54,945 bases of DNA from an uncultured SAR86 cluster bacterium (GTDB lineage Bacteria > Pseudomonadota > Gammaproteobacteria > Magnimaribacterales > D2472). The stretch is taken from the NCBI GenBank assembly GCA_902632555.1, contig CACPCZ010000009.1, forward strand, positions 1-54,945, read 5' to 3'. This document shows positions 1 to 54,945 of the stretch, in pieces. The translations under genes were made by a program, and so were the position numbers. Within the stretch, counting starts at the first letter, position 1, and each line of letters starts with the position of its first letter. The notes below the pieces were generated by a model, which was not told the origin of the DNA, did no database searches, and saw only the letters and a list, made by a program, of their open reading frames with translations.

Positions 1-1139
1 TTGAGAATATTAATGAGTCACTATTTTCAGAAGAAATAGGATTTGTAATTCAAACAAGCGATACCGATTGTAATGAAATTATTTCAAGCTTTTCAGAAAA
101 CAATTTATTTGCATCAAGAATTGCATCTCTGACTGATGAGAATTTAACAATATTAAAAGATGGAAAAATTTTATTTAATGAACCTATTAATTCTCTTGAA
201 AAATATTGGAGGGAAACCTCATATGCAATTCAAAGTATTAGAGATAATAAAGCAATCGCTGATTCAGAACTTAATTTATTAGACAAAAAAGAATTTACAG
301 GATTATCATCCAATATTTCTTTTGATGAATCTCAAATGCAAAAAATACATACTCTCAGCTCAATTCCAAAGGTAGCAATATTAAGAGAGCAAGGCGTAAA
401 TGGTCAAAATGAAATGGCTGCAGCATTTACTCTTGCTGGTTTTGAAGCTGTTGATGTTCATATGCAGGATTTGCTAGATCAGAATATTTTTCTCAAAGAC
501 TTTCAAGGTATGGCAGTTTGTGGAGGTTTTTCATACGGTGATGTTTTGGGTGCTGGTGGTGGATGGTCTAAAACAGTAATGTATAACACAAATGTAAAAG
601 ATCAATTTGAGCAATTTTTTCAAGATGAATCAAAATTTACTCTTGGAGTTTGCAATGGATGTCAGATGCTATCAAATTTAAAGCAGATAATTCCAGATGC
701 AGAGTATTGGCCTAGTTTTAAAAGAAATCTTTCAGATCAGTTTGAGGCTAGATTAGCTCAGGTAAAAATAGAAAAAACAAATTCTGTACTTTTAGAAAAT
801 ATGGAAGACTGGATGGTTCCTGTTGCATCTGCTCATGGAGAAGGAAGAGCGAGCTTTAAAAACAATGATCTAATTAAACTTCAAGCGAATAACCAAGTAG
901 CTATGAGGTTTGTTGATTCAGTTGGGGAGGGCAGCGAAATATATCCAATAAATCCTAATGGCTCTCCTGAAGGAATAACAGGCATTACGGCAGCAAATGG
1001 GAGGATAACTATTATGATGCCTCACCCAGAAAGGGTTTTTAGAAAACATCAAATGAGTTGGCACAATAAAGAGTGGCAAGAATTCTCACCATGGATGCAA
1101 ATATTTATAAACGCAAGAAATTTTAGCGAAGGAAAGTAG
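1..1139 (+). CDS. purL: Phosphoribosylformylglycinamidine synthase, C-terminal part (5' end outside window)
   Basis: Converts FGAR, glutamine and ATP to FGAM in purine synthesis. The reading frame is open from the first base (codons from position 3) to the TAG at 1137-1139, so only the last ~379 residues are here. The glutamine amidotransferase domain is clear: VAILREQGVNG starts it, GFSYGDVLGAGGGW forms the oxyanion region, the nucleophile Cys in GVCNGC is the codon at 651-653, and the catalytic His in MPHPER is at 1023-1025. This matches the C-terminus of the large (~1,290 aa) single-chain proteobacterial PurL. An internal ATG at 336 is not the real start because homologous sequence continues upstream. 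It abuts the convergent Nudix gene with no spacer. Confidence 0.97.
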   Translation, partial: ENINESLFSEEIGFVIQTSDTDCNEIISSFSENNLFASRIASLTDENLTILKDGKILFNEPINSLEKYWRETSYAIQSIRDNKAIADSELNLLDKKEFTGLSSNISFDESQMQKIHTLSSIPKVAILREQGVNGQNEMAAAFTLAGFEAVDVHMQDLLDQNIFLKDFQGMAVCGGFSYGDVLGAGGGWSKTVMYNTNVKDQFEQFFQDESKFTLGVCNGCQMLSNLKQIIPDAEYWPSFKRNLSDQFEARLAQVKIEKTNSVLLENMEDWMVPVASAHGEGRASFKNNDLIKLQANNQVAMRFVDSVGEGSEIYPINPNGSPEGITGITAANGRITIMMPHPERVFRKHQMSWHNKEWQEFSPWMQIFINARNFSEGK

Positions 1140-1676
1140 CTACCAAAGTTTAATGTCTTCTTCCCTAAATATGAAGCTGCCTTCTTTAAGATCATCTAAA
1201 TAATATCTTAGGGTTTTCTCAACTGTTGGGAATGCGATTTTATCCCATAATATTTTATCATTACTAAAAAGTTCAACTTCTGAGCTTTCAATAGTTGGAC
1301 CAAAATTATCATCAAGAAGATTGGCCAGATAAAACATATGCACTTGATTAATATGAGGTAAGCTAAACATGGTATATGGCATAACTATTTCAGCCTTTGA
1401 ACCAGTTTCTTCCATAGTTTCTCTTAGAGCACCATCTTGTAATGTCTCTGCATTTTCCATGAAACCAGCCGGAAGCGTCCACAAACCCTTTCTTGGATTA
1501 ATATTTCTTTTTGCCATAAGTATTTTCTCATTTCGTATACATAATGCACCAACAACAATATTGGGATTCGTATAAAAGATTGTGTCGCATTCGTCACAAC
1601 AATATCTTTTAATATTGTCATGTTCTGGAACCTTAAATTCCATATTGGGATTTCCACAATTTGAGCAATACTTCAA
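1140..1676 (-). CDS. Nudix hydrolase with N-terminal zinc ribbon
   Basis: A 178-residue protein that probably hydrolyses a nucleoside diphosphate derivative such as ADP-ribose, NADH or FAD; the substrate cannot be read from sequence. Residues 1-35 form a zinc ribbon with Cys4/Cys7 and Cys27/Cys30, followed by a Nudix fold. The Nudix box is visible as GFMENAE followed by RETMEETG, with the metal-binding Glu residues in place. The ribbon-plus-Nudix layout resembles small NudC-like or ADP-ribose pyrophosphatase proteins, but at 178 residues it lacks the extra N-terminal domain of true NudC. It ends exactly where purL ends on the other strand. Its start at 1676 lies 52 bp from the divergent second Nudix gene, so that gap should hold both promoters. 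Confidence 0.9.
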   Translation of the reverse strand: MKYCSNCGNPNMEFKVPEHDNIKRYCCDECDTIFYTNPNIVVGALCIRNEKILMAKRNINPRKGLWTLPAGFMENAETLQDGALRETMEETGSKAEIVMPYTMFSLPHINQVHMFYLANLLDDNFGPTIESSEVELFSNDKILWDKIAFPTVEKTLRYYLDDLKEGSFIFREEDIKLW

Positions 1677-1728
1677 TTTTCTTCCTTATTTAGAGAATCT
1701 AGACAATTAAGAAGTTAAACTTACTTCT

Positions 1729-2328
1729 ATGATTGATAGCATAAAGCAAAAACTAGAACTAATAAATCTAATAGAGCCCACAAAATACAAAAAAGCAGGG
1801 GTTCTAATTTTGCTAAAAAAAGATATTGGTTCAAATGAATTTCGAATACTTTTTACAAAAAGATCATCAAAACTATCGACTCATTCTGGGGAGGTTAGTT
1901 TTCCTGGAGGTATGTGGGAAGAAAAAGACACATCTTTGTTTGATACAGCAATGAGGGAGTCCAGTGAAGAAATTGGACTTAAGAAAAAAAATGTAATGGA
2001 TTTAGGTAGAATGAATTATCTTCTTTCGCGACATAAAGTTGAAGTAAATCCTTTTGTAGGTTACTTAGAAAATAATCAAGAGTTTATTGGAAATTTTGAG
2101 ATTGATGAGATATTTGATGTTCCTGTGAGCTTTTTATTGAATAACAATAATATTTTGTATAAAGAATTTAAAAGGAATGATTTAAGAATATCTATGCCAA
2201 GTTGGGTTTATAATGGAAACCGAATATGGGGACTAACTGCGTTAATAACTGCAGATTTCTTAAATATGTGTTTTGATGCAAAAATTGATACAAACGTTGA
2301 TTTGATAAGAGGATATGATCAATATTGA
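1729..2328 (+). CDS. Nudix hydrolase, CoA pyrophosphatase-like (NudL type)
   Basis: A 199-residue Nudix protein resembling the CoA diphosphatase group, which splits coenzyme A to 3',5'-ADP and phosphopantetheine. The diagnostic pattern is LSTHSGEVSFPGG just before a Nudix box ending in RESSEEIGL; the S/T-H-x-G-E/Q-V-x-F-P-G-G lead-in is characteristic of this group. It is first in the plus-strand run that continues through the carbonic-anhydrase-like gene, alaS and lysC. Its 3' end overlaps the next gene by 14 bp, which suggests translational coupling. The family assignment is firm; the CoA specificity is inferred from the motif. Confidence 0.88.
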   Translation: MIDSIKQKLELINLIEPTKYKKAGVLILLKKDIGSNEFRILFTKRSSKLSTHSGEVSFPGGMWEEKDTSLFDTAMRESSEEIGLKKKNVMDLGRMNYLLSRHKVEVNPFVGYLENNQEFIGNFEIDEIFDVPVSFLLNNNNILYKEFKRNDLRISMPSWVYNGNRIWGLTALITADFLNMCFDAKIDTNVDLIRGYDQY

Positions 2329-2845
2329 TATAGGAGACAAAAAACTCCAAACAGATGGTGAAGATTTTTGGGTTGCACCAAATGCAACTGTCATTGGAGA
2401 TGTTCGTTTAGCAAAAGATGCTAGTGTTTGGTTTAATGCTGTTTTAAGAGCTGACAATGAACCAATATCCATTGGAGAAGGGTCTAATGTTCAAGACGGA
2501 GCTATAATTCATACTGATCCTGGTTTCTCTTGTTCAATAGGCAAGAACGTAACAGTTGGGCATTTAGCAATGCTTCATGGATGTGATATAGGTAATGGAA
2601 GCTTAATTGGAATTGGCTCTGTCGTCTTAAATGGAGCAAAAATTGGAAAAAATTGTATTATCGGCTCCAAAGCTCTTATTACAGAAGGCATGGAAGTCCC
2701 AGATGGCGCAATGGTACTGGGTGTACCAGGTAAGATAAAAAAAATACTCAACGATGAAGAACAAAGCGTTGTCTCTTTGGGAGCTGCGCATTACATTGAG
2801 AATTATAAAAGATATAAAAAACTAATTGATAAAAATGAAAACTAG
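2315..2845 (+). CDS. Gamma-carbonic-anhydrase-like hexapeptide-repeat protein (YrdA/CaiE family)
   Basis: A 176-residue left-handed beta-helix protein. Repeats of the form V-x-D-V/G-x-x-x-x with glycines every sixth residue run through residues 15-140. The histidines expected for the gamma-class carbonic anhydrase metal site are present in IIHTD, GHLAML and LHGCDIG. Family members form trimers with Zn or Fe between subunits. Many, such as E. coli YrdA, have weak or no measured CO2 hydratase activity, so the catalytic role is uncertain. The start ATG overlaps the upstream Nudix gene by 14 bp and the stop overlaps alaS by 11 bp. Confidence 0.9.
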   Translation: MINIDIGDKKLQTDGEDFWVAPNATVIGDVRLAKDASVWFNAVLRADNEPISIGEGSNVQDGAIIHTDPGFSCSIGKNVTVGHLAMLHGCDIGNGSLIGIGSVVLNGAKIGKNCIIGSKALITEGMEVPDGAMVLGVPGKIKKILNDEEQSVVSLGAAHYIENYKRYKKLIDKNEN

Positions 2846-5411
2846 TGAAATTAGACAATCTTTTTTAGATTATTTTGAGTCTAAAAATCATAAAGTTGTA
2901 AATTCAAGTTCTCTGATTCCAAACAATGATGAAACATTATTATTTACAAATGCAGGGATGGTTCAATTCAAAGATGTTTTTTTAGGCACAGATAGTAGGA
3001 GCTATTTAAGAGCTGCAACTTCGCAAAGATGCATAAGAGCCGGAGGAAAGCATAACGATTTAGAAAATGTAGGCTATACATTAAGACATCACACATTTTT
3101 TGAAATGTTAGGAAATTTCAGTTTTGGTGATTATTTTAAAGAGGATGCAATTAAATTCGCATGGGAATTTTTAACCGATGTATTGAAATTAGACAAAGAA
3201 AAGCTTTGGATCACCATATATAAAGATGATGATGAAGCTGAAGAAATTTGGAAGGATGTAATTGGAATAGATCCTGGTCGCATTGCTAGACTTGGAGATG
3301 AAGATAATTTTTGGTCAATGGGTGATACAGGTCCTTGCGGTCCATGTTCGGAGATTTTTTTTGATCATGGGGATCATATTGAAGGAACACCACCGGGGCA
3401 TGATGGGGATGAGGGAGACAGGTTTGTTGAAATTTGGAATTTAGTTTTTATGCAGTTCAATAGGGATGAGTCAGGTAAAACCTCACCACTACCAAAACCT
3501 TCAGTTGATACGGGAATGGGGCTGGAGAGAATTGCTGCAGTAATGCAAGGGGTAAATTCAAACTACGAAACAGATCAATTTACAAATTTAATAACTGCTT
3601 CAGAAGAAATTTTAGGCAATAAAACAAGTACATCACATAAAGTAATTGCAGATCATATTAGATCGTCAGTTTTTTTGATTTTAGATGGAGTTTTGCCTGA
3701 AAAAGAAGGCAGGGGTTATGTTTTAAGACGAATAATGAGAAGGGGTATTCGACATGGTTATAAAATTGGTGCTCAAAAGCCTTTTCTTCATTTGTTAGTG
3801 GATGAGTTAGTTGATTTAATGGGATCTGCATATCCAGATCTAAAAAATAAGCAAAAAGAGATTATAAAAGTTATAAAAGCTGAGGAAGTGAAGTTTTTTG
3901 AGACATTAGAGAAAGGTATTTATATTCTGGATGAAGCTATTTCAGTTATGAAAAATAAAACAATTTCAGGTGATATAGTTTTTAAACTTCATGATACTTA
4001 TGGGTTCCCTTTTGATTTGACAGCTGATATTGCTAGAGAAAAAGGCTTAAACATCGACGAAGAGAGGTTTAATGAATGCATGAACTTGCAAAAACAAACT
4101 TCTAAAGCTTCGAGTAGTTTTGTGTCTTCGTTGCCAGCCGCATCAGGTGTCAGTGAAACAATATTTCTTGGGTACGAAAAATTAGAAGCCAGCTCAAAAA
4201 TTTTAGTTATCTGGAAGGATCTAGAAAGGAAAGATATAGCAAATACCGGTGACGAAATATTTATTGCTTGTGATCAAACACCTTTTTATGCAGAGGCTGG
4301 AGGCCAGATTGGTGATAGAGGAATATTTGCATCTAAGTCTGCTACTGGTAATATTTTAGATTGCAAGAAACAAGGAAAAGTATTTATTCATAAGGCAATT
4401 GTTAATAAAGGCAGTATTAAAAAGGGTGAAGTGATAGAAATGAGTGTAGAAAAAGAAAAAAGATCTGCGATAGCAATTCATCATTCATCAACTCACTTAG
4501 TTCATGCAGCTCTAAGAGAGGTTTTGGGTGATCATGTCCAACAAAAGGGATCATTGGTGGATGAGAATAAGCTGCGCTTTGATTTCTCTCATACTAAACC
4601 ACTTACTAAAGATGAAATTTCTAAGATTGAAGAAATTGTGAATAAAGAAGCTTTAAAAAACTTAGAAGTTGAAACAAAATTAATGAAACTTGAAGAAGCT
4701 TTGAATTCTGGAGCAATGGCATTATTTGGTGAAAAATATGATGATGATGTTAGGGTTTTAACAATGGGTGAAAACTCCTATTCAGTCGAGCTTTGTGGCG
4801 GCACGCATGTTGATAGAACAGGAGATGTGGGGCTATTTGTAATAACTAATCAATCTAGTGTTGCATCTGGTGTAAGACGAATAGAGGCAGTTGCTGGAAT
4901 GAAATCAATTGAGTATGTTAATAATGTAAGAGATACCTCGAACTCAATTCAAAACTTATTAAATGTTCCTCTTAAGGATCTTGAAGAAAAAGTTAAATCG
5001 CTTATTGACGAGAACAAAGAATTTAAAAAATCGGGAGGAAAAACTAGTCAACATTCAATCATTCATAGTGAAGTTCACAATATAGATGACTGGAAATTGA
5101 TCGTTGAACAAGTACAGGTTGAAAATTCAAAAGATCTCCGTCAAATTGTTGACTCTCATAAAAATACAAATGAAAGAGTTTGCGTAGTTGTTCTTTCAGC
5201 TGAAAAGAAGAAAGTTGCAATAGTCTCAGGAGTTACAAAAAATTTAGCTGAAATAATCTCAGCAAAAGATATTGTTTCTGATTTAGCAGAACAAATCGGT
5301 GGCAAAGGCGGCGGTAGATCAGACTTTGCTCAAGGTGCTGGAGAGACAGATAACATCCAAGAATTCGTGACATCTATTGTAAATTCAGTAAAATCCCTCG
5401 CAAAAAATTAA
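2835..5411 (+). CDS. alaS: Alanine-tRNA ligase
   Basis: Charges tRNA-Ala and hydrolyses Ser/Gly-tRNA-Ala. About 858 residues. The class II core begins MKTSEIRQSF and includes HHTFFEMLGNFSFGD near residues 85-99. The editing domain carries the metal-site motifs HHSSTHL and CGGTH, and the C-terminal DHHA1 domain has a Gly-rich GGKGGGRSD stretch. I use the ATG at 2835 rather than the in-frame TTG at 2826 because family members begin at this methionine. It overlaps the previous gene by 11 bp, and lysC follows 6 bp after its stop. The alaS-lysC order is typical of Pseudomonas-like gammaproteobacteria. Confidence 0.98.
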   Translation: MKTSEIRQSFLDYFESKNHKVVNSSSLIPNNDETLLFTNAGMVQFKDVFLGTDSRSYLRAATSQRCIRAGGKHNDLENVGYTLRHHTFFEMLGNFSFGDYFKEDAIKFAWEFLTDVLKLDKEKLWITIYKDDDEAEEIWKDVIGIDPGRIARLGDEDNFWSMGDTGPCGPCSEIFFDHGDHIEGTPPGHDGDEGDRFVEIWNLVFMQFNRDESGKTSPLPKPSVDTGMGLERIAAVMQGVNSNYETDQFTNLITASEEILGNKTSTSHKVIADHIRSSVFLILDGVLPEKEGRGYVLRRIMRRGIRHGYKIGAQKPFLHLLVDELVDLMGSAYPDLKNKQKEIIKVIKAEEVKFFETLEKGIYILDEAISVMKNKTISGDIVFKLHDTYGFPFDLTADIAREKGLNIDEERFNECMNLQKQTSKASSSFVSSLPAASGVSETIFLGYEKLEASSKILVIWKDLERKDIANTGDEIFIACDQTPFYAEAGGQIGDRGIFASKSATGNILDCKKQGKVFIHKAIVNKGSIKKGEVIEMSVEKEKRSAIAIHHSSTHLVHAALREVLGDHVQQKGSLVDENKLRFDFSHTKPLTKDEISKIEEIVNKEALKNLEVETKLMKLEEALNSGAMALFGEKYDDDVRVLTMGENSYSVELCGGTHVDRTGDVGLFVITNQSSVASGVRRIEAVAGMKSIEYVNNVRDTSNSIQNLLNVPLKDLEEKVKSLIDENKEFKKSGGKTSQHSIIHSEVHNIDDWKLIVEQVQVENSKDLRQIVDSHKNTNERVCVVVLSAEKKKVAIVSGVTKNLAEIISAKDIVSDLAEQIGGKGGGRSDFAQGAGETDNIQEFVTSIVNSVKSLAKN

Positions 5412-5417
5412 AATACA

Positions 5418-6632
5418 ATGTCAGAAATTATTGTTCAAAAATTTGGAGGTACTTCTGTCGGTTCTGTTGACAGAATAGATGCTGTTGCAAACATAATCGC
5501 AAAAGCTTCTACATCACATAGAGTAATTGTTGTTGTTTCTGCAATGGGAGGAGAGACAAATAAATTAATTAAGCTAGCAAATCATTTTGGATCAAATCCA
5601 GATAAAAGGGAATTTGATGCATTAGTTTCAACTGGTGAAACAGTAAGCTCTGCTTTATTAGCAATGGCTCTGCATTCAAAAGGAATTAAAGCCAAATCAT
5701 ATTCGGCATCTCAAATTTCAATGAGAACCACCGACTCTTTTTCAAAAGCAAAAATACTAGATGTGGATGCAGATAAAATATTGAAAGTAGTCGATGATAA
5801 TACAATTCCAATCATAACTGGTTTTCAAGGTATTACTGAAGGTGGAGACATTACTACACTGGGAAGAGGAGGATCTGATACCACTGCTGTAGCAATTGCA
5901 GCACAAGTTAATGCAAGTAGATGTGATATATATACAGATGTAGATGGAATTTTTACAACTGATCCTAGAGTAGTACCAAATGCAAAAAAATTAGATTCGA
6001 TTACAATGGAAGAAATGCTTGAACTTGCTGGCCAAGGTGCAAAAGTTGTTCAAACTAGAGCAGTAGAATTTGCGAATAAGTTTGATGTTCCAGTAAGAGT
6101 GCTATCAAGCTTTAAAGACGGAAATGGTACTTTAATTTCTTTAGGGGAAGAAAATATGGAAAATGCATTAGTATCTGGAATTGCTTTTCAAAAAGATCAA
6201 GTAAAATTCACTCTTCATGGTGTTGGCGATACTCCTGGTACCGCTTTTAAAATACTTGGACCAATTAGTGATGCTGATATTGAGGTTGATGTTATTGTTC
6301 AAAATGTAAGTGTTGATGGAAAAACTGATTTTACATTTACAGTTTCATCTGATGATCAATCCTCAGTTCAAAATATAATCGAAGAAATTAAAGAGGATGT
6401 AAATTTTAGAGAGCTTATAATCGATTCAAATATAGCAAAAGTATCTATTGTAGGAGCAGGCATGAGATCACAAGCTGGAGTAGCAAGCACTGCCTTCAAA
6501 TCACTCTCAGAGCATGATGTTAATATTCAAATCATTTGTACTTCTGAGATCAAAATTACTATGGTGATCGATAAAAGCTTAGTTGAAAAAGCTGTTCAGG
6601 TTCTTCACAATGAATTTAACTTGGATAAATAA
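5418..6632 (+). CDS. lysC: Aspartate kinase
   Basis: Phosphorylates aspartate, the first step toward lysine, threonine and methionine. 404 residues. The N-terminal kinase domain opens with VQKFGGTSVGS, contains the STGE motif near residue 74 and the GRGGSDT nucleotide site near 153-159. Two ACT regulatory domains follow from about residue 260 to the end, as expected for the feedback-inhibited monofunctional enzyme of about 400-410 aa. It lies directly downstream of alaS, and the next gene starts at the base after its stop codon, indicating one transcript. Which amino acid inhibits it cannot be read from sequence. Confidence 0.97.
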   Translation: MSEIIVQKFGGTSVGSVDRIDAVANIIAKASTSHRVIVVVSAMGGETNKLIKLANHFGSNPDKREFDALVSTGETVSSALLAMALHSKGIKAKSYSASQISMRTTDSFSKAKILDVDADKILKVVDDNTIPIITGFQGITEGGDITTLGRGGSDTTAVAIAAQVNASRCDIYTDVDGIFTTDPRVVPNAKKLDSITMEEMLELAGQGAKVVQTRAVEFANKFDVPVRVLSSFKDGNGTLISLGEENMENALVSGIAFQKDQVKFTLHGVGDTPGTAFKILGPISDADIEVDVIVQNVSVDGKTDFTFTVSSDDQSSVQNIIEEIKEDVNFRELIIDSNIAKVSIVGAGMRSQAGVASTAFKSLSEHDVNIQIICTSEIKITMVIDKSLVEKAVQVLHNEFNLDK

Positions 6633-7967
6633 ATGTTCGACCTCATCTTAAAAAACTGCAAAATCGTAAACGAAAATACTATATTTGAATCTGACATTGC
6701 AATAAAAAATTCAAGAATTGAAATAATAGCAAAAGATATTGAATCTAATTCAAAAGAGGTGATTGATATTCAAGGAAAGTATGTAATCCCTGGATTAATT
6801 GATGATCAAGTTCATTTTAGGGAACCAGGACTTACTCATAAGGGTGAAATTGCTACCGAATCAAAAGCTGGACTTGCTGGAGGCGTTACAAGTTATTTCG
6901 AAATGCCAAATGTTAATCCTACAACAACAACGAATGAGAATTTAACAAAAAAATTTGAATTAGCAAGTACAAGATCTCTTTCAAATTATTCTTTTCATCT
7001 GGGAGCAAGCAATACTAACATTGAAGAAATTAAGCGTGCTGATATCCACCAAGCTTCTGCACTAAAAGTTTTCATGGGAGCTTCAACCGGAGATATGCTT
7101 GTTGATGACTTAGATGCTCTAGATGATATCTTTAATTATTCCCCTCTAATAGTTGTTACGCATTGCGAGGACCAAAAAACTGTGGAAAAAAATGAAAAGC
7201 TATTTCAACAAAAATATGGAGAAAATGTCTCAGCTGAGCATCATCATTTAATTAGGGATGTTGATAGTTGCTTTCTTTCAAGTTCACTGGCTGTAGATTT
7301 GGCAAAAAAATATGATGCCGACTTGCATGTATTTCATTTAACAACTGAAAAGGAAATGGAATTGTTTACTGCTGGAGATATTGATGGGAAAAAAATTACA
7401 GCGGAGGTTTGTGTTCATCATATGTTTTTCAATGAGTCATATTATTCAAGACTTGGAAATCAAATTAAATGCAATCCTTCAATTAAATTTGAATCTGATA
7501 GATCAGCACTAATCAAAGCTTTACTTGAAAATAAAATTGATATCATTGCTACTGATCACGCTCCACACACATGGGATGAAAAAAATAAAGCATATACTGA
7601 AGCTCCAGCAGGATTGCCACTAGTGCAACATGGCATGCAAATTCTTATGGACTTTTATCATCAAAACATAATTAGTTTAGAAACTATTGTTGAAAAGACT
7701 AGCCATAATGTTGCTAGAAGGTTTCAAATTAAAGATAGGGGTTTTTTAAGAGAGGGTTACTTTGCCGACATAACAGTTTTGGATATTGAAAAACCTTACA
7801 CAGTTTCAAAAGAAAATATTTTATATAAGTGTGGTTGGTCACCTTTTGAAGGACATAATTTTAAGTCTTCAATTTTTATGACAATCGTGAATGGAAATAT
7901 TGCCTTTAGAGATGGAATGGTTACAGATAATTTACCTTTTGGAATGCAAATAGAATTCAATAGATAA
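6633..7967 (+). CDS. pyrC: Dihydroorotase, amidohydrolase superfamily
   Basis: Closes carbamoyl-aspartate to dihydroorotate in pyrimidine synthesis. 444 residues, the size of the type I dihydroorotase/allantoinase group, not the ~350-aa E. coli PyrC. Visible motifs are VIPGLID, then QVHFREPGLTHKGE, the probable carboxylated lysine Lys145 in ALKVFMGAS, and ATDHAPHTW with the catalytic Asp. The usual metal motif H-x-H reads Q59-x-H61 here; I recall the same Gln in other members of this subgroup, so it is probably a subfamily trait. The gene begins at the base after the lysC stop, in the position where csrA often lies. Allantoinase is the main alternative but less likely. Confidence 0.88.
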   Translation: MFDLILKNCKIVNENTIFESDIAIKNSRIEIIAKDIESNSKEVIDIQGKYVIPGLIDDQVHFREPGLTHKGEIATESKAGLAGGVTSYFEMPNVNPTTTTNENLTKKFELASTRSLSNYSFHLGASNTNIEEIKRADIHQASALKVFMGASTGDMLVDDLDALDDIFNYSPLIVVTHCEDQKTVEKNEKLFQQKYGENVSAEHHHLIRDVDSCFLSSSLAVDLAKKYDADLHVFHLTTEKEMELFTAGDIDGKKITAEVCVHHMFFNESYYSRLGNQIKCNPSIKFESDRSALIKALLENKIDIIATDHAPHTWDEKNKAYTEAPAGLPLVQHGMQILMDFYHQNIISLETIVEKTSHNVARRFQIKDRGFLREGYFADITVLDIEKPYTVSKENILYKCGWSPFEGHNFKSSIFMTIVNGNIAFRDGMVTDNLPFGMQIEFNR

Positions 7968-7994
7968 AATAGTCAATTTGGATTATCTAAGAGT

Positions 7995-8000
7995 TATAAT
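7995..8000 (+). promoter_or_regulatory. Candidate -10 box for tRNA-Ser
   Basis: A perfect TATAAT lies 18 bases before the first base of the tRNA and 27 bases after the dihydroorotase stop. The best -35 candidate upstream, AGTCAA at 7971-7976, is weak. It would give the tRNA its own promoter apart from the upstream operon. Confidence 0.5.
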
Positions 8001-8018
8001 CCCCATTTAAAAAATATA

Positions 8019-8108
8019 GGAGAGTTGGCTGAGTGGTCGAAAGCGCCTCCCTGCTAAGGAGGTAACTGGGCAACTGGTTCGAGGGTTCGAATCCCTCACT
8101 CTCCGCCA
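8019..8108 (+). tRNA. tRNA-Ser, anticodon GCU
   Basis: A 90-nt class II tRNA that reads AGC/AGU. The acceptor arm GGAGAGT pairs with ACTCTCC (8098-8104). Discriminator G and an encoded CCA end at 8108. The anticodon stem CCTCC/GGAGG encloses CTGCTAA, with anticodon GCT at 8053-8055. A long variable arm and a T arm with GGTTCGAATCC complete the cloverleaf. tRNA-Ser(GCU) near alaS is a conserved gammaproteobacterial arrangement (serV beside csrA in E. coli). Confidence 0.97.
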
Positions 8109-8128
8109 TTTTTATGATTTAATATATT

Positions 8129-8980
8129 ATGACAACTGAACATATAGTTAATTTTTTAGAAGATTTTTCAATTGAGGTAACTCCAAATGCCGCAAATAAA
8201 ATTGAGAAGTTTGAAGACTTCTTACCGATAGGCACTTTTATATATATTGCTCATATCGAAGGTACTCCAATAAAAGATACTGTAAGCACAGCAAAAAAAA
8301 TTACAGATCAAGGCTTCCGAGCAATGCCACATTTTCCAGCAAGAATAATCAAAGATAAAGTTATGTTGAGTGAATGGATATCAATGTATAAAAATGAGGC
8401 GGGTGTCGAAAATGCACTTTTAATAGCAGGCGGTGCAAATAAACCCTACGGAGATTATGATTCGTCAATTCAATTAATAGAATCTGAATTATTTGATCAG
8501 GCTGACTTTAAAAATTTACACATTGCCGGTCACCCAGAGGGCAACAAAGATATTGATCCTGATGGCACTACTTCAAATGTTGACGAAGCGTTGTCATGGA
8601 AAAATGAGTTTAGCAAAAGGACGAACGCATCAATGGCTATTACAACCCAATTTTGCTTCGACTCAAATTCCGTAATTGAATGGGCAAATAATATCAAGAA
8701 ATCTGGCATTGATATCCCTGTTCATATAGGTATTGCTGGACCAGCAAAGCTTCAAACGCTTTTAAGGTACTCAATTGAGTGTGGTGTAGGGGCATCGATA
8801 AAAATTTTGCAAAAGAGAGCTAAAGATATTACAAAACTTTTACTACCATACAAACCAACTCAAATAATCCAAGAACTTGCAAAACACAAAGCGGAAAATC
8901 CTGACTTTAATATTGAAAAGGTTCACTTTTATCCACTAGGTGGAATTAAGCAAGTAAGTCAGTTTATTAAAGAATATTAA
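8129..8980 (+). CDS. Methylenetetrahydrofolate reductase-like protein (divergent MetF family)
   Basis: A 283-residue TIM-barrel protein of the MTHFR family, FAD-dependent enzymes interconverting methylene-THF and methyl-THF. The catalytic Glu region SFEFFP of E. coli MetF reads SIEVTP here, keeping the Glu. The strand IAGHPEGN matches the MetF A-x-Y/H-P-E-x-H element, and ITTQFCFDS matches ITQFFFD. Similarity is otherwise low, so it may be a paralogue serving one-carbon release (for example demethylation of methylated compounds) rather than methionine synthesis. It follows tRNA-Ser by 20 bp and is separated by 105 bp from the next gene. Family level is fairly sure; direction and physiological role are unknown. 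Confidence 0.8.
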   Translation: MTTEHIVNFLEDFSIEVTPNAANKIEKFEDFLPIGTFIYIAHIEGTPIKDTVSTAKKITDQGFRAMPHFPARIIKDKVMLSEWISMYKNEAGVENALLIAGGANKPYGDYDSSIQLIESELFDQADFKNLHIAGHPEGNKDIDPDGTTSNVDEALSWKNEFSKRTNASMAITTQFCFDSNSVIEWANNIKKSGIDIPVHIGIAGPAKLQTLLRYSIECGVGASIKILQKRAKDITKLLLPYKPTQIIQELAKHKAENPDFNIEKVHFYPLGGIKQVSQFIKEY

Positions 8981-9085
8981 TTCTTCTTTAGTTTTAAATA
9001 TATAAATAATTTTTATCTAATTATTTTAAAAACTATTTAATATTAATGTAATATTTAATAATACATTTTAATAAGGGAGAATATT

Positions 9086-9490
9086 ATGGAAATGGAAATT
9101 TGGAACGTTTGGGCAACGAACAGAATTCCAGGTGCAATAGGCGGATTAAGTACAATTATTGCAATTTGGGTTGCTGCAAGATTTGCTAGCGTAGCTTCTG
9201 AACAATCAGAAGAAAATAAAACACTACTTGGAAAAATACTACTAACACTTTTTGGTGGATCAGTAATCCTATGGGGTGTTCAAAATAATTTATTTGCACA
9301 GGGTAATTGGACCGCAGCTGCTAGAGGATTCAATAATCTAAAAGAGAGTGGTGTTGAACTAAGTGCAGGCGCGACAAGATTTGCAGAAATGTATAGCGCT
9401 GAACCAAGTCTTTTGAATCAACCGGTAGCTATTGTATTTTTTATATCAGCATTTTTAATTATCTTGTATCCAATTTGGTTTAAGAAATAA
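9086..9490 (+). CDS. Unknown small membrane protein
   Basis: I do not recognise this 134-residue protein. It shows three hydrophobic segments, roughly residues 14-34, 48-68 and 111-131, with a loop rich in Gly, Ala and Asn between the second and third. No signal peptidase site or catalytic motif is visible. The start has a strong ribosome site, AAGGGAG, about 9 bases before the ATG, which together with the AT-rich 105-bp leader suggests good expression. A lipoprotein gene follows 2 bp after its stop, so the two are probably one operon with a joint envelope role. Confidence 0.75.
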   Translation: MEMEIWNVWATNRIPGAIGGLSTIIAIWVAARFASVASEQSEENKTLLGKILLTLFGGSVILWGVQNNLFAQGNWTAAARGFNNLKESGVELSAGATRFAEMYSAEPSLLNQPVAIVFFISAFLIILYPIWFKK

Positions 9491-9492
9491 TC

Positions 9493-10275
9493 ATGAGTAA
9501 TTCAAAATACATATTAAGTGCTTTTATAACTTTACTTGTCGTTGGTTGTGCCAATGAAGATAGTTCAGTTACAAGTGATTCAGGCCCTATTTATAAAGGA
9601 CCTTATTACAATGAGTTTTTAGCTTGTAATGCTGGTCCTGCATTTGAAGATGGAATCCAAGAGATGTTATCTGCATGGCAGCAACTACCAGCAGCTAAAG
9701 GTCTTGGATGGGCTGGAGTCTATGCTCCAGTTGGAGATGACCATAGATTTTCAAACGGATGGTGGGAATTAGAATGGGATTCAAAAGAGAGCTCTGATAA
9801 TGCCTTTGCTAACCCTTCGCCTGAGTTTCTAGCTTGGTCAGATAAATACTCCGACGTAATGACATGTGATATTGAGGGAAGATTTCCTTGGACTTTTTAC
9901 TTGCCTAGAGATCCTGGATCTTTTGGAGAAGTGATGGGTGAAAATGGATATTTTGCTTCTGAATTCTTAGCTTGTAATTTTAATGAGGGTAAATCTGGTA
10001 AAGATTTAAGAGCCGCTGTAGTTCAGTTTAATGAATATCTTGATCAAAATGGAAGCGAAGTACCTTACTTTTATGGCGTCTATTATCCACAATTTGAAAC
10101 CGATACTGATTTCTTGTGGGGAAATTGGCATGCAAGCTTTGAAACAATGGAAATTGGTAACAAAGATTGGGAAGAAAACGGTAAGGCCATGCAAGCAAAA
10201 TTTGATGAAATATCTACATGTATTTCACCTGACTATTATGACAGCAGAGAGTTATACAATAACCCAAATACATAA
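9493..10275 (+). CDS. Lipoprotein with two tandem copies of an unknown domain
   Basis: A 260-residue lipoprotein of unknown function. The signal peptide ends in the lipobox LVVGC with Cys19 as the lipidated residue. Two copies of a ~95-residue unit follow: residues ~36-125 (starting YYNEFLACNAG) and ~155-250 (starting YFASEFLACNF). Each copy has EFLACN, a middle GVYxP/GVYYP strand, a W-rich stretch (NGWWELEW; WGNWHASFE) and a closing Cys (VMTCD; ISTCI). The paired Cys could form one disulfide per copy. It follows the unknown membrane protein by 2 bp and is closed by the terminator at 10295. Confidence 0.82.
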   Translation: MSNSKYILSAFITLLVVGCANEDSSVTSDSGPIYKGPYYNEFLACNAGPAFEDGIQEMLSAWQQLPAAKGLGWAGVYAPVGDDHRFSNGWWELEWDSKESSDNAFANPSPEFLAWSDKYSDVMTCDIEGRFPWTFYLPRDPGSFGEVMGENGYFASEFLACNFNEGKSGKDLRAAVVQFNEYLDQNGSEVPYFYGVYYPQFETDTDFLWGNWHASFETMEIGNKDWEENGKAMQAKFDEISTCISPDYYDSRELYNNPNT

Positions 10276-10294
10276 TAAAAATTGATCTTTAATT

Positions 10295-10320
10295 CGGAGG
10301 GGAAACCCTCCGTTTTTTTT
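10295..10320 (+). terminator. Rho-independent terminator, probably bidirectional
   Basis: Stem CGGAGGG, loop GAAA, stem CCCTCCG, then a run of eight T. On the other strand the stem is followed by a less regular U-rich tract, so it may also serve the convergent ctlX-like gene, whose stop codon overlaps the T-run. Confidence 0.92.
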
Positions 10321-11227
10321 AAAATAACTCAGCCAACATACATCTTGCTGAGCCGCCACCATATTTTTCAATGGTTTCAATATTTGCATGTAGGATATCT
10401 TTGAAGAATTTGCTTAAAAAGTTTAAATTTTCATGTGTTAATGATGAATATGCTTTTGAAGACATTATTAGAAAATATTCTCCATTATCATTTCTTGCCT
10501 CTAACGCATTTCCGCAAAAACTCATTATTTGCTCAGATGTAATTTCAAGCACATCATGAAATCTTTCAACTTTCTGTTTCACCATTTCAACATATTCTTC
10601 CTTGATGACTTCATAACAAATGCCTATCATTTTTGTACCTATAAACATAAAGACATCAGTATGATAAATTGGTGAATTTGTATGACTAGAAGTTTCAAAT
10701 TTTACTAGTTCAAAATTATTTTCAACACACCATTTTACTAATTGATCCTCGTTTGTCCTCTCTGAGATACCTGCGTAAACACATCTATTTACTCGATCTA
10801 TTACCATGCTGCTTGTAGATTCTAAAAAAATATTTTCATTTTCAAGATATGAGTAATCTTTAGTAAGTTCATAAGTTCTTGATAAGTGTCTTATCATTTC
10901 TGGTTTTTTTTCAAGCCGTCTATTAGGAGCCATCATGCTGAATAATTGCATAGTTTGATTTTGAAAAGTCATGAACCAATTTGGAAAAATATGATCAGGG
11001 CACTCAGGACTTCCTTTTAAAGATGTGACTTTAATGCCTGCATTTATTAAGATATTTTTAAAGTTATTAAATTCGCTGATAGCTTTTTTTGATATTTCTT
11101 CTGGATTCTCCAAATTTTCTTTTTCTTGATATGCATTTGTTGTAGAAGTTTGAGGATTGCATTGAAATGCAACAGGCTCAACCATAAATAAATGATTGCT
11201 TGATTGATTAATGTTTGAATCTTTCAT
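10319..11227 (-). CDS. ctlX: Arginine deiminase-family hydrolase, CtlX-like (citrulline utilisation)
   Basis: A 302-residue guanidine/ureido-group-modifying enzyme of the amidinotransferase/DDAH fold. Motifs typical of the CtlX group are MVEPVAFQCNP near the N-terminus, PNRRLEKKPE, FLESTSSMVID, YHTDVFMFIG with the catalytic His, and GGGSARC with the nucleophile Cys296 near the end. CtlX is thought to hydrolyse citrulline to ornithine, which fits the divergent neighbour rocD. The frame extends upstream to 11266, but that would overlap rocD. The ATG at 11227 gives the family's usual N-terminus and leaves a 29-bp divergent gap. Arginine deiminase or dimethylarginine hydrolase activity are alternatives. 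Confidence 0.82.
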   Translation of the reverse strand: MKDSNINQSSNHLFMVEPVAFQCNPQTSTTNAYQEKENLENPEEISKKAISEFNNFKNILINAGIKVTSLKGSPECPDHIFPNWFMTFQNQTMQLFSMMAPNRRLEKKPEMIRHLSRTYELTKDYSYLENENIFLESTSSMVIDRVNRCVYAGISERTNEDQLVKWCVENNFELVKFETSSHTNSPIYHTDVFMFIGTKMIGICYEVIKEEYVEMVKQKVERFHDVLEITSEQIMSFCGNALEARNDNGEYFLIMSSKAYSSLTHENLNFLSKFFKDILHANIETIEKYGGGSARCMLAELF

Positions 11228-11256
11228 GATAAAACTAATGCGAGTAAAATACACAA

Positions 11257-12492
11257 ATGCCATCAAGTTTACAAGACCAACTTATAAAAAAAGAAGAGCT
11301 ATTTGGTGCACAAAACTATGCTCCACTTGCTGTTGTCCTAGAAAAAGGTGAGGGTGCTTATTTATGGGATGTAGATGGAAACAAATATTTGGACATGGTT
11401 TCAGCTTATTCTGCTGTAAGCCATGGACACTCACACCCTGAACTTGTAAAAATTATCCAAAAGCAAGCAAGTAAGTTAGCTATAACTTCAAGAGCTTTCT
11501 ACACCGAGCCATTTGGAGATTTCTTAGAAAAACTAACAAATGTTTCCGGTTTTGAAAATGTATTAACAATGAATACTGGTGCGGAAGCGGTCGAAACTGC
11601 AATCAAAGCAGCAAGAAGGTGGGGCTATAAAACGAAAGGCATTAAAGAAGATGCAGCAGAAATTATCGTAGCAGATGGAAATTTTCATGGTCGAACAACT
11701 ACTATCGTTGGCTTTTCATCTGAAGAATCATATAAGGATGGATTTGGACCTTTTGGAAAAGGATTTGTTGAAGCAAAGTATTGTTGGTCTGAATGTGATT
11801 TGGAGACATCAATTAAATCTTTTGAAAGCAAAATAAATAAAAATACTTGTGCTGTTTTAGTTGAGCCAATTCAGGGCGAGGCGGGAATAAGAGTTCCAGA
11901 AGAGGGCTGGTTAAAAAAATTAAGAGAATTATGTTCTAAAAATAACGTTTTGTTAATTCTTGATGAAATACAGTCTGGTTTGGGAAGAACTGGGAAACTA
12001 TTTGCTTATGATCATGAGAATATTAAACCTGATGGACTCATTCTTGGTAAAGCTTTAGGTGGAGCAATGTTGCCAATATCTGCATTCTTAAGCTCCAAAG
12101 AGGTCATGGATCATTTTAATGCAGGATCACATGGATCAACATTCGGTGGAAATCCATTGGCTACAAAAGTTGCTTGCCGAGCTATTGAGTTACTTTATGA
12201 GGACGACCTTATCGAAAATAGTGCCAAATTAGGAGAGTACTTTAAATCAAAATTAAAGGCTATTGATAACAAAATAATCAAAGATGTTCGAGGAAAAGGA
12301 CTTTGGATTGGAGTGGAACTAGAAAAATCAAAAGTTAATGCAAAAAATCTTTGTTTAATGCTTCTAAATGAAGGTTTGTTGTGTAAAGAAACTCATAAAA
12401 CAGTTATAAGATTTGCTCCTCCTTTGATGATAACCAAAAACGAGCTTGACTGGGCAATACAAAAAATAACTAAAGTAATTAGATCAATATGA
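11257..12492 (+). CDS. rocD: Ornithine aminotransferase
   Basis: PLP enzyme moving the delta-amino group of ornithine to 2-oxoglutarate, giving glutamate semialdehyde and glutamate. 411 residues, the family size. Visible are YLDMVSAYSAVSHGH, MNTGAEAVETAIKAAR at about 105-120, LILDEIQSGLGRTG around 233-246 with the PLP-contact Asp, and the Schiff-base Lys265 in LGKALGG. It is divergent from the ctlX-like gene and overlaps the following alkyltransferase by 4 bp. Together with ctlX it forms a short route from citrulline or arginine to glutamate. No clear Shine-Dalgarno precedes the ATG, so the message may be nearly leaderless. Confidence 0.94.
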   Translation: MPSSLQDQLIKKEELFGAQNYAPLAVVLEKGEGAYLWDVDGNKYLDMVSAYSAVSHGHSHPELVKIIQKQASKLAITSRAFYTEPFGDFLEKLTNVSGFENVLTMNTGAEAVETAIKAARRWGYKTKGIKEDAAEIIVADGNFHGRTTTIVGFSSEESYKDGFGPFGKGFVEAKYCWSECDLETSIKSFESKINKNTCAVLVEPIQGEAGIRVPEEGWLKKLRELCSKNNVLLILDEIQSGLGRTGKLFAYDHENIKPDGLILGKALGGAMLPISAFLSSKEVMDHFNAGSHGSTFGGNPLATKVACRAIELLYEDDLIENSAKLGEYFKSKLKAIDNKIIKDVRGKGLWIGVELEKSKVNAKNLCLMLLNEGLLCKETHKTVIRFAPPLMITKNELDWAIQKITKVIRSI

Positions 12493-12770
12493 AAAAACCA
12501 TATTCTACGTTTGAGAAATTGGTTTGGAGAGAAATTGAAAAGATTCCTTATGGCGAAACATTATCTTATAAGCAAATAGCCATAAATATTGGAAAGCCAA
12601 AAGCCTTTAGAGCCGTTGCTAACGCCTGTGCAAAAAATCCATTACCAATAATAAGACCTTGTCACAGAGTTATATGCTCAGACGGATCATTGGGTGGTTA
12701 CAGTGCCCCAGGAGGCACTGTTTTAAAAAGAGCATTATTAAAGGTAAAGGCTGAATCTAAAATTTACTAA
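12489..12770 (+). CDS. Single-domain methylated-DNA-protein cysteine methyltransferase
   Basis: A 93-residue protein consisting only of the C-terminal DNA-binding/active-site domain of O6-alkylguanine-DNA alkyltransferases. The motif IRPCHRVI contains the alkyl-acceptor Cys58, and GGYSAPGG follows at the usual distance. E. coli Ogt and Ada-C are about 170 aa with an extra N-terminal domain that is missing here. Alkyltransferase-like (ATL) proteins have the same size but Trp instead of this Cys, so this one could be active. It overlaps rocD by 4 bp at its start and the convergent metalloprotease by 4 bp at its stop. Confidence 0.9.
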   Translation: MKKPYSTFEKLVWREIEKIPYGETLSYKQIAINIGKPKAFRAVANACAKNPLPIIRPCHRVICSDGSLGGYSAPGGTVLKRALLKVKAESKIY

Positions 12771-15229
12771 TCGTCTAGGGCTTTAGAAAGTTTCCAGTTT
12801 AAGAAAGAATAATGATTTTTGATATTTTGATCGCCGTAAGCTAGTTTTGTAAAATTTTTCATTTTTACAAGAGAGCTATAAATTGCTGCTCTAGATATTT
12901 CATCATATTTATCATTATCTAAAGCACTTATAAGAGTGTCTACATATTTAGACTGTAGATTCATTTTATAAGTTGTTGGTATCTCTCTTGATACAAAAAT
13001 TCCATCAAAAAGATCCATTAATACTTCATCTGGCATATATTCATTTCCATATTCAGAAGAATTAACCAATCTAGTCATTACTGTTGGAGACAAGATAGCA
13101 GAAAGTGCAGAGCCCTGAGCATTCAAGACTAAGTTATGAAGCTGCGGATCTTTTGAGTCAGGAAATTCTGTTACTCTTTTTTCTCTTTGCAAATTTTTTA
13201 CAATTTCAGGATCAAACGACCATGCATCATTATCTAGAAAATTATCAATGAGAAACGCCATAGCTTCTTTTTGTGTGTCGTATTTCACTGGCTCATATGC
13301 ATTAACGTCATCTTGTCCATTTACGATTCGAGTTACATATACACCGCCAATTAGCCTTGTTACTGCAGCCATGAATCTTTGCTTTTGGCCGGTAAGTCTA
13401 TAAAAAGCATTAGTAAAGTCATTCTTGGTCTCACCTTGCTCATTAAAGATTTCATCTAATTCAGTAATTTTATTGTCTATTACTTCAAACCTTCCTTTAG
13501 CATAAGCTATTGGATCATTTGATAAATCCCATGTTCCGAATCTCGGATCAATATCTTCCCAGTGCCATAGATATTCTTGTTGAATGGATTTAGCAAGATG
13601 CGCTTCTCTTTCAGCACCTTCAAGCTCTGGTTTATAACCGAACTCAATTGCCCAGATATCATAATCACCAGGAGCAACAGAGAAAAACTTTCCTTGCTTT
13701 ATTCCAGGCGGAGCAATATTAATTGGATCATAATCCATTACAGAAGAAGTAGTTGAACCTCCAGTGATGGAGACGTCATGAATTTCATTTGGCCCATACT
13801 GATAACTTGCTATGAAGTTGTGTATTAATGCTAAGGTGTGTCCAACTTCATGCATTGTAAGATTAACTATCCACTGTTCTAGAGGATCATTCTCCTCGTC
13901 ATAGCCCCATAACTCTCTGTAAAGATAACCTGATTTAATAGCACCAAATTCAAGCCTAATATCAGAGGCAATAATTTCTCCTGTTCTAGGATTAGCTATG
14001 CTTGGACCGAAACCAGCAAGACCGCTTCTAGCAGGTGAGTGTGACCATCTAACAACATTGTATTCAACATCACCAGCATCCCAATCAGCATCATCTGGTT
14101 GAATTTTTGCAACAATTGCATTTTTGAATCCTGCTTTTTCAAAAGCAATATTCCATCCTTCTATTCCTGCGACAACAAAAGGCTTTATCTCGTCAGGTGT
14201 AGAATTTTCTACCCAAAATGTGATTGGTTTAACAGGTTCAGATATTTCTTGGTCAGGAAATTTCTTTTCTAATCTCCATCTATTAATTACATCTCTTGAT
14301 GGATATCTGTCGTAAGTTGAAAGATCAGTAATTTTTGCAGAATAAAATCCTACTCTTTGATCAGAAAGTCTTGGTTTAAAATTATCGTCTGGCATTTCCA
14401 CAAAAAGATGGCTGAACGAGATTGAGGTGTATCTTGGATCTGCAACAGCAAAAACCTGATTTCTCTGATTAGGCTTTGGATTATAATAACCAAAATTAAC
14501 TTCAACATTTGTGTTTTTGTCGTAGTTATTTATTTTTTCTATAAACGTTTTTGACTGAACCATTTTGCCAAGATTAACGCTGTAATAATCTCTATATTCA
14601 GGTGGAATATTTGGTGAAATACTCGTGAGCATTTCTGAGAGAAATATTTTATCAGCACTGATGAGATATTTATCATCCTCACTTACAACTGGGTCAAATG
14701 TTGAAACAAAAGCTTCAAAAATCATTGTCATATCTCTCTTAGCGATATTGTTGTCAGTTTCATTTGAAAAGTATGTGTTTTTCTTATAGAGCCCAATTTT
14801 GTCATTAAACTCTCTAAACTCTAAGATGACCCCATTACCTATTTGTGAATCACCAATCATTTCTCCAGTCATAACACCAGAACCAGGAGGCGCATTTAGA
14901 ACATATGCAAAATATAGAAATTCTTTATTAAGATCTTCCTTATTAAGGACCATAAAGTATTTATTTTTTTCAGTATCTTTGTATATGTTTAGAAATCCAT
15001 CAATATTTTCATACTCTCCATCTTCAAGGAATTCATCAATAGTTTCATAGTCCTTCTTTTTTGATTTTGGACCTTTATCCATTTTTGGTTTTTCATCCAA
15101 TTCTTCAACTTCTGCTTGAGGCGGCAAAGGTTTCATATCTGGATAAGCCAAAACAGAACTGCTAAAAATCCCAAAAAAGAGCACAGTTGTGAAAACTAAT
15201 AGAAATTTAAAGTAATTTATACTTGTCAT
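12767..15229 (-). CDS. Secreted zinc-dependent metalloprotease (DUF5117/DUF5118-type)
   Basis: About 820 residues, probably exported. An N-terminal hydrophobic signal runs to VLAYPDM, followed by a charged Pro/Lys/Glu-rich linker. The zinc motif HEVGHTLALIHN begins near residue 460: two His and Glu of HExxH plus a third His six residues later, a metzincin-like pattern. SVMDYDP, which resembles a Met-turn, follows. The layout fits the large bacterial family annotated as zinc-dependent metalloproteases with DUF5117 and DUF4953. I choose the ATG at 15229 over the TTG at 15244 because TTGAGGAA lies just upstream as a ribosome site. Substrate unknown; environmental protein or peptide breakdown is plausible. 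Confidence 0.88.
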   Translation of the reverse strand: MTSINYFKFLLVFTTVLFFGIFSSSVLAYPDMKPLPPQAEVEELDEKPKMDKGPKSKKKDYETIDEFLEDGEYENIDGFLNIYKDTEKNKYFMVLNKEDLNKEFLYFAYVLNAPPGSGVMTGEMIGDSQIGNGVILEFREFNDKIGLYKKNTYFSNETDNNIAKRDMTMIFEAFVSTFDPVVSEDDKYLISADKIFLSEMLTSISPNIPPEYRDYYSVNLGKMVQSKTFIEKINNYDKNTNVEVNFGYYNPKPNQRNQVFAVADPRYTSISFSHLFVEMPDDNFKPRLSDQRVGFYSAKITDLSTYDRYPSRDVINRWRLEKKFPDQEISEPVKPITFWVENSTPDEIKPFVVAGIEGWNIAFEKAGFKNAIVAKIQPDDADWDAGDVEYNVVRWSHSPARSGLAGFGPSIANPRTGEIIASDIRLEFGAIKSGYLYRELWGYDEENDPLEQWIVNLTMHEVGHTLALIHNFIASYQYGPNEIHDVSITGGSTTSSVMDYDPINIAPPGIKQGKFFSVAPGDYDIWAIEFGYKPELEGAEREAHLAKSIQQEYLWHWEDIDPRFGTWDLSNDPIAYAKGRFEVIDNKITELDEIFNEQGETKNDFTNAFYRLTGQKQRFMAAVTRLIGGVYVTRIVNGQDDVNAYEPVKYDTQKEAMAFLIDNFLDNDAWSFDPEIVKNLQREKRVTEFPDSKDPQLHNLVLNAQGSALSAILSPTVMTRLVNSSEYGNEYMPDEVLMDLFDGIFVSREIPTTYKMNLQSKYVDTLISALDNDKYDEISRAAIYSSLVKMKNFTKLAYGDQNIKNHYSFLNWKLSKALDD

Positions 15230-15296
15230 AATCGGATTCCTCAAAAATAGAAATGTAATTCTATCTTAGAACTCATCTAACTGATAGTATATTCAT

Positions 15297-16097
15297 ATGA
15301 AAAATGAATATGCACTAGTTACAGGAGCCTCCTCAGGTATTGGCCTTGAAATTGCAAAAAGGCTAGCATCTGATGGTTATAATCTCATTCTCACGGCAAG
15401 AAGGACTGAATTATTAGAAAATATTTCAGCTGAAATAAAAAATAACTACAAGGTTGACACAGCCTTGATAACAAAAGATCTTAGTAACGAAAATGCTCCT
15501 CAGGAGATCTATGATTTTTGTGAATTGAACAAATTCAAAGTTTCTATTCTTGTTAACAATGCAGGCTACGGAATTAAAACTTCATTCCATAACACCAGCA
15601 TTGAAGACGAAGAAAAATTCATAAGAGTTCTTGGAACTTCTGTAATAATGCTATCCAAGCTGTTTATACCAAACATGTTAGCAGATGGTGGTGGAAAACT
15701 AATGGTAGTTTCATCAGTTGCATCATTCGCAGCACCTTCAGCAATTCAGCCGCTTTATGGGCCTATTAAAACTTTTATGAATAGATTTAGTGATTCTATA
15801 AATATGAATTACAAGCACAAGGGAATCACATCAACATCATTATGTCCTGGATTTACAACAACTGGATTTCATACTGCAAGTGGAGTGCAAGATGAGATGG
15901 ATAGAGTTCCAAAATTTATGGTTTTTTCAGCAGAGAGAATTGCAAATGAGGGCGTTGACGCCATGTACGCAGGAAAAAGTTATTGTGTTCCGACCAAAAC
16001 CTATAAGACATTAGTATTTTTGTTAAAGAATATTCCCCAGTCAGTATTTAACCTTTTGGGCAAATCACTTGCTCCAGGAAGATACGACAAAAAATAG
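15297..16097 (+). CDS. Short-chain dehydrogenase/reductase
   Basis: A 266-residue NAD(P)-dependent oxidoreductase with a complete SDR signature: TGASSGIG at 9-16 for the dinucleotide, NNAG at 87-90, Ser139/140, and the catalytic pair Tyr154 and Lys158 in YGPIK. TARR after the second strand suggests NADP preference. The C-terminal tail from about 230 is hydrophobic, as in SDRs acting on acyl or steroid-like substrates at membranes. It is a single gene between the divergent metalloprotease (67 bp away) and the convergent MBL gene, which abuts its stop. Substrate not predictable. Confidence 0.92.
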   Translation: MKNEYALVTGASSGIGLEIAKRLASDGYNLILTARRTELLENISAEIKNNYKVDTALITKDLSNENAPQEIYDFCELNKFKVSILVNNAGYGIKTSFHNTSIEDEEKFIRVLGTSVIMLSKLFIPNMLADGGGKLMVVSSVASFAAPSAIQPLYGPIKTFMNRFSDSINMNYKHKGITSTSLCPGFTTTGFHTASGVQDEMDRVPKFMVFSAERIANEGVDAMYAGKSYCVPTKTYKTLVFLLKNIPQSVFNLLGKSLAPGRYDKK

Positions 16098-16748
16098 TTA
16101 CTTAAAACCTAAAACTGAATCAGATACAAATGGATTTGAATGTCTCTCAGCTTTAAATGTAGACATTGGTCCATGACCCGGAATAAATTCAATATCATCA
16201 CCAAGTGGCCATAACTTATTTTTTACTGACTCAATTAGATCCTCAAAATTACCGCCTGGGAGGTCAGTTCTTCCAATTGAGCCATTAAACAAAACATCGC
16301 CAACAATCGCCAATTTATTTTCTTTATTGAAAAAAATAATATGTCCTGGGGTATGTCCTGGACAAAGATAGACATTTAATTCCTGTTTTCCAATTTTGAT
16401 AATATTACCTTCATCTAACCAAAGATCTGGATAACAATTTCTTGAAGCCATTCCAAACATTTCACCTTGTTTTTGAAGTGAATCAAGAAGAAATTTATCA
16501 TCTTTGTGTGGACCATGAATTTCTACATTCAAGATTTCAGCTATCTCTGAGGCACCTCCAGCATGGTCAATGTGTCCATGAGTTAGTAATATTTTCTCCG
16601 GAATCAAATTGTTTTTTTTAGCTATATCTAAAAGTATATCTATGTCTCCGCCTGGATCTACAATCGCGCATTTATTTGTTTCTGAGCAAAAAAGAATTGA
16701 AGCATTTTGTTCAAATGGAGTGACGGTTTGTACAAAAGCTTTTAACAT
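16098..16748 (-). CDS. Metallo-beta-lactamase-fold hydrolase, glyoxalase II-like
   Basis: A 216-residue MBL-fold protein, close in size and motifs to the short GloB/YcbL type that hydrolyses S-lactoylglutathione or related thioesters. The binuclear metal motif is THGHIDH (His57, His59, Asp61, His62). Further ligands lie in CPGHTPGH, VGDVLFNGSIGRTDLPGG and the final PGHGP. It is shorter than classic GloB (~250 aa) because the C-terminal helical substrate-binding part is missing. It converges on the SDR gene with no spacer. Thioesterase activity is likely; the exact substrate is not shown. Confidence 0.88.
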   Translation of the reverse strand: MLKAFVQTVTPFEQNASILFCSETNKCAIVDPGGDIDILLDIAKKNNLIPEKILLTHGHIDHAGGASEIAEILNVEIHGPHKDDKFLLDSLQKQGEMFGMASRNCYPDLWLDEGNIIKIGKQELNVYLCPGHTPGHIIFFNKENKLAIVGDVLFNGSIGRTDLPGGNFEDLIESVKNKLWPLGDDIEFIPGHGPMSTFKAERHSNPFVSDSVLGFK

Positions 16749-16813
16749 GAATGTTTTAAAGTATTAATTTTGATAAATTATAGATAATAACTAAATCTAT
16801 TAATATATTGAGC

Positions 16814-18520
16814 ATGAGTAAAAATAAATCTGCATTCATCAACAGAAGAGCATCAAAGGATGAAAATGAATTATTAATATCTAGAATGAGTTCTACATAT
16901 GAGGCGGCCAAATTAAGAAATACTCTTTTTGATAGATCACCTGATAGCTTTCATGAACCAATTGAATTTTCATGGTCTGCGTTTTGGAAAACTTTTATCT
17001 ATGAAAATCTACCACCTGTAATACTATCTCCAATTGCAGCAATTTTTCTTGAGGGATCTCTGAATAGGGCTTGGCATGTAACTCAAAACAGAGGTTTATG
17101 TATGTTATCCACACAACATAATCCTCCTCTAGGAATAATAGTTTCTTGGCTTGTAGTTTATCCAGGTTCCTGGATGATTACTGCAGCACTTTTATTGGCT
17201 TTATTTTCAGAAAGCGAGCTCATTAAGAACATTGATACTTTCCAGATAATTTTAGCCTACCTATGCCTATTTATGAGAAGGTTAATAATTTCAGCAAAAT
17301 ATGGTTTTTTTAGACCTGAGGAACTTGAAAGACTTTGTCATCCTGCTCCAGAGTGGAGTAATGATAAAACTCAAAGAAAATTTATCGGGAGAGGCTGGTC
17401 TAGTCCTGAGGAATATCCTGGATTGATTGAAGATGAGATGACATCTGCAATGGATGAGAATGACATTTGTCTAGATGGTATACCTATAGAATTTGATGAG
17501 AAAGTGGCAGAAAGTTTTTCTAAGCAAGAAACTAGCAAAGTATTTACTTCAAAAACTTCTGCTACAGACAGCAAAGAAATATCCTCAGCATTTTTTCTTT
17601 TTAATCTCATTAGATCTGTTTATAAGAAAGATTTTATAGCTCCGTACAGAGCCATTCTGTATCCATCAATGCTTGCACTAATTCTTACTCCATTCTTAGT
17701 AAAATTTATTTATGGTGTTTTTTTATTTGGCGATAATCCAGTTGAAAAATTTATAACAACTATGTCAGTTTTTGGATTTTTAATTTGTTTTCAACTATTT
17801 TTCTTTGGGTTGATTTGTGCCATTGATTTCGAGAGAAGAATTGAAACGACAAAAAAATTAGGTGACATAATTAGATTTCCTGGTATCAAATTTGCTTCTT
17901 TATTTGAATCTGTATCAAATAATGAATTTATTTTCTTAGATCTTCAAAAAAGAAAAAATGTTTTTGCCTGGATGAATATTAGGAATGTATTGAGATCATT
18001 TGGGGAATCGTATTTGTTCAGAATAGAGAGTTATACATCAATATTAGTATTTTATTCATTGTTTTGTGTGGCAGTATTAAATCTTATTGTCTGGACAGAA
18101 ATGAGACATCATATTTCAACGATTTACTTGATTACGGTAATAATTGCTACTATTGCAGGTATAAGCATATATTCGATTTTTAAAGCTATTAAGTTACAGT
18201 CTTTAAGTCAGAAGCATAGAGATTTTGTAAGAAATGAAATTTTTATCATTGAAGAGGAGATTTGTGAATTGCAGGATCAAAGCGCAAGTGAAATTAAAAT
18301 AAAAGAACTAATTAGTGCAAAAAGCCTACTTTCTCAAGTAGATGAGAACATAAATTACAAAGAGCTAATATATAAACCAACAACAATCATGGGATATTCA
18401 GCAAATCCCAGTGTTATTGGTTCAGTTTTAGGACTGGTACTAACAGGTTGTTTGTTTGCAGTTCAGGGCTTTGTTTCAACTGGTATTGAGTATGATTTAT
18501 CAGGTTGGTTTAAATTCTAA
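16814..18520 (+). CDS. Large membrane protein of unknown function
   Basis: I do not recognise this 568-residue protein. The first ~55 residues are polar with many Arg, Lys and Glu. Hydrophobic segments follow near residues 60-85, 105-135 and 150-165. A soluble stretch of about 110 residues (roughly 170-280) is acidic and Ser-rich. Two membrane segments lie near 290-350, two more near 420-475, and a last one near 535-560. A charged helix around 480-510 (FIIEEEICELQ) may be a coiled coil. I use the ATG at 16814; a TTG six bases earlier is less likely. It stands alone upstream of folE, with 73 bp between. Confidence 0.75.
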   Translation: MSKNKSAFINRRASKDENELLISRMSSTYEAAKLRNTLFDRSPDSFHEPIEFSWSAFWKTFIYENLPPVILSPIAAIFLEGSLNRAWHVTQNRGLCMLSTQHNPPLGIIVSWLVVYPGSWMITAALLLALFSESELIKNIDTFQIILAYLCLFMRRLIISAKYGFFRPEELERLCHPAPEWSNDKTQRKFIGRGWSSPEEYPGLIEDEMTSAMDENDICLDGIPIEFDEKVAESFSKQETSKVFTSKTSATDSKEISSAFFLFNLIRSVYKKDFIAPYRAILYPSMLALILTPFLVKFIYGVFLFGDNPVEKFITTMSVFGFLICFQLFFFGLICAIDFERRIETTKKLGDIIRFPGIKFASLFESVSNNEFIFLDLQKRKNVFAWMNIRNVLRSFGESYLFRIESYTSILVFYSLFCVAVLNLIVWTEMRHHISTIYLITVIIATIAGISIYSIFKAIKLQSLSQKHRDFVRNEIFIIEEEICELQDQSASEIKIKELISAKSLLSQVDENINYKELIYKPTTIMGYSANPSVIGSVLGLVLTGCLFAVQGFVSTGIEYDLSGWFKF

Positions 18521-18593
18521 AATAAAGCATCATGATTTACATATAAGATTTTTTATATAAAATGGGCATCCTATTTAAATAAACTTCTTTAAA

Positions 18594-19235
18594 ATGACAG
18601 ATAAAACAAATAAAGACGCTTTAAATGCAGCAAAAGACATGACTCAAAAGATTTCAGAAAAGTCTCTTGAGAAAGAAGCAATGGAGGCTGTAAAGACTCT
18701 TATTCTTTGGGCTGGCGACGATCCAGAAAGAGAGGGTTTATTAGATACTCCAAAACGAGTTGTCAAAGCTTATAAGCAATTCTTCGCAGGTTATAAAGAA
18801 GATCCAGAAGAAATATTAAGCAGAACATTTGAAGAAGTTGATGGATATGATGATGCTGTAATAGTCAGAGATATAAGACTTGAATCACATTGTGAACATC
18901 ATATGGTTCCTATAATTGGTGTTGCACATGTTGGCTACATCCCAAGCAATAGAGTTGTTGGAATAAGCAAGCTTGCTAGATTAGTTGACCTATACAGCAA
19001 AAGGTTACAAACGCAAGAAACAATGACAGCACAGATTGCTAATACCATTGACAAGGTTCTTAAACCTAAGGGAGTAGCAGTCGTGATAGACTCAAATCAT
19101 AATTGTATGAGTACAAGAGGAGTGCATAAGGCTAACTCAAGTACTATTACTTCAAGAATGTTAGGTATTTTCAGAACTGATGAAAAGGCTAGAGAGGAAT
19201 TTATCAGTCTAGTTAATTCTCCTAAAAAGTTCTAA
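18594..19235 (+). CDS. folE: GTP cyclohydrolase I
   Basis: Makes dihydroneopterin triphosphate from GTP, first step of folate synthesis. 213 residues. The type IA signature is present: Cys100 and His103 in ESHCEHHMVPIIG, and the second zinc Cys in NHNCMSTRGV. The first ~25 residues are a polar N-terminal extension. It starts a tight operon: maf begins at the next base after its stop, and cysS follows 4 bp later. Confidence 0.97.
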   Translation: MTDKTNKDALNAAKDMTQKISEKSLEKEAMEAVKTLILWAGDDPEREGLLDTPKRVVKAYKQFFAGYKEDPEEILSRTFEEVDGYDDAVIVRDIRLESHCEHHMVPIIGVAHVGYIPSNRVVGISKLARLVDLYSKRLQTQETMTAQIANTIDKVLKPKGVAVVIDSNHNCMSTRGVHKANSSTITSRMLGIFRTDEKAREEFISLVNSPKKF

Positions 19236-19859
19236 ATGGGCAGATCTCAGGAATCTGCAAAAATAACACCAAAAGCTAATCTAATACTTGCTTCTGGATC
19301 GCAGAGCAGAAAAGAAATGCTTGAAGAGGCAGGAATTGCATTTGATGTAGTCGTATCTTCAGCTGACGAGGAATATATCAAAAGTAAAATAGCTTCATTA
19401 GATTACGAAGAGCAAGTCGTGCACTTAGCTAAGGCAAAAGCAGAGCAAGTTAGCTTTAATAATCCCTCATCTGTAGTTATCGGAGGAGATCAGATGTGTG
19501 TCTTGGATAACAAACTTCTTCATAAACCAGGATCTAAAGAAAAAGCTGTCGCCAGTCTAAAGCAACTTGCAGGCCAAAAACATTTTCAACACAGTGGAGT
19601 ATGCCTTTTTAAAAATAAGAAGTGTGTCTGGGAATATTCAGAAACAGTCGCATTAAAAATGCATGATTTATCTGAGGAGGAAATCATAAACTATGTAGAA
19701 ATGGAGAATCCAATTCACGCAGCAGGATCTTATAAATTTGAATCTCTTGGTTGTAACCTTTTCTCATATGTTAATGGATCCTCCCACACGGTAAGGGGAA
19801 TGCCGTTGATTCCGCTTTTGAATGCTTTGAGAGATTTAGACATAATTAGTTTAGAATAA
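19236..19859 (+). CDS. Maf-family nucleotide pyrophosphatase, YceF-like
   Basis: A 207-residue Maf protein that hydrolyses non-canonical nucleoside triphosphates. The fold starts at LILASGSQSRKEML, and GGDQMCVLDNKLLHKPGS with the catalytic Asp is close to the YceF version (D-Q-V-C-V-L-D). The late motif HAAGSYKFESLG also matches YceF rather than YhdE. YceF of E. coli prefers 7-methyl-GTP, so that is the best substrate guess. The first ~13 residues are extra compared with the family. It sits between folE and cysS with spacings of 0 and 4 bp. Confidence 0.9.
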   Translation: MGRSQESAKITPKANLILASGSQSRKEMLEEAGIAFDVVVSSADEEYIKSKIASLDYEEQVVHLAKAKAEQVSFNNPSSVVIGGDQMCVLDNKLLHKPGSKEKAVASLKQLAGQKHFQHSGVCLFKNKKCVWEYSETVALKMHDLSEEEIINYVEMENPIHAAGSYKFESLGCNLFSYVNGSSHTVRGMPLIPLLNALRDLDIISLE

Positions 19860-19863
19860 ATCA

Positions 19864-21243
19864 ATGAGCAACATGGAAAATTTCCATTTATTTAATACAT
19901 TAAGTGGCAAAAAAGAATCTCTAGAAGCTATCAATCCAGAGCATCTAAAAATATATGCTTGTGGCCCAACAGTATATAACTATGCACATATTGGAAATGC
20001 AAGAATGGCAGTTGTATTTGATACGCTAGTTCGAGCATTGAGATTTATTTACCCAAAAGTTACTTATGTGTCTAATATCACAGACATAGATGACAAAATA
20101 ATTGAAGCTGCTAGAGCTGAAGATGTTGAGATATCTTTGATTACCGAAAAGTATACAAACATATATAACAAAGATATGGAAAAACTAAATGTTTTACCAC
20201 CAGATATTCAACCAAAAGCAACAGAATATATCCCTGAAATGATTGAGCTTATAAATAATTTGATAGATAAGAATTTTGCATATGAGAAAGATGGACACGT
20301 CCTGTTTCATGTTCCCTCGTACAAAAATTATGGGAAACTTTCGAAAAGAAACAGAGAGGAACAAATTGCTGGAAGCAGAGTTGAAATTGCTAAGTTTAAA
20401 AAAGATCCAGCCGATTTTGTTCTTTGGAAACCTAGCACTGAAAAACAGCCTGGATGGAATTCTCCTTGGGGTTTTGGTAGACCAGGATGGCATACGGAGT
20501 GTTCAGCAATGTCTGAAAAAACGCTTGGACTTCCATTTGATATTCATGGCGGAGGCAGAGATTTGATATTTCCTCATCATGAAAACGAGATTGCTCAAAG
20601 CTGCTGTTCAACAGCTGAAATAGATAAACCTGAATCTTATGCTAAATACTGGATGCATAATGGTTTTGTGACCATTGATGGAGAGAAAATGTCAAAGTCA
20701 TTAGGTAATATAATTTTAGTAAAGGATCTTACAGAAAAATATCATGGAGAGGTTATCAGGCTTGCTCTCTTATCGTCACATTATCGTCAAGGCCTAGACT
20801 GGAATGAGAATGTTATTCATCAGGCAAAAAAGCTATTAGACAAACTTTATTCGCTTTATGAAGACTTGAAAGATATTCAGGTCGATAAAAAATTGCACAA
20901 TATTGAAAGTCTCGAAATATTATTTGATGACCTAAATACTCCCGGATTAATTTCTGAATTAAATAAGTTAATAAGTCGAGGTTCATCATGCAAAGAATCA
21001 GAGAAAATTGATATAAAAAATCAACTTGTCATGATTGCAAAAGTCTTTGGAATCTTAGAAGACGATTCATATAATAAAGTTTCTGATGAGTTAGCATTTC
21101 AAGTAGAGGATTTAATCATTCAAAGATCTAAAGCAAAAGATAGCAAAGACTTTGATTTAGCAGATGAGATAAGAAATAAGCTTTCAGATCTTGGCATTGA
21201 GATAAAAGATGGTCCTGACGGGACAACTTGGAAAGTTAAATAA
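19864..21243 (+). CDS. cysS: Cysteine-tRNA ligase
   Basis: Class I aminoacyl-tRNA synthetase, 459 residues. The HIGH motif is YAHIGNAR near residue 40. Zinc ligands include the Cys in CGPTVYN, the Cys in WHTECSAM and HHENE. The KMSKS loop is GEKMSKSLG near residue 270. The DALR anticodon-binding region fills the C-terminal third. It follows maf by 4 bp and its stop overlaps the ATG of the PNPOx-family gene (TAATG), suggesting coupled translation. Confidence 0.97.
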   Translation: MSNMENFHLFNTLSGKKESLEAINPEHLKIYACGPTVYNYAHIGNARMAVVFDTLVRALRFIYPKVTYVSNITDIDDKIIEAARAEDVEISLITEKYTNIYNKDMEKLNVLPPDIQPKATEYIPEMIELINNLIDKNFAYEKDGHVLFHVPSYKNYGKLSKRNREEQIAGSRVEIAKFKKDPADFVLWKPSTEKQPGWNSPWGFGRPGWHTECSAMSEKTLGLPFDIHGGGRDLIFPHHENEIAQSCCSTAEIDKPESYAKYWMHNGFVTIDGEKMSKSLGNIILVKDLTEKYHGEVIRLALLSSHYRQGLDWNENVIHQAKKLLDKLYSLYEDLKDIQVDKKLHNIESLEILFDDLNTPGLISELNKLISRGSSCKESEKIDIKNQLVMIAKVFGILEDDSYNKVSDELAFQVEDLIIQRSKAKDSKDFDLADEIRNKLSDLGIEIKDGPDGTTWKVK

Positions 21244-21842
21244 TGACAATTGATTTCAAAAGCAGACTTCCTGAAATATATTCAAATATTGATGATACTC
21301 TTGAGAGTGCCAAAATAATCTTATCTGAGGCAGTTCCAAATGCAAAAACTTTATTCCATACTCCAGTTGTTTCAACATTTAACAATGGAGATATTACATC
21401 TCGCGTAATGGTTTTAAGAGAATTTGATTTTGAAAAAAAGATGCTTCGATTTCATACAGATAATAGAGCTGCAAAAATTGAGAATATTAACGAAAACTCT
21501 TCTGCAACGGTAGTTGGTTATGATCCAGAGCTTAAAATACAAATTAAGTTACAAGGTAAGGCTAGTGTTCATATAAATGATAGCATTACTGAAAAGGCAT
21601 GGAACGAATCTACTGCAAGATCTAAAAAATGTTATTCGGTTAAAGACGGTTCCTCAAAAGAAATTGAAAATGCAGAAGAATATGACATTACAGATTTTGA
21701 AGTTGAGGAAGGTTATAAAAATTTTGCTGTAATAATTTTTAAATTTCATAATCTAGAATTTCTATATCTAAAAAGCTCAGGTCACAGAAGAGCATTGCAC
21801 AAATGGGACAGTGATTATTCTTGTTCATGGCTGGTGCCATAA
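21243..21842 (+). CDS. Pyridoxamine 5'-phosphate oxidase-family flavoprotein
   Basis: A 199-residue protein with the split-barrel FMN-binding fold. Recognisable parts are SRVMVLREFD (barrel strand), LRFHTDNRAAKIENI (FMN phosphate contact region) and HRRALHKWD near the C-terminus, resembling the R-x-R-x-x-W-D-like end of PNPOx enzymes. Without the full substrate-binding residues of PdxH I cannot say it makes pyridoxal phosphate; it may be one of the many FMN-dependent relatives. It overlaps cysS by one base and ends the folE-maf-cysS run. Confidence 0.8.
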   Translation: MTIDFKSRLPEIYSNIDDTLESAKIILSEAVPNAKTLFHTPVVSTFNNGDITSRVMVLREFDFEKKMLRFHTDNRAAKIENINENSSATVVGYDPELKIQIKLQGKASVHINDSITEKAWNESTARSKKCYSVKDGSSKEIENAEEYDITDFEVEEGYKNFAVIIFKFHNLEFLYLKSSGHRRALHKWDSDYSCSWLVP

Positions 21843-21877
21843 AATACCTAAAAATTTTATATATTAATCATAATTAT

Positions 21878-21891
21878 TGAAATTAATTTCA
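21878..21891. promoter_or_regulatory. Perfect 14-bp palindrome upstream of a secreted-protein gene
   Basis: TGAAATTAATTTCA is its own reverse complement and lies 46 bp before the ATG at 21937, a plausible operator position. In such AT-rich sequence it could be chance. Confidence 0.3.
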
Positions 21892-21936
21892 TGTATGATT
21901 AATGATTAATAAGATTTAAGAAAATAGGAGAGAAAA

Positions 21937-22419
21937 ATGAAAAATATATTTGTTATAAGCATTTTGCTTTTATCAGGTTTAACCTTTGCTGATGGTCACA
22001 TGTCATCAGAAAAGGCGGTTCTGAAAGCATTGGCAAAATACATGGAAGCTAGAAATTCTAGAGACTTTGAGACCGTTGTAGCAATGTCTAGTAAATCAGG
22101 AACGTTGGATACTAATTCTGATGGCAGTTTTCATAAACCACTTGCAAACCAAACTGTCGATGGATGGAAAAACAGTGGAGATGCAACAACTTTATATTTT
22201 TATCCAGAAGCCACTGCATTGTCTGACGACGTTGTTCATGTCAGATTTTATTCAGAGGGTATGGTAGGTAACGGAGGTGATATGAGCGATTATAGAACTC
22301 GGGTTACTATGAACTGGGTAAAGGAGAGCGGTAAATGGGTTCTTAAAACCGCACACTATTCATCAGCTAGCTATGGTGGTGTTCATAGAACACAAGCATC
22401 TGACTTTGAAGATAATTAA
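21937..22419 (+). CDS. Secreted SnoaL/NTF2-like protein
   Basis: A 160-residue exported protein. The signal peptide MKNIFVISILLLSGLTFADG is followed by a helix with YMEARNSRDFETVVAMSS, typical of the NTF2-like/SnoaL alpha+beta cone fold (as in DUF4440-type proteins). Later strands include VVHVRFYSEG and YRTRVTMNWVKESGKWVLKT, the latter characteristic of this fold. No catalytic residues can be assigned. The start has a good ribosome site, AGGAGAG, and the gene ends before a strong terminator, so it is probably its own transcript. Confidence 0.8.
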   Translation: MKNIFVISILLLSGLTFADGHMSSEKAVLKALAKYMEARNSRDFETVVAMSSKSGTLDTNSDGSFHKPLANQTVDGWKNSGDATTLYFYPEATALSDDVVHVRFYSEGMVGNGGDMSDYRTRVTMNWVKESGKWVLKTAHYSSASYGGVHRTQASDFEDN

Positions 22420-22440
22420 TTAATAGATATTTTTTAAATC

Positions 22441-22470
22441 AAAAAAAGCTGGTTAACCCCAGCTTTTTTT
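22441..22470. terminator. Bidirectional Rho-independent terminator
   Basis: GCTGG pairs with CCAGC around a 6-nt loop, flanked by seven A on the left and seven T on the right. It serves the SnoaL-like gene on the plus strand and tRNA-Arg on the minus strand. Confidence 0.92.
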
Positions 22471-22471
22471 A

Positions 22472-22546
22472 TGGTGCCCTCTGCAGGAATCGAACCTGCA
22501 ACTAATCCTTAGGAGGGATTTGTTATATCCATTTAACTAAGAAGGC
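22472..22546 (-). tRNA. tRNA-Arg, anticodon CCU
   Basis: A 75-nt tRNA on the minus strand with CCA encoded (22472-22474). Acceptor GCCTTCT pairs with AGAGGGC with one G-U. D arm GTTA/TAAC, anticodon stem AATCC/GGATT around loop CTCCTAA with anticodon CCT, T arm GCAGG/CCTGC with TTCGATT. It reads AGG. It stands alone between two plus-strand genes. Confidence 0.96.
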
Positions 22547-22574
22547 ATTAAAATCAGTTTTTGACTTTACTCAA

Positions 22575-24422
22575 ATGATTAATTATATAAAAAAGCAAAA
22601 ATCATTACTTGCCTGCTTTCTTGTTTTAATTATATCTAGCTATTTAGCATCTCTAGTTCAGACAAGTTTTGGTAAAGTAGATGTAAGCCTAATGAGTTTA
22701 GAGACCTCAAATGGTCAAAATTTAGTTTACGATCTATATAAGCCCAAGATTGCCTCAGAAGATAATCAGCTACCTCTGATCATTGTGGTGCCTGGTTTTC
22801 AGAGATCAAAAGAAGCTCTTTCTAATATTGCAATTGAATTATCAAGAAGAGGCTTTGTTGTTGCCTTAATAGATCCATATGCACAAGGTATGTCTTCCTC
22901 ATCAGTCAGCAGAATTGCTGCAACTACGCAAGGTTATGGAATGTTTGCATTGGTTGATTATGCATTTGCAGGTAATTTTTCATTTGTAGATAAAGATCTT
23001 ATAGGCTCAACAGGACACTCTATGGGTGGTAATGCGGCGATAAGAGGAGCCAATTATTTTGGAAAGATAGCAATAGAAGAGGGCACAAATAGCAAATTGC
23101 ATTCAGTTTATGTTTCAGGATATGTTTTAACTTTACGCGACGATATTCTTAAAGACTCCAGGTCAAATATGGGTGTTAGCTATGCTTTTTATGACGAAGG
23201 TGCATTTAGAAATGAACTAAAAGGATGGGATGCTGCAAATATGAAAATTGCACCTGAATCCTTGAGAACTGTGAATAGCATTTTGCCAGAAGATAAAAAG
23301 ATTAAAAAAGTTGAACTTGGCAAATATTATGGAGACAAATCTAATAATTCTTTAAGGGTTATTTTTAATGAAAAACTTCTTCATCCTTTCCAGCCCTATA
23401 ACAAAGAAGCCACTGCTAATCAGATTGATTATTTTGAAAAAGTTTTTGGGCTTCCGATAAAAATTAATTCAAATAATCAAATATGGCAGCTTAAAGAATT
23501 TTTAACCTTACTAAATATGATAGTTGCTTTGTTTATGCTTATTCCAATAACTAAGTTTTTATTAGGTTTAAGTTTTTTTGAAAGTATTGTGAAGAGTGTG
23601 CCCCAAGCTCTTCCAAAGCAATCAAAAGAAGGAAAGGTTATCTTTTGGATTATATTTTTTACAAGCGCTATCATTGCATGCCTCTCATTTATTCCAATGG
23701 TCGATGTTGCAAAGATTATCTTTTATCAATCAGCAAACCGAGAGTTAACATGGTTTTTTCCTCAAAGAATGAATAATTCTGTAATGTTATGGGCAGCATT
23801 TAATGGAATTATTGGGCTTTGTATCTTTTTCCTTTCGTATCATTTATTTGGTAAACACAATGGTATAAAGATTGATAACTGGGGAATTAAATTAAATATA
23901 TTTGAGTTAATAAAGACAGTTTTATTAGGAATTACTATTTTTGTAATTTTCTACACAATACTGTTCTTAATTTATTATTTTCTTCATGTTGATTACAGAT
24001 TTTGGTTTATGGGAATTAGAATTTTTCAGCCAGAAATGCTTATAGTACTAGCAATGTATTTTCCTTTATTTTTTATATTTTTCTTTTCAAATTCACTTAG
24101 AGTAAATGGGTCTATGAGGTTCATAGGACAATCTGAGTGGAAATCAAGACTAATTGCCGGTATTGCAAACTCTCTGGGCCTTGTGATGATTATTATTATT
24201 CAATATGTAACTTATGCATCTTCAGGCACTGTTTTTTGGACCACGAACTGGTTGAGTGTAAATCTTTTATTTGGAATAGTGCCTATGATGTTCATCCTGC
24301 CGTATTTTAATAGAGTTTTTTTTGAAATGACCGGAAGAGTCTATTTGGGCCCAATTGTTACATGCTTGATATTTATTATGATATTAACTACAAATACAGT
24401 TGTTTATTTGCCTATAAAATAA
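22575..24422 (+). CDS. Alpha/beta hydrolase fused to a polytopic membrane domain
   Basis: A 615-residue two-part protein. Residues 8-30 form an N-terminal membrane anchor or uncleaved signal. Residues ~40-300 are an alpha/beta hydrolase: oxyanion strand PLIIVVPGF at 66-74, and nucleophile elbow GHSMGG with Ser149. From about residue 310 to the end there are roughly seven to eight hydrophobic segments separated by short loops. The hydrolase part should face the periplasm if the N-terminus is cytosolic. The fusion is unusual; a lipid, ester or polymer substrate at the membrane is a guess. It starts 28 bp beyond tRNA-Arg and is followed by thrS after 38 bp. Confidence 0.85.
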   Translation: MINYIKKQKSLLACFLVLIISSYLASLVQTSFGKVDVSLMSLETSNGQNLVYDLYKPKIASEDNQLPLIIVVPGFQRSKEALSNIAIELSRRGFVVALIDPYAQGMSSSSVSRIAATTQGYGMFALVDYAFAGNFSFVDKDLIGSTGHSMGGNAAIRGANYFGKIAIEEGTNSKLHSVYVSGYVLTLRDDILKDSRSNMGVSYAFYDEGAFRNELKGWDAANMKIAPESLRTVNSILPEDKKIKKVELGKYYGDKSNNSLRVIFNEKLLHPFQPYNKEATANQIDYFEKVFGLPIKINSNNQIWQLKEFLTLLNMIVALFMLIPITKFLLGLSFFESIVKSVPQALPKQSKEGKVIFWIIFFTSAIIACLSFIPMVDVAKIIFYQSANRELTWFFPQRMNNSVMLWAAFNGIIGLCIFFLSYHLFGKHNGIKIDNWGIKLNIFELIKTVLLGITIFVIFYTILFLIYYFLHVDYRFWFMGIRIFQPEMLIVLAMYFPLFFIFFFSNSLRVNGSMRFIGQSEWKSRLIAGIANSLGLVMIIIIQYVTYASSGTVFWTTNWLSVNLLFGIVPMMFILPYFNRVFFEMTGRVYLGPIVTCLIFIMILTTNTVVYLPIK

Positions 24423-24460
24423 CCTTATAAAAAAATCTATAACCAATCTATAATATTCAC

Positions 24461-26386
24461 ATGAACATTACATTACCCGATAAAAGCGTAAGAGAATTGC
24501 CAGAAGGATCTACAGGTTATGATCTTGCTAGAGATATCGGTCCAGGTCTTGCAAAATCTGCAGTGGCAGTAATTGTTGACGGAGAAAAAAAAGACCTTTG
24601 TGACGTTTTACCAGAAAATTCAGAAGTTTCCATAATTACTATTGATTCAGATGATGGTCTAGAAATAATGAGACATACACTTACAGCTCAGGTTCTTGCT
24701 AAAGCATTGAAAAATCTCTATCCAGATTCTCATCTTGCTATAGGTCCGACAATAGATGATGGTTTTTATTATGATGTGGAAACAAAAAAATCTATTTCAG
24801 TCGATGACTTGTCCGATATAGAAAAAGAAATGCAAAATATTATTAAATCTAAGTCCTCGATTACAAAAAAACTTTTTTCAAAAAAAGATGCTCTCAAAGT
24901 TTTTAAAAACTTAAAAGAACCATACAAAGAATCAATCATTAGTGAGTCTGATCAAAAAGAAGATTTTCAACTATATTACCAAGACAACGATAACTTTGTT
25001 GACTTATGTAGAGGCCCACATTTACCAAGCTTGAGTTTTATTGGATCTTTTAAGCTCACAAAAATTTCTGGAGCATATTGGAAAGGAGATTCTAAAAATA
25101 AAATGCTCACTAGAATTTATGGTACTGCATGGAATACCGAAAAAGAGTTAAATAGTTATTTAACTGCAATTGATGAAGCTGAAAAAAGGGATCATCGTAA
25201 ACTTGGTAAAGAAATGGATTTATTTCATTTTCAGGAAGAAGCACCAGGTATGGTTTTCTGGCACCCCTATGGTTGGACAATTTATAGACAGTTGCAAAAT
25301 TATGTCAGAGAAAGGCTTGAAGAAAATGATTATCTTGAGATAAACACACCTCAAGTAGTTGATAGGAAATTATGGGAAGCTTCCGGTCACTGGGATAAGT
25401 ATCGTGAAAATATGTTTATAACTGAAATTGACGAAGAGCATGCGAATGACAAAAGGGTAAATGCATTAAAACCTATGAATTGTCCATGTCATGTTCAAAT
25501 ATACAACCAAGGAATTAAGTCATATAGAGATTTGCCATTAAGATACGCAGAATTTGGTTCTTGTCATAGATATGAACCATCTGGGACAATGCATGGTTTG
25601 ATGCGAGTTAGAGGTTTTACTCAAGACGACGGACATATTTTTTGCACTGAGAATCAAATTGAATCTGAAACAGAGAAATTTATTGAGCTTTTGTCCCGTG
25701 TCTACAGAGACCTAGGTTTTGAGAGCTTTGAGATAAAACTTTCAACAAGACCAGAGGTAAGAGTGGGCTCAGATGAAGTATGGGATAAAGCTGAGTCAGC
25801 ACTTGAATCTGCGATAAAAAATTTAGGACATCCATATGAAATTGTTGAAGGCGATGGGGCATTTTACGGACCAAAATTAGATTTTGTTTTAACAGATGCA
25901 ATTGGTCGTGAATGGCAATGCGGCACTTTTCAAGCTGACTTTAACTTACCAGAAAGACTAGATGCAGAATTTATTGGAGAGGACGGAAAGAAACATCATC
26001 CAGTGATGATACACCGAGCTGTACTCGGTTCATTTGAGAGATTTATTGGTATTCTAATAGAAAATTATTCTGGGAAATTGCCATTATGGCTAGCTCCTCA
26101 ACAAGTAGTTGTAGCCTCAATAGTCTCTGATGCTAATGAATATGTGAATGAAATAGTATCTAAGCTTAAGGAAGAGGGTATTAGATGTGAATCTGATCTA
26201 AGAAATGAAAAAATTAGTTACAAAGTTCGAGAGCATAGTCTTAAAAAAGTTCCGATTATTTTTGCTATTGGTAAAAAAGAGGTTGCAGAAAATACTGTTT
26301 CAGTAAGAAAGATAGGAAACAAAGATTCTGTCATAAAACCTTTATCAGAAGCAATCAAAGAAATTTCAAAAGAAAATAGTATTTAA
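24461..26386 (+). CDS. thrS: Threonine-tRNA ligase
   Basis: Class II synthetase of 641 residues, the normal length. The TGS domain fills residues 1-60. The editing domain contains [15 protein letters not shown] and later [10 protein letters not shown] with a metal-site Cys/His. The catalytic core includes [10 protein letters not shown] with the zinc Cys, [23 protein letters not shown], and the C-terminal anticodon domain starts at [10 protein letters not shown]. In most gammaproteobacteria infC-rpmI-rplT follow thrS; here yidD follows after 4 bp, so that ribosomal operon is located elsewhere or separate. Confidence 0.98.
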
Positions 26387-26390
26387 ATCT

Positions 26391-26588
26391 ATGTTGATTA
26401 AAATATTTATTCTTCCAATAAGATTCTACAGGTATTTTATATCACCTCTTTTCCCGCCCTCATGTAGATTTGAACCTACATGTTCAGCTTATGCAATGGA
26501 TGTAATTCAAAAGGAGGGTATTATTAAAGGTACTTACTTAAGTGTCATAAGAATATCAAAATGCCATCCATGGCATAATGAAAAATGA
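26391..26588 (+). CDS. yidD: Membrane protein insertion efficiency factor YidD
   Basis: A 65-residue membrane-associated protein that aids YidC-dependent insertion. It matches the family from IRFYRYFISPLFPPSCRFEPTCSAYA through KGTYLSVIRISKCHPWH. The three Cys of the family core (SCRFEPTCS and KCHPWH) are present. It stops three residues after HPWH, whereas most members continue with a G-Y-D-P-V-P-like tail, so it is a short version. YidD normally lies in rpmH-rnpA-yidD-yidC; here it is attached to thrS, 4 bp downstream. Confidence 0.92.
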   Translation: MLIKIFILPIRFYRYFISPLFPPSCRFEPTCSAYAMDVIQKEGIIKGTYLSVIRISKCHPWHNEK

Positions 26589-26704
26589 AAATATAAACTA
26601 AGATTTAAAAAAAATATATAAATTCACGACTTTTAAGCAATAAATCAGTGGTAAAGATGTCTCACATGCTGGATTTTATGATCATAAATTTACCAATGAT
26701 TAAT

Positions 26705-26766
26705 AAAAGCTAATCTGATATGCATCTTTGCATTGATTGCGAAGATTAAGATTTGGTAGCTTTTTT
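26705..26766 (+). terminator. Possible terminator or small-RNA 3' end
   Basis: AAAAGCTA (26705-26712) pairs with TAGCTTTT (26757-26764) around a ~44-nt partly paired loop; the 3' arm runs into six T (26761-26766). It could end the thrS-yidD transcript or a small RNA. The loop is long, so this is weak. Confidence 0.3.
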
Positions 26767-26914
26767 CATCTAAAAAGACTTAAGTAAAATTTTGAAGAAG
26801 TATCTTAATACATAAATAAAATGCAAAAAATGCTGGTTCTAAAGGCCTTTTTTCTTTAAAATGCAATCAGGGTTATAAATTAGTCAAAATAATATATATA
26901 TATTTATGGTTAAA

Positions 26915-26920
26915 TATAAT
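26915..26920 (+). promoter_or_regulatory. Candidate -10 box for the TonB-dependent receptor
   Basis: TATAAT 42 bp before the receptor ATG. No good -35 is visible in the A/T run upstream, and TATAAT is common in such sequence, so support is limited. Confidence 0.35.
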
Positions 26921-26962
26921 AAATTTTTAAAAATTGTACTTAATTGAACAAGGGGGATATCT

Positions 26963-29767
26963 ATGTCAATTAATCAAATAATATTAAGAAATTCTTTTGC
27001 ATTTCTTGCTGCATTTTTCATTCTTAATTCTGTTGCTCAAGAAGTAGAAGAAGTAGTAGTTACTGCTACTAAAAAGGAAGAATCTACTCAGGACTTAGCA
27101 ATCTCAGTTGATGCGTATACTTCTGACATGATTGAAGCAAACCAAATCTACGATGTGTCTGACTTAGCAGAAGTTGTACCTGGTTTAGCAACTGGTAAAT
27201 CAATTGGTTCTGGATCAGCCTACTCATTAAGAGGTATTGGATCTTTTGGAATTGGCGCAGCAGTAGTTTCTTCTCTTGTTACCAATATAAATGGTCACAG
27301 TGTTGGAACTGGTCAATTTGCAGACCTAGGCATGATGGATCTTGAAAGAATCGAGGTACTCAAAGGACCTCAAGGTACTATCAACGGGAGAAACTCAGTT
27401 CAGGGTGTTATCAATGTTATTACTGCAAGACCTGGCGATGAACTTGGTGGATACGTTGATGTTGAAGGTGGTGTTTATAACGCAAGAAGAATGACAACCG
27501 CAATCAACTTGCCTATTAGTGATAATGTTAAAACCAGACTCGCTTTTATGACAAATAAAAGAGATGGTATGGTTCATAATCCAGTTACCGGTAATGATTT
27601 CGATGACAGAAATGATATAAGTCTAAGATATTCAATGGACTTTAATATTAACGATACTACTGATCTTAAGTTAACTTACTCAGCTCAAAAAAGTGACGAC
27701 AATAGACCTCAAGAAGAAGTAAGCTTTTGTGCTCAAGATCCATTCTTTGGTTGCGATCCAACTCAAAGAGGTCCTCTTAACCAAGCTGCAGATACTCGAG
27801 GTGGTGTCGCAGGTTTTGTAGGATTTATTGCTCACTTAGACCCTGGCACAGTAGTCAATAAATACGGCCCATCACTTTCAGATGGCTTCAACAAGCTTTA
27901 CCTTAATAGAGAGCCTATGCATTATCAAAAAGCAGAAGTAACTAATTTAGAGTTTACAACTGACATAACCGATGGTGTACAAATGATCGCTAAATACACT
28001 TATGGTACTAGAGATTTTCATCAGATGAATGATAACGATGGAAGTATTAGTTCTGTCCCTTTAACTGGAACTCTAGCAGGTTTAGGTGTCGCACCAATTG
28101 AATCATACCTATGCTTCGGTAGCACAGAGCAATCATTTTGTGAAACAGCAAATACTGACAGAACATATGATTTCTCAGATGTAGAAACTGAAAATAAACA
28201 AGCTGAAGTTAATTTTATCTCAAGTTTTGATGGACCTTTTAATTTCTCAGTTGGTTATTATTGGTATGATGATACTACTGATAACGAGTACAGGGTTCAA
28301 ACGACTGGAACTCAGTTAATGGGAAGCTTTGCTGATCACCCATATTCAGCTGTTGTTACTGCTTTAACTGGACTTGATTGGTCTACCAAAGGTGGCACAG
28401 CTTTTTATCAAGCAGTTCTTCAGGATTTTTTACCTGTGGTTCCAGGTGTTCTAGCTGTTCAAGGAGGCCAGGTTACTGATCCTCTACAAATTCAAGCCAT
28501 ACTTGCTGCCTATCAAGAAGTTGTGGGCGATATAAATGCTATGCCTGATGTTGTAATTCCGATTGGTTTAAGAGGAACGTTAAGTGATCAACACGTAAGA
28601 ACTCAGTCTCAAGCTATATACGGTGAAATGTATTTTGATTTAAGTGAAGATACAAAATTGACTGTTGGTGGAAGATATGATGATTTCCTTGTTAATAGTC
28701 ATAATTTCAATGATCTATTAGGAAATAAATATGTTGCACTAGGATGTTATAACTATTCTAGTCATAGAGACTGTCCAGGTATTGAGCAGCAAAGAACAGT
28801 TGAGGATGATTCAACATCATTTAAAGTTGCTCTTCAACATAACATTAATGATGATGTAATGGTTTATGGTAGTTATACAACAGCTGTTAAAGCTGGTGGT
28901 GTAAATGCTGGATCTAGCTCAAGCACATATGATCAAGAAGAAACAGGCGTTTTAGATTTTGGTCTTAAGAGTATTCTTATGGATGGAGCGATGCTTTTAA
29001 ACATGAATGTTTTCCAAAACGATAACAGTGGTATGTTAATTGCTGCAATCGTTGATGATGCAAGTATCAACACCAATGTTGATGCTGAGGTTACCGGTTT
29101 TGAAGGTAATTTATCTGTATTTTTATCCGAAAATACTAACCTAACTTTCAATTGGTTAGCTATAGATAACGAAGTAACAGATGATATTTCTATCATTAAC
29201 TACCTTAACCCTATGGGCGCTTTTTACGATACATATCTTGGCCCTGTAGGTAATAGTACTGGATTGCTCACTGGCGCGTTATTCGGAGGAACTGCACTAT
29301 TTAAATCTGGTGGCTATAACTGCTTATCACCAACTGGTATTGGTGGAGGTGGTTTTGCTCCGCTTGCAGGTAGCTTATGTCCAGTTGCTCAAGGGATTCC
29401 GCAAAACTTGAAAGGTAACAAGCTCCCAGGTACAGCTGATCTTTCATACAGTCTTTCATTAACTCAGGCGTTTCCTGGTACAAGGGGTGAAACTGTAGCT
29501 AAACTATCATATAGATATACATCAGAGTCTAATGCTAGTATTTTTGAAGAAGAAAGAATGGCAATTCCTGCACAAAAATTCTGGGATTTATTGGTTAGAT
29601 TTAATCCTAATGATGGTGATTGGTATGTAGGAATGTATGCAAAGAACTTAGCTGACGATAGGCAAATGAACTATCTAAGAACAGCAAGTAACCTTCAAGG
29701 TGGTCAGTTATATGGAGCATTTACTGATCCTAGAACATGGGGACTACAATTTGGTACTGATTTTTAA
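26963..29767 (+). CDS. TonB-dependent outer-membrane receptor
   Basis: A 934-residue receptor importing a scarce nutrient using TonB energy. A signal peptide ends at about NSVAQ; the TonB box is EEVVVTATK. The plug spans ~40-160 with SLRGIGSFG, VLKGPQGTINGRNSVQGVINVIT and the expected Arg/Gly residues. The rest is the 22-strand barrel, ending in Phe as outer-membrane proteins do (QFGTDF). Extracellular loops contain paired Cys (for example SFCAQDPFFGCD) that may form disulfides. The substrate cannot be told; the neighbours do not include a siderophore or B12 system. It has its own leader and a strong terminator, so it is probably monocistronic. Confidence 0.95.
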   Translation: MSINQIILRNSFAFLAAFFILNSVAQEVEEVVVTATKKEESTQDLAISVDAYTSDMIEANQIYDVSDLAEVVPGLATGKSIGSGSAYSLRGIGSFGIGAAVVSSLVTNINGHSVGTGQFADLGMMDLERIEVLKGPQGTINGRNSVQGVINVITARPGDELGGYVDVEGGVYNARRMTTAINLPISDNVKTRLAFMTNKRDGMVHNPVTGNDFDDRNDISLRYSMDFNINDTTDLKLTYSAQKSDDNRPQEEVSFCAQDPFFGCDPTQRGPLNQAADTRGGVAGFVGFIAHLDPGTVVNKYGPSLSDGFNKLYLNREPMHYQKAEVTNLEFTTDITDGVQMIAKYTYGTRDFHQMNDNDGSISSVPLTGTLAGLGVAPIESYLCFGSTEQSFCETANTDRTYDFSDVETENKQAEVNFISSFDGPFNFSVGYYWYDDTTDNEYRVQTTGTQLMGSFADHPYSAVVTALTGLDWSTKGGTAFYQAVLQDFLPVVPGVLAVQGGQVTDPLQIQAILAAYQEVVGDINAMPDVVIPIGLRGTLSDQHVRTQSQAIYGEMYFDLSEDTKLTVGGRYDDFLVNSHNFNDLLGNKYVALGCYNYSSHRDCPGIEQQRTVEDDSTSFKVALQHNINDDVMVYGSYTTAVKAGGVNAGSSSSTYDQEETGVLDFGLKSILMDGAMLLNMNVFQNDNSGMLIAAIVDDASINTNVDAEVTGFEGNLSVFLSENTNLTFNWLAIDNEVTDDISIINYLNPMGAFYDTYLGPVGNSTGLLTGALFGGTALFKSGGYNCLSPTGIGGGGFAPLAGSLCPVAQGIPQNLKGNKLPGTADLSYSLSLTQAFPGTRGETVAKLSYRYTSESNASIFEEERMAIPAQKFWDLLVRFNPNDGDWYVGMYAKNLADDRQMNYLRTASNLQGGQLYGAFTDPRTWGLQFGTDF

Positions 29768-29783
29768 TTAGTATTTGATTCTT

Positions 29784-29814
29784 AAAAGCCCAGTGTAAAA
29801 CTGGGCTTTTTTTT
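29784..29814 (+). terminator. Rho-independent terminator of the TonB receptor gene
   Basis: A 10-bp stem AAAAGCCCAG/CTGGGCTTTT with loop TGTAAAA, followed by four more T. It lies 16 bp after the receptor stop and 17 bp before the next ATG. Confidence 0.93.
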
Positions 29815-29830
29815 GCTTATATTAGAACTT

Positions 29831-30310
29831 ATGAAACCATTACCCTATAACCCAGAATCTATAACAGTTACCCAAGAAATGTGTGATCACAATGGTCACA
29901 TGAATGTAAATTACTATTATCAACTGTTTGATAGTACTTATACATCTTTTTATATTGATGAATTAGGGTTTGGAGATGATTATCTAGAAAGTGGTTTTTC
30001 CACTTTTACACTTGAGGATAACATCAGATACCTTAAAGAGTTTCGACTTGATGATAAAGTCTATCCTTCATTTATGCTCTATAAAGTTAATAAAAAATTA
30101 CTTCATTTTGTTGGCATATTGCAGAATGAGGATAAAGAAACTGCTGCAATATTTGAAACAGTTCTTGGTCATATTGACTTACATAAAAGAAAAATAGTTG
30201 AGTTTCCAAGTGAGAGGCTTCTTCATTTATGTAATGTTACTGACGAGCAACACACTAAATCAGAGCTATCATTTGATGTAAAGCTTTTCATAAAGGACAT
30301 GGATGCATAA
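29831..30310 (+). CDS. Hotdog-fold acyl-CoA thioesterase-like protein
   Basis: A 159-residue hotdog protein of the 4-hydroxybenzoyl-CoA thioesterase-like group. The motif CDHNGHMNVNYYYQLFD has the catalytic-type Asp and the N-G-H-M-N signature shared with thioesterases linked to carnitine or acyl-CoA metabolism. YPSFMLYKVNKKLLHFVGIL fits the central helix-strand region. I use the ATG at 29831; an upstream in-frame TTG lies inside the terminator. The stop overlaps the next gene by 8 bp. Acyl substrate unknown. Confidence 0.82.
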   Translation: MKPLPYNPESITVTQEMCDHNGHMNVNYYYQLFDSTYTSFYIDELGFGDDYLESGFSTFTLEDNIRYLKEFRLDDKVYPSFMLYKVNKKLLHFVGILQNEDKETAAIFETVLGHIDLHKRKIVEFPSERLLHLCNVTDEQHTKSELSFDVKLFIKDMDA

Positions 30311-31310
30311 ATTTGCAATAAGATTTTCCTTCTTTTTTTTCCTAATTTTACCGGCTTTCAGTGAATCAGAGTTTTCAGTCATGACACTGAATGTTAATAA
30401 TCTGTTCGATGTATTCGATGATCCATATAAAGATGATAAGGCTTATTTACCAATAGAACTTAAAAAATCAAAACAGCATATAGATTCCTGTATGAAAATA
30501 CGAGTAAATTCATGGAAGAATGAATGTTTAAATCTAGACTGGGATCAAGACACAAAAGATGCAAAGTTAAAAAATATCGTCAAAGATATAGTTGCTTATG
30601 ATAAAGATGGACCTGATATTTTGGCTTTGCAAGAAGTTGAGAATGAAAATATTCTTGAGCAGCTTTTTAATTTGCTGAAGCCTTTCGGATATGTTGATTT
30701 TGAGTTAATAGAAAGCAGAGATTATAGAGGTATTGATAACGCAATAATCACGAAATATAAAATATTGAATTCTAAACTTCATTACATAAAATTTTCTGGT
30801 GAATTTGAGGATAAAGATACCAGACCAATTCTAGACACTACAATTAAAATCAATAATAACAAATTGAAAGTTTACAATGTTCATTTTCCAGCAGGATATC
30901 ACGATGTTTCAATGAGAATTGATTCATTGGATAAGTTAAAAGAGTTAGTTAATCAGCATAGTATGCCATCTGTTGCACTAGGTGATTTTAATGTAAATAT
31001 AGAAGAGGATAGCCAACTTTATATATACAAAGACCAAGAAGATGTTTGGGAGGTTGCCCATCTAAGAGGTTGTGATAAATGTAAAGGAACCTATTACTAC
31101 AGTTATGGTAAATCATGGAGTTTTTTGGATACTATTTTTTTATCTCAAAATAGAAATATAAATTACATTCCAAATACTATAAAACTTCATATAACTGATC
31201 AAAATGCATATAAAGATACCGGCAAGCCCATAAGATTCAATCCAATAAAAAAAACAGGTGTCTCAGACCATCTTCCTATGGTCGCAAAAATAAGATTTAG
31301 TGAAATTTAA
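30303..31310 (+). CDS. Secreted endonuclease/exonuclease/phosphatase-family protein
   Basis: A 335-residue exported enzyme of the DNase I-like (EEP) fold. A signal peptide with a Phe-rich core ends near PAFSESE. Active-site elements are TLNVNNLFD, LQEVENE with the metal-binding Glu, LGDFNVN (Asp/Asn pair) and the C-terminal SDHLPM with the catalytic Asp-His. It could release phosphate or nucleotides from extracellular DNA, phospholipid or inositol phosphates; the fold does not tell which. It overlaps the thioesterase gene by 8 bp and shares stop-codon bases TTAA with the convergent merC-like gene. Confidence 0.88.
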   Translation: MHKFAIRFSFFFFLILPAFSESEFSVMTLNVNNLFDVFDDPYKDDKAYLPIELKKSKQHIDSCMKIRVNSWKNECLNLDWDQDTKDAKLKNIVKDIVAYDKDGPDILALQEVENENILEQLFNLLKPFGYVDFELIESRDYRGIDNAIITKYKILNSKLHYIKFSGEFEDKDTRPILDTTIKINNNKLKVYNVHFPAGYHDVSMRIDSLDKLKELVNQHSMPSVALGDFNVNIEEDSQLYIYKDQEDVWEVAHLRGCDKCKGTYYYSYGKSWSFLDTIFLSQNRNINYIPNTIKLHITDQNAYKDTGKPIRFNPIKKTGVSDHLPMVAKIRFSEI

Positions 31311-31717
31311 TTAATTTGATCTTCATGACAAGAGCACTCAACTTCCTGACATGTTTTATAGTTTTTGAAATGTGAAAAGGCAACGACTAAAGAGCCTAAA
31401 AGTGTAATGAATTGCTCTCCAGTTTCTCCAGCAAGAGGCTCACCGAATAGAGCAGCAAAAACCAGAATAGATAACCCAAATAGACCTGTAATTAAATAAC
31501 CTAGGGTCTTATGATTCTTGTATCCCAGAGATAGAGCGAAAATACTAACCGGCGCTGCTACCAATAAGATTAAATAATGGATTAATTCACTTTCAATAGA
31601 AATAGATGATATTCCATAAGAAAATATGATCAATGTAGGAGCAAAAAAACAATGGATCGCACAGGCAGCTGACAAACTCATTGCAATTTTGTCTGAATTC
31701 ATCTGAGTTTTAAGCAT
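31307..31717 (-). CDS. MerC-domain membrane protein
   Basis: A 136-residue inner-membrane protein with four hydrophobic segments. The first carries AACAIHC, matching the C-A-x-H-C motif of the MerC family. The C-terminal tail has a second Cys/His cluster, CQEVECSCHEDQ, as in other chromosomal MerC-like proteins. MerC of mercury operons transports Hg(II); no other mer gene is nearby, so a metal or redox role is more cautious. It lies 4 bp after the cupin gene on the same strand, with a GGAGA ribosome site overlapping that gene's end. Confidence 0.87.
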   Translation of the reverse strand: MLKTQMNSDKIAMSLSAACAIHCFFAPTLIIFSYGISSISIESELIHYLILLVAAPVSIFALSLGYKNHKTLGYLITGLFGLSILVFAALFGEPLAGETGEQFITLLGSLVVAFSHFKNYKTCQEVECSCHEDQIN

Positions 31718-31721
31718 TTAA

Positions 31722-32120
31722 TTACTGTCTCCATCCGCCTCTGTCGAAAACTCTTAAATATGTAAGCTGATCATGATCAGAATCATTAACAACTTTACAA
31801 TAGTCTCCAGACTCTACCAAAACAACATCACCAGCAGATAGATCATAAGAATCTTTATGTTCAATGCCATATGATGGATTTGAGCCATGACCTTCATCAG
31901 TATTCATGTACTCAACTATTTCCATAGTACCTCTTCCATTTGTAATTATGTAAACTACATCAGAGTCAATTAGCTTGTGACCCTTTGTGGAAGCCCCTGG
32001 TTGAATAACAGTTTTACTTGCAATGATTCTTTGCAACAAGTCATTTGACCAAACTGTATAATCATCAGTGACTTTTTGTGGTGATCCACCAATTCTAAAA
32101 TTTGTATATTTTTTTGCCAT
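31722..32120 (-). CDS. Small cupin-domain protein
   Basis: A 132-residue single-domain cupin. The first motif is GASTKGHKLIDSDVVYIITNGRG (metal-site His and Asp/Glu positions partly kept). The second includes DLSAGDVVLVESGDYCKVVNDSD. An insertion between the motifs holds several His and Gly (DEGHGSNPSYGIEH). It may bind a metal and a small polar ligand; no function can be assigned. It is first in a two-gene minus-strand unit with the merC-like gene, and its start is 132 bp from the metY ATG on the other strand. Confidence 0.72.
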   Translation of the reverse strand: MAKKYTNFRIGGSPQKVTDDYTVWSNDLLQRIIASKTVIQPGASTKGHKLIDSDVVYIITNGRGTMEIVEYMNTDEGHGSNPSYGIEHKDSYDLSAGDVVLVESGDYCKVVNDSDHDQLTYLRVFDRGGWRQ

Positions 32121-32252
32121 AATAATTTTCCTTCGCTAATTATAATTATTTGTTATTAATATTCCAGTATATCGATGAATAAGGGTGTCGTTATTAGATA
32201 ATATTTACTATACTTATGCATAGTTATATTGATCATAAATGGGAGTAATTCA

Positions 32253-33545
32253 ATGAGTAAAACATATTCAAATCCAGAAACAATCGGATTGCATGCAGGG
32301 TGGAGAAAAGATGAAAATACAAATTCTGTTGCAGTACCAATTCATCAAACAACAAGTTTTCAATTTGATGATACTGAACATGCTGCAAACCTTTTTGCAT
32401 TATCTGAGCTTGGAAATATCTATTCAAGAATTATGAACCCAACCTGTGCTGTTCTTGAAGACAGAGTTGCTGCTCTTGAGGGCGGTGTTGGTGCTTTAGC
32501 TGTTGCATCCGGTCAAGCAGCTTCTGCAGTTGCAATTCAAAATTTAGCTACAAATGGAGATAATATAGTAGCTTCTGCTCATCTATATGGTGGTACATAT
32601 AACCTATTTAAAAATGTTTTATCAGATATGGGTATTGAAGTGAGGTTCGTTGATCCTGCAGATCCAAATAATTTTGCTGAAGCTACAGATGATAAAACAA
32701 GAGCTTATTATGGTGAGGTTCTTCCAAATCCAAGTTTTGAAGTATTTCCAATTTCTGAAGTTGCTGAGATTGGAAGACCATTAGGAATTCCTTTAATAGT
32801 TGATAACACAGCAGCTCCTGTAATATGTAAGCCGTTTGATCATGGTGCCGCTATTTCTATGCATTCAACAACAAAATTCATAGGAGGCCATGGGACCTCA
32901 ATTGGAGGAATCATTATTGACAGTGGTAATTTTGATTGGGAAGCTGTCCCCGAGAGACAACCAGCTTTAAATACTCCAGACCCTTCTTATGGGGGTGCAG
33001 TTTGGACGGAAGCAGTAAAGCCTTTAGGCCCAATTGCATACATACTTAAGGCTAGAACTACAATACTTCGTGATATGGGAGCTGCAATGAGTCCTTTTAA
33101 CGCTTTTATGTTTATTCAAGGATTAGAAACTCTTGCTTTAAGAATGCGTGAGCATAGTAGCAATGCAGAAAAAGTAGCCGAATATCTCTCAAATCACGAC
33201 TCAGTAGAAAGAGTTAGCTATCCGTCTTTAATGGATGGATATGCTAAAGAAAGAGCTGAGAAATATCTGACTAGAGGTAACGGTGGCTTAATGGGCTTTG
33301 AAGTTAAAGGCGGCAGAGACGCTGGAGAAAAGTTTATTAACTCACTTGAGATGGTATATCATGTTGCTAATATTGGCGATTCAAGAAGTCTAGCTATTCA
33401 TCCTGGAAGCACTACCCACAGTCAGCTTAATGAAGAAGAGTTATTAGCAGCTGGGATAACCCCCGGGTATGTCCGACTTTCAATTGGTTTAGAGCATGTT
33501 GATGACATAATTGCTGACTTTGAACAAGCATTGTCTAAGATATAG
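32253..33545 (+). CDS. metY: O-acetylhomoserine sulfhydrylase (Cys/Met metabolism PLP enzyme)
   Basis: Makes homocysteine from O-acetylhomoserine and sulfide. 430 residues, the length of MetY rather than the ~390-aa MetB/MetC type. Visible motifs: YSRIMNPTCAVLEDRVAALEGG, SGQAASAVAIQNL, and the PLP Lys in SMHSTTKFIGGHG. The end motif LAIHPGSTTHSQL is typical. The frame opens at a TTG at 32229, but the ATG at 32253 has GGGAG seven bases upstream and gives the family N-terminus KTYSNPETIGLHAG. The following small gene starts 5 bp after the stop. Confidence 0.95.
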   Translation: MSKTYSNPETIGLHAGWRKDENTNSVAVPIHQTTSFQFDDTEHAANLFALSELGNIYSRIMNPTCAVLEDRVAALEGGVGALAVASGQAASAVAIQNLATNGDNIVASAHLYGGTYNLFKNVLSDMGIEVRFVDPADPNNFAEATDDKTRAYYGEVLPNPSFEVFPISEVAEIGRPLGIPLIVDNTAAPVICKPFDHGAAISMHSTTKFIGGHGTSIGGIIIDSGNFDWEAVPERQPALNTPDPSYGGAVWTEAVKPLGPIAYILKARTTILRDMGAAMSPFNAFMFIQGLETLALRMREHSSNAEKVAEYLSNHDSVERVSYPSLMDGYAKERAEKYLTRGNGGLMGFEVKGGRDAGEKFINSLEMVYHVANIGDSRSLAIHPGSTTHSQLNEEELLAAGITPGYVRLSIGLEHVDDIIADFEQALSKI

Positions 33546-33550
33546 AGAAT

Positions 33551-34063
33551 TTGAGCCAAGAATTAGTAACTTTTATAATTCTTGGCACATCTGAAAGATT
33601 AAAGAATATTAAAATTCCTAAGTCTAACAAGACAGAGCAATATATCGCTGCTAATTTCAAACAAAACAAAAACATAGTTGCTGATATAGATAGTTTAGTT
33701 AGCTCTGCTAAAGGAAATGTGATCGTCTTTCTTCCACCGTCTTCTATTCCAAACACTAAAACAAAAGAAGTGCTTAAAAAAATAGCAATGATTGATATAT
33801 CAGCATGGGGTTGGTTCAAATTTAATGAAAAAAGAAACGATTTTATAAAAAATATAAAGAAAATATCTTCACAAGTAAGAAGCATTCCTAATCTTGAACA
33901 AGGAATTTACTTTTCAAAAAGATTGTATTTTTCTGTAGGTGGTATGGGAGAGTGCGGATCATCACCTTTTAAAGAATTAGCAAAAAGATTTTATTCACGA
34001 ATTGATCCACAAAACCCTTTACCAGCACTTATAATAAGAACAAAAAATGTTGATATATTTTGA
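33551..34063 (+). CDS. Degenerate glycosyltransferase-like protein before ccmA
   Basis: A 170-residue protein starting at a TTG; there is no early ATG. I see only weak resemblance to the family-2 glycosyltransferases of the TIGR04283 type: GNVIVFLPPSSIP sits where those have LLFLHADT, WGWFKFNEKR resembles W-G-R-F-D, and IPNLEQGIYFSKRLYFSVGGMGEC resembles the G-D-Q-a-I-F-v-R-R-x-F-x-x-V-G-G-F segment. The D-x-D-like metal motif and N-terminal sugar-nucleotide site are missing, so it is probably not an active transferase. It follows metY by 5 bp, and its TGA overlaps the ccmA ATG (TGATG). Confidence 0.6.
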   Translation: MSQELVTFIILGTSERLKNIKIPKSNKTEQYIAANFKQNKNIVADIDSLVSSAKGNVIVFLPPSSIPNTKTKEVLKKIAMIDISAWGWFKFNEKRNDFIKNIKKISSQVRSIPNLEQGIYFSKRLYFSVGGMGECGSSPFKELAKRFYSRIDPQNPLPALIIRTKNVDIF

Positions 34064-34638
34064 TGAACACTAGTTTGATCATAAATGCAGAAAATATTGC
34101 TTATAAAGTGAATGACTTTAAGTTATTTCACAATCTTTCTTTTACTGTTGAAAAAGGTGAAGCCCTGCATGTTCAAGGTGCAAATGGTTCTGGTAAGTCT
34201 ACTTTACTTAGGATTATTCTAGGAATTACAAATCAAACAAAAGGAAAAATTGAGATTAATTCCGAAAAAGGTATCAGTTATTTAGGACACAAGAACGCAC
34301 TCAAAAACTATTTAAGCTTGGAGGATAATATTCTTTTAATGGAATTAGATGATCATTTAGATTTACTGAAATACATTGATCTTCTAGGGTTAAAAAAATT
34401 ATTAGAAGTTAATGTTGCAAATTTATCTTACGGTCAGCAAAAAAAATTAGCGCTTTTAAGACTATTTTTAAATGAATCTGATTTAATTGTTTTAGATGAA
34501 CCTTTTGTTGGCTTGGATGATAATACTCAAGAAATATTAAGTAATTTTTTAAAAGACCAACTCAATAAAAATAAAGGAATAATATATACATCACATATAA
34601 GCTGTTCCCTAGAATCAAAAATTCTTCTATTAAAATGA
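34063..34638 (+). CDS. ccmA: Cytochrome c biogenesis ATP-binding protein CcmA
   Basis: ATPase of the CcmABCD complex that drives release of holo-CcmE. 191 residues. Walker A is GANGSGKS at 39-46, signature NLSYGQQKKLALLR, and Walker B LIVLDEPFVGLDD. Short single-domain size fits CcmA. The ATG at 34063 overlaps the previous stop by one base; an in-frame TTG directly before it is not needed. ccmB overlaps its 3' end by 4 bp, opening the complete ccm operon. Confidence 0.95.
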   Translation: MNTSLIINAENIAYKVNDFKLFHNLSFTVEKGEALHVQGANGSGKSTLLRIILGITNQTKGKIEINSEKGISYLGHKNALKNYLSLEDNILLMELDDHLDLLKYIDLLGLKKLLEVNVANLSYGQQKKLALLRLFLNESDLIVLDEPFVGLDDNTQEILSNFLKDQLNKNKGIIYTSHISCSLESKILLLK

Positions 34639-35282
34639 AAATATTAAGATTAGAGTATTTAAAACTTAGAAAAAAAACGAGAAGCTGGTTGGGGCCAATA
34701 TTAGTTTTCTGGTTGATTATGTTGGCTTATCCTTTAACTGTTGAATTTTTGCAAGATAAACTTGAAATCGGTTTCTTTTCTGTTTTATGGATAGCAATAT
34801 TGATTTCAATGATGTTAGCAACAGAAGATATTTTTATTGAAGATTATAATGATGGATCCCTTGAGCAAATTATGATTAAAAATTCCTCTTTTCAGTTTTT
34901 GGTATCTATGAGAATCGTTATCTATTGGTTAATGATTGGTGTTCCAATTTCGGGTTTGAGTTTCTTTTTTTCACTAGGAACAACCGAAGAGATATTTTTG
35001 AGTTTATCAATATTTCCTTTGGCACTTATAAGTTCATATATTTTTCTAAATTTATTTGTATTAGGAAATGCCTTGAGCTTAAACAAAGGTTCTTTATTGG
35101 GAGCTTTAGTTACAATGCCTTTAGCTCTTCCTGTATTGATTGTCTTAGGAAAGAGTGTAATTTCAATTCAGCTCGGAATTAATTTCTTAGAGTTTATACT
35201 CTTATTATTAGGATGCTTATCTATTATAATGATAATAGTGCCTGTTATTGTATCTTATATAATAAAAGCCCATTTAGAATAA
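34635..35282 (+). CDS. ccmB: Heme exporter protein CcmB
   Basis: Membrane subunit of the CcmABCD transporter-like complex. 215 residues with six hydrophobic segments. The N-terminal LRLEYLKLRKKTRSW and the segment MLATEDIFIEDYNDGSLEQI are recognisable CcmB features (E-D-x-x-D-G-S/T-L-E). It overlaps ccmA by 4 bp and is followed by ccmC after 22 bp. Confidence 0.93.
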   Translation: MKILRLEYLKLRKKTRSWLGPILVFWLIMLAYPLTVEFLQDKLEIGFFSVLWIAILISMMLATEDIFIEDYNDGSLEQIMIKNSSFQFLVSMRIVIYWLMIGVPISGLSFFFSLGTTEEIFLSLSIFPLALISSYIFLNLFVLGNALSLNKGSLLGALVTMPLALPVLIVLGKSVISIQLGINFLEFILLLLGCLSIIMIIVPVIVSYIIKAHLE

Positions 35283-35304
35283 AACTTTTCGCACACATAC
35301 GACA

Positions 35305-36036
35305 GTGATTAAAAAATTTATACATCAATTTGCGTCACCAAAAACCTATCTTTTTCAAGTAAATAGGTTTTATCCGTATATTTTTTATATATCTTTAATT
35401 ATTTACACTTTTTCTTTGATTTGGGGTCTGCTTTTTACTCCTCAGGACTTTGTTCAAGGCAATTCGTTCAGGATTATATATCTTCATGTACCTGCATCAT
35501 TTTTGTCTCAATCACTATATGTTGCGATGGCATTTGCGAGTATTACTTATTTGGTTTGGAGAGTTAAACTGGCTGCTTATCTCATCATTGCAATTGCGCC
35601 AGTTGGAGCTATGACAACTTTTGTGGCTTTAATATCTGGTTCGCTTTGGGGAATACCTACATGGGGTACTTGGTGGCAATGGGACGCTAGAATTACATCA
35701 ACTCTAATTTTATTCATCATGTATCTTGGTTTGATCTCTCTTCATAATTCTTTTAGTAATTATGAGAAGGCTGATAAGCTTTTGTCTTGGTTGGTAATTG
35801 TTGGAGCTGTAAATATCCCAATAATAAAGAAATCTGTTGATTGGTGGAGTACTTTACATCAATCTGCTTCTATAACTCTAACTGACAAGCCATCAATTGA
35901 TCCTTCAATGTTTTATCCATTAATTGGGTCAATTATTGGTTTCTTTGGACTAATAATTTGTTTGGTTTTGATTTCATCAAAGCATCAAATATTAATCAGA
36001 GAAAAAACAAAATCATGGATAAAAGATTATGTTTAG
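35305..36036 (+). CDS. ccmC: Heme handling protein CcmC
   Basis: Presents heme to CcmE. 243 residues, six membrane segments. The tryptophan-rich WWD motif is WGIPTWGTWWQWDARIT. The conserved His residues are in IIYLHVPA and WWSTLHQSASITL. The start is a GTG at 35305; the next Met lies within a membrane helix and is too late. Its end overlaps the small ccmD gene by 8 bp. Confidence 0.95.
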   Translation: MIKKFIHQFASPKTYLFQVNRFYPYIFYISLIIYTFSLIWGLLFTPQDFVQGNSFRIIYLHVPASFLSQSLYVAMAFASITYLVWRVKLAAYLIIAIAPVGAMTTFVALISGSLWGIPTWGTWWQWDARITSTLILFIMYLGLISLHNSFSNYEKADKLLSWLVIVGAVNIPIIKKSVDWWSTLHQSASITLTDKPSIDPSMFYPLIGSIIGFFGLIICLVLISSKHQILIREKTKSWIKDYV

Positions 36037-36196
36037 TTTTGCATTTAATTCTTTTGAAGAGGCCATATATATGAATGGACATGGTATTTATGTTTGGATT
36101 GTTTTCTCCATAGTAATATCATGCTTAGCAGCTTTTTTTATAAGCTATAAAAATAAAATTCAGAAGATTAAAAAAAAATTAAATGAATCCAATTAG
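36029..36196 (+). CDS. ccmD: Heme exporter subunit CcmD (55 aa)
   Basis: A 55-residue gene between ccmC and ccmE, overlapping ccmC by 8 bp and ccmE by 14 bp. It begins MFSFAFNSFEEAIYMNGHGIY, has one membrane segment (about residues 18-39, VWIVFSIVISCLAAFFI) and ends with a Lys-rich tail. The M-x-G-H-G-x-Y-V-W stretch before the membrane helix is the hallmark of CcmD, which couples CcmC-heme-CcmE to CcmAB. Confidence 0.93.
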   Translation: MFSFAFNSFEEAIYMNGHGIYVWIVFSIVISCLAAFFISYKNKIQKIKKKLNESN

Positions 36197-36593
36197 AAAG
36201 AAAAGAATTTATAACATTTTGTTAGTTCTTTTATTTACAGTTTCAGGCATCTCGTTAATATTGTATTCTTTGAATTCAAATTTAGATTTTTTCTTTACAC
36301 CATCTGAGCTCAAGGAACAGAATATACCTGCCGATAAAAGAATTAAAATTGGTGGAATGGTGCTTGAGGGCTCAGTAACAAGAGATGAATCTAGAATTAT
36401 TTTTATGATTACAGACTATGAAAGTTCGGTAAAAGTAGAATTTAAAGGAATAGTGCCAGACTTGTTTCAAGAGGGAAGTGGTGTTGTTGCGCTCGGTTTT
36501 TTAAATGACAATATTTTCTTAGCAGAAGAAGTATTGGCAAAGCATGACGAAAATTACATGCCACCAAATTTAAATATTGTTGATGATAGTTGA
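36183..36593 (+). CDS. ccmE: Periplasmic heme chaperone CcmE
   Basis: Binds heme covalently and passes it to CcmF. 136 residues: an N-terminal anchor at about 10-30, then an OB-fold beta barrel, and the heme-attachment His121 in the motif AKHDENYMPP, identical to the H-D-E-N-Y of the histidine type. Overlaps ccmD by 14 bp and the next gene by about 11 bp. Confidence 0.96.
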   Translation: MNPIRKKRIYNILLVLLFTVSGISLILYSLNSNLDFFFTPSELKEQNIPADKRIKIGGMVLEGSVTRDESRIIFMITDYESSVKVEFKGIVPDLFQEGSGVVALGFLNDNIFLAEEVLAKHDENYMPPNLNIVDDS

Positions 36594-38475
36594 AATTTCT
36601 CATTTCTTGGCACTACTAGCAACAGGACTATTTCTGTTGGTGGGTTGTTTCTCATTTATAAGATCAGGTGATGTTTATATTTCTAATCTTATAGGTAGAA
36701 CATATTCACATGCATTTTTCTTTTTACTTTCTTCATTCTTAATCTATGTCTGGCTTGCAATTTCAGATAATTTTTCAGTTGCTTATATAGCGAGTCACTC
36801 AAATACGGACCTTCCAGTATTTTATAAAGTTTCCTCAATTTGGAGCGCTCACGAAGGTTCAATGTTTTTATGGATTTTATTTTTAGCTCTATGGGGGTAT
36901 TTATTTAATAATAGAGTTGATAATAAAGAAGTACTAAAGCCAATGAGTATAGGGATAATATCTTTCATACTAGTAGGTTTTTTATCTTTTTTATTAATCA
37001 CATCAAATCCTTTTGAAACTATATTGCCCTTTGCGCCTTCAAATGGAGCAGATATCAACCCGGTTTTACAGGATCCAGCATTAGCGATTCATCCTCCAAC
37101 CCTTTATTTAGGTTATGTAGGTTTTGTTATTCCTTTTGCATGTGCATTAGCTTTTTTAATAAATGGAAATTCCAATATCAAATGGGAGGAGCTTGTCAGA
37201 AAATGGTCTGTCGTTGCATGGATTTTTTTAACACTTGGTATAACACTAGGAAGTTGGTGGGCTTATTATGAGTTAGGATGGGGAGGCTACTGGTTTTGGG
37301 ACCCTGTCGAGAACGTTGCGCTCATGCCTTGGCTTGCTGCAACAGCATTTTTGCATTCTTTAAGTGTATCAATTAAATCCTCAAACCTTAGAATATGGAC
37401 AATATTACTATCCATATCGGTATTTTCTTTGAGTCTCTTTGGTGCATTCATTGTAAGATCAGGGATAATTGATAGCGTTCATTCTTTTGCAAATGATCCA
37501 GAGAGAGGACTTTATCTTTTATCATTCATTGGTTCAATCATTATTATTTCAATAGTATTGTTTGTATACAGACTGCCAATAGTAAGATCTATTGGGAATA
37601 TAAAAGCCTTTTCAAAGGAGTCTTTTATATCAATTAATAATATCTTTTTTGCCTCTCTAGTATTTTCTGTGATGTTGGGAGTAACTTATCCATTAATATA
37701 TGAATATCTATTTGAACAAAAAATAAGCGTTGGAGCGCCTTTTTATAATGCTATTTTTATTCCGATTGTTGTTATAGCAGCCTTCTTTTTATTTTTTTCA
37801 ATTGATTCGAAGTGGCAAAGAACAATAAAGATTCCTTTTTTTGGTGGACCTAAGATAGCATCCTATTTTTTTACAATTATAGTTACTATTTTTTGTGTTT
37901 TTTTCTTTGAAACTAAATCAATAACAATTATTGCATCATTATTTGCAGGATTTCTTTTGGTTATTAGATATTTAATAGAAATATTTTTAGTAGTAACAAG
38001 AAAAAAATATATTAATCCCTTTAGTATAGTTGCTCATTTTTCCCTTGGCTTACTTATTGTTTCTATTGCAATAAACAGTGTGCTCAGCTCTGAGAGAGCA
38101 ATAAACATAAAAATTAATGAAACTGAAACATACAAAGATCTCAGTATTTATTTTGAGGATATTAAAGTATTAAAAAAATCAAATCATGATGCAATACAAG
38201 CTAAATTTTTAGTAAGTGATACAAAATCAAATTCATTTAGACTTAGTCCTGAAAAAAGAAAATACTTCACGAGAGGACAAATAACTACCGAAACTGCAAT
38301 TCATGTGTCGCCTTTAAGAGATGTTTACATGACTATAGGTGATCAGTTGGACGACGGGAGTTGGGTCTTAAATATTCAAATTAACTACCTAATAAGATGG
38401 ATATGGATATCAGCTATTCTTATGTCTTTTGGTGGTCTAATGTTAATATTTTCAAGGAAAAGATTTAAGTCATGA
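36583..38475 (+). CDS. ccmF: Cytochrome c heme lyase subunit CcmF
   Basis: Ligates heme to apocytochrome c with CcmH. About 630 residues with many membrane segments. The WWD signature is WGGYWFWDPVENVALMPW around residues 230-250. Other conserved stretches are VSSIWSAHEGSM (with conserved His), NPVLQDPALAIHPPTLYLGYVG and FGAFIVRSGIIDSVHSF. I use the ATG at 36583; two TTG codons just before it are also in frame. It overlaps ccmG by 4 bp. Confidence 0.96.
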   Translation: MIVEISHFLALLATGLFLLVGCFSFIRSGDVYISNLIGRTYSHAFFFLLSSFLIYVWLAISDNFSVAYIASHSNTDLPVFYKVSSIWSAHEGSMFLWILFLALWGYLFNNRVDNKEVLKPMSIGIISFILVGFLSFLLITSNPFETILPFAPSNGADINPVLQDPALAIHPPTLYLGYVGFVIPFACALAFLINGNSNIKWEELVRKWSVVAWIFLTLGITLGSWWAYYELGWGGYWFWDPVENVALMPWLAATAFLHSLSVSIKSSNLRIWTILLSISVFSLSLFGAFIVRSGIIDSVHSFANDPERGLYLLSFIGSIIIISIVLFVYRLPIVRSIGNIKAFSKESFISINNIFFASLVFSVMLGVTYPLIYEYLFEQKISVGAPFYNAIFIPIVVIAAFFLFFSIDSKWQRTIKIPFFGGPKIASYFFTIIVTIFCVFFFETKSITIIASLFAGFLLVIRYLIEIFLVVTRKKYINPFSIVAHFSLGLLIVSIAINSVLSSERAINIKINETETYKDLSIYFEDIKVLKKSNHDAIQAKFLVSDTKSNSFRLSPEKRKYFTRGQITTETAIHVSPLRDVYMTIGDQLDDGSWVLNIQINYLIRWIWISAILMSFGGLMLIFSRKRFKS

Positions 38476-38996
38476 ATATAGCATTTAGATTACTAGTATT
38501 AATTGTTCCTATCTCATTCTTAGTTATGTTTTTTGTTTTGTTATCAAATGAAGAAAATATACCAGGAGCAGATTATCAAGTTTCTGAATTGCCTGAGTTT
38601 TCGTTGCCAACTCTACAAAAGAATAATTTTGTTGATAATAACTCGCTGCAAGGCAATTACCTTATGAATGTTTGGGCCAGTTGGTGTATAACATGCAGAG
38701 TAGAGCATCCATATTTATCTAAACTTAGTAAAAATGGAATTAGAATAGTTGGACTTAATTACAAAGATGAGATAGGTGATGCATCAGAATGGATACAGAA
38801 ATTTGGAAACCCATATGACGTTATCATTCACGATGTTAAAGGAACTCTAGCGCTTGATTTGGGTGTCACAGGGGCGCCAGAAACATTTTTAATCAGTAAT
38901 GGTGTTGTCATAGCTCACTATCAAGGTGAAGTGAATCAAATGATTTGGGAAAAGGTTTTTGAACCAGTGATATTTTCAAGAAATATAATTTTTTGA
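38472..38996 (+). CDS. ccmG: Thiol:disulfide interchange protein CcmG/DsbE
   Basis: Membrane-anchored thioredoxin that reduces apocytochrome c or CcmH. 174 residues: an N-terminal anchor at about 5-25, then a thioredoxin fold with active site NVWASWCITCRVEHP and the cis-Pro region GVTGAPETFLI. The GAPETFLI element is typical of CcmG. Its TGA overlaps the ccmH ATG. Confidence 0.95.
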   Translation: MNIAFRLLVLIVPISFLVMFFVLLSNEENIPGADYQVSELPEFSLPTLQKNNFVDNNSLQGNYLMNVWASWCITCRVEHPYLSKLSKNGIRIVGLNYKDEIGDASEWIQKFGNPYDVIIHDVKGTLALDLGVTGAPETFLISNGVVIAHYQGEVNQMIWEKVFEPVIFSRNIIF

Positions 38997-39367
38997 TGAA
39001 GAAACTCCTATTTTATAGCATATTCTTCTCTGCAATCCTTATGTCCGGTGTTGTCTATGAGTTCGATAATGAAACTGACGAGATAAGATTCAATAATCTA
39101 ATAAAAGAGATTAGATGCCCAAAGTGCACATCTGGATCCCTGTCAAGTTCAAATGCACCAATCTCTGAGGACTTAAAACTAAAGATTGTTGAAATGATAA
39201 AGCAAGGAAAATCAGATGCCGAAATTAAGGATTATGTTTCAGAACGTTTTGGTAAAGAATCGCTTTATGATCCAGAGCTTTCCCAAGAGACTTATTTGCT
39301 TTGGTTTGGGCCATTAATATTCATAATTGGCGCTTTTATAATATTCTTCTTTAGAAGAAAAACATAA
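38996..39367 (+). CDS. ccmH: Cytochrome c-type biogenesis protein CcmH (short form)
   Basis: About 123 residues, the redox half of CcmH. A signal peptide is followed by IRCPKC, the conserved C-x-x-C that handles the apocytochrome thiols, although the usual following Q-N-Q-S-I is altered to a Thr/Ser/Gly-rich stretch. YVSERFGKESLYDPE matches the family helix, and a C-terminal membrane segment plus a basic tail end it. E. coli has CcmH fused to a CcmI part; here they are split. Confidence 0.92.
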   Translation: MKKLLFYSIFFSAILMSGVVYEFDNETDEIRFNNLIKEIRCPKCTSGSLSSSNAPISEDLKLKIVEMIKQGKSDAEIKDYVSERFGKESLYDPELSQETYLLWFGPLIFIIGAFIIFFFRRKT

Positions 39368-40152
39368 TGGTAACTTTTATATTGCTAGCATTGGTTGCTT
39401 CGCTTCCAATCATTGCTTATTTATTAGCAAACCAGACATCTAGTAAAGGAATAATTTTAGGCATTACTGTGATTGTACTTTCCTTATGTTTAATTTTTTT
39501 TATAAGTAAATTTTCAATTCTTGGAACATTTGAAAAACAAACAATTAATAACAAGATTATTGATGAAATATATTTAGATAAAAAAATTTCTATTGAAAAT
39601 CTTGTTAATATTGAAAATACTCTCAAAGAGGACGAAATTAAGATTTGGCTAATAAGTCTTGTAAGTAAGTCTATTGAACTTAACAAATTAAATTCAGCTG
39701 AAAGTTTAGTTACTTTTTCTGAGAAGTTTTTTAACTCAAATGAAGAAAAATTAATTTTCTACAATATGTATACAACTCTAAGAGATGCAAAATTTCCAGC
39801 CTTTGCTGATGCTAACTTCTTTATTTCTGATGATTCTTTATATCCATGCAATTCTTTTAAAGGCGAAATTAAAATTTATATTATGAATGGACCAGAAATT
39901 CCCATTGGTGAACAAAAATTTGATAATTTTGATGCAATTTCAATTTCAAATGACAATAGCATTATTCCAGGTTTTGACTTGGCATCAGCATTTTTAAATA
40001 CTGAAACTGTTGAGTTGAATGTGAGTATAGAATGTGACAAAAAAGAAAGTAATTTTTATCTCAAAAATTCAATTGTTTTAGATCAAAACAAACCTTCTGT
40101 GACCTATAAAATTGGCTTAAATGAATGGTTTAAAAGGCCACAAGAGTTATAA
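39367..40152 (+). CDS. CcmI-position membrane protein (divergent)
   Basis: A 261-residue protein in the ccmI place, with its ATG overlapping the ccmH stop by one base. Residues 1-20 and 28-48 are two membrane segments, as in CcmI. A helical stretch follows (about 60-140) that could be tetratricopeptide-like, and a beta-rich C-terminal part from ~150. Known CcmI proteins end in a region that binds the apocytochrome C-terminus; the PEIPIGEQKFDNFD stretch and FKGEIKIYIMNGPE recall that domain weakly. I assign by position and topology, not strong sequence match. Confidence 0.6.
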   Translation: MVTFILLALVASLPIIAYLLANQTSSKGIILGITVIVLSLCLIFFISKFSILGTFEKQTINNKIIDEIYLDKKISIENLVNIENTLKEDEIKIWLISLVSKSIELNKLNSAESLVTFSEKFFNSNEEKLIFYNMYTTLRDAKFPAFADANFFISDDSLYPCNSFKGEIKIYIMNGPEIPIGEQKFDNFDAISISNDNSIIPGFDLASAFLNTETVELNVSIECDKKESNFYLKNSIVLDQNKPSVTYKIGLNEWFKRPQEL

Positions 40153-40168
40153 TATACATAGTATATTA
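40150..40168. promoter_or_regulatory. Perfect inverted repeat in the smc leader
   Basis: TAATATAC, spacer ATA, GTATATTA: an 8-bp perfect inverted repeat starting on the stop codon of the preceding gene and ending 10 bp before the smc ATG. A TATAAT at 40148-40153 overlaps it. This could be an operator or a small mRNA hairpin controlling smc-zipA-ligA. Confidence 0.4.
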
Positions 40169-40178
40169 GGCTCTTATC

Positions 40179-42377
40179 ATGCAATTAAAGCACATAAAAC
40201 TCTCAGGCTTTAAAAGTTTCGTTGATCCAACGAAAATATCTTTTCCAACAAATATGGTTGGTGTTGTTGGGCCAAATGGTTGTGGCAAATCTAACGTAAT
40301 TGATGCAATTAGATGGGTTCTCGGTGAGCTTTCAGCAAAGAATTTAAGAGGAGAATCAATGGTTGATGTCATTTTTAATGGCTCAGAAAAAAGAAAAGCA
40401 TCTGGACAATGCAGCATTGAACTATTATTTGATAATAGTAGTGCAAAAATTGGAGGAGAGTATGCCTCTTTTAATGAAGTTTCTATCAAAAGAGTTATGA
40501 CTCGTGATGCACAATCTAATTATTTTATTAATAATACAAAATGCAGAAGAAAAGATGTACAAGATATCTTTCTGGGTACAGGCTTAGGACCTAGCTCTTA
40601 TGCAATTATAGAGCAGGGTATGGTAAGCAAACTTGTCAGTGCAAAACCAGACGAGTTAAGGACCCATATTGAAGAGGCTGCTGGAGTTTCAAAGTACAGG
40701 GAGAGAAGACGAGAGACAGAGTCAAGAATTAAACGAACTAAAGAGAACCTATCAAGAGTTAAAGATATTAGAGATGAAATAGCTAGATTAATAAAAAGGC
40801 TTGAAAATCAAGCAAAGGCTGCTGAAAAATATAACACATTAAAAAAAGAAAAATCAAAAATTGAAATTGATATTGCAATTCTATTTTCCTTGGAAGCAAA
40901 AAATAACAGAGATGGTTTGCAAAAGAAACTAGATTCTTTAAATAGAGATCTAAAGATAAAGAATGCAGAGTCTGAGACAATTCAGTCTCAAATTGATCAA
41001 TATAGAACTGAAAACGAATCTGTTTTATCTGAGTATGAAAACGCACAAAAACACTTTTACTCTATTGGTGCTGAAATAGCAAAGCGAGAAGCTAATCTTC
41101 AAAATATTAATAAAACTGAAAATGAAACAAAATTTAAGCTTGAGACGGCCACTAAAAATCTTGAAAAGGCAAAAGAGTCTGAATTGAACTTTGATGAGCT
41201 TAGTCCCAGTGAAAAAGCTATGCATATGCTAGATGAAATAATTCTTACCCTAAAAAATTATGATTTTCAAAATGATAATGTATTAGACAAAGCTACAAAA
41301 TTAAAAACACTTCTAGCGGAAATTTTAAATATTGCCTCAGCACAATCAAAAACGTTGACCGAAGAATACTTATCAAGGAAAAATGATCTTATTGAACAAA
41401 TAGATGATGCCGAGAAATTAAAGAGCTCTATTCAAGAAGAAATGAAAACATTTGTAACCAAAAGCTCTGAAGCAGAAACAGTTTTAATTGATCTTAGACA
41501 AAAACAATCAAAATTTAATGATGATCTAAGAGAGCTTGAAAATAAGAAGTCTATTTCAGATCTGGACTCAAGAACATTATCTGAAAAGATCACAAACATA
41601 AGACTTGATCTCAAAACATATGAAATTAATCTTGAAAATTCTAACCAAAAAATAAAAAAAGCTGGTATTAAAATCGAAAATATAGATTTTAAAGATTATG
41701 AAGGACTATCTATTTCACAGCTTGAGGAAAATTTAACAGATGTTGATTCAAAAATTATTAGATTAGGAGCAATAAACCTAGCAGCACCTGATGAGATAGA
41801 AGAAGAGACAAAAAGAAAGGAAGAGCTTGATAAACAATATGATGATCTTACAGAGGCACTCGAAAAGCTAACCGGAGCTATAAAAAAGATCGATAATGAA
41901 ACAAAGACAATCTTTAAGGATAGTTTTGACGCAGTCAATATAAAGCTTAAAGAAGTATTTCCAAAGCTTTTTGGTGGCGGTATTGCAGAGCTTACACTCA
42001 CCGATGATGATCCGCTTCATGCCGGCGTAATTTTAATGGCAAGACCGCCAGGCAAAAAAAATTCATCTATATCTCAATTGTCTGGGGGTGAAAAGGCTCT
42101 AACAGCGCTTGCTTTAGTCTTTGCTATTTTTGATCTTAATCCAGCTCCATTCTGTCTGCTAGATGAGGTTGACGCACCTCTTGATGATCTGAACACACTT
42201 AGATTTATCAACATGGTAGAAGAAATGTCCAAGTCAGTGCAGTTTATTTTTATAACTCATAATAAAGTTTCTATGGAGAGAAGTGATTATCTTATGGGAG
42301 TTACAATGCAAGAAGCAGGAGTCTCAAGAATGGTTTCAGTCGATGTAAATCAAGCATTGGAATTAGCTGAATCATAA
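40179..42377 (+). CDS. smc: Chromosome segregation SMC protein, short form without a recognisable hinge
   Basis: Condensin ATPase organising the chromosome. Both head halves are complete: Walker A GPNGCGKS at 31-38, the Q-loop region IIEQGMVSKL near 143-152, signature LSGGEKALTALAL at 634-646 and Walker B CLLDEVDAPLDD at 659-670. RLGAINLAAPDEI at 528-540 also matches the family. Coiled-coil arms run at about 165-335 and 395-560. Typical SMC proteins have ~1,150-1,190 residues with ~300-residue arms and a ~150-residue hinge; this one has 732, and its middle (~336-395) has no Gly-rich hinge pattern. The frame is open throughout, so no frameshift is evident. zipA begins at the base after its stop, in the usual smc-zipA-ligA order. 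Confidence 0.9.
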   Translation: MQLKHIKLSGFKSFVDPTKISFPTNMVGVVGPNGCGKSNVIDAIRWVLGELSAKNLRGESMVDVIFNGSEKRKASGQCSIELLFDNSSAKIGGEYASFNEVSIKRVMTRDAQSNYFINNTKCRRKDVQDIFLGTGLGPSSYAIIEQGMVSKLVSAKPDELRTHIEEAAGVSKYRERRRETESRIKRTKENLSRVKDIRDEIARLIKRLENQAKAAEKYNTLKKEKSKIEIDIAILFSLEAKNNRDGLQKKLDSLNRDLKIKNAESETIQSQIDQYRTENESVLSEYENAQKHFYSIGAEIAKREANLQNINKTENETKFKLETATKNLEKAKESELNFDELSPSEKAMHMLDEIILTLKNYDFQNDNVLDKATKLKTLLAEILNIASAQSKTLTEEYLSRKNDLIEQIDDAEKLKSSIQEEMKTFVTKSSEAETVLIDLRQKQSKFNDDLRELENKKSISDLDSRTLSEKITNIRLDLKTYEINLENSNQKIKKAGIKIENIDFKDYEGLSISQLEENLTDVDSKIIRLGAINLAAPDEIEEETKRKEELDKQYDDLTEALEKLTGAIKKIDNETKTIFKDSFDAVNIKLKEVFPKLFGGGIAELTLTDDDPLHAGVILMARPPGKKNSSISQLSGGEKALTALALVFAIFDLNPAPFCLLDEVDAPLDDLNTLRFINMVEEMSKSVQFIFITHNKVSMERSDYLMGVTMQEAGVSRMVSVDVNQALELAES

Positions 42378-42992
42378 ATGAGCATAAATTCTGAAATATA
42401 TTTAATTGGTCTTGCAGTTCTAAGTTTTCTAATAATCGTTTTTTTATTTATAAGAAAAATTGCAAATAATGGCAAATTAAAAGTTAAGATTGAGGAGTTA
42501 CCAGAGAGCTTCCAGGAAAATTCTGAAGAAGAGGACAATAATAACCTGCCATCTGATATAGAAGATAAAACTGATAATGAGGATCAAGAATTGGCGATAC
42601 TCAATCTTATTTCCATTGATAGATCTTTTTTTGATATTGAACAAATTTTTGGTTTTTTATCTAACTATGGAGCGATATTAAAAAATAAATATTTTTCTTT
42701 TATGGATGAAGATGGTAATGAAATCTTTAGAATTGCAAATGCATTAAATCCAGGTACATTTGAAAAAGATACAAAAACATTTGCAATTGTTATTGCATCA
42801 AATTTAACCAATACAACTGATCCGATAAAATCTGTAAAGCAAATGATTGACTTTTCAGTAAATTTTTCAGAAAAATTTTATGCCAATCTTTGTGATGAAG
42901 AAAGAACTCCAATCACAAAACAAATGATATCTCACATGGAAACTAGAGCTCAAGATATCGCAAGAATAAAACAACTTGGCGATAAAAATTAG
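42378..42992 (+). CDS. zipA: Cell division protein ZipA
   Basis: Anchors FtsZ to the membrane. 204 residues: an N-terminal membrane segment at about 6-26, an acidic linker rich in Glu, Asp and Asn (about 40-70, short compared with E. coli), and the C-terminal FtsZ-binding domain from about 70, with LAILNLISIDRSFFDIEQIFGFL at its start (LNL is written here as part of a longer helix) and TFAIVIASNL followed by KSVKQMIDFSVNFSEKF. Sequence similarity is modest, but topology, domain order and position between smc and ligA make the call secure. Confidence 0.88.
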   Translation: MSINSEIYLIGLAVLSFLIIVFLFIRKIANNGKLKVKIEELPESFQENSEEEDNNNLPSDIEDKTDNEDQELAILNLISIDRSFFDIEQIFGFLSNYGAILKNKYFSFMDEDGNEIFRIANALNPGTFEKDTKTFAIVIASNLTNTTDPIKSVKQMIDFSVNFSEKFYANLCDEERTPITKQMISHMETRAQDIARIKQLGDKN

Positions 42993-45738
<2,746 letters not shown>

Positions 45739-48603
45739 CTAGATATTTTTGACTTTAAAATTTAAATCTTTAATTTCGTCAATGTATGTTTCACCAGCGA
45801 TCACTGATTTTTTAGATTCATTGAACAAATATTTTCTAGCAACATCTTCTAAATCCTTTTTGGTGCATGTTTTTACTTTTGATCTAAAATTTAATCTACA
45901 TTCGATATTTTTATTTTCAATATTTGCACCAAAATCACTCATAGCTTCACCATATGGAGATAATGGCTTATCAATTCCTGAAATTACACCAAGAACACCT
46001 TCATCTAATTGCGAACCTGAAATATTGGCGAGAGCCCACTCTCTTGACTTAGCAAAATCGTTAAAGGTTTCTGAGCATCTTGGATCTCTATAAGAAAAGA
46101 ATTTAAAAATTTTATTCTTTGAATCTTGCATTGCTCCTGCTCCATACGCTCCTCCCTTTTCTCTGATTGCAGAATGAAGGTATCCATTTCTCAATACCGC
46201 TCCAAGTACAGTCAAAGCCGGAGCATCTTCATGCAACATATCAACAGTAGGAAAAGCCTCAGCACAATAACAAACTTGTGCGCCTGTTATCCAACCAACT
46301 TGTTCCGACTGAATATCAAATAGATTCTGAATGTAGGAATTTGATGCATTTTGATCATAATTAAAGACAATACTTGATTTATCTTTATCAATGGATGAAG
46401 CCGTAAAAGTATGAATAGGATTTAGATCAATTTTTTTCTTGATTGATTGGAGAATGTCAATGTATTTTTCAAGATTTAAGTCTTCATTGATATTTTTAGC
46501 AAGATAGCTTGTATTTGTAATGTAATTTAAGCCAGATCCCATATCATTTGTTGCAGCTATATTGTTAATTTGTGAACCTGCATTACTCATTGCAAGCAAA
46601 TGTCCATTCTGGATTAGCGATCTTTCATTAGCAGAAGAAATAAAGTTAAGTAAATCTTTAATTCTTTCTTTTTCATTAAATTTAGGTTTAATAATTGTAT
46701 TAGAAATAATATTTTGCATTTTTTCTTCATTTTTTTCTAAGCATTTAGAGCTAACTTGAAGAGCAAGAGTATGATTACCAGAATCATCAGGAACTAGAAC
46801 AAAGGATGCTGACAAGCCACCTGTAAAGGCAGATTGTTCTTTTTGAATCTCTTCAAAACCTTTATTTCCAATTCCAATATCTGTGAGGGTATTTGCATAT
46901 AGTGATGCAATTTTAAACTCCTCTGAGCTTAAATTTTTACAGGGATAGAGAGCTGAATGATAGGTTATTCCATTTGTTCCAGTATGATAATAATGATTAA
47001 AAGTATTATTATTTTTAAACATTTCAACAGTTGGATAATTCCTTTTTTGAGGAATATCCTCTTTAGTTACTTTTGGTAGTATTTCTGGATCATCTACTTT
47101 GTTTTGTCTTTTCTTTAGATCTTTAGCTAGTAAATTAATTTCAACTTTTTGCTTATTGGTAAGTTGTTTTGATTTTTCATCAACTTTTTTGAGTATTTTT
47201 TCTTCATTTTTTTTATTAAAGTTAATATCAGGTACTAGAGAATAATTCAATCTGTGATCATTATTAATTAATTTTTCTTCAATAAGTTTTTCCATGTATC
47301 TTTCATTGTCTAGATTTTTTTTAACAATTGAAAAGGAGCTATCAAGATCGAGAACTTTTAGAGGATCATCATTGTGTATGCATGCTGGAAGGCAACTAAG
47401 CATAATTTGCAGACCATAAGGCATTCCAGATCCTGTAATTTCACGTTGTCTAATCTCTAGTTGATGCAAAGATGAATCAATTATTTCTCTAGATATTCCA
47501 TCTTTAACAACTTTTTTAAGACAGTTAACAATAAGTTCCTCTACTTTATCTTGTGAATTTGATTTAACTCCCTCAAGCCCGGCTGCAAAAACCAATTCTT
47601 TATGATCAGTTTCTAATCCTGTGAGTGGGGATAAGGACCTACCTAGTTTAGTGCTCTCAAGAGCTTTTCTCAAAGGTGAAGCAGAATTATCAAGAAGTAT
47701 ATTTGACATTAGATACGATTCTAATAATTCGACAGGATTATGACTTTCTCCAAGCAACCAGCTAAGAACTACGTGATGATTATTTTCGTCATTTGGTAAT
47801 GGATTATAAAACTCAGAAACTTTTTTTGGTGAGGTAAGCCTATTCTCATTTTGAACAAATATTTTTTCATCTGAAGGCTCAAAGTTTTTCAGAACATTTT
47901 TATCTATGTACTCTTGAATTTCTGAAGGATCAAGATTGCCAAATGTAAAAAATGTTGCATTCGAAGGGTGATAATGCTTTTTATGGAAATCAACAAGATA
48001 ATCATGCGTTAAATCTATAATATTTTCAGGATTTCCTCCGCTGTTATGTTTATAAGTTGATGAACTATATAAATGCTTAGACATGCCATGCCATAATTGA
48101 CTTGATATGGAACTCATAGCACCTTTCATTTCGTTAAATACAACTCCTTTAATTTCTAACTCGCTATTTGTATTATCTTGCTCCTTGAATTCTAGTCTGT
48201 GACCTTCTTGAAAGAAATCCAGCTTATCTAAATTTGGAAAAAAGGATGAATCCAAATAAACACTTAATAAATTTTTGAAATCTTTATCATTAAGAGTAGC
48301 AAAGGGGTAAGCGGTCCAATCACTTGATGTAAATGCGTTCATAAAAGTATTCAAAGATCTTCTTATCATCATAAAAAAGGGATCTCTTACAGGAAATTTT
48401 TTGGATCCACATAAGGCTGTATGTTCAAGAATATGAGCAACTCCGGTAGAATCTTCAGGAATCGTTCTAAAAGCAACCATGAAAACTTTTTCATCGCTCT
48501 TTGAATCTAGATGAATATGCTTGCAATTGAATTCAGATTCAGTATATATTTGAGCATTAAGGTCTAATAGTTTTATATACTTTTGATCTTCTAAACTAAA
48601 CAT
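45739..48603 (-). CDS. M16C-family zinc metallopeptidase (PreP/insulinase-like)
   Basis: A 954-residue peptidase of the presequence-protease (M16C) type that degrades peptides in a closed chamber. The inverted zinc motif HILEH (His57, Glu60, His61) is followed by CGSKKFPVRDPF and RRSLNTFMNAFTSSDWTAYPF, both typical of M16C, and then by GVVFNEMKGAMS with the distal Glu. A linker rich in Lys and Glu at about 480-520 separates the two halves. No signal peptide is seen, so it is likely cytoplasmic. It is convergent with the transglycosylase gene with no gap, and 20 bp from the divergent lipoprotein gene. Confidence 0.93.
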   Translation of the reverse strand: MFSLEDQKYIKLLDLNAQIYTESEFNCKHIHLDSKSDEKVFMVAFRTIPEDSTGVAHILEHTALCGSKKFPVRDPFFMMIRRSLNTFMNAFTSSDWTAYPFATLNDKDFKNLLSVYLDSSFFPNLDKLDFFQEGHRLEFKEQDNTNSELEIKGVVFNEMKGAMSSISSQLWHGMSKHLYSSSTYKHNSGGNPENIIDLTHDYLVDFHKKHYHPSNATFFTFGNLDPSEIQEYIDKNVLKNFEPSDEKIFVQNENRLTSPKKVSEFYNPLPNDENNHHVVLSWLLGESHNPVELLESYLMSNILLDNSASPLRKALESTKLGRSLSPLTGLETDHKELVFAAGLEGVKSNSQDKVEELIVNCLKKVVKDGISREIIDSSLHQLEIRQREITGSGMPYGLQIMLSCLPACIHNDDPLKVLDLDSSFSIVKKNLDNERYMEKLIEEKLINNDHRLNYSLVPDINFNKKNEEKILKKVDEKSKQLTNKQKVEINLLAKDLKKRQNKVDDPEILPKVTKEDIPQKRNYPTVEMFKNNNTFNHYYHTGTNGITYHSALYPCKNLSSEEFKIASLYANTLTDIGIGNKGFEEIQKEQSAFTGGLSASFVLVPDDSGNHTLALQVSSKCLEKNEEKMQNIISNTIIKPKFNEKERIKDLLNFISSANERSLIQNGHLLAMSNAGSQINNIAATNDMGSGLNYITNTSYLAKNINEDLNLEKYIDILQSIKKKIDLNPIHTFTASSIDKDKSSIVFNYDQNASNSYIQNLFDIQSEQVGWITGAQVCYCAEAFPTVDMLHEDAPALTVLGAVLRNGYLHSAIREKGGAYGAGAMQDSKNKIFKFFSYRDPRCSETFNDFAKSREWALANISGSQLDEGVLGVISGIDKPLSPYGEAMSDFGANIENKNIECRLNFRSKVKTCTKKDLEDVARKYLFNESKKSVIAGETYIDEIKDLNFKVKNI

Positions 48604-48623
48604 ACTAATAAATTAATAATTCT

Positions 48624-49136
48624 ATGAAATATATCACTACACTTTTAGGTCTGATTGTTTTGATTGGCTGTTCTACAACACAATCTAATATTCAAGTTGA
48701 TTCAATCGAAACGTTTAACTTAGATAATTATAATGATTTTAATATAAAGATAAATACCTCTAACTTGAGTGCTGAAATTAATCCCATAGTTCTTGAAAAG
48801 TTTAGAGAAAAATTAAAAAATTCTATCTCTGAGAGAGGACTATCTTTTAATAAAGAATCAGATTTAACTTTTGAAATTAACTTTACAACAAAGGAGTCCG
48901 TAGAATCAGACCGAATGGATTATTATTATTCAAGATATTATTGGGATTACTATAAATTTAGGGACGATGTTTATACTGTTACTGAAAATATACTCAGAAT
49001 AAATTTAAAAGACCTTGAACTTGATAAAACAGTTTGGACAGTAGTTACTGTTTGGAGAGATGGTTCCAGTAGGGCAATATCATCTGATGATGCTGCGGAT
49101 ATTCTTGTAGATGAAATAATGATAAGTTTTTTGTAA
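48624..49136 (+). CDS. DUF4136-like lipoprotein
   Basis: A 170-residue lipoprotein with lipobox VLIGC (Cys16). After the Cys, FNLDNYNDFNI, EKFREKLKNSISERGLSF and LTFEINFTTKESVE follow the pattern of the DUF4136 family: a short strand, an amphipathic helix and an ESD-x-x-V-x-F strand. A Tyr-rich loop (MDYYYSRYYWDYYKF) and a final helix DDAADILVDEIM complete it. The function of this family is not known. It is separated from the next gene by 9 bp. Confidence 0.75.
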   Translation: MKYITTLLGLIVLIGCSTTQSNIQVDSIETFNLDNYNDFNIKINTSNLSAEINPIVLEKFREKLKNSISERGLSFNKESDLTFEINFTTKESVESDRMDYYYSRYYWDYYKFRDDVYTVTENILRINLKDLELDKTVWTVVTVWRDGSSRAISSDDAADILVDEIMISFL

Positions 49137-49145
49137 TAAATTATT

Positions 49146-50864
49146 TTGCATAAATATTTTTCACTATCATTCATCATTGCGATTTTATATGGGTGCTCAG
49201 ATTCTGTAGAAAATAAAATTGATATTCCAATAACTTCCGCTGTAGAAGATCTTGTATTGCATTCGGAAGAATTTAAACAAAAAATACTCTCTTATGATAC
49301 TCCTGGAGGAAAGATACACTTTGCTATTGGATTTGGAATTGCAAATTCAATAATGGTGGAAGGCGATGATGGAAATATTATCATTGATGCTGCTGATAGC
49401 ATGTATGAAGCAGACAAGATTTATAATTTATTCAAACAAAAAAATCCAAATCCGATCAAAGCAATTATATATACTCACAATCATGGTGATCATACCTTTG
49501 GTACACAGTATTATTTGAATTTACAAGAAGAAAAGCCTCAAATAATTGCTCATGAAGATACGGATTTCTATGTTCAAAGAATAATGGGAATTCTTAATCC
49601 AATTATAACTACCCGAAGCACAAGAATGTTTGGTACAACTTTGCCTGAGGAAGATTTAATTAATGTTGGCATTGGTCCAAATTTAAGTGTTTCAAAATCA
49701 CCAACAGGTTACGTAAAACCAGATCTAACTTTTAAAGATGAGCTGAAAATTAATATTTCAGGTATTGAAATTGAGTTATATCATGCGCCAGGTGAGACAA
49801 ATGATCAGATTTTCGTTTGGCTACCAAAACATAAGTCTTTAATGCCAGGTGATAATGTATATAAGACTTTTCCAAATTTATATACCATTAGGGGGACTTC
49901 ACACAGAGATGTAAAAGGTTGGATTAATAGTTTGGATCATATGAAAACATTTAATCCTGAATTTCTCTTCCCAAGTCATACTAAACCAATTATAGGAGAG
50001 GATGTTATTCAAGATGTTTTAAATATCTACAGGGATGCTATTCAATATATTCATGATCAGACCATCAGATTGATGAATCAAGGTATGTATCCAGACGAAA
50101 TTGCTGAAAAAATTAAACTACCTGAGGATATTGCTGATTCTCCATATTTGAAAGAGTTTTATGGAACCGTTAGATGGTCTGTTAAAAGCATATTTAACGG
50201 TTATTTAGGTTGGTTTAGTGGTAATCCTTCTGAGTTAGATCCTCTTTCAAGAGAAGAAAAAGCAAAAAGAATATTAAATCTTGCTGGAGATTTAGATATT
50301 TTGATTGATGACTTAAGACTCGCTGTTGAAAAAGAAGACATGCAATGGGCTTTGGAATTAAGTGATTATCTTATAGCATTAGACAGTTTTACTGAAGAAG
50401 TAAAAGATTTAAGAATAAATGCTTTAATTTATGAAGGCTCAAGATCAGCAAATCCAAATAAAAGAAATTATTTTTTAACCTCAGCATTTGAATTAAGAGA
50501 AGAATTTGTTGAAACGTCTTTATTGGATAGAACTTCTGTAGAGCTTTTAGAATATGTTTCCATCGATACTTTATTTGATGTATTGTCTACAAGATATAAT
50601 CCAGAAAATAGCATCAAAGAAAATACATCTGTCTGCTTTTTATTTTCATCTGGATTGAGAAAAAGTATAACTATAAGAAATCAGGTGGCAGTAATAAACA
50701 ACTCAATTCGAGATAACTGTTTGGTGACAGTTAAAACTGGCGAAATTGAATTGAAAAAAGTTCTTACAGGGCTCTCAAATCCTGTAACGTCTATCGCATC
50801 TGGAGCTATAGAGATAGAAGGGAGCTCAATTGAATTTCTTCAATTCATTAGTAAATTTAGATAG
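49146..50864 (+). CDS. Alkylsulfatase-like MBL-fold lipoprotein
   Basis: A 572-residue protein of the SdsA-type alkylsulfatase group, which release sulfate from linear alkyl sulfates. It starts at a TTG and carries a lipobox ILYGC (Cys17). The MBL domain has THNHGDH (His111, His113, Asp115, His116), and YHAPGETNDQIFVWLP and FPSHTKPI hold further ligands. Residues ~295-440 match the alkylsulfatase dimerisation helices (FYGTVRWSVKSIFNGYLGWFSGNPSEL), and the C-terminal part from ~465 resembles the SCP2-like domain. No good ATG exists before residue ~70. Sulfatase activity is inferred from family. Confidence 0.88.
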   Translation: MHKYFSLSFIIAILYGCSDSVENKIDIPITSAVEDLVLHSEEFKQKILSYDTPGGKIHFAIGFGIANSIMVEGDDGNIIIDAADSMYEADKIYNLFKQKNPNPIKAIIYTHNHGDHTFGTQYYLNLQEEKPQIIAHEDTDFYVQRIMGILNPIITTRSTRMFGTTLPEEDLINVGIGPNLSVSKSPTGYVKPDLTFKDELKINISGIEIELYHAPGETNDQIFVWLPKHKSLMPGDNVYKTFPNLYTIRGTSHRDVKGWINSLDHMKTFNPEFLFPSHTKPIIGEDVIQDVLNIYRDAIQYIHDQTIRLMNQGMYPDEIAEKIKLPEDIADSPYLKEFYGTVRWSVKSIFNGYLGWFSGNPSELDPLSREEKAKRILNLAGDLDILIDDLRLAVEKEDMQWALELSDYLIALDSFTEEVKDLRINALIYEGSRSANPNKRNYFLTSAFELREEFVETSLLDRTSVELLEYVSIDTLFDVLSTRYNPENSIKENTSVCFLFSSGLRKSITIRNQVAVINNSIRDNCLVTVKTGEIELKKVLTGLSNPVTSIASGAIEIEGSSIEFLQFISKFR

Positions 50865-50865
50865 A

Positions 50866-52089
50866 TTAAGAATTTCCTGAAGGAATATCTTTAAATGCTA
50901 CTCCTTTATCCGCTCTGGGGTCTTGAGGAAGTCCAAGTACTCTTTCAGCAATAATATTTCTAAGGATTTCATCTGTTCCTCCAGCAATTCTCATCCCTGG
51001 TGCACCTAACCATGCATTTTGAAAACCTTTTACATCAGCGTTATCTGTTCTTAGCATACCAGCCATATCAAGTGAATCTATTCCAAAGTTACCAATATTT
51101 TGAAGTTTTCCAGCACTAACAATTTTTGTAATTGACGCTTCAGGCCCAGGAGTATCACCTCTTGAAAGTGCTGACATTGTTCTAAGTTTTGTATTCTTAA
51201 GCCCGCTTTTTTCACAATACCAATCTGCAATAGATTCTCTTGCTGCTTTGTTATTTAAAAGAGGTTCTCCAAGACTATCCTGAGTTTTTGCCCATCTAAA
51301 AGCATCCTCTACATCAGCGCCACCAGCGTCACCGACAGCCAACCTCTCATTCATTAGTGTTGTTATAGCAACCTTCCAACCGTCTCCAATTTCTCCTAAT
51401 CTTTGAGAGTCAGGAATTTCTACATCAGTGAAATAGACTTCATTAAAACTCGAACCACCGGTGATTTGCTTGATTGGTTTTACCTCGATGCCTGGCGATT
51501 TCATATCTACAAAAAAGAAAGTCATGCCTTTATGTTTTTCCATATTTGGATCATGTCTAACGACTAATATCCCATAGTCTGAGAAGTGTGCACCAGATGT
51601 CCAAACTTTTTGTCCATTAATAATCCACTTATCACCTTTTTGAACTGCTTTACTTCTAAGACCAGCTACATCTGAACCTGCTGAAGGCTCAGAAAAAAGT
51701 TGACACCAAATTTCTTTTCCCTCCGCCATTGGTGGGAGATATCTCTCTTTTTGTTCTTCAGTAGCATATTCCATCATTACTGGACCGCACATACCAAGGC
51801 CAATTTCGAAAATTCCTTTTGGTACATCAAATTTAGACTCTTCATTAGCCCATATAATCCTCTCCATTGAACTTGCACCAATACCACCATATTCTTTTGG
51901 CCAATGAAGCATTGCCCATCCCGCATCATACTTCTTTTTTTGCCATGCCTTAGCAGCCTTCATTTTATCTTTGTTAGCAAAGTCATCATTTTGAGGAGTC
52001 GAGTCCTCTTTGTAGGTGGCATTTTTTTCAAGCCAATCTCTACATTTTTTCCTGAATAATGCTTCTTCTTTAGTATCGTTAAAGTCCAT
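50866..52089 (-). CDS. Acyl-CoA dehydrogenase, larger subunit of a pair
   Basis: FAD enzyme oxidising acyl-CoA at C2-C3. 407 residues. The FAD-binding motif FSEPSAGSDVAGL and WTSGAHFSDY in the middle domain are intact. Near the C-terminus, GGTDEILRNIIAERVLG has Glu in the catalytic region and the family R-N-x-I-A-E-R end. It lies 10 bp downstream of another dehydrogenase on the same strand; such pairs of a canonical and a divergent subunit form alpha2-beta2 enzymes in steroid and branched side-chain degradation, so a heteromer is likely. Convergent with the sulfatase gene with 1 bp between them. Confidence 0.93.
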   Translation of the reverse strand: MDFNDTKEEALFRKKCRDWLEKNATYKEDSTPQNDDFANKDKMKAAKAWQKKKYDAGWAMLHWPKEYGGIGASSMERIIWANEESKFDVPKGIFEIGLGMCGPVMMEYATEEQKERYLPPMAEGKEIWCQLFSEPSAGSDVAGLRSKAVQKGDKWIINGQKVWTSGAHFSDYGILVVRHDPNMEKHKGMTFFFVDMKSPGIEVKPIKQITGGSSFNEVYFTDVEIPDSQRLGEIGDGWKVAITTLMNERLAVGDAGGADVEDAFRWAKTQDSLGEPLLNNKAARESIADWYCEKSGLKNTKLRTMSALSRGDTPGPEASITKIVSAGKLQNIGNFGIDSLDMAGMLRTDNADVKGFQNAWLGAPGMRIAGGTDEILRNIIAERVLGLPQDPRADKGVAFKDIPSGNS

Positions 52090-52099
52090 ATTTTATTTC

Positions 52100-53212
52100 C
52101 TAATTAATATTTGATTGCTCCAAACTAGTCACTAATTTTTCTCTCCAATTACTTAGAGATCCAAGATTTAAAGACAACAGTTTAGATCGTCTGTAAAACA
52201 TATGGCAATCGTATTCCCATGTAAAACCATTGCCACCATGAGTTTGAATATTTTCTTGTGAGCATAATTGATATGCTTTTATTGCACTAACGCGAGCAGT
52301 TGCTGAAGCTGATGGAAGATCCGCAGAGTCAGTAGATAATGCCCATGCAGCATAATAACAATTAGATTTTGCAAGAGTAAGAGCGATATACATATCAGCA
52401 AGCTTATGTTTTATGGCCTGATAGGAGCCTATTGGACGCCCAAAAGCATATCTTTCCTTTGCATAATTAACAGCCATATCAAGCGATGCCTGAGAGCCAC
52501 CGATTTGCTCATATGCAAATAATACAGCTGCTTGATTGATTATAGATTCATAAATATCCCATCCAGAAATTTCATCACCAATACTTTCAGTCTTGACATC
52601 ATTGAACGTTATTGAAAAGTGGCCTCTACTTTCATCAATATTTTCTTGATGTTCAATTGACACCCCTTGTTGGGATAAATCAGCTATTTGAAGTGAAATA
52701 CCACTATTTGATTTTGCAACTACTAAAGCATGAGTTGCAATACTTGCGTCAGGCACTGCAATTTTCTTACCATTTATTTTTCCAGAATCATAAACAAGTT
52801 CTATATTGTCCTTTGAAGGCGCAAATAAACCCTCTGTTACCGCTAAAGTACCGACAATATCACCTGATACTAGTTTTGGAAGAAGATTATTTTTCATTTC
52901 TTCGCTTCCATAATTAATAAGAGCTTCTGTAAATAAATATACTGACGATGAGAAAGGAACTGGAGCCAAAAATCTTCCTAATTCTTCAGCAATTACACAT
53001 AGCTCAAGATGCCCCAATCCAAGACCACCATATTCTTCTGGAACTCTAATACCAGTCCAACCAAGTTCAACAATTTTTGACCATAGTTCTTGATCAAAAA
53101 AAGATTGATTTTCTAGTACATTTCTATTTCTTGAAAGGGCATTTTCCTTCTCTAAAAATTTTCTTGCCTCTTCTTGAAGAAATTTTTGATCGTCTGAAAA
53201 GTCTAAATTCAT
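52100..53212 (-). CDS. Acyl-CoA dehydrogenase, divergent smaller subunit of a pair
   Basis: 370 residues of the acyl-CoA dehydrogenase fold. The N-terminal domain is clear (GWTGIRVPEEYGGLGLGHLELCVIAEELG, split over residues ~50-78). The middle domain has LAVTEGL but lacks the normal S-E-P-x-A-G-S-D FAD signature. The C-terminal part has QIHGGNGFTWEYDCHMFYRR; the R-R replaces the usual R-D. These changes match the non-canonical partner in heteromeric dehydrogenases, so it probably works only with the 407-aa neighbour 10 bp downstream. Confidence 0.9.
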   Translation of the reverse strand: MNLDFSDDQKFLQEEARKFLEKENALSRNRNVLENQSFFDQELWSKIVELGWTGIRVPEEYGGLGLGHLELCVIAEELGRFLAPVPFSSSVYLFTEALINYGSEEMKNNLLPKLVSGDIVGTLAVTEGLFAPSKDNIELVYDSGKINGKKIAVPDASIATHALVVAKSNSGISLQIADLSQQGVSIEHQENIDESRGHFSITFNDVKTESIGDEISGWDIYESIINQAAVLFAYEQIGGSQASLDMAVNYAKERYAFGRPIGSYQAIKHKLADMYIALTLAKSNCYYAAWALSTDSADLPSASATARVSAIKAYQLCSQENIQTHGGNGFTWEYDCHMFYRRSKLLSLNLGSLSNWREKLVTSLEQSNIN

Positions 53213-53293
53213 ATATATGCCATTAAGTTAAGGTAAAATAGATATTTATTATATGCTAAATAATTGTAATTTTTAATCAGTATAAGGCCGTAT

Positions 53294-53932
53294 ATGAAAA
53301 TAGATAAAAAAAAACCAGCATATTTAGATAGATCAAATAAAGGAGGCCTCCTTGTCGGATTTATATATGTTTTGGCATTTATGAGCATTTTGTTTTTATG
53401 GATTTGGCAAACTTTTGAATCTGAAAACAATAACTCTTCAATGAAAATTATTGATGAGCGACTAAGTGTTATTGAAGAACAAATCAATATTGCTGATGAA
53501 TCAAATAACGATACGGTAAATGATCTTTCTTCATCTATTCAATTCCTTGATAAAGAAATTCGAAAGCTTTGGGATCTTAGCAATAAAAGAAATAAAGTTA
53601 ATATCCAAAAATTAAGTCAACAAACACTCGAAATTGAAGACATTCTTAATAACCTTGATAAAAGTGTCTCCCAAAATAAAAAAAGTCTAGCAGCAATTAG
53701 AAATTCTTTAGAGAAAGAAATTGAAAACATTCGTTCCTCTTCAGCTTCAAATAATGATTTGGAAATGATAAAGCTAAATTTAAATTCAATTGACACACAA
53801 TTGATGCTATTAGATGACAGTGTGCAAGCTTTAAATGGATATAAAAATCAACTTAACCAAACTATTTTAGAGATTCAAACTCAAGTGAGCTCCTATCAAA
53901 TGAGCAATGAGTCAAATTTGCAAGAAAATTGA
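53294..53932 (+). CDS. Single-span membrane protein with long coiled coil
   Basis: I do not recognise this 212-residue protein. A basic N-terminus (KIDKKKPAYLDRSNK) precedes one membrane segment at about 19-39, and residues ~45-205 form a nearly continuous predicted coiled coil with heptad hydrophobics (VIEEQINIADE, LNNLDKSVSQNKKSLAAIRNSLEKEI). The topology, cytosolic N-terminus and periplasmic coiled coil, resembles envelope or division scaffolds, but that is only analogy. It is divergent from the dehydrogenase pair (81 bp between) and 31 bp ahead of the next small gene. Confidence 0.75.
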   Translation: MKIDKKKPAYLDRSNKGGLLVGFIYVLAFMSILFLWIWQTFESENNNSSMKIIDERLSVIEEQINIADESNNDTVNDLSSSIQFLDKEIRKLWDLSNKRNKVNIQKLSQQTLEIEDILNNLDKSVSQNKKSLAAIRNSLEKEIENIRSSSASNNDLEMIKLNLNSIDTQLMLLDDSVQALNGYKNQLNQTILEIQTQVSSYQMSNESNLQEN

Positions 53933-53963
53933 CATTCCGCAAAAATAATTGTCTTATTAAGAT

Positions 53964-54176
53964 ATGAATAAATTTGTTTTGCAAGTCTTCCTTTTTTTAG
54001 CTTTTATTCCACTGGCAATCCTAATTGGATATGGTGTTTTAGTCGTAGCACCAATTTTTTGCTGTTTTCTTGCAATTAACTCATATAAATTCAACAATAC
54101 TAAAGAAATGTACATTTGGATGGGCTTTGGAGCACTCTCCTTCTTTATTGCGATGTATATGTTAGGAGTTTTATGA
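53964..54176 (+). CDS. Small membrane protein (70 aa)
   Basis: A 70-residue protein made almost entirely of two to three hydrophobic segments (about 5-25, 26-40 and 50-69) with few charges. No motif is recognised. It is coupled to the next gene by a 4-bp ATGA overlap, which supports that it is real. Confidence 0.65.
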   Translation: MNKFVLQVFLFLAFIPLAILIGYGVLVVAPIFCCFLAINSYKFNNTKEMYIWMGFGALSFFIAMYMLGVL

Positions 54177-54574
54177 CGTCTTTTTTGGCCAGAATATTAT
54201 TAGTTTTGCTTGGTGGAATTATGATTATTTCCGGATTAGTTACTGTTTTGTCTCCAAACATCAATAATATTTTTCTCCCAATAGAAATTGATCCTTCTTC
54301 GACGGCTATAGCCACATTGATGAGAACGTATGCTGGTTTTTTTATAGCATTCGGATATTTAACAATCAGATTTGTCTATTCGTCCTCAAAAGTTCAAATT
54401 GGTAGTATCCTTCTGTATATCATGGGAAGTATGATTTTAGCCAGATCTATAAGCCTTATATACGATGGGGTGACACAATACGCATTAATTACTCTTGGAA
54501 TGGCAGTAATATTATTCCTAGCGTTGTACGTTGTTCAAAAAAATAGAAAAAATCAAATCTCATACGATCTATAA
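54173..54574 (+). CDS. DUF4345-like small membrane protein
   Basis: A 133-residue membrane protein with four hydrophobic segments. The pattern LARILLVLLGGIMIISGLVTVLSP, then LMRTYAGFFIAFGYL and MILARSISLIYDG resembles the DUF4345 family (R-x-x-x-x-L-G, then a tR-a-x-y-G-G-f helix). I use the ATG at 54173, which overlaps the previous stop as ATGA; the frame extends upstream to 54116 without a good ribosome site. Function unknown. Confidence 0.7.
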   Translation: MTSFLARILLVLLGGIMIISGLVTVLSPNINNIFLPIEIDPSSTAIATLMRTYAGFFIAFGYLTIRFVYSSSKVQIGSILLYIMGSMILARSISLIYDGVTQYALITLGMAVILFLALYVVQKNRKNQISYDL

Positions 54575-54610
54575 TCATTAATCTTCTTTCACTTATTGAG
54601 CAGATCTATA

Positions 54611-54616
54611 TATAAT
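54611..54616 (+). promoter_or_regulatory. Candidate -10 box for tRNA-Leu
   Basis: TATAAT ends 10 bases before the first tRNA base. TTTCAC at 54587-54592 is a possible weak -35, 18 bp away. Good position but AT-rich context. Confidence 0.45.
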
Positions 54617-54626
54617 GCATTGGCCT

Positions 54627-54711
54627 GGGGATGTGGTGGAACTGGTAGACACGCTTGGCTTAGAACCAAGTGCCGCAAGGCGTGGGGGTTCGACTCCCTC
54701 CATCCCTACCA
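54627..54711 (+). tRNA. tRNA-Leu, anticodon UAG
   Basis: An 85-nt class II tRNA reading CUA. Acceptor GGGGATG pairs with CATCCCT (54701-54707) including one G-U; discriminator A and encoded CCA end at 54711. The anticodon stem CTTGG/CCAAG encloses CTTAGAA with anticodon TAG at 54661-54663. A long variable arm (TGCCGCAAGGCG) and T arm GGGGGTTCGACTCCCTC follow. Confidence 0.96.
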
Positions 54712-54730
54712 CTTAATATATAATTTATTT

Positions 54731-54945
54731 ATGGAAATTGATTTTAGAGCGCTTCAGGTTATTGCTGAAGTCGCATTAGGAATTGTTGGTTTCTCTGCCA
54801 TTCTAATAGCTTTGAGCAGGGCCAAAGATGGTTTTAGTGATCCAGATAATTTTAGAGTTCAGCTGCTGACATATTCTGCTTTTGGTGCAATGTTCTGCGC
54901 CCTAATACCTTTTGCAATTTTTAATAAAGATAATATTGCTTCAAG
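54731..54945 (+). CDS. Unknown membrane protein, N-terminal part (runs off window)
   Basis: An open frame from the ATG at 54731 to the window end, 71 complete codons. It starts MEIDFRALQVIAEVALGIVG, has hydrophobic segments at about 8-28 and 48-65, and a polar loop AKDGFSDPDNFRVQL between them. No family recognised. It lies 19 bp after tRNA-Leu. Confidence 0.7.
   Translation, partial: MEIDFRALQVIAEVALGIVGFSAILIALSRAKDGFSDPDNFRVQLLTYSAFGAMFCALIPFAIFNKDNIAS

Follow-up and report, generated by a model that had tools for sequence, protein, structure and literature searches.

The window analysed here is a stretch of 54,945 nucleotides from an uncultured SAR86 cluster bacterium (contig CACPCZ010000009.1), whose genome (G000) is available as a draft assembly of 35 contigs that is 83% complete. 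The forward strand of the window, on which all features described below lie, carries smc at positions 40179–42377, a single open frame with an ATG start and a product of 732 amino acids. Immediately 3' of it is zipA (42378–42992; Pfam ZipA_C, PF04354, E=1.9e-11), followed by ligA for an NAD-dependent DNA ligase (42999–45155; PF01653, E=5.1e-92). An earlier note, made from the letters of this DNA, had placed the gene in a smc-zipA-ligA locus, and the Pfam matches confirm both neighbors; we take this order to be typical of Gammaproteobacteria. The ZipA protein is short (204 aa) and diverged, reaching 32 bits against an NCBIfam cut-off of 119.65 though it is recognized by Pfam. For an open reading frame of 261 aa immediately 5' of smc (39367–40152) Pfam gives nothing at E≤1, and the genes preceding it resemble, by eye, cytochrome c maturation genes.

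The 732-aa protein exceeds the cut-off of the SMC_prok_B equivalog model TIGR02168 (811 bits against 567.35), and Pfam SMC_N covers both of its ends. The TIGR02168 profile matches in two pieces of the same frame, profile positions 1–386 at nt 40182–41339 and 857–1181 at nt 41382–42347, which are separated by just 14 residues (41340–41381). About 470 profile positions (387–856), comprising the hinge and the distal arms, are thus absent while the heads and proximal arms are kept, which bears out the earlier reading of the gene as a short SMC. The genome search (E≤0.001) gave a single SMC match in G000, and a paralogue working alongside a normal SMC is thereby ruled out. The split ATPase head consists of an N-terminal half (aa 1–165; 40179–40673; from the AlphaFold2 model and conservation) and a C-terminal half (aa 561–732; 41859–42374; from the model and Pfam SMC_N). 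The former holds the Walker A motif GPNGCGKSN (aa 31–39; 40269–40295), invariant across 19 aligned short SMCs, and the latter the ABC signature LSGGEKAL (aa 634–641; 42078–42101) and the Walker B/D-loop FCLLDEVDAPLDD (aa 658–670; 42150–42188), both placed by the alignment. Most positions of the signature and of Walker B (LLDEVDAPLDD) are invariant in the same 19 sequences, so that the alignment, together with the AlphaFold2 model, upholds the full set of head motifs.

The region between the head halves was modeled by AlphaFold2 as a single chain on a 50-sequence alignment, four members of which were short. The resulting model has a mean pLDDT of 82, a pTM of 0.52 and a complete head, and its best fold matches in the PDB are SMC heads, several of them with ScpA. 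Modeled helices span residues 171–338, 343–358 (short) and, after a loop, 369–494 (126 residues), and then, after a joint-like break, 536–598; no strands are found between the arms in this model. The N-arm is thus one single helix of 168 residues (aa 171–338; 40689–41192), and the C-arm (aa 396–560; 41364–41858) contains a broken, joint-like segment. The tip that joins the arms at the place of the hinge (aa 336–395; 41184–41363; from the model, the alignment and HHalign) is helical and of low confidence, with a pLDDT of about 49–63 at aa 331–380. The stretch of about 336–395 that had been noted between the arms fits the modeled helix ends (338, with the next long helix starting from 369), and the monomer prediction that had been suggested gives a head, arms and a low-confidence helical tip. 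Arms of about 165–170 residues each had also been proposed; this holds for the N-arm and fails on the C-side, where the 126-residue helix is followed by the break.

Conservation in SAR86 and the search for a hinge

In the related genomes an SMC match was found in 53 of 59, not counting the own genome. The six relatives with no SMC match (G001, G002, G003, G009, G015, and G029) are 71–90% complete, and three of the 53 carry partial proteins (G005, G019, and G055). The 50 intact SMCs are 730–827 aa long and, together with the window protein and a separate SAR86 record (L113), make up the 52 SAR86 proteins extracted, from which the truncated L094 of G055 is excluded. These proteins fall into discrete length classes, 727–736 aa in families f1 and f4, 809–810 aa in f3, and 821–827 aa in f2. 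L113 came, like the L149 and L142 described below, from a scan of contigs that is a sample, keeping the best 80 of 509 relatives. It belongs to isolate AG-349-N21, presumably a single-cell genome as AG- names indicate, and its SMC is 727 aa long, 65% identical, and placed inside f1 in the tree. Median dN/dS among 20 same-length sequences is 0.022 for the heads, 0.066 for the arms and 0.106 for the tip (190 pairs, of which 168, 123, and 112 were usable, respectively), values that can be read only as well below 1 because dS is near saturation. The SAR86 Smc is under strong purifying selection. A deletion introduced during assembly, or a frameshifted or decaying gene, might be suspected in a draft at this level of completeness, but it is refuted by the relatives and we give it practically no chance: the same structure is present in 53 of 59 relatives and in the independent L113, the gene is one open frame, and dN/dS is well below 1. 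The comparison within the clade that had been proposed as a check shows the short form in all 50 relatives with an intact SMC.

The hinge is regarded as one of the defining domains of SMC proteins, serving as dimerization site, as DNA-binding site and, in some models, as entry gate. The Pfam hinge model PF06470 has no match in the 732-aa protein at E≤1, and none of the 60 genomes (the own genome and the 59 relatives) contains a match anywhere, which also speaks against a hidden hinge supplied in trans. In a gammaproteobacterial reference of 140 genomes (G000 included), by comparison, PF06470 matches 123 at E≤10, and the score is above the cut-off in 109. PF06470 is itself imperfect: of the 24 members of the set A4, in which 20 SMCs are full-length, it recognizes 16 at E≤0.01, the model misses L258, L160, and L177, and it is weak on many hinges from outside Gammaproteobacteria. 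A phylum survey with the same model gave matches at E≤10 in 201 of 299 genomes, 120 of them over the cut-off, in a sample that includes genomes lacking any Smc, and it carries no weight in the conclusions here; its follow-up found an SMC match in 14 of 80 genomes, where at most seven candidates were scored per genome and misses thus carry little weight.

HHalign was also run against gammaproteobacterial and alphaproteobacterial hinge profiles, and the hinge probability was at most 1.1% for all 86 short SMCs. Among the controls, 46 of 47 held-out gammaproteobacterial sequences and 12 of 12 alphaproteobacterial ones (leave-one-out and short-armed) reached at least 90%, 58 of 59 overall, some of them being close kin of profile rows and thus easy to detect. 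The single control missed is L176 (Litoricola sp.), showing that a strongly eroded hinge can escape HHalign. The center of the window protein is also poor in glycine and proline, with 5 Gly and a single Pro among its 342 residues, whereas three full-length SMCs have 39–53 Gly in 772–779 central residues. A degenerate hinge within the tip is rejected on the negative HHalign result for all 86 proteins and on the few Gly and Pro, with the reservation just given for strongly eroded hinges. Since Pfam finds no hinge in 60 genomes, HHalign finds none in 86 proteins while 58 of 59 controls are positive, and the modeled region between the heads consists entirely of helices, the evidence supports a hinge that is truly absent rather than merely unrecognized. 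The earlier note had seen no Gly-rich hinge pattern between the arms and had named a significant PF06470 hit at about residues 330–400 as what would overturn its reading; none is seen in the protein or its relatives. The protein is thus a hinge-less variant of Smc and not a canonical member.

A zinc hook of the Rad50 kind is likewise ruled out as a replacement, as a CxxC between the heads occurs in none of the 86 short SMCs, including the tip of the window protein. In family f1 the tip carries a conserved motif, F..L(S/T)P.EKA, and among 26 f1 sequences 12 of its 60 positions are invariant. The mean major-residue frequency of the tip is 0.774, compared with 0.770–0.824 in the distal arms and 0.93–0.97 in the heads, so conservation at the tip does not exceed that of the distal arms. 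In SAR86 f1, f2, and f3, in MarineAlpha6 and in G183, the window of highest hydropathy is found no more than 36 residues from the center, whereas it lies off center in SAR86 f4, in all six SAR11 groups and in G093. The idea that all lineages have their most hydrophobic stretch at the tip was rejected accordingly, as it holds in some lineages only.

Recurrence and the number of losses

The short hinge-less Smc is no peculiarity of a single genome, a point that the earlier note had missed; it is common to the sampled SAR86 order and recurs elsewhere. In Pelagibacterales (SAR11; G488–G545), a short SMC match is present in 57 of 58 genomes, including that of L149 (Pelagibacteraceae AH-326-I05), whose SMC has 798 aa (5001–7394). 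SAR11 proteins fall into classes of 798, 809–814, 857, 863–864, and 880–881 aa; full-length frames are 799–891 aa, and shorter ones are, going by their coordinates, fragments or cuts at contig ends. HHalign finds no hinge in the 30 SAR11 proteins tested, and the group profiles of four SAR11 groups and of MarineAlpha6 give a hinge probability of at most 0.2%. The AlphaFold2 model of L149 has a similar layout with arms of about 225 residues joined by a plain hairpin (395–409), again of low confidence. MarineAlpha6 is represented by L142 (MarineAlpha6_Bin4, 5001–7451), L231, and L232, with a hinge-less SMC of 817 aa that stands apart from SAR11 in the tree. In the class of the L142 genome, 92 of 124 sampled genomes have an SMC match and most of the frames listed are about 1,145–1,200 aa long; the short frames among those listed are G487 and G567 (820 aa), G489 (809), G574 (869), G656 (963), and G591 (1,104). 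The last three (L258, L259, and L260; 865–1,099 aa as proteins) have kept the hinge (HHalign 98.7–100%), and from such short alphaproteobacterial SMCs it may be that shortening of the arms came before loss of the hinge.

Among Gammaproteobacteria, two genomes of 1.1 Mb encode hinge-less SMCs too, of about 940 aa in G093 and about 944 aa in G183, and the 1,000-aa SMC of G062 in the same sample keeps its hinge. Hinge-less genomes measure 0.8–1.8 Mb as assembled. Small genome size is not sufficient for hinge loss, because some small gammaproteobacterial genomes, such as G087 (1.4 Mb), have kept the hinge. At G448:C1:691848–696356 the SMC open frame is unusually long (1,531 aa).

We speak of losses on the premise that the hinge is general in SMC proteins. 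In the head-domain tree the window protein nests among gammaproteobacterial SMCs. The head-only tree of 61 rows, some of which are long and unsure in placement, requires five changes of the hinge label; its starred branches force four, and bootstrap trees give four to five. A single origin for all hinge-less proteins is rejected, SAR86 and SAR11 as one clade having a p-AU of 1.3e-59, while the constraints joining SAR86 with G183 (p 0.104) and SAR11 with MarineAlpha6 (p 0.213) are not rejected. Because the joint SAR86 and SAR11 clade fails while joins within a class do not, at least two losses within Pseudomonadota are strongly supported; our best estimate is four or five, to which the loss described in the literature for Actinobacteria adds one more. 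In SAR86, loss of the hinge and distal half-arms probably dates back to the ancestor of the order. L176 (Litoricola, 1,133 aa, 5001–8399) stands as sister to SAR86 in the tree (support 93/90), and the center of this protein is one which, read from its letters, looks like a shrunken and diverged hinge to which both Pfam and HHalign are blind, and which may represent an intermediate toward the SAR86 state.

Condensin partners, the proposed ring and known systems

The search for scpA and scpB that had been suggested detects each of the two proteins in 51 of 59 relatives, and in 22 of the 23 near-complete ones, so that the kleisin ScpA and the KITE protein ScpB are present at the level of the clade. 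Both are absent from the same eight relatives (G006, G010, G025, G026, G028, G033, G044, and G059), and neither is in the contigs of the 83%-complete own assembly. Two of the eight, G044 (one contig, 93% complete) and G059, have a hinge-less SMC with no ScpA or ScpB at E≤0.001. In other lineages, 29 of the 30 genomes queried contain ScpA, namely the hinge-bearing G062 and G574 and 27 of 28 hinge-less ones, the miss being G528 and one of the 28 (G519) being classed as hinge-less from its 864-aa frame alone. A MukB model is not among the matches listed for the window protein. The suggestion of a minimal condensin in a streamlined genome agrees with a conserved short condensin subunit, a small genome, and the presence of both partners in most relatives, though not in the incomplete own assembly. 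A switch from condensin work to that of a repair ATPase like RecN or Rad50 has in its favor weak matches to Rad50 models; the best of these reaches 49.3 bits against a cut-off of 700, SMC_prok_B is by far the best model and above its curated cut-off, SMC heads lead the fold comparison (several of them with ScpA), the gene sits in the smc-zipA-ligA locus, the relatives retain ScpA and ScpB, and a CxxC hook is missing in all 86 proteins. We regard this reading as very improbable.

The protein is most likely part of a Smc-ScpAB ring closed by the short helical tip as a minimal dimerization element, a view we hold with moderate confidence. It would be the Smc of an ordinary Smc-ScpAB condensin that lost its globular hinge and distal half-arms in the SAR86 ancestor and would have retained its neck, its ATP-driven heads and the arm portions next to them. 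The arms would meet in the short helical tip (about aa 336–395), and two Smc monomers would pair tip to tip by helix packing with no zinc. Together with ScpA, the tip, arms and heads would then still form a closed though smaller ring, its arms some 25 nm long (168 residues at the textbook value of 0.15 nm per residue), which would load on DNA and move along it by the usual head cycle. Sequence, hinge absence, conservation, ScpA and ScpB in relatives, and recurrence across lineages are direct results, from which we infer the loss in the SAR86 ancestor, ring closure, tip dimerization and condensin activity. Pairing at the tip is supported by the central hydropathy peak in some lineages and by the f1 tip motif; against it speak the low confidence of the tip in single-chain models, its conservation no higher than that of the distal arms, and a hydropathy peak that is not universal, as do the missing ScpA and ScpB in G000 and G044.

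The conservation and hydropathy of the tip would also suit the main rival, in which the tip stays unpaired and hinge-less monomers are joined at the head end only, where the heads engage in an ATP-dependent manner and ScpA-ScpB forms a bridge; the shape would then be an open V or clamp. ScpA and ScpB kept in most relatives, and ScpA in the other hinge-less lineages, are also in its favor. On the other hand, arms of about 168 residues in SAR86 and 225 in SAR11 L149 have been kept in proteins of 727–944 aa, the SAR86 arms are under purifying selection that is hard to explain with no function at the far end, and the Bacillus subtilis swap described below retained a dimerization domain, the zinc hook, and so does not prove that Smc manages without one. 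We consider this clamp a possible but distinctly less probable arrangement than the ring closed at the tip. A separate unrecognized protein that bridges or caps the tips instead of the hinge appears improbable; the genome-wide search covered the Pfam hinge model only, which leaves room for such a protein, but PF06470 is absent from the 60 genomes and no candidate was noticed in the window between 36000 and 47000.

SAR11 and SAR86 are abundant in the sea. Hinge-less SMCs are already known from marine Actinobacteria, where a cluster lacking CxxC is abundant in sequencing data and is speculated to have a different function or DNA-binding mode; that study also summarizes the roles of the hinge in SMC proteins, and its main text mentions neither SAR86 nor ScpA (PMC12153180). 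Among the papers listed by a literature search, with subscription papers and preprints outside its scope, none reports a hinge-less SMC in SAR86 or SAR11 in its title or the opening of its abstract. SAR86, SAR11, the retained kleisin, and convergence are thus apparently new here. Also known is a B. subtilis Smc in which the Rad50 zinc hook replaces the hinge and which supports normal growth on rich medium (PMC5344682), a result that lends plausibility to a hinge-less SAR86 condensin. According to the same study, shortened B. subtilis Smc worked at arm lengths of 253–267 aa and of at least 321 aa with a gap between them, and natural prokaryotic Smc arms cluster at lengths of 238, 341, and 515, with 163 and 423 as possible minor modes (PMC5344682). 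The modeled SAR86 arm of 168 residues is near the possible mode of 163. Hook and hinge are also reported to be interchangeable in yeast Rad50 (PMC6969161). Taken together, we think it rather likely that several streamlined lineages of the ocean (SAR86, SAR11, MarineAlpha6 and, by the earlier report, Actinobacteria) independently dropped the hinge and kept the rest of the condensin, that short arms ending in a short helical tip suffice in its place and have evolved repeatedly, and that a bacterial condensin can work without the hinge toroid. The hinge may thus be dispensable for such a condensin, and its repeated natural loss with the kleisin kept offers natural experiments on the hinge-dependent functions of SMC proteins and on the required arm length. 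It also touches on the actinobacterial question, in that hinge-less SMCs can retain condensin partners.

The SAR86 Smc resembles full-length bacterial Smc (TIGR02168) in its heads, signature motifs, proximal arms and the ScpA and ScpB of its relatives, and differs from full-length gammaproteobacterial SMC (about 1,130–1,200 aa) in having 732 aa, no hinge and no distal arms. With Rad50/SbcC it shares two heads, antiparallel arms and the absence of the SMC hinge, but the zinc-hook CxxC is found in none of the 86 short SMCs. The actinobacterial cluster, as described in PMC12153180, is likewise marine and combines an SMC head and coiled coil with neither hinge nor CxxC; it belongs to another phylum, and it is by description that it is set against the window protein, which nests in Gammaproteobacteria. 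The engineered B. subtilis mini-Smc and Smc(zinc hook) share with the SAR86 protein a condensin that tolerates shortened arms and replacement of the hinge; the engineered protein dimerizes via the Rad50 hook (PMC5344682), whereas the SAR86 Smc is natural, has no zinc hook and has an arm of about 168 aa.
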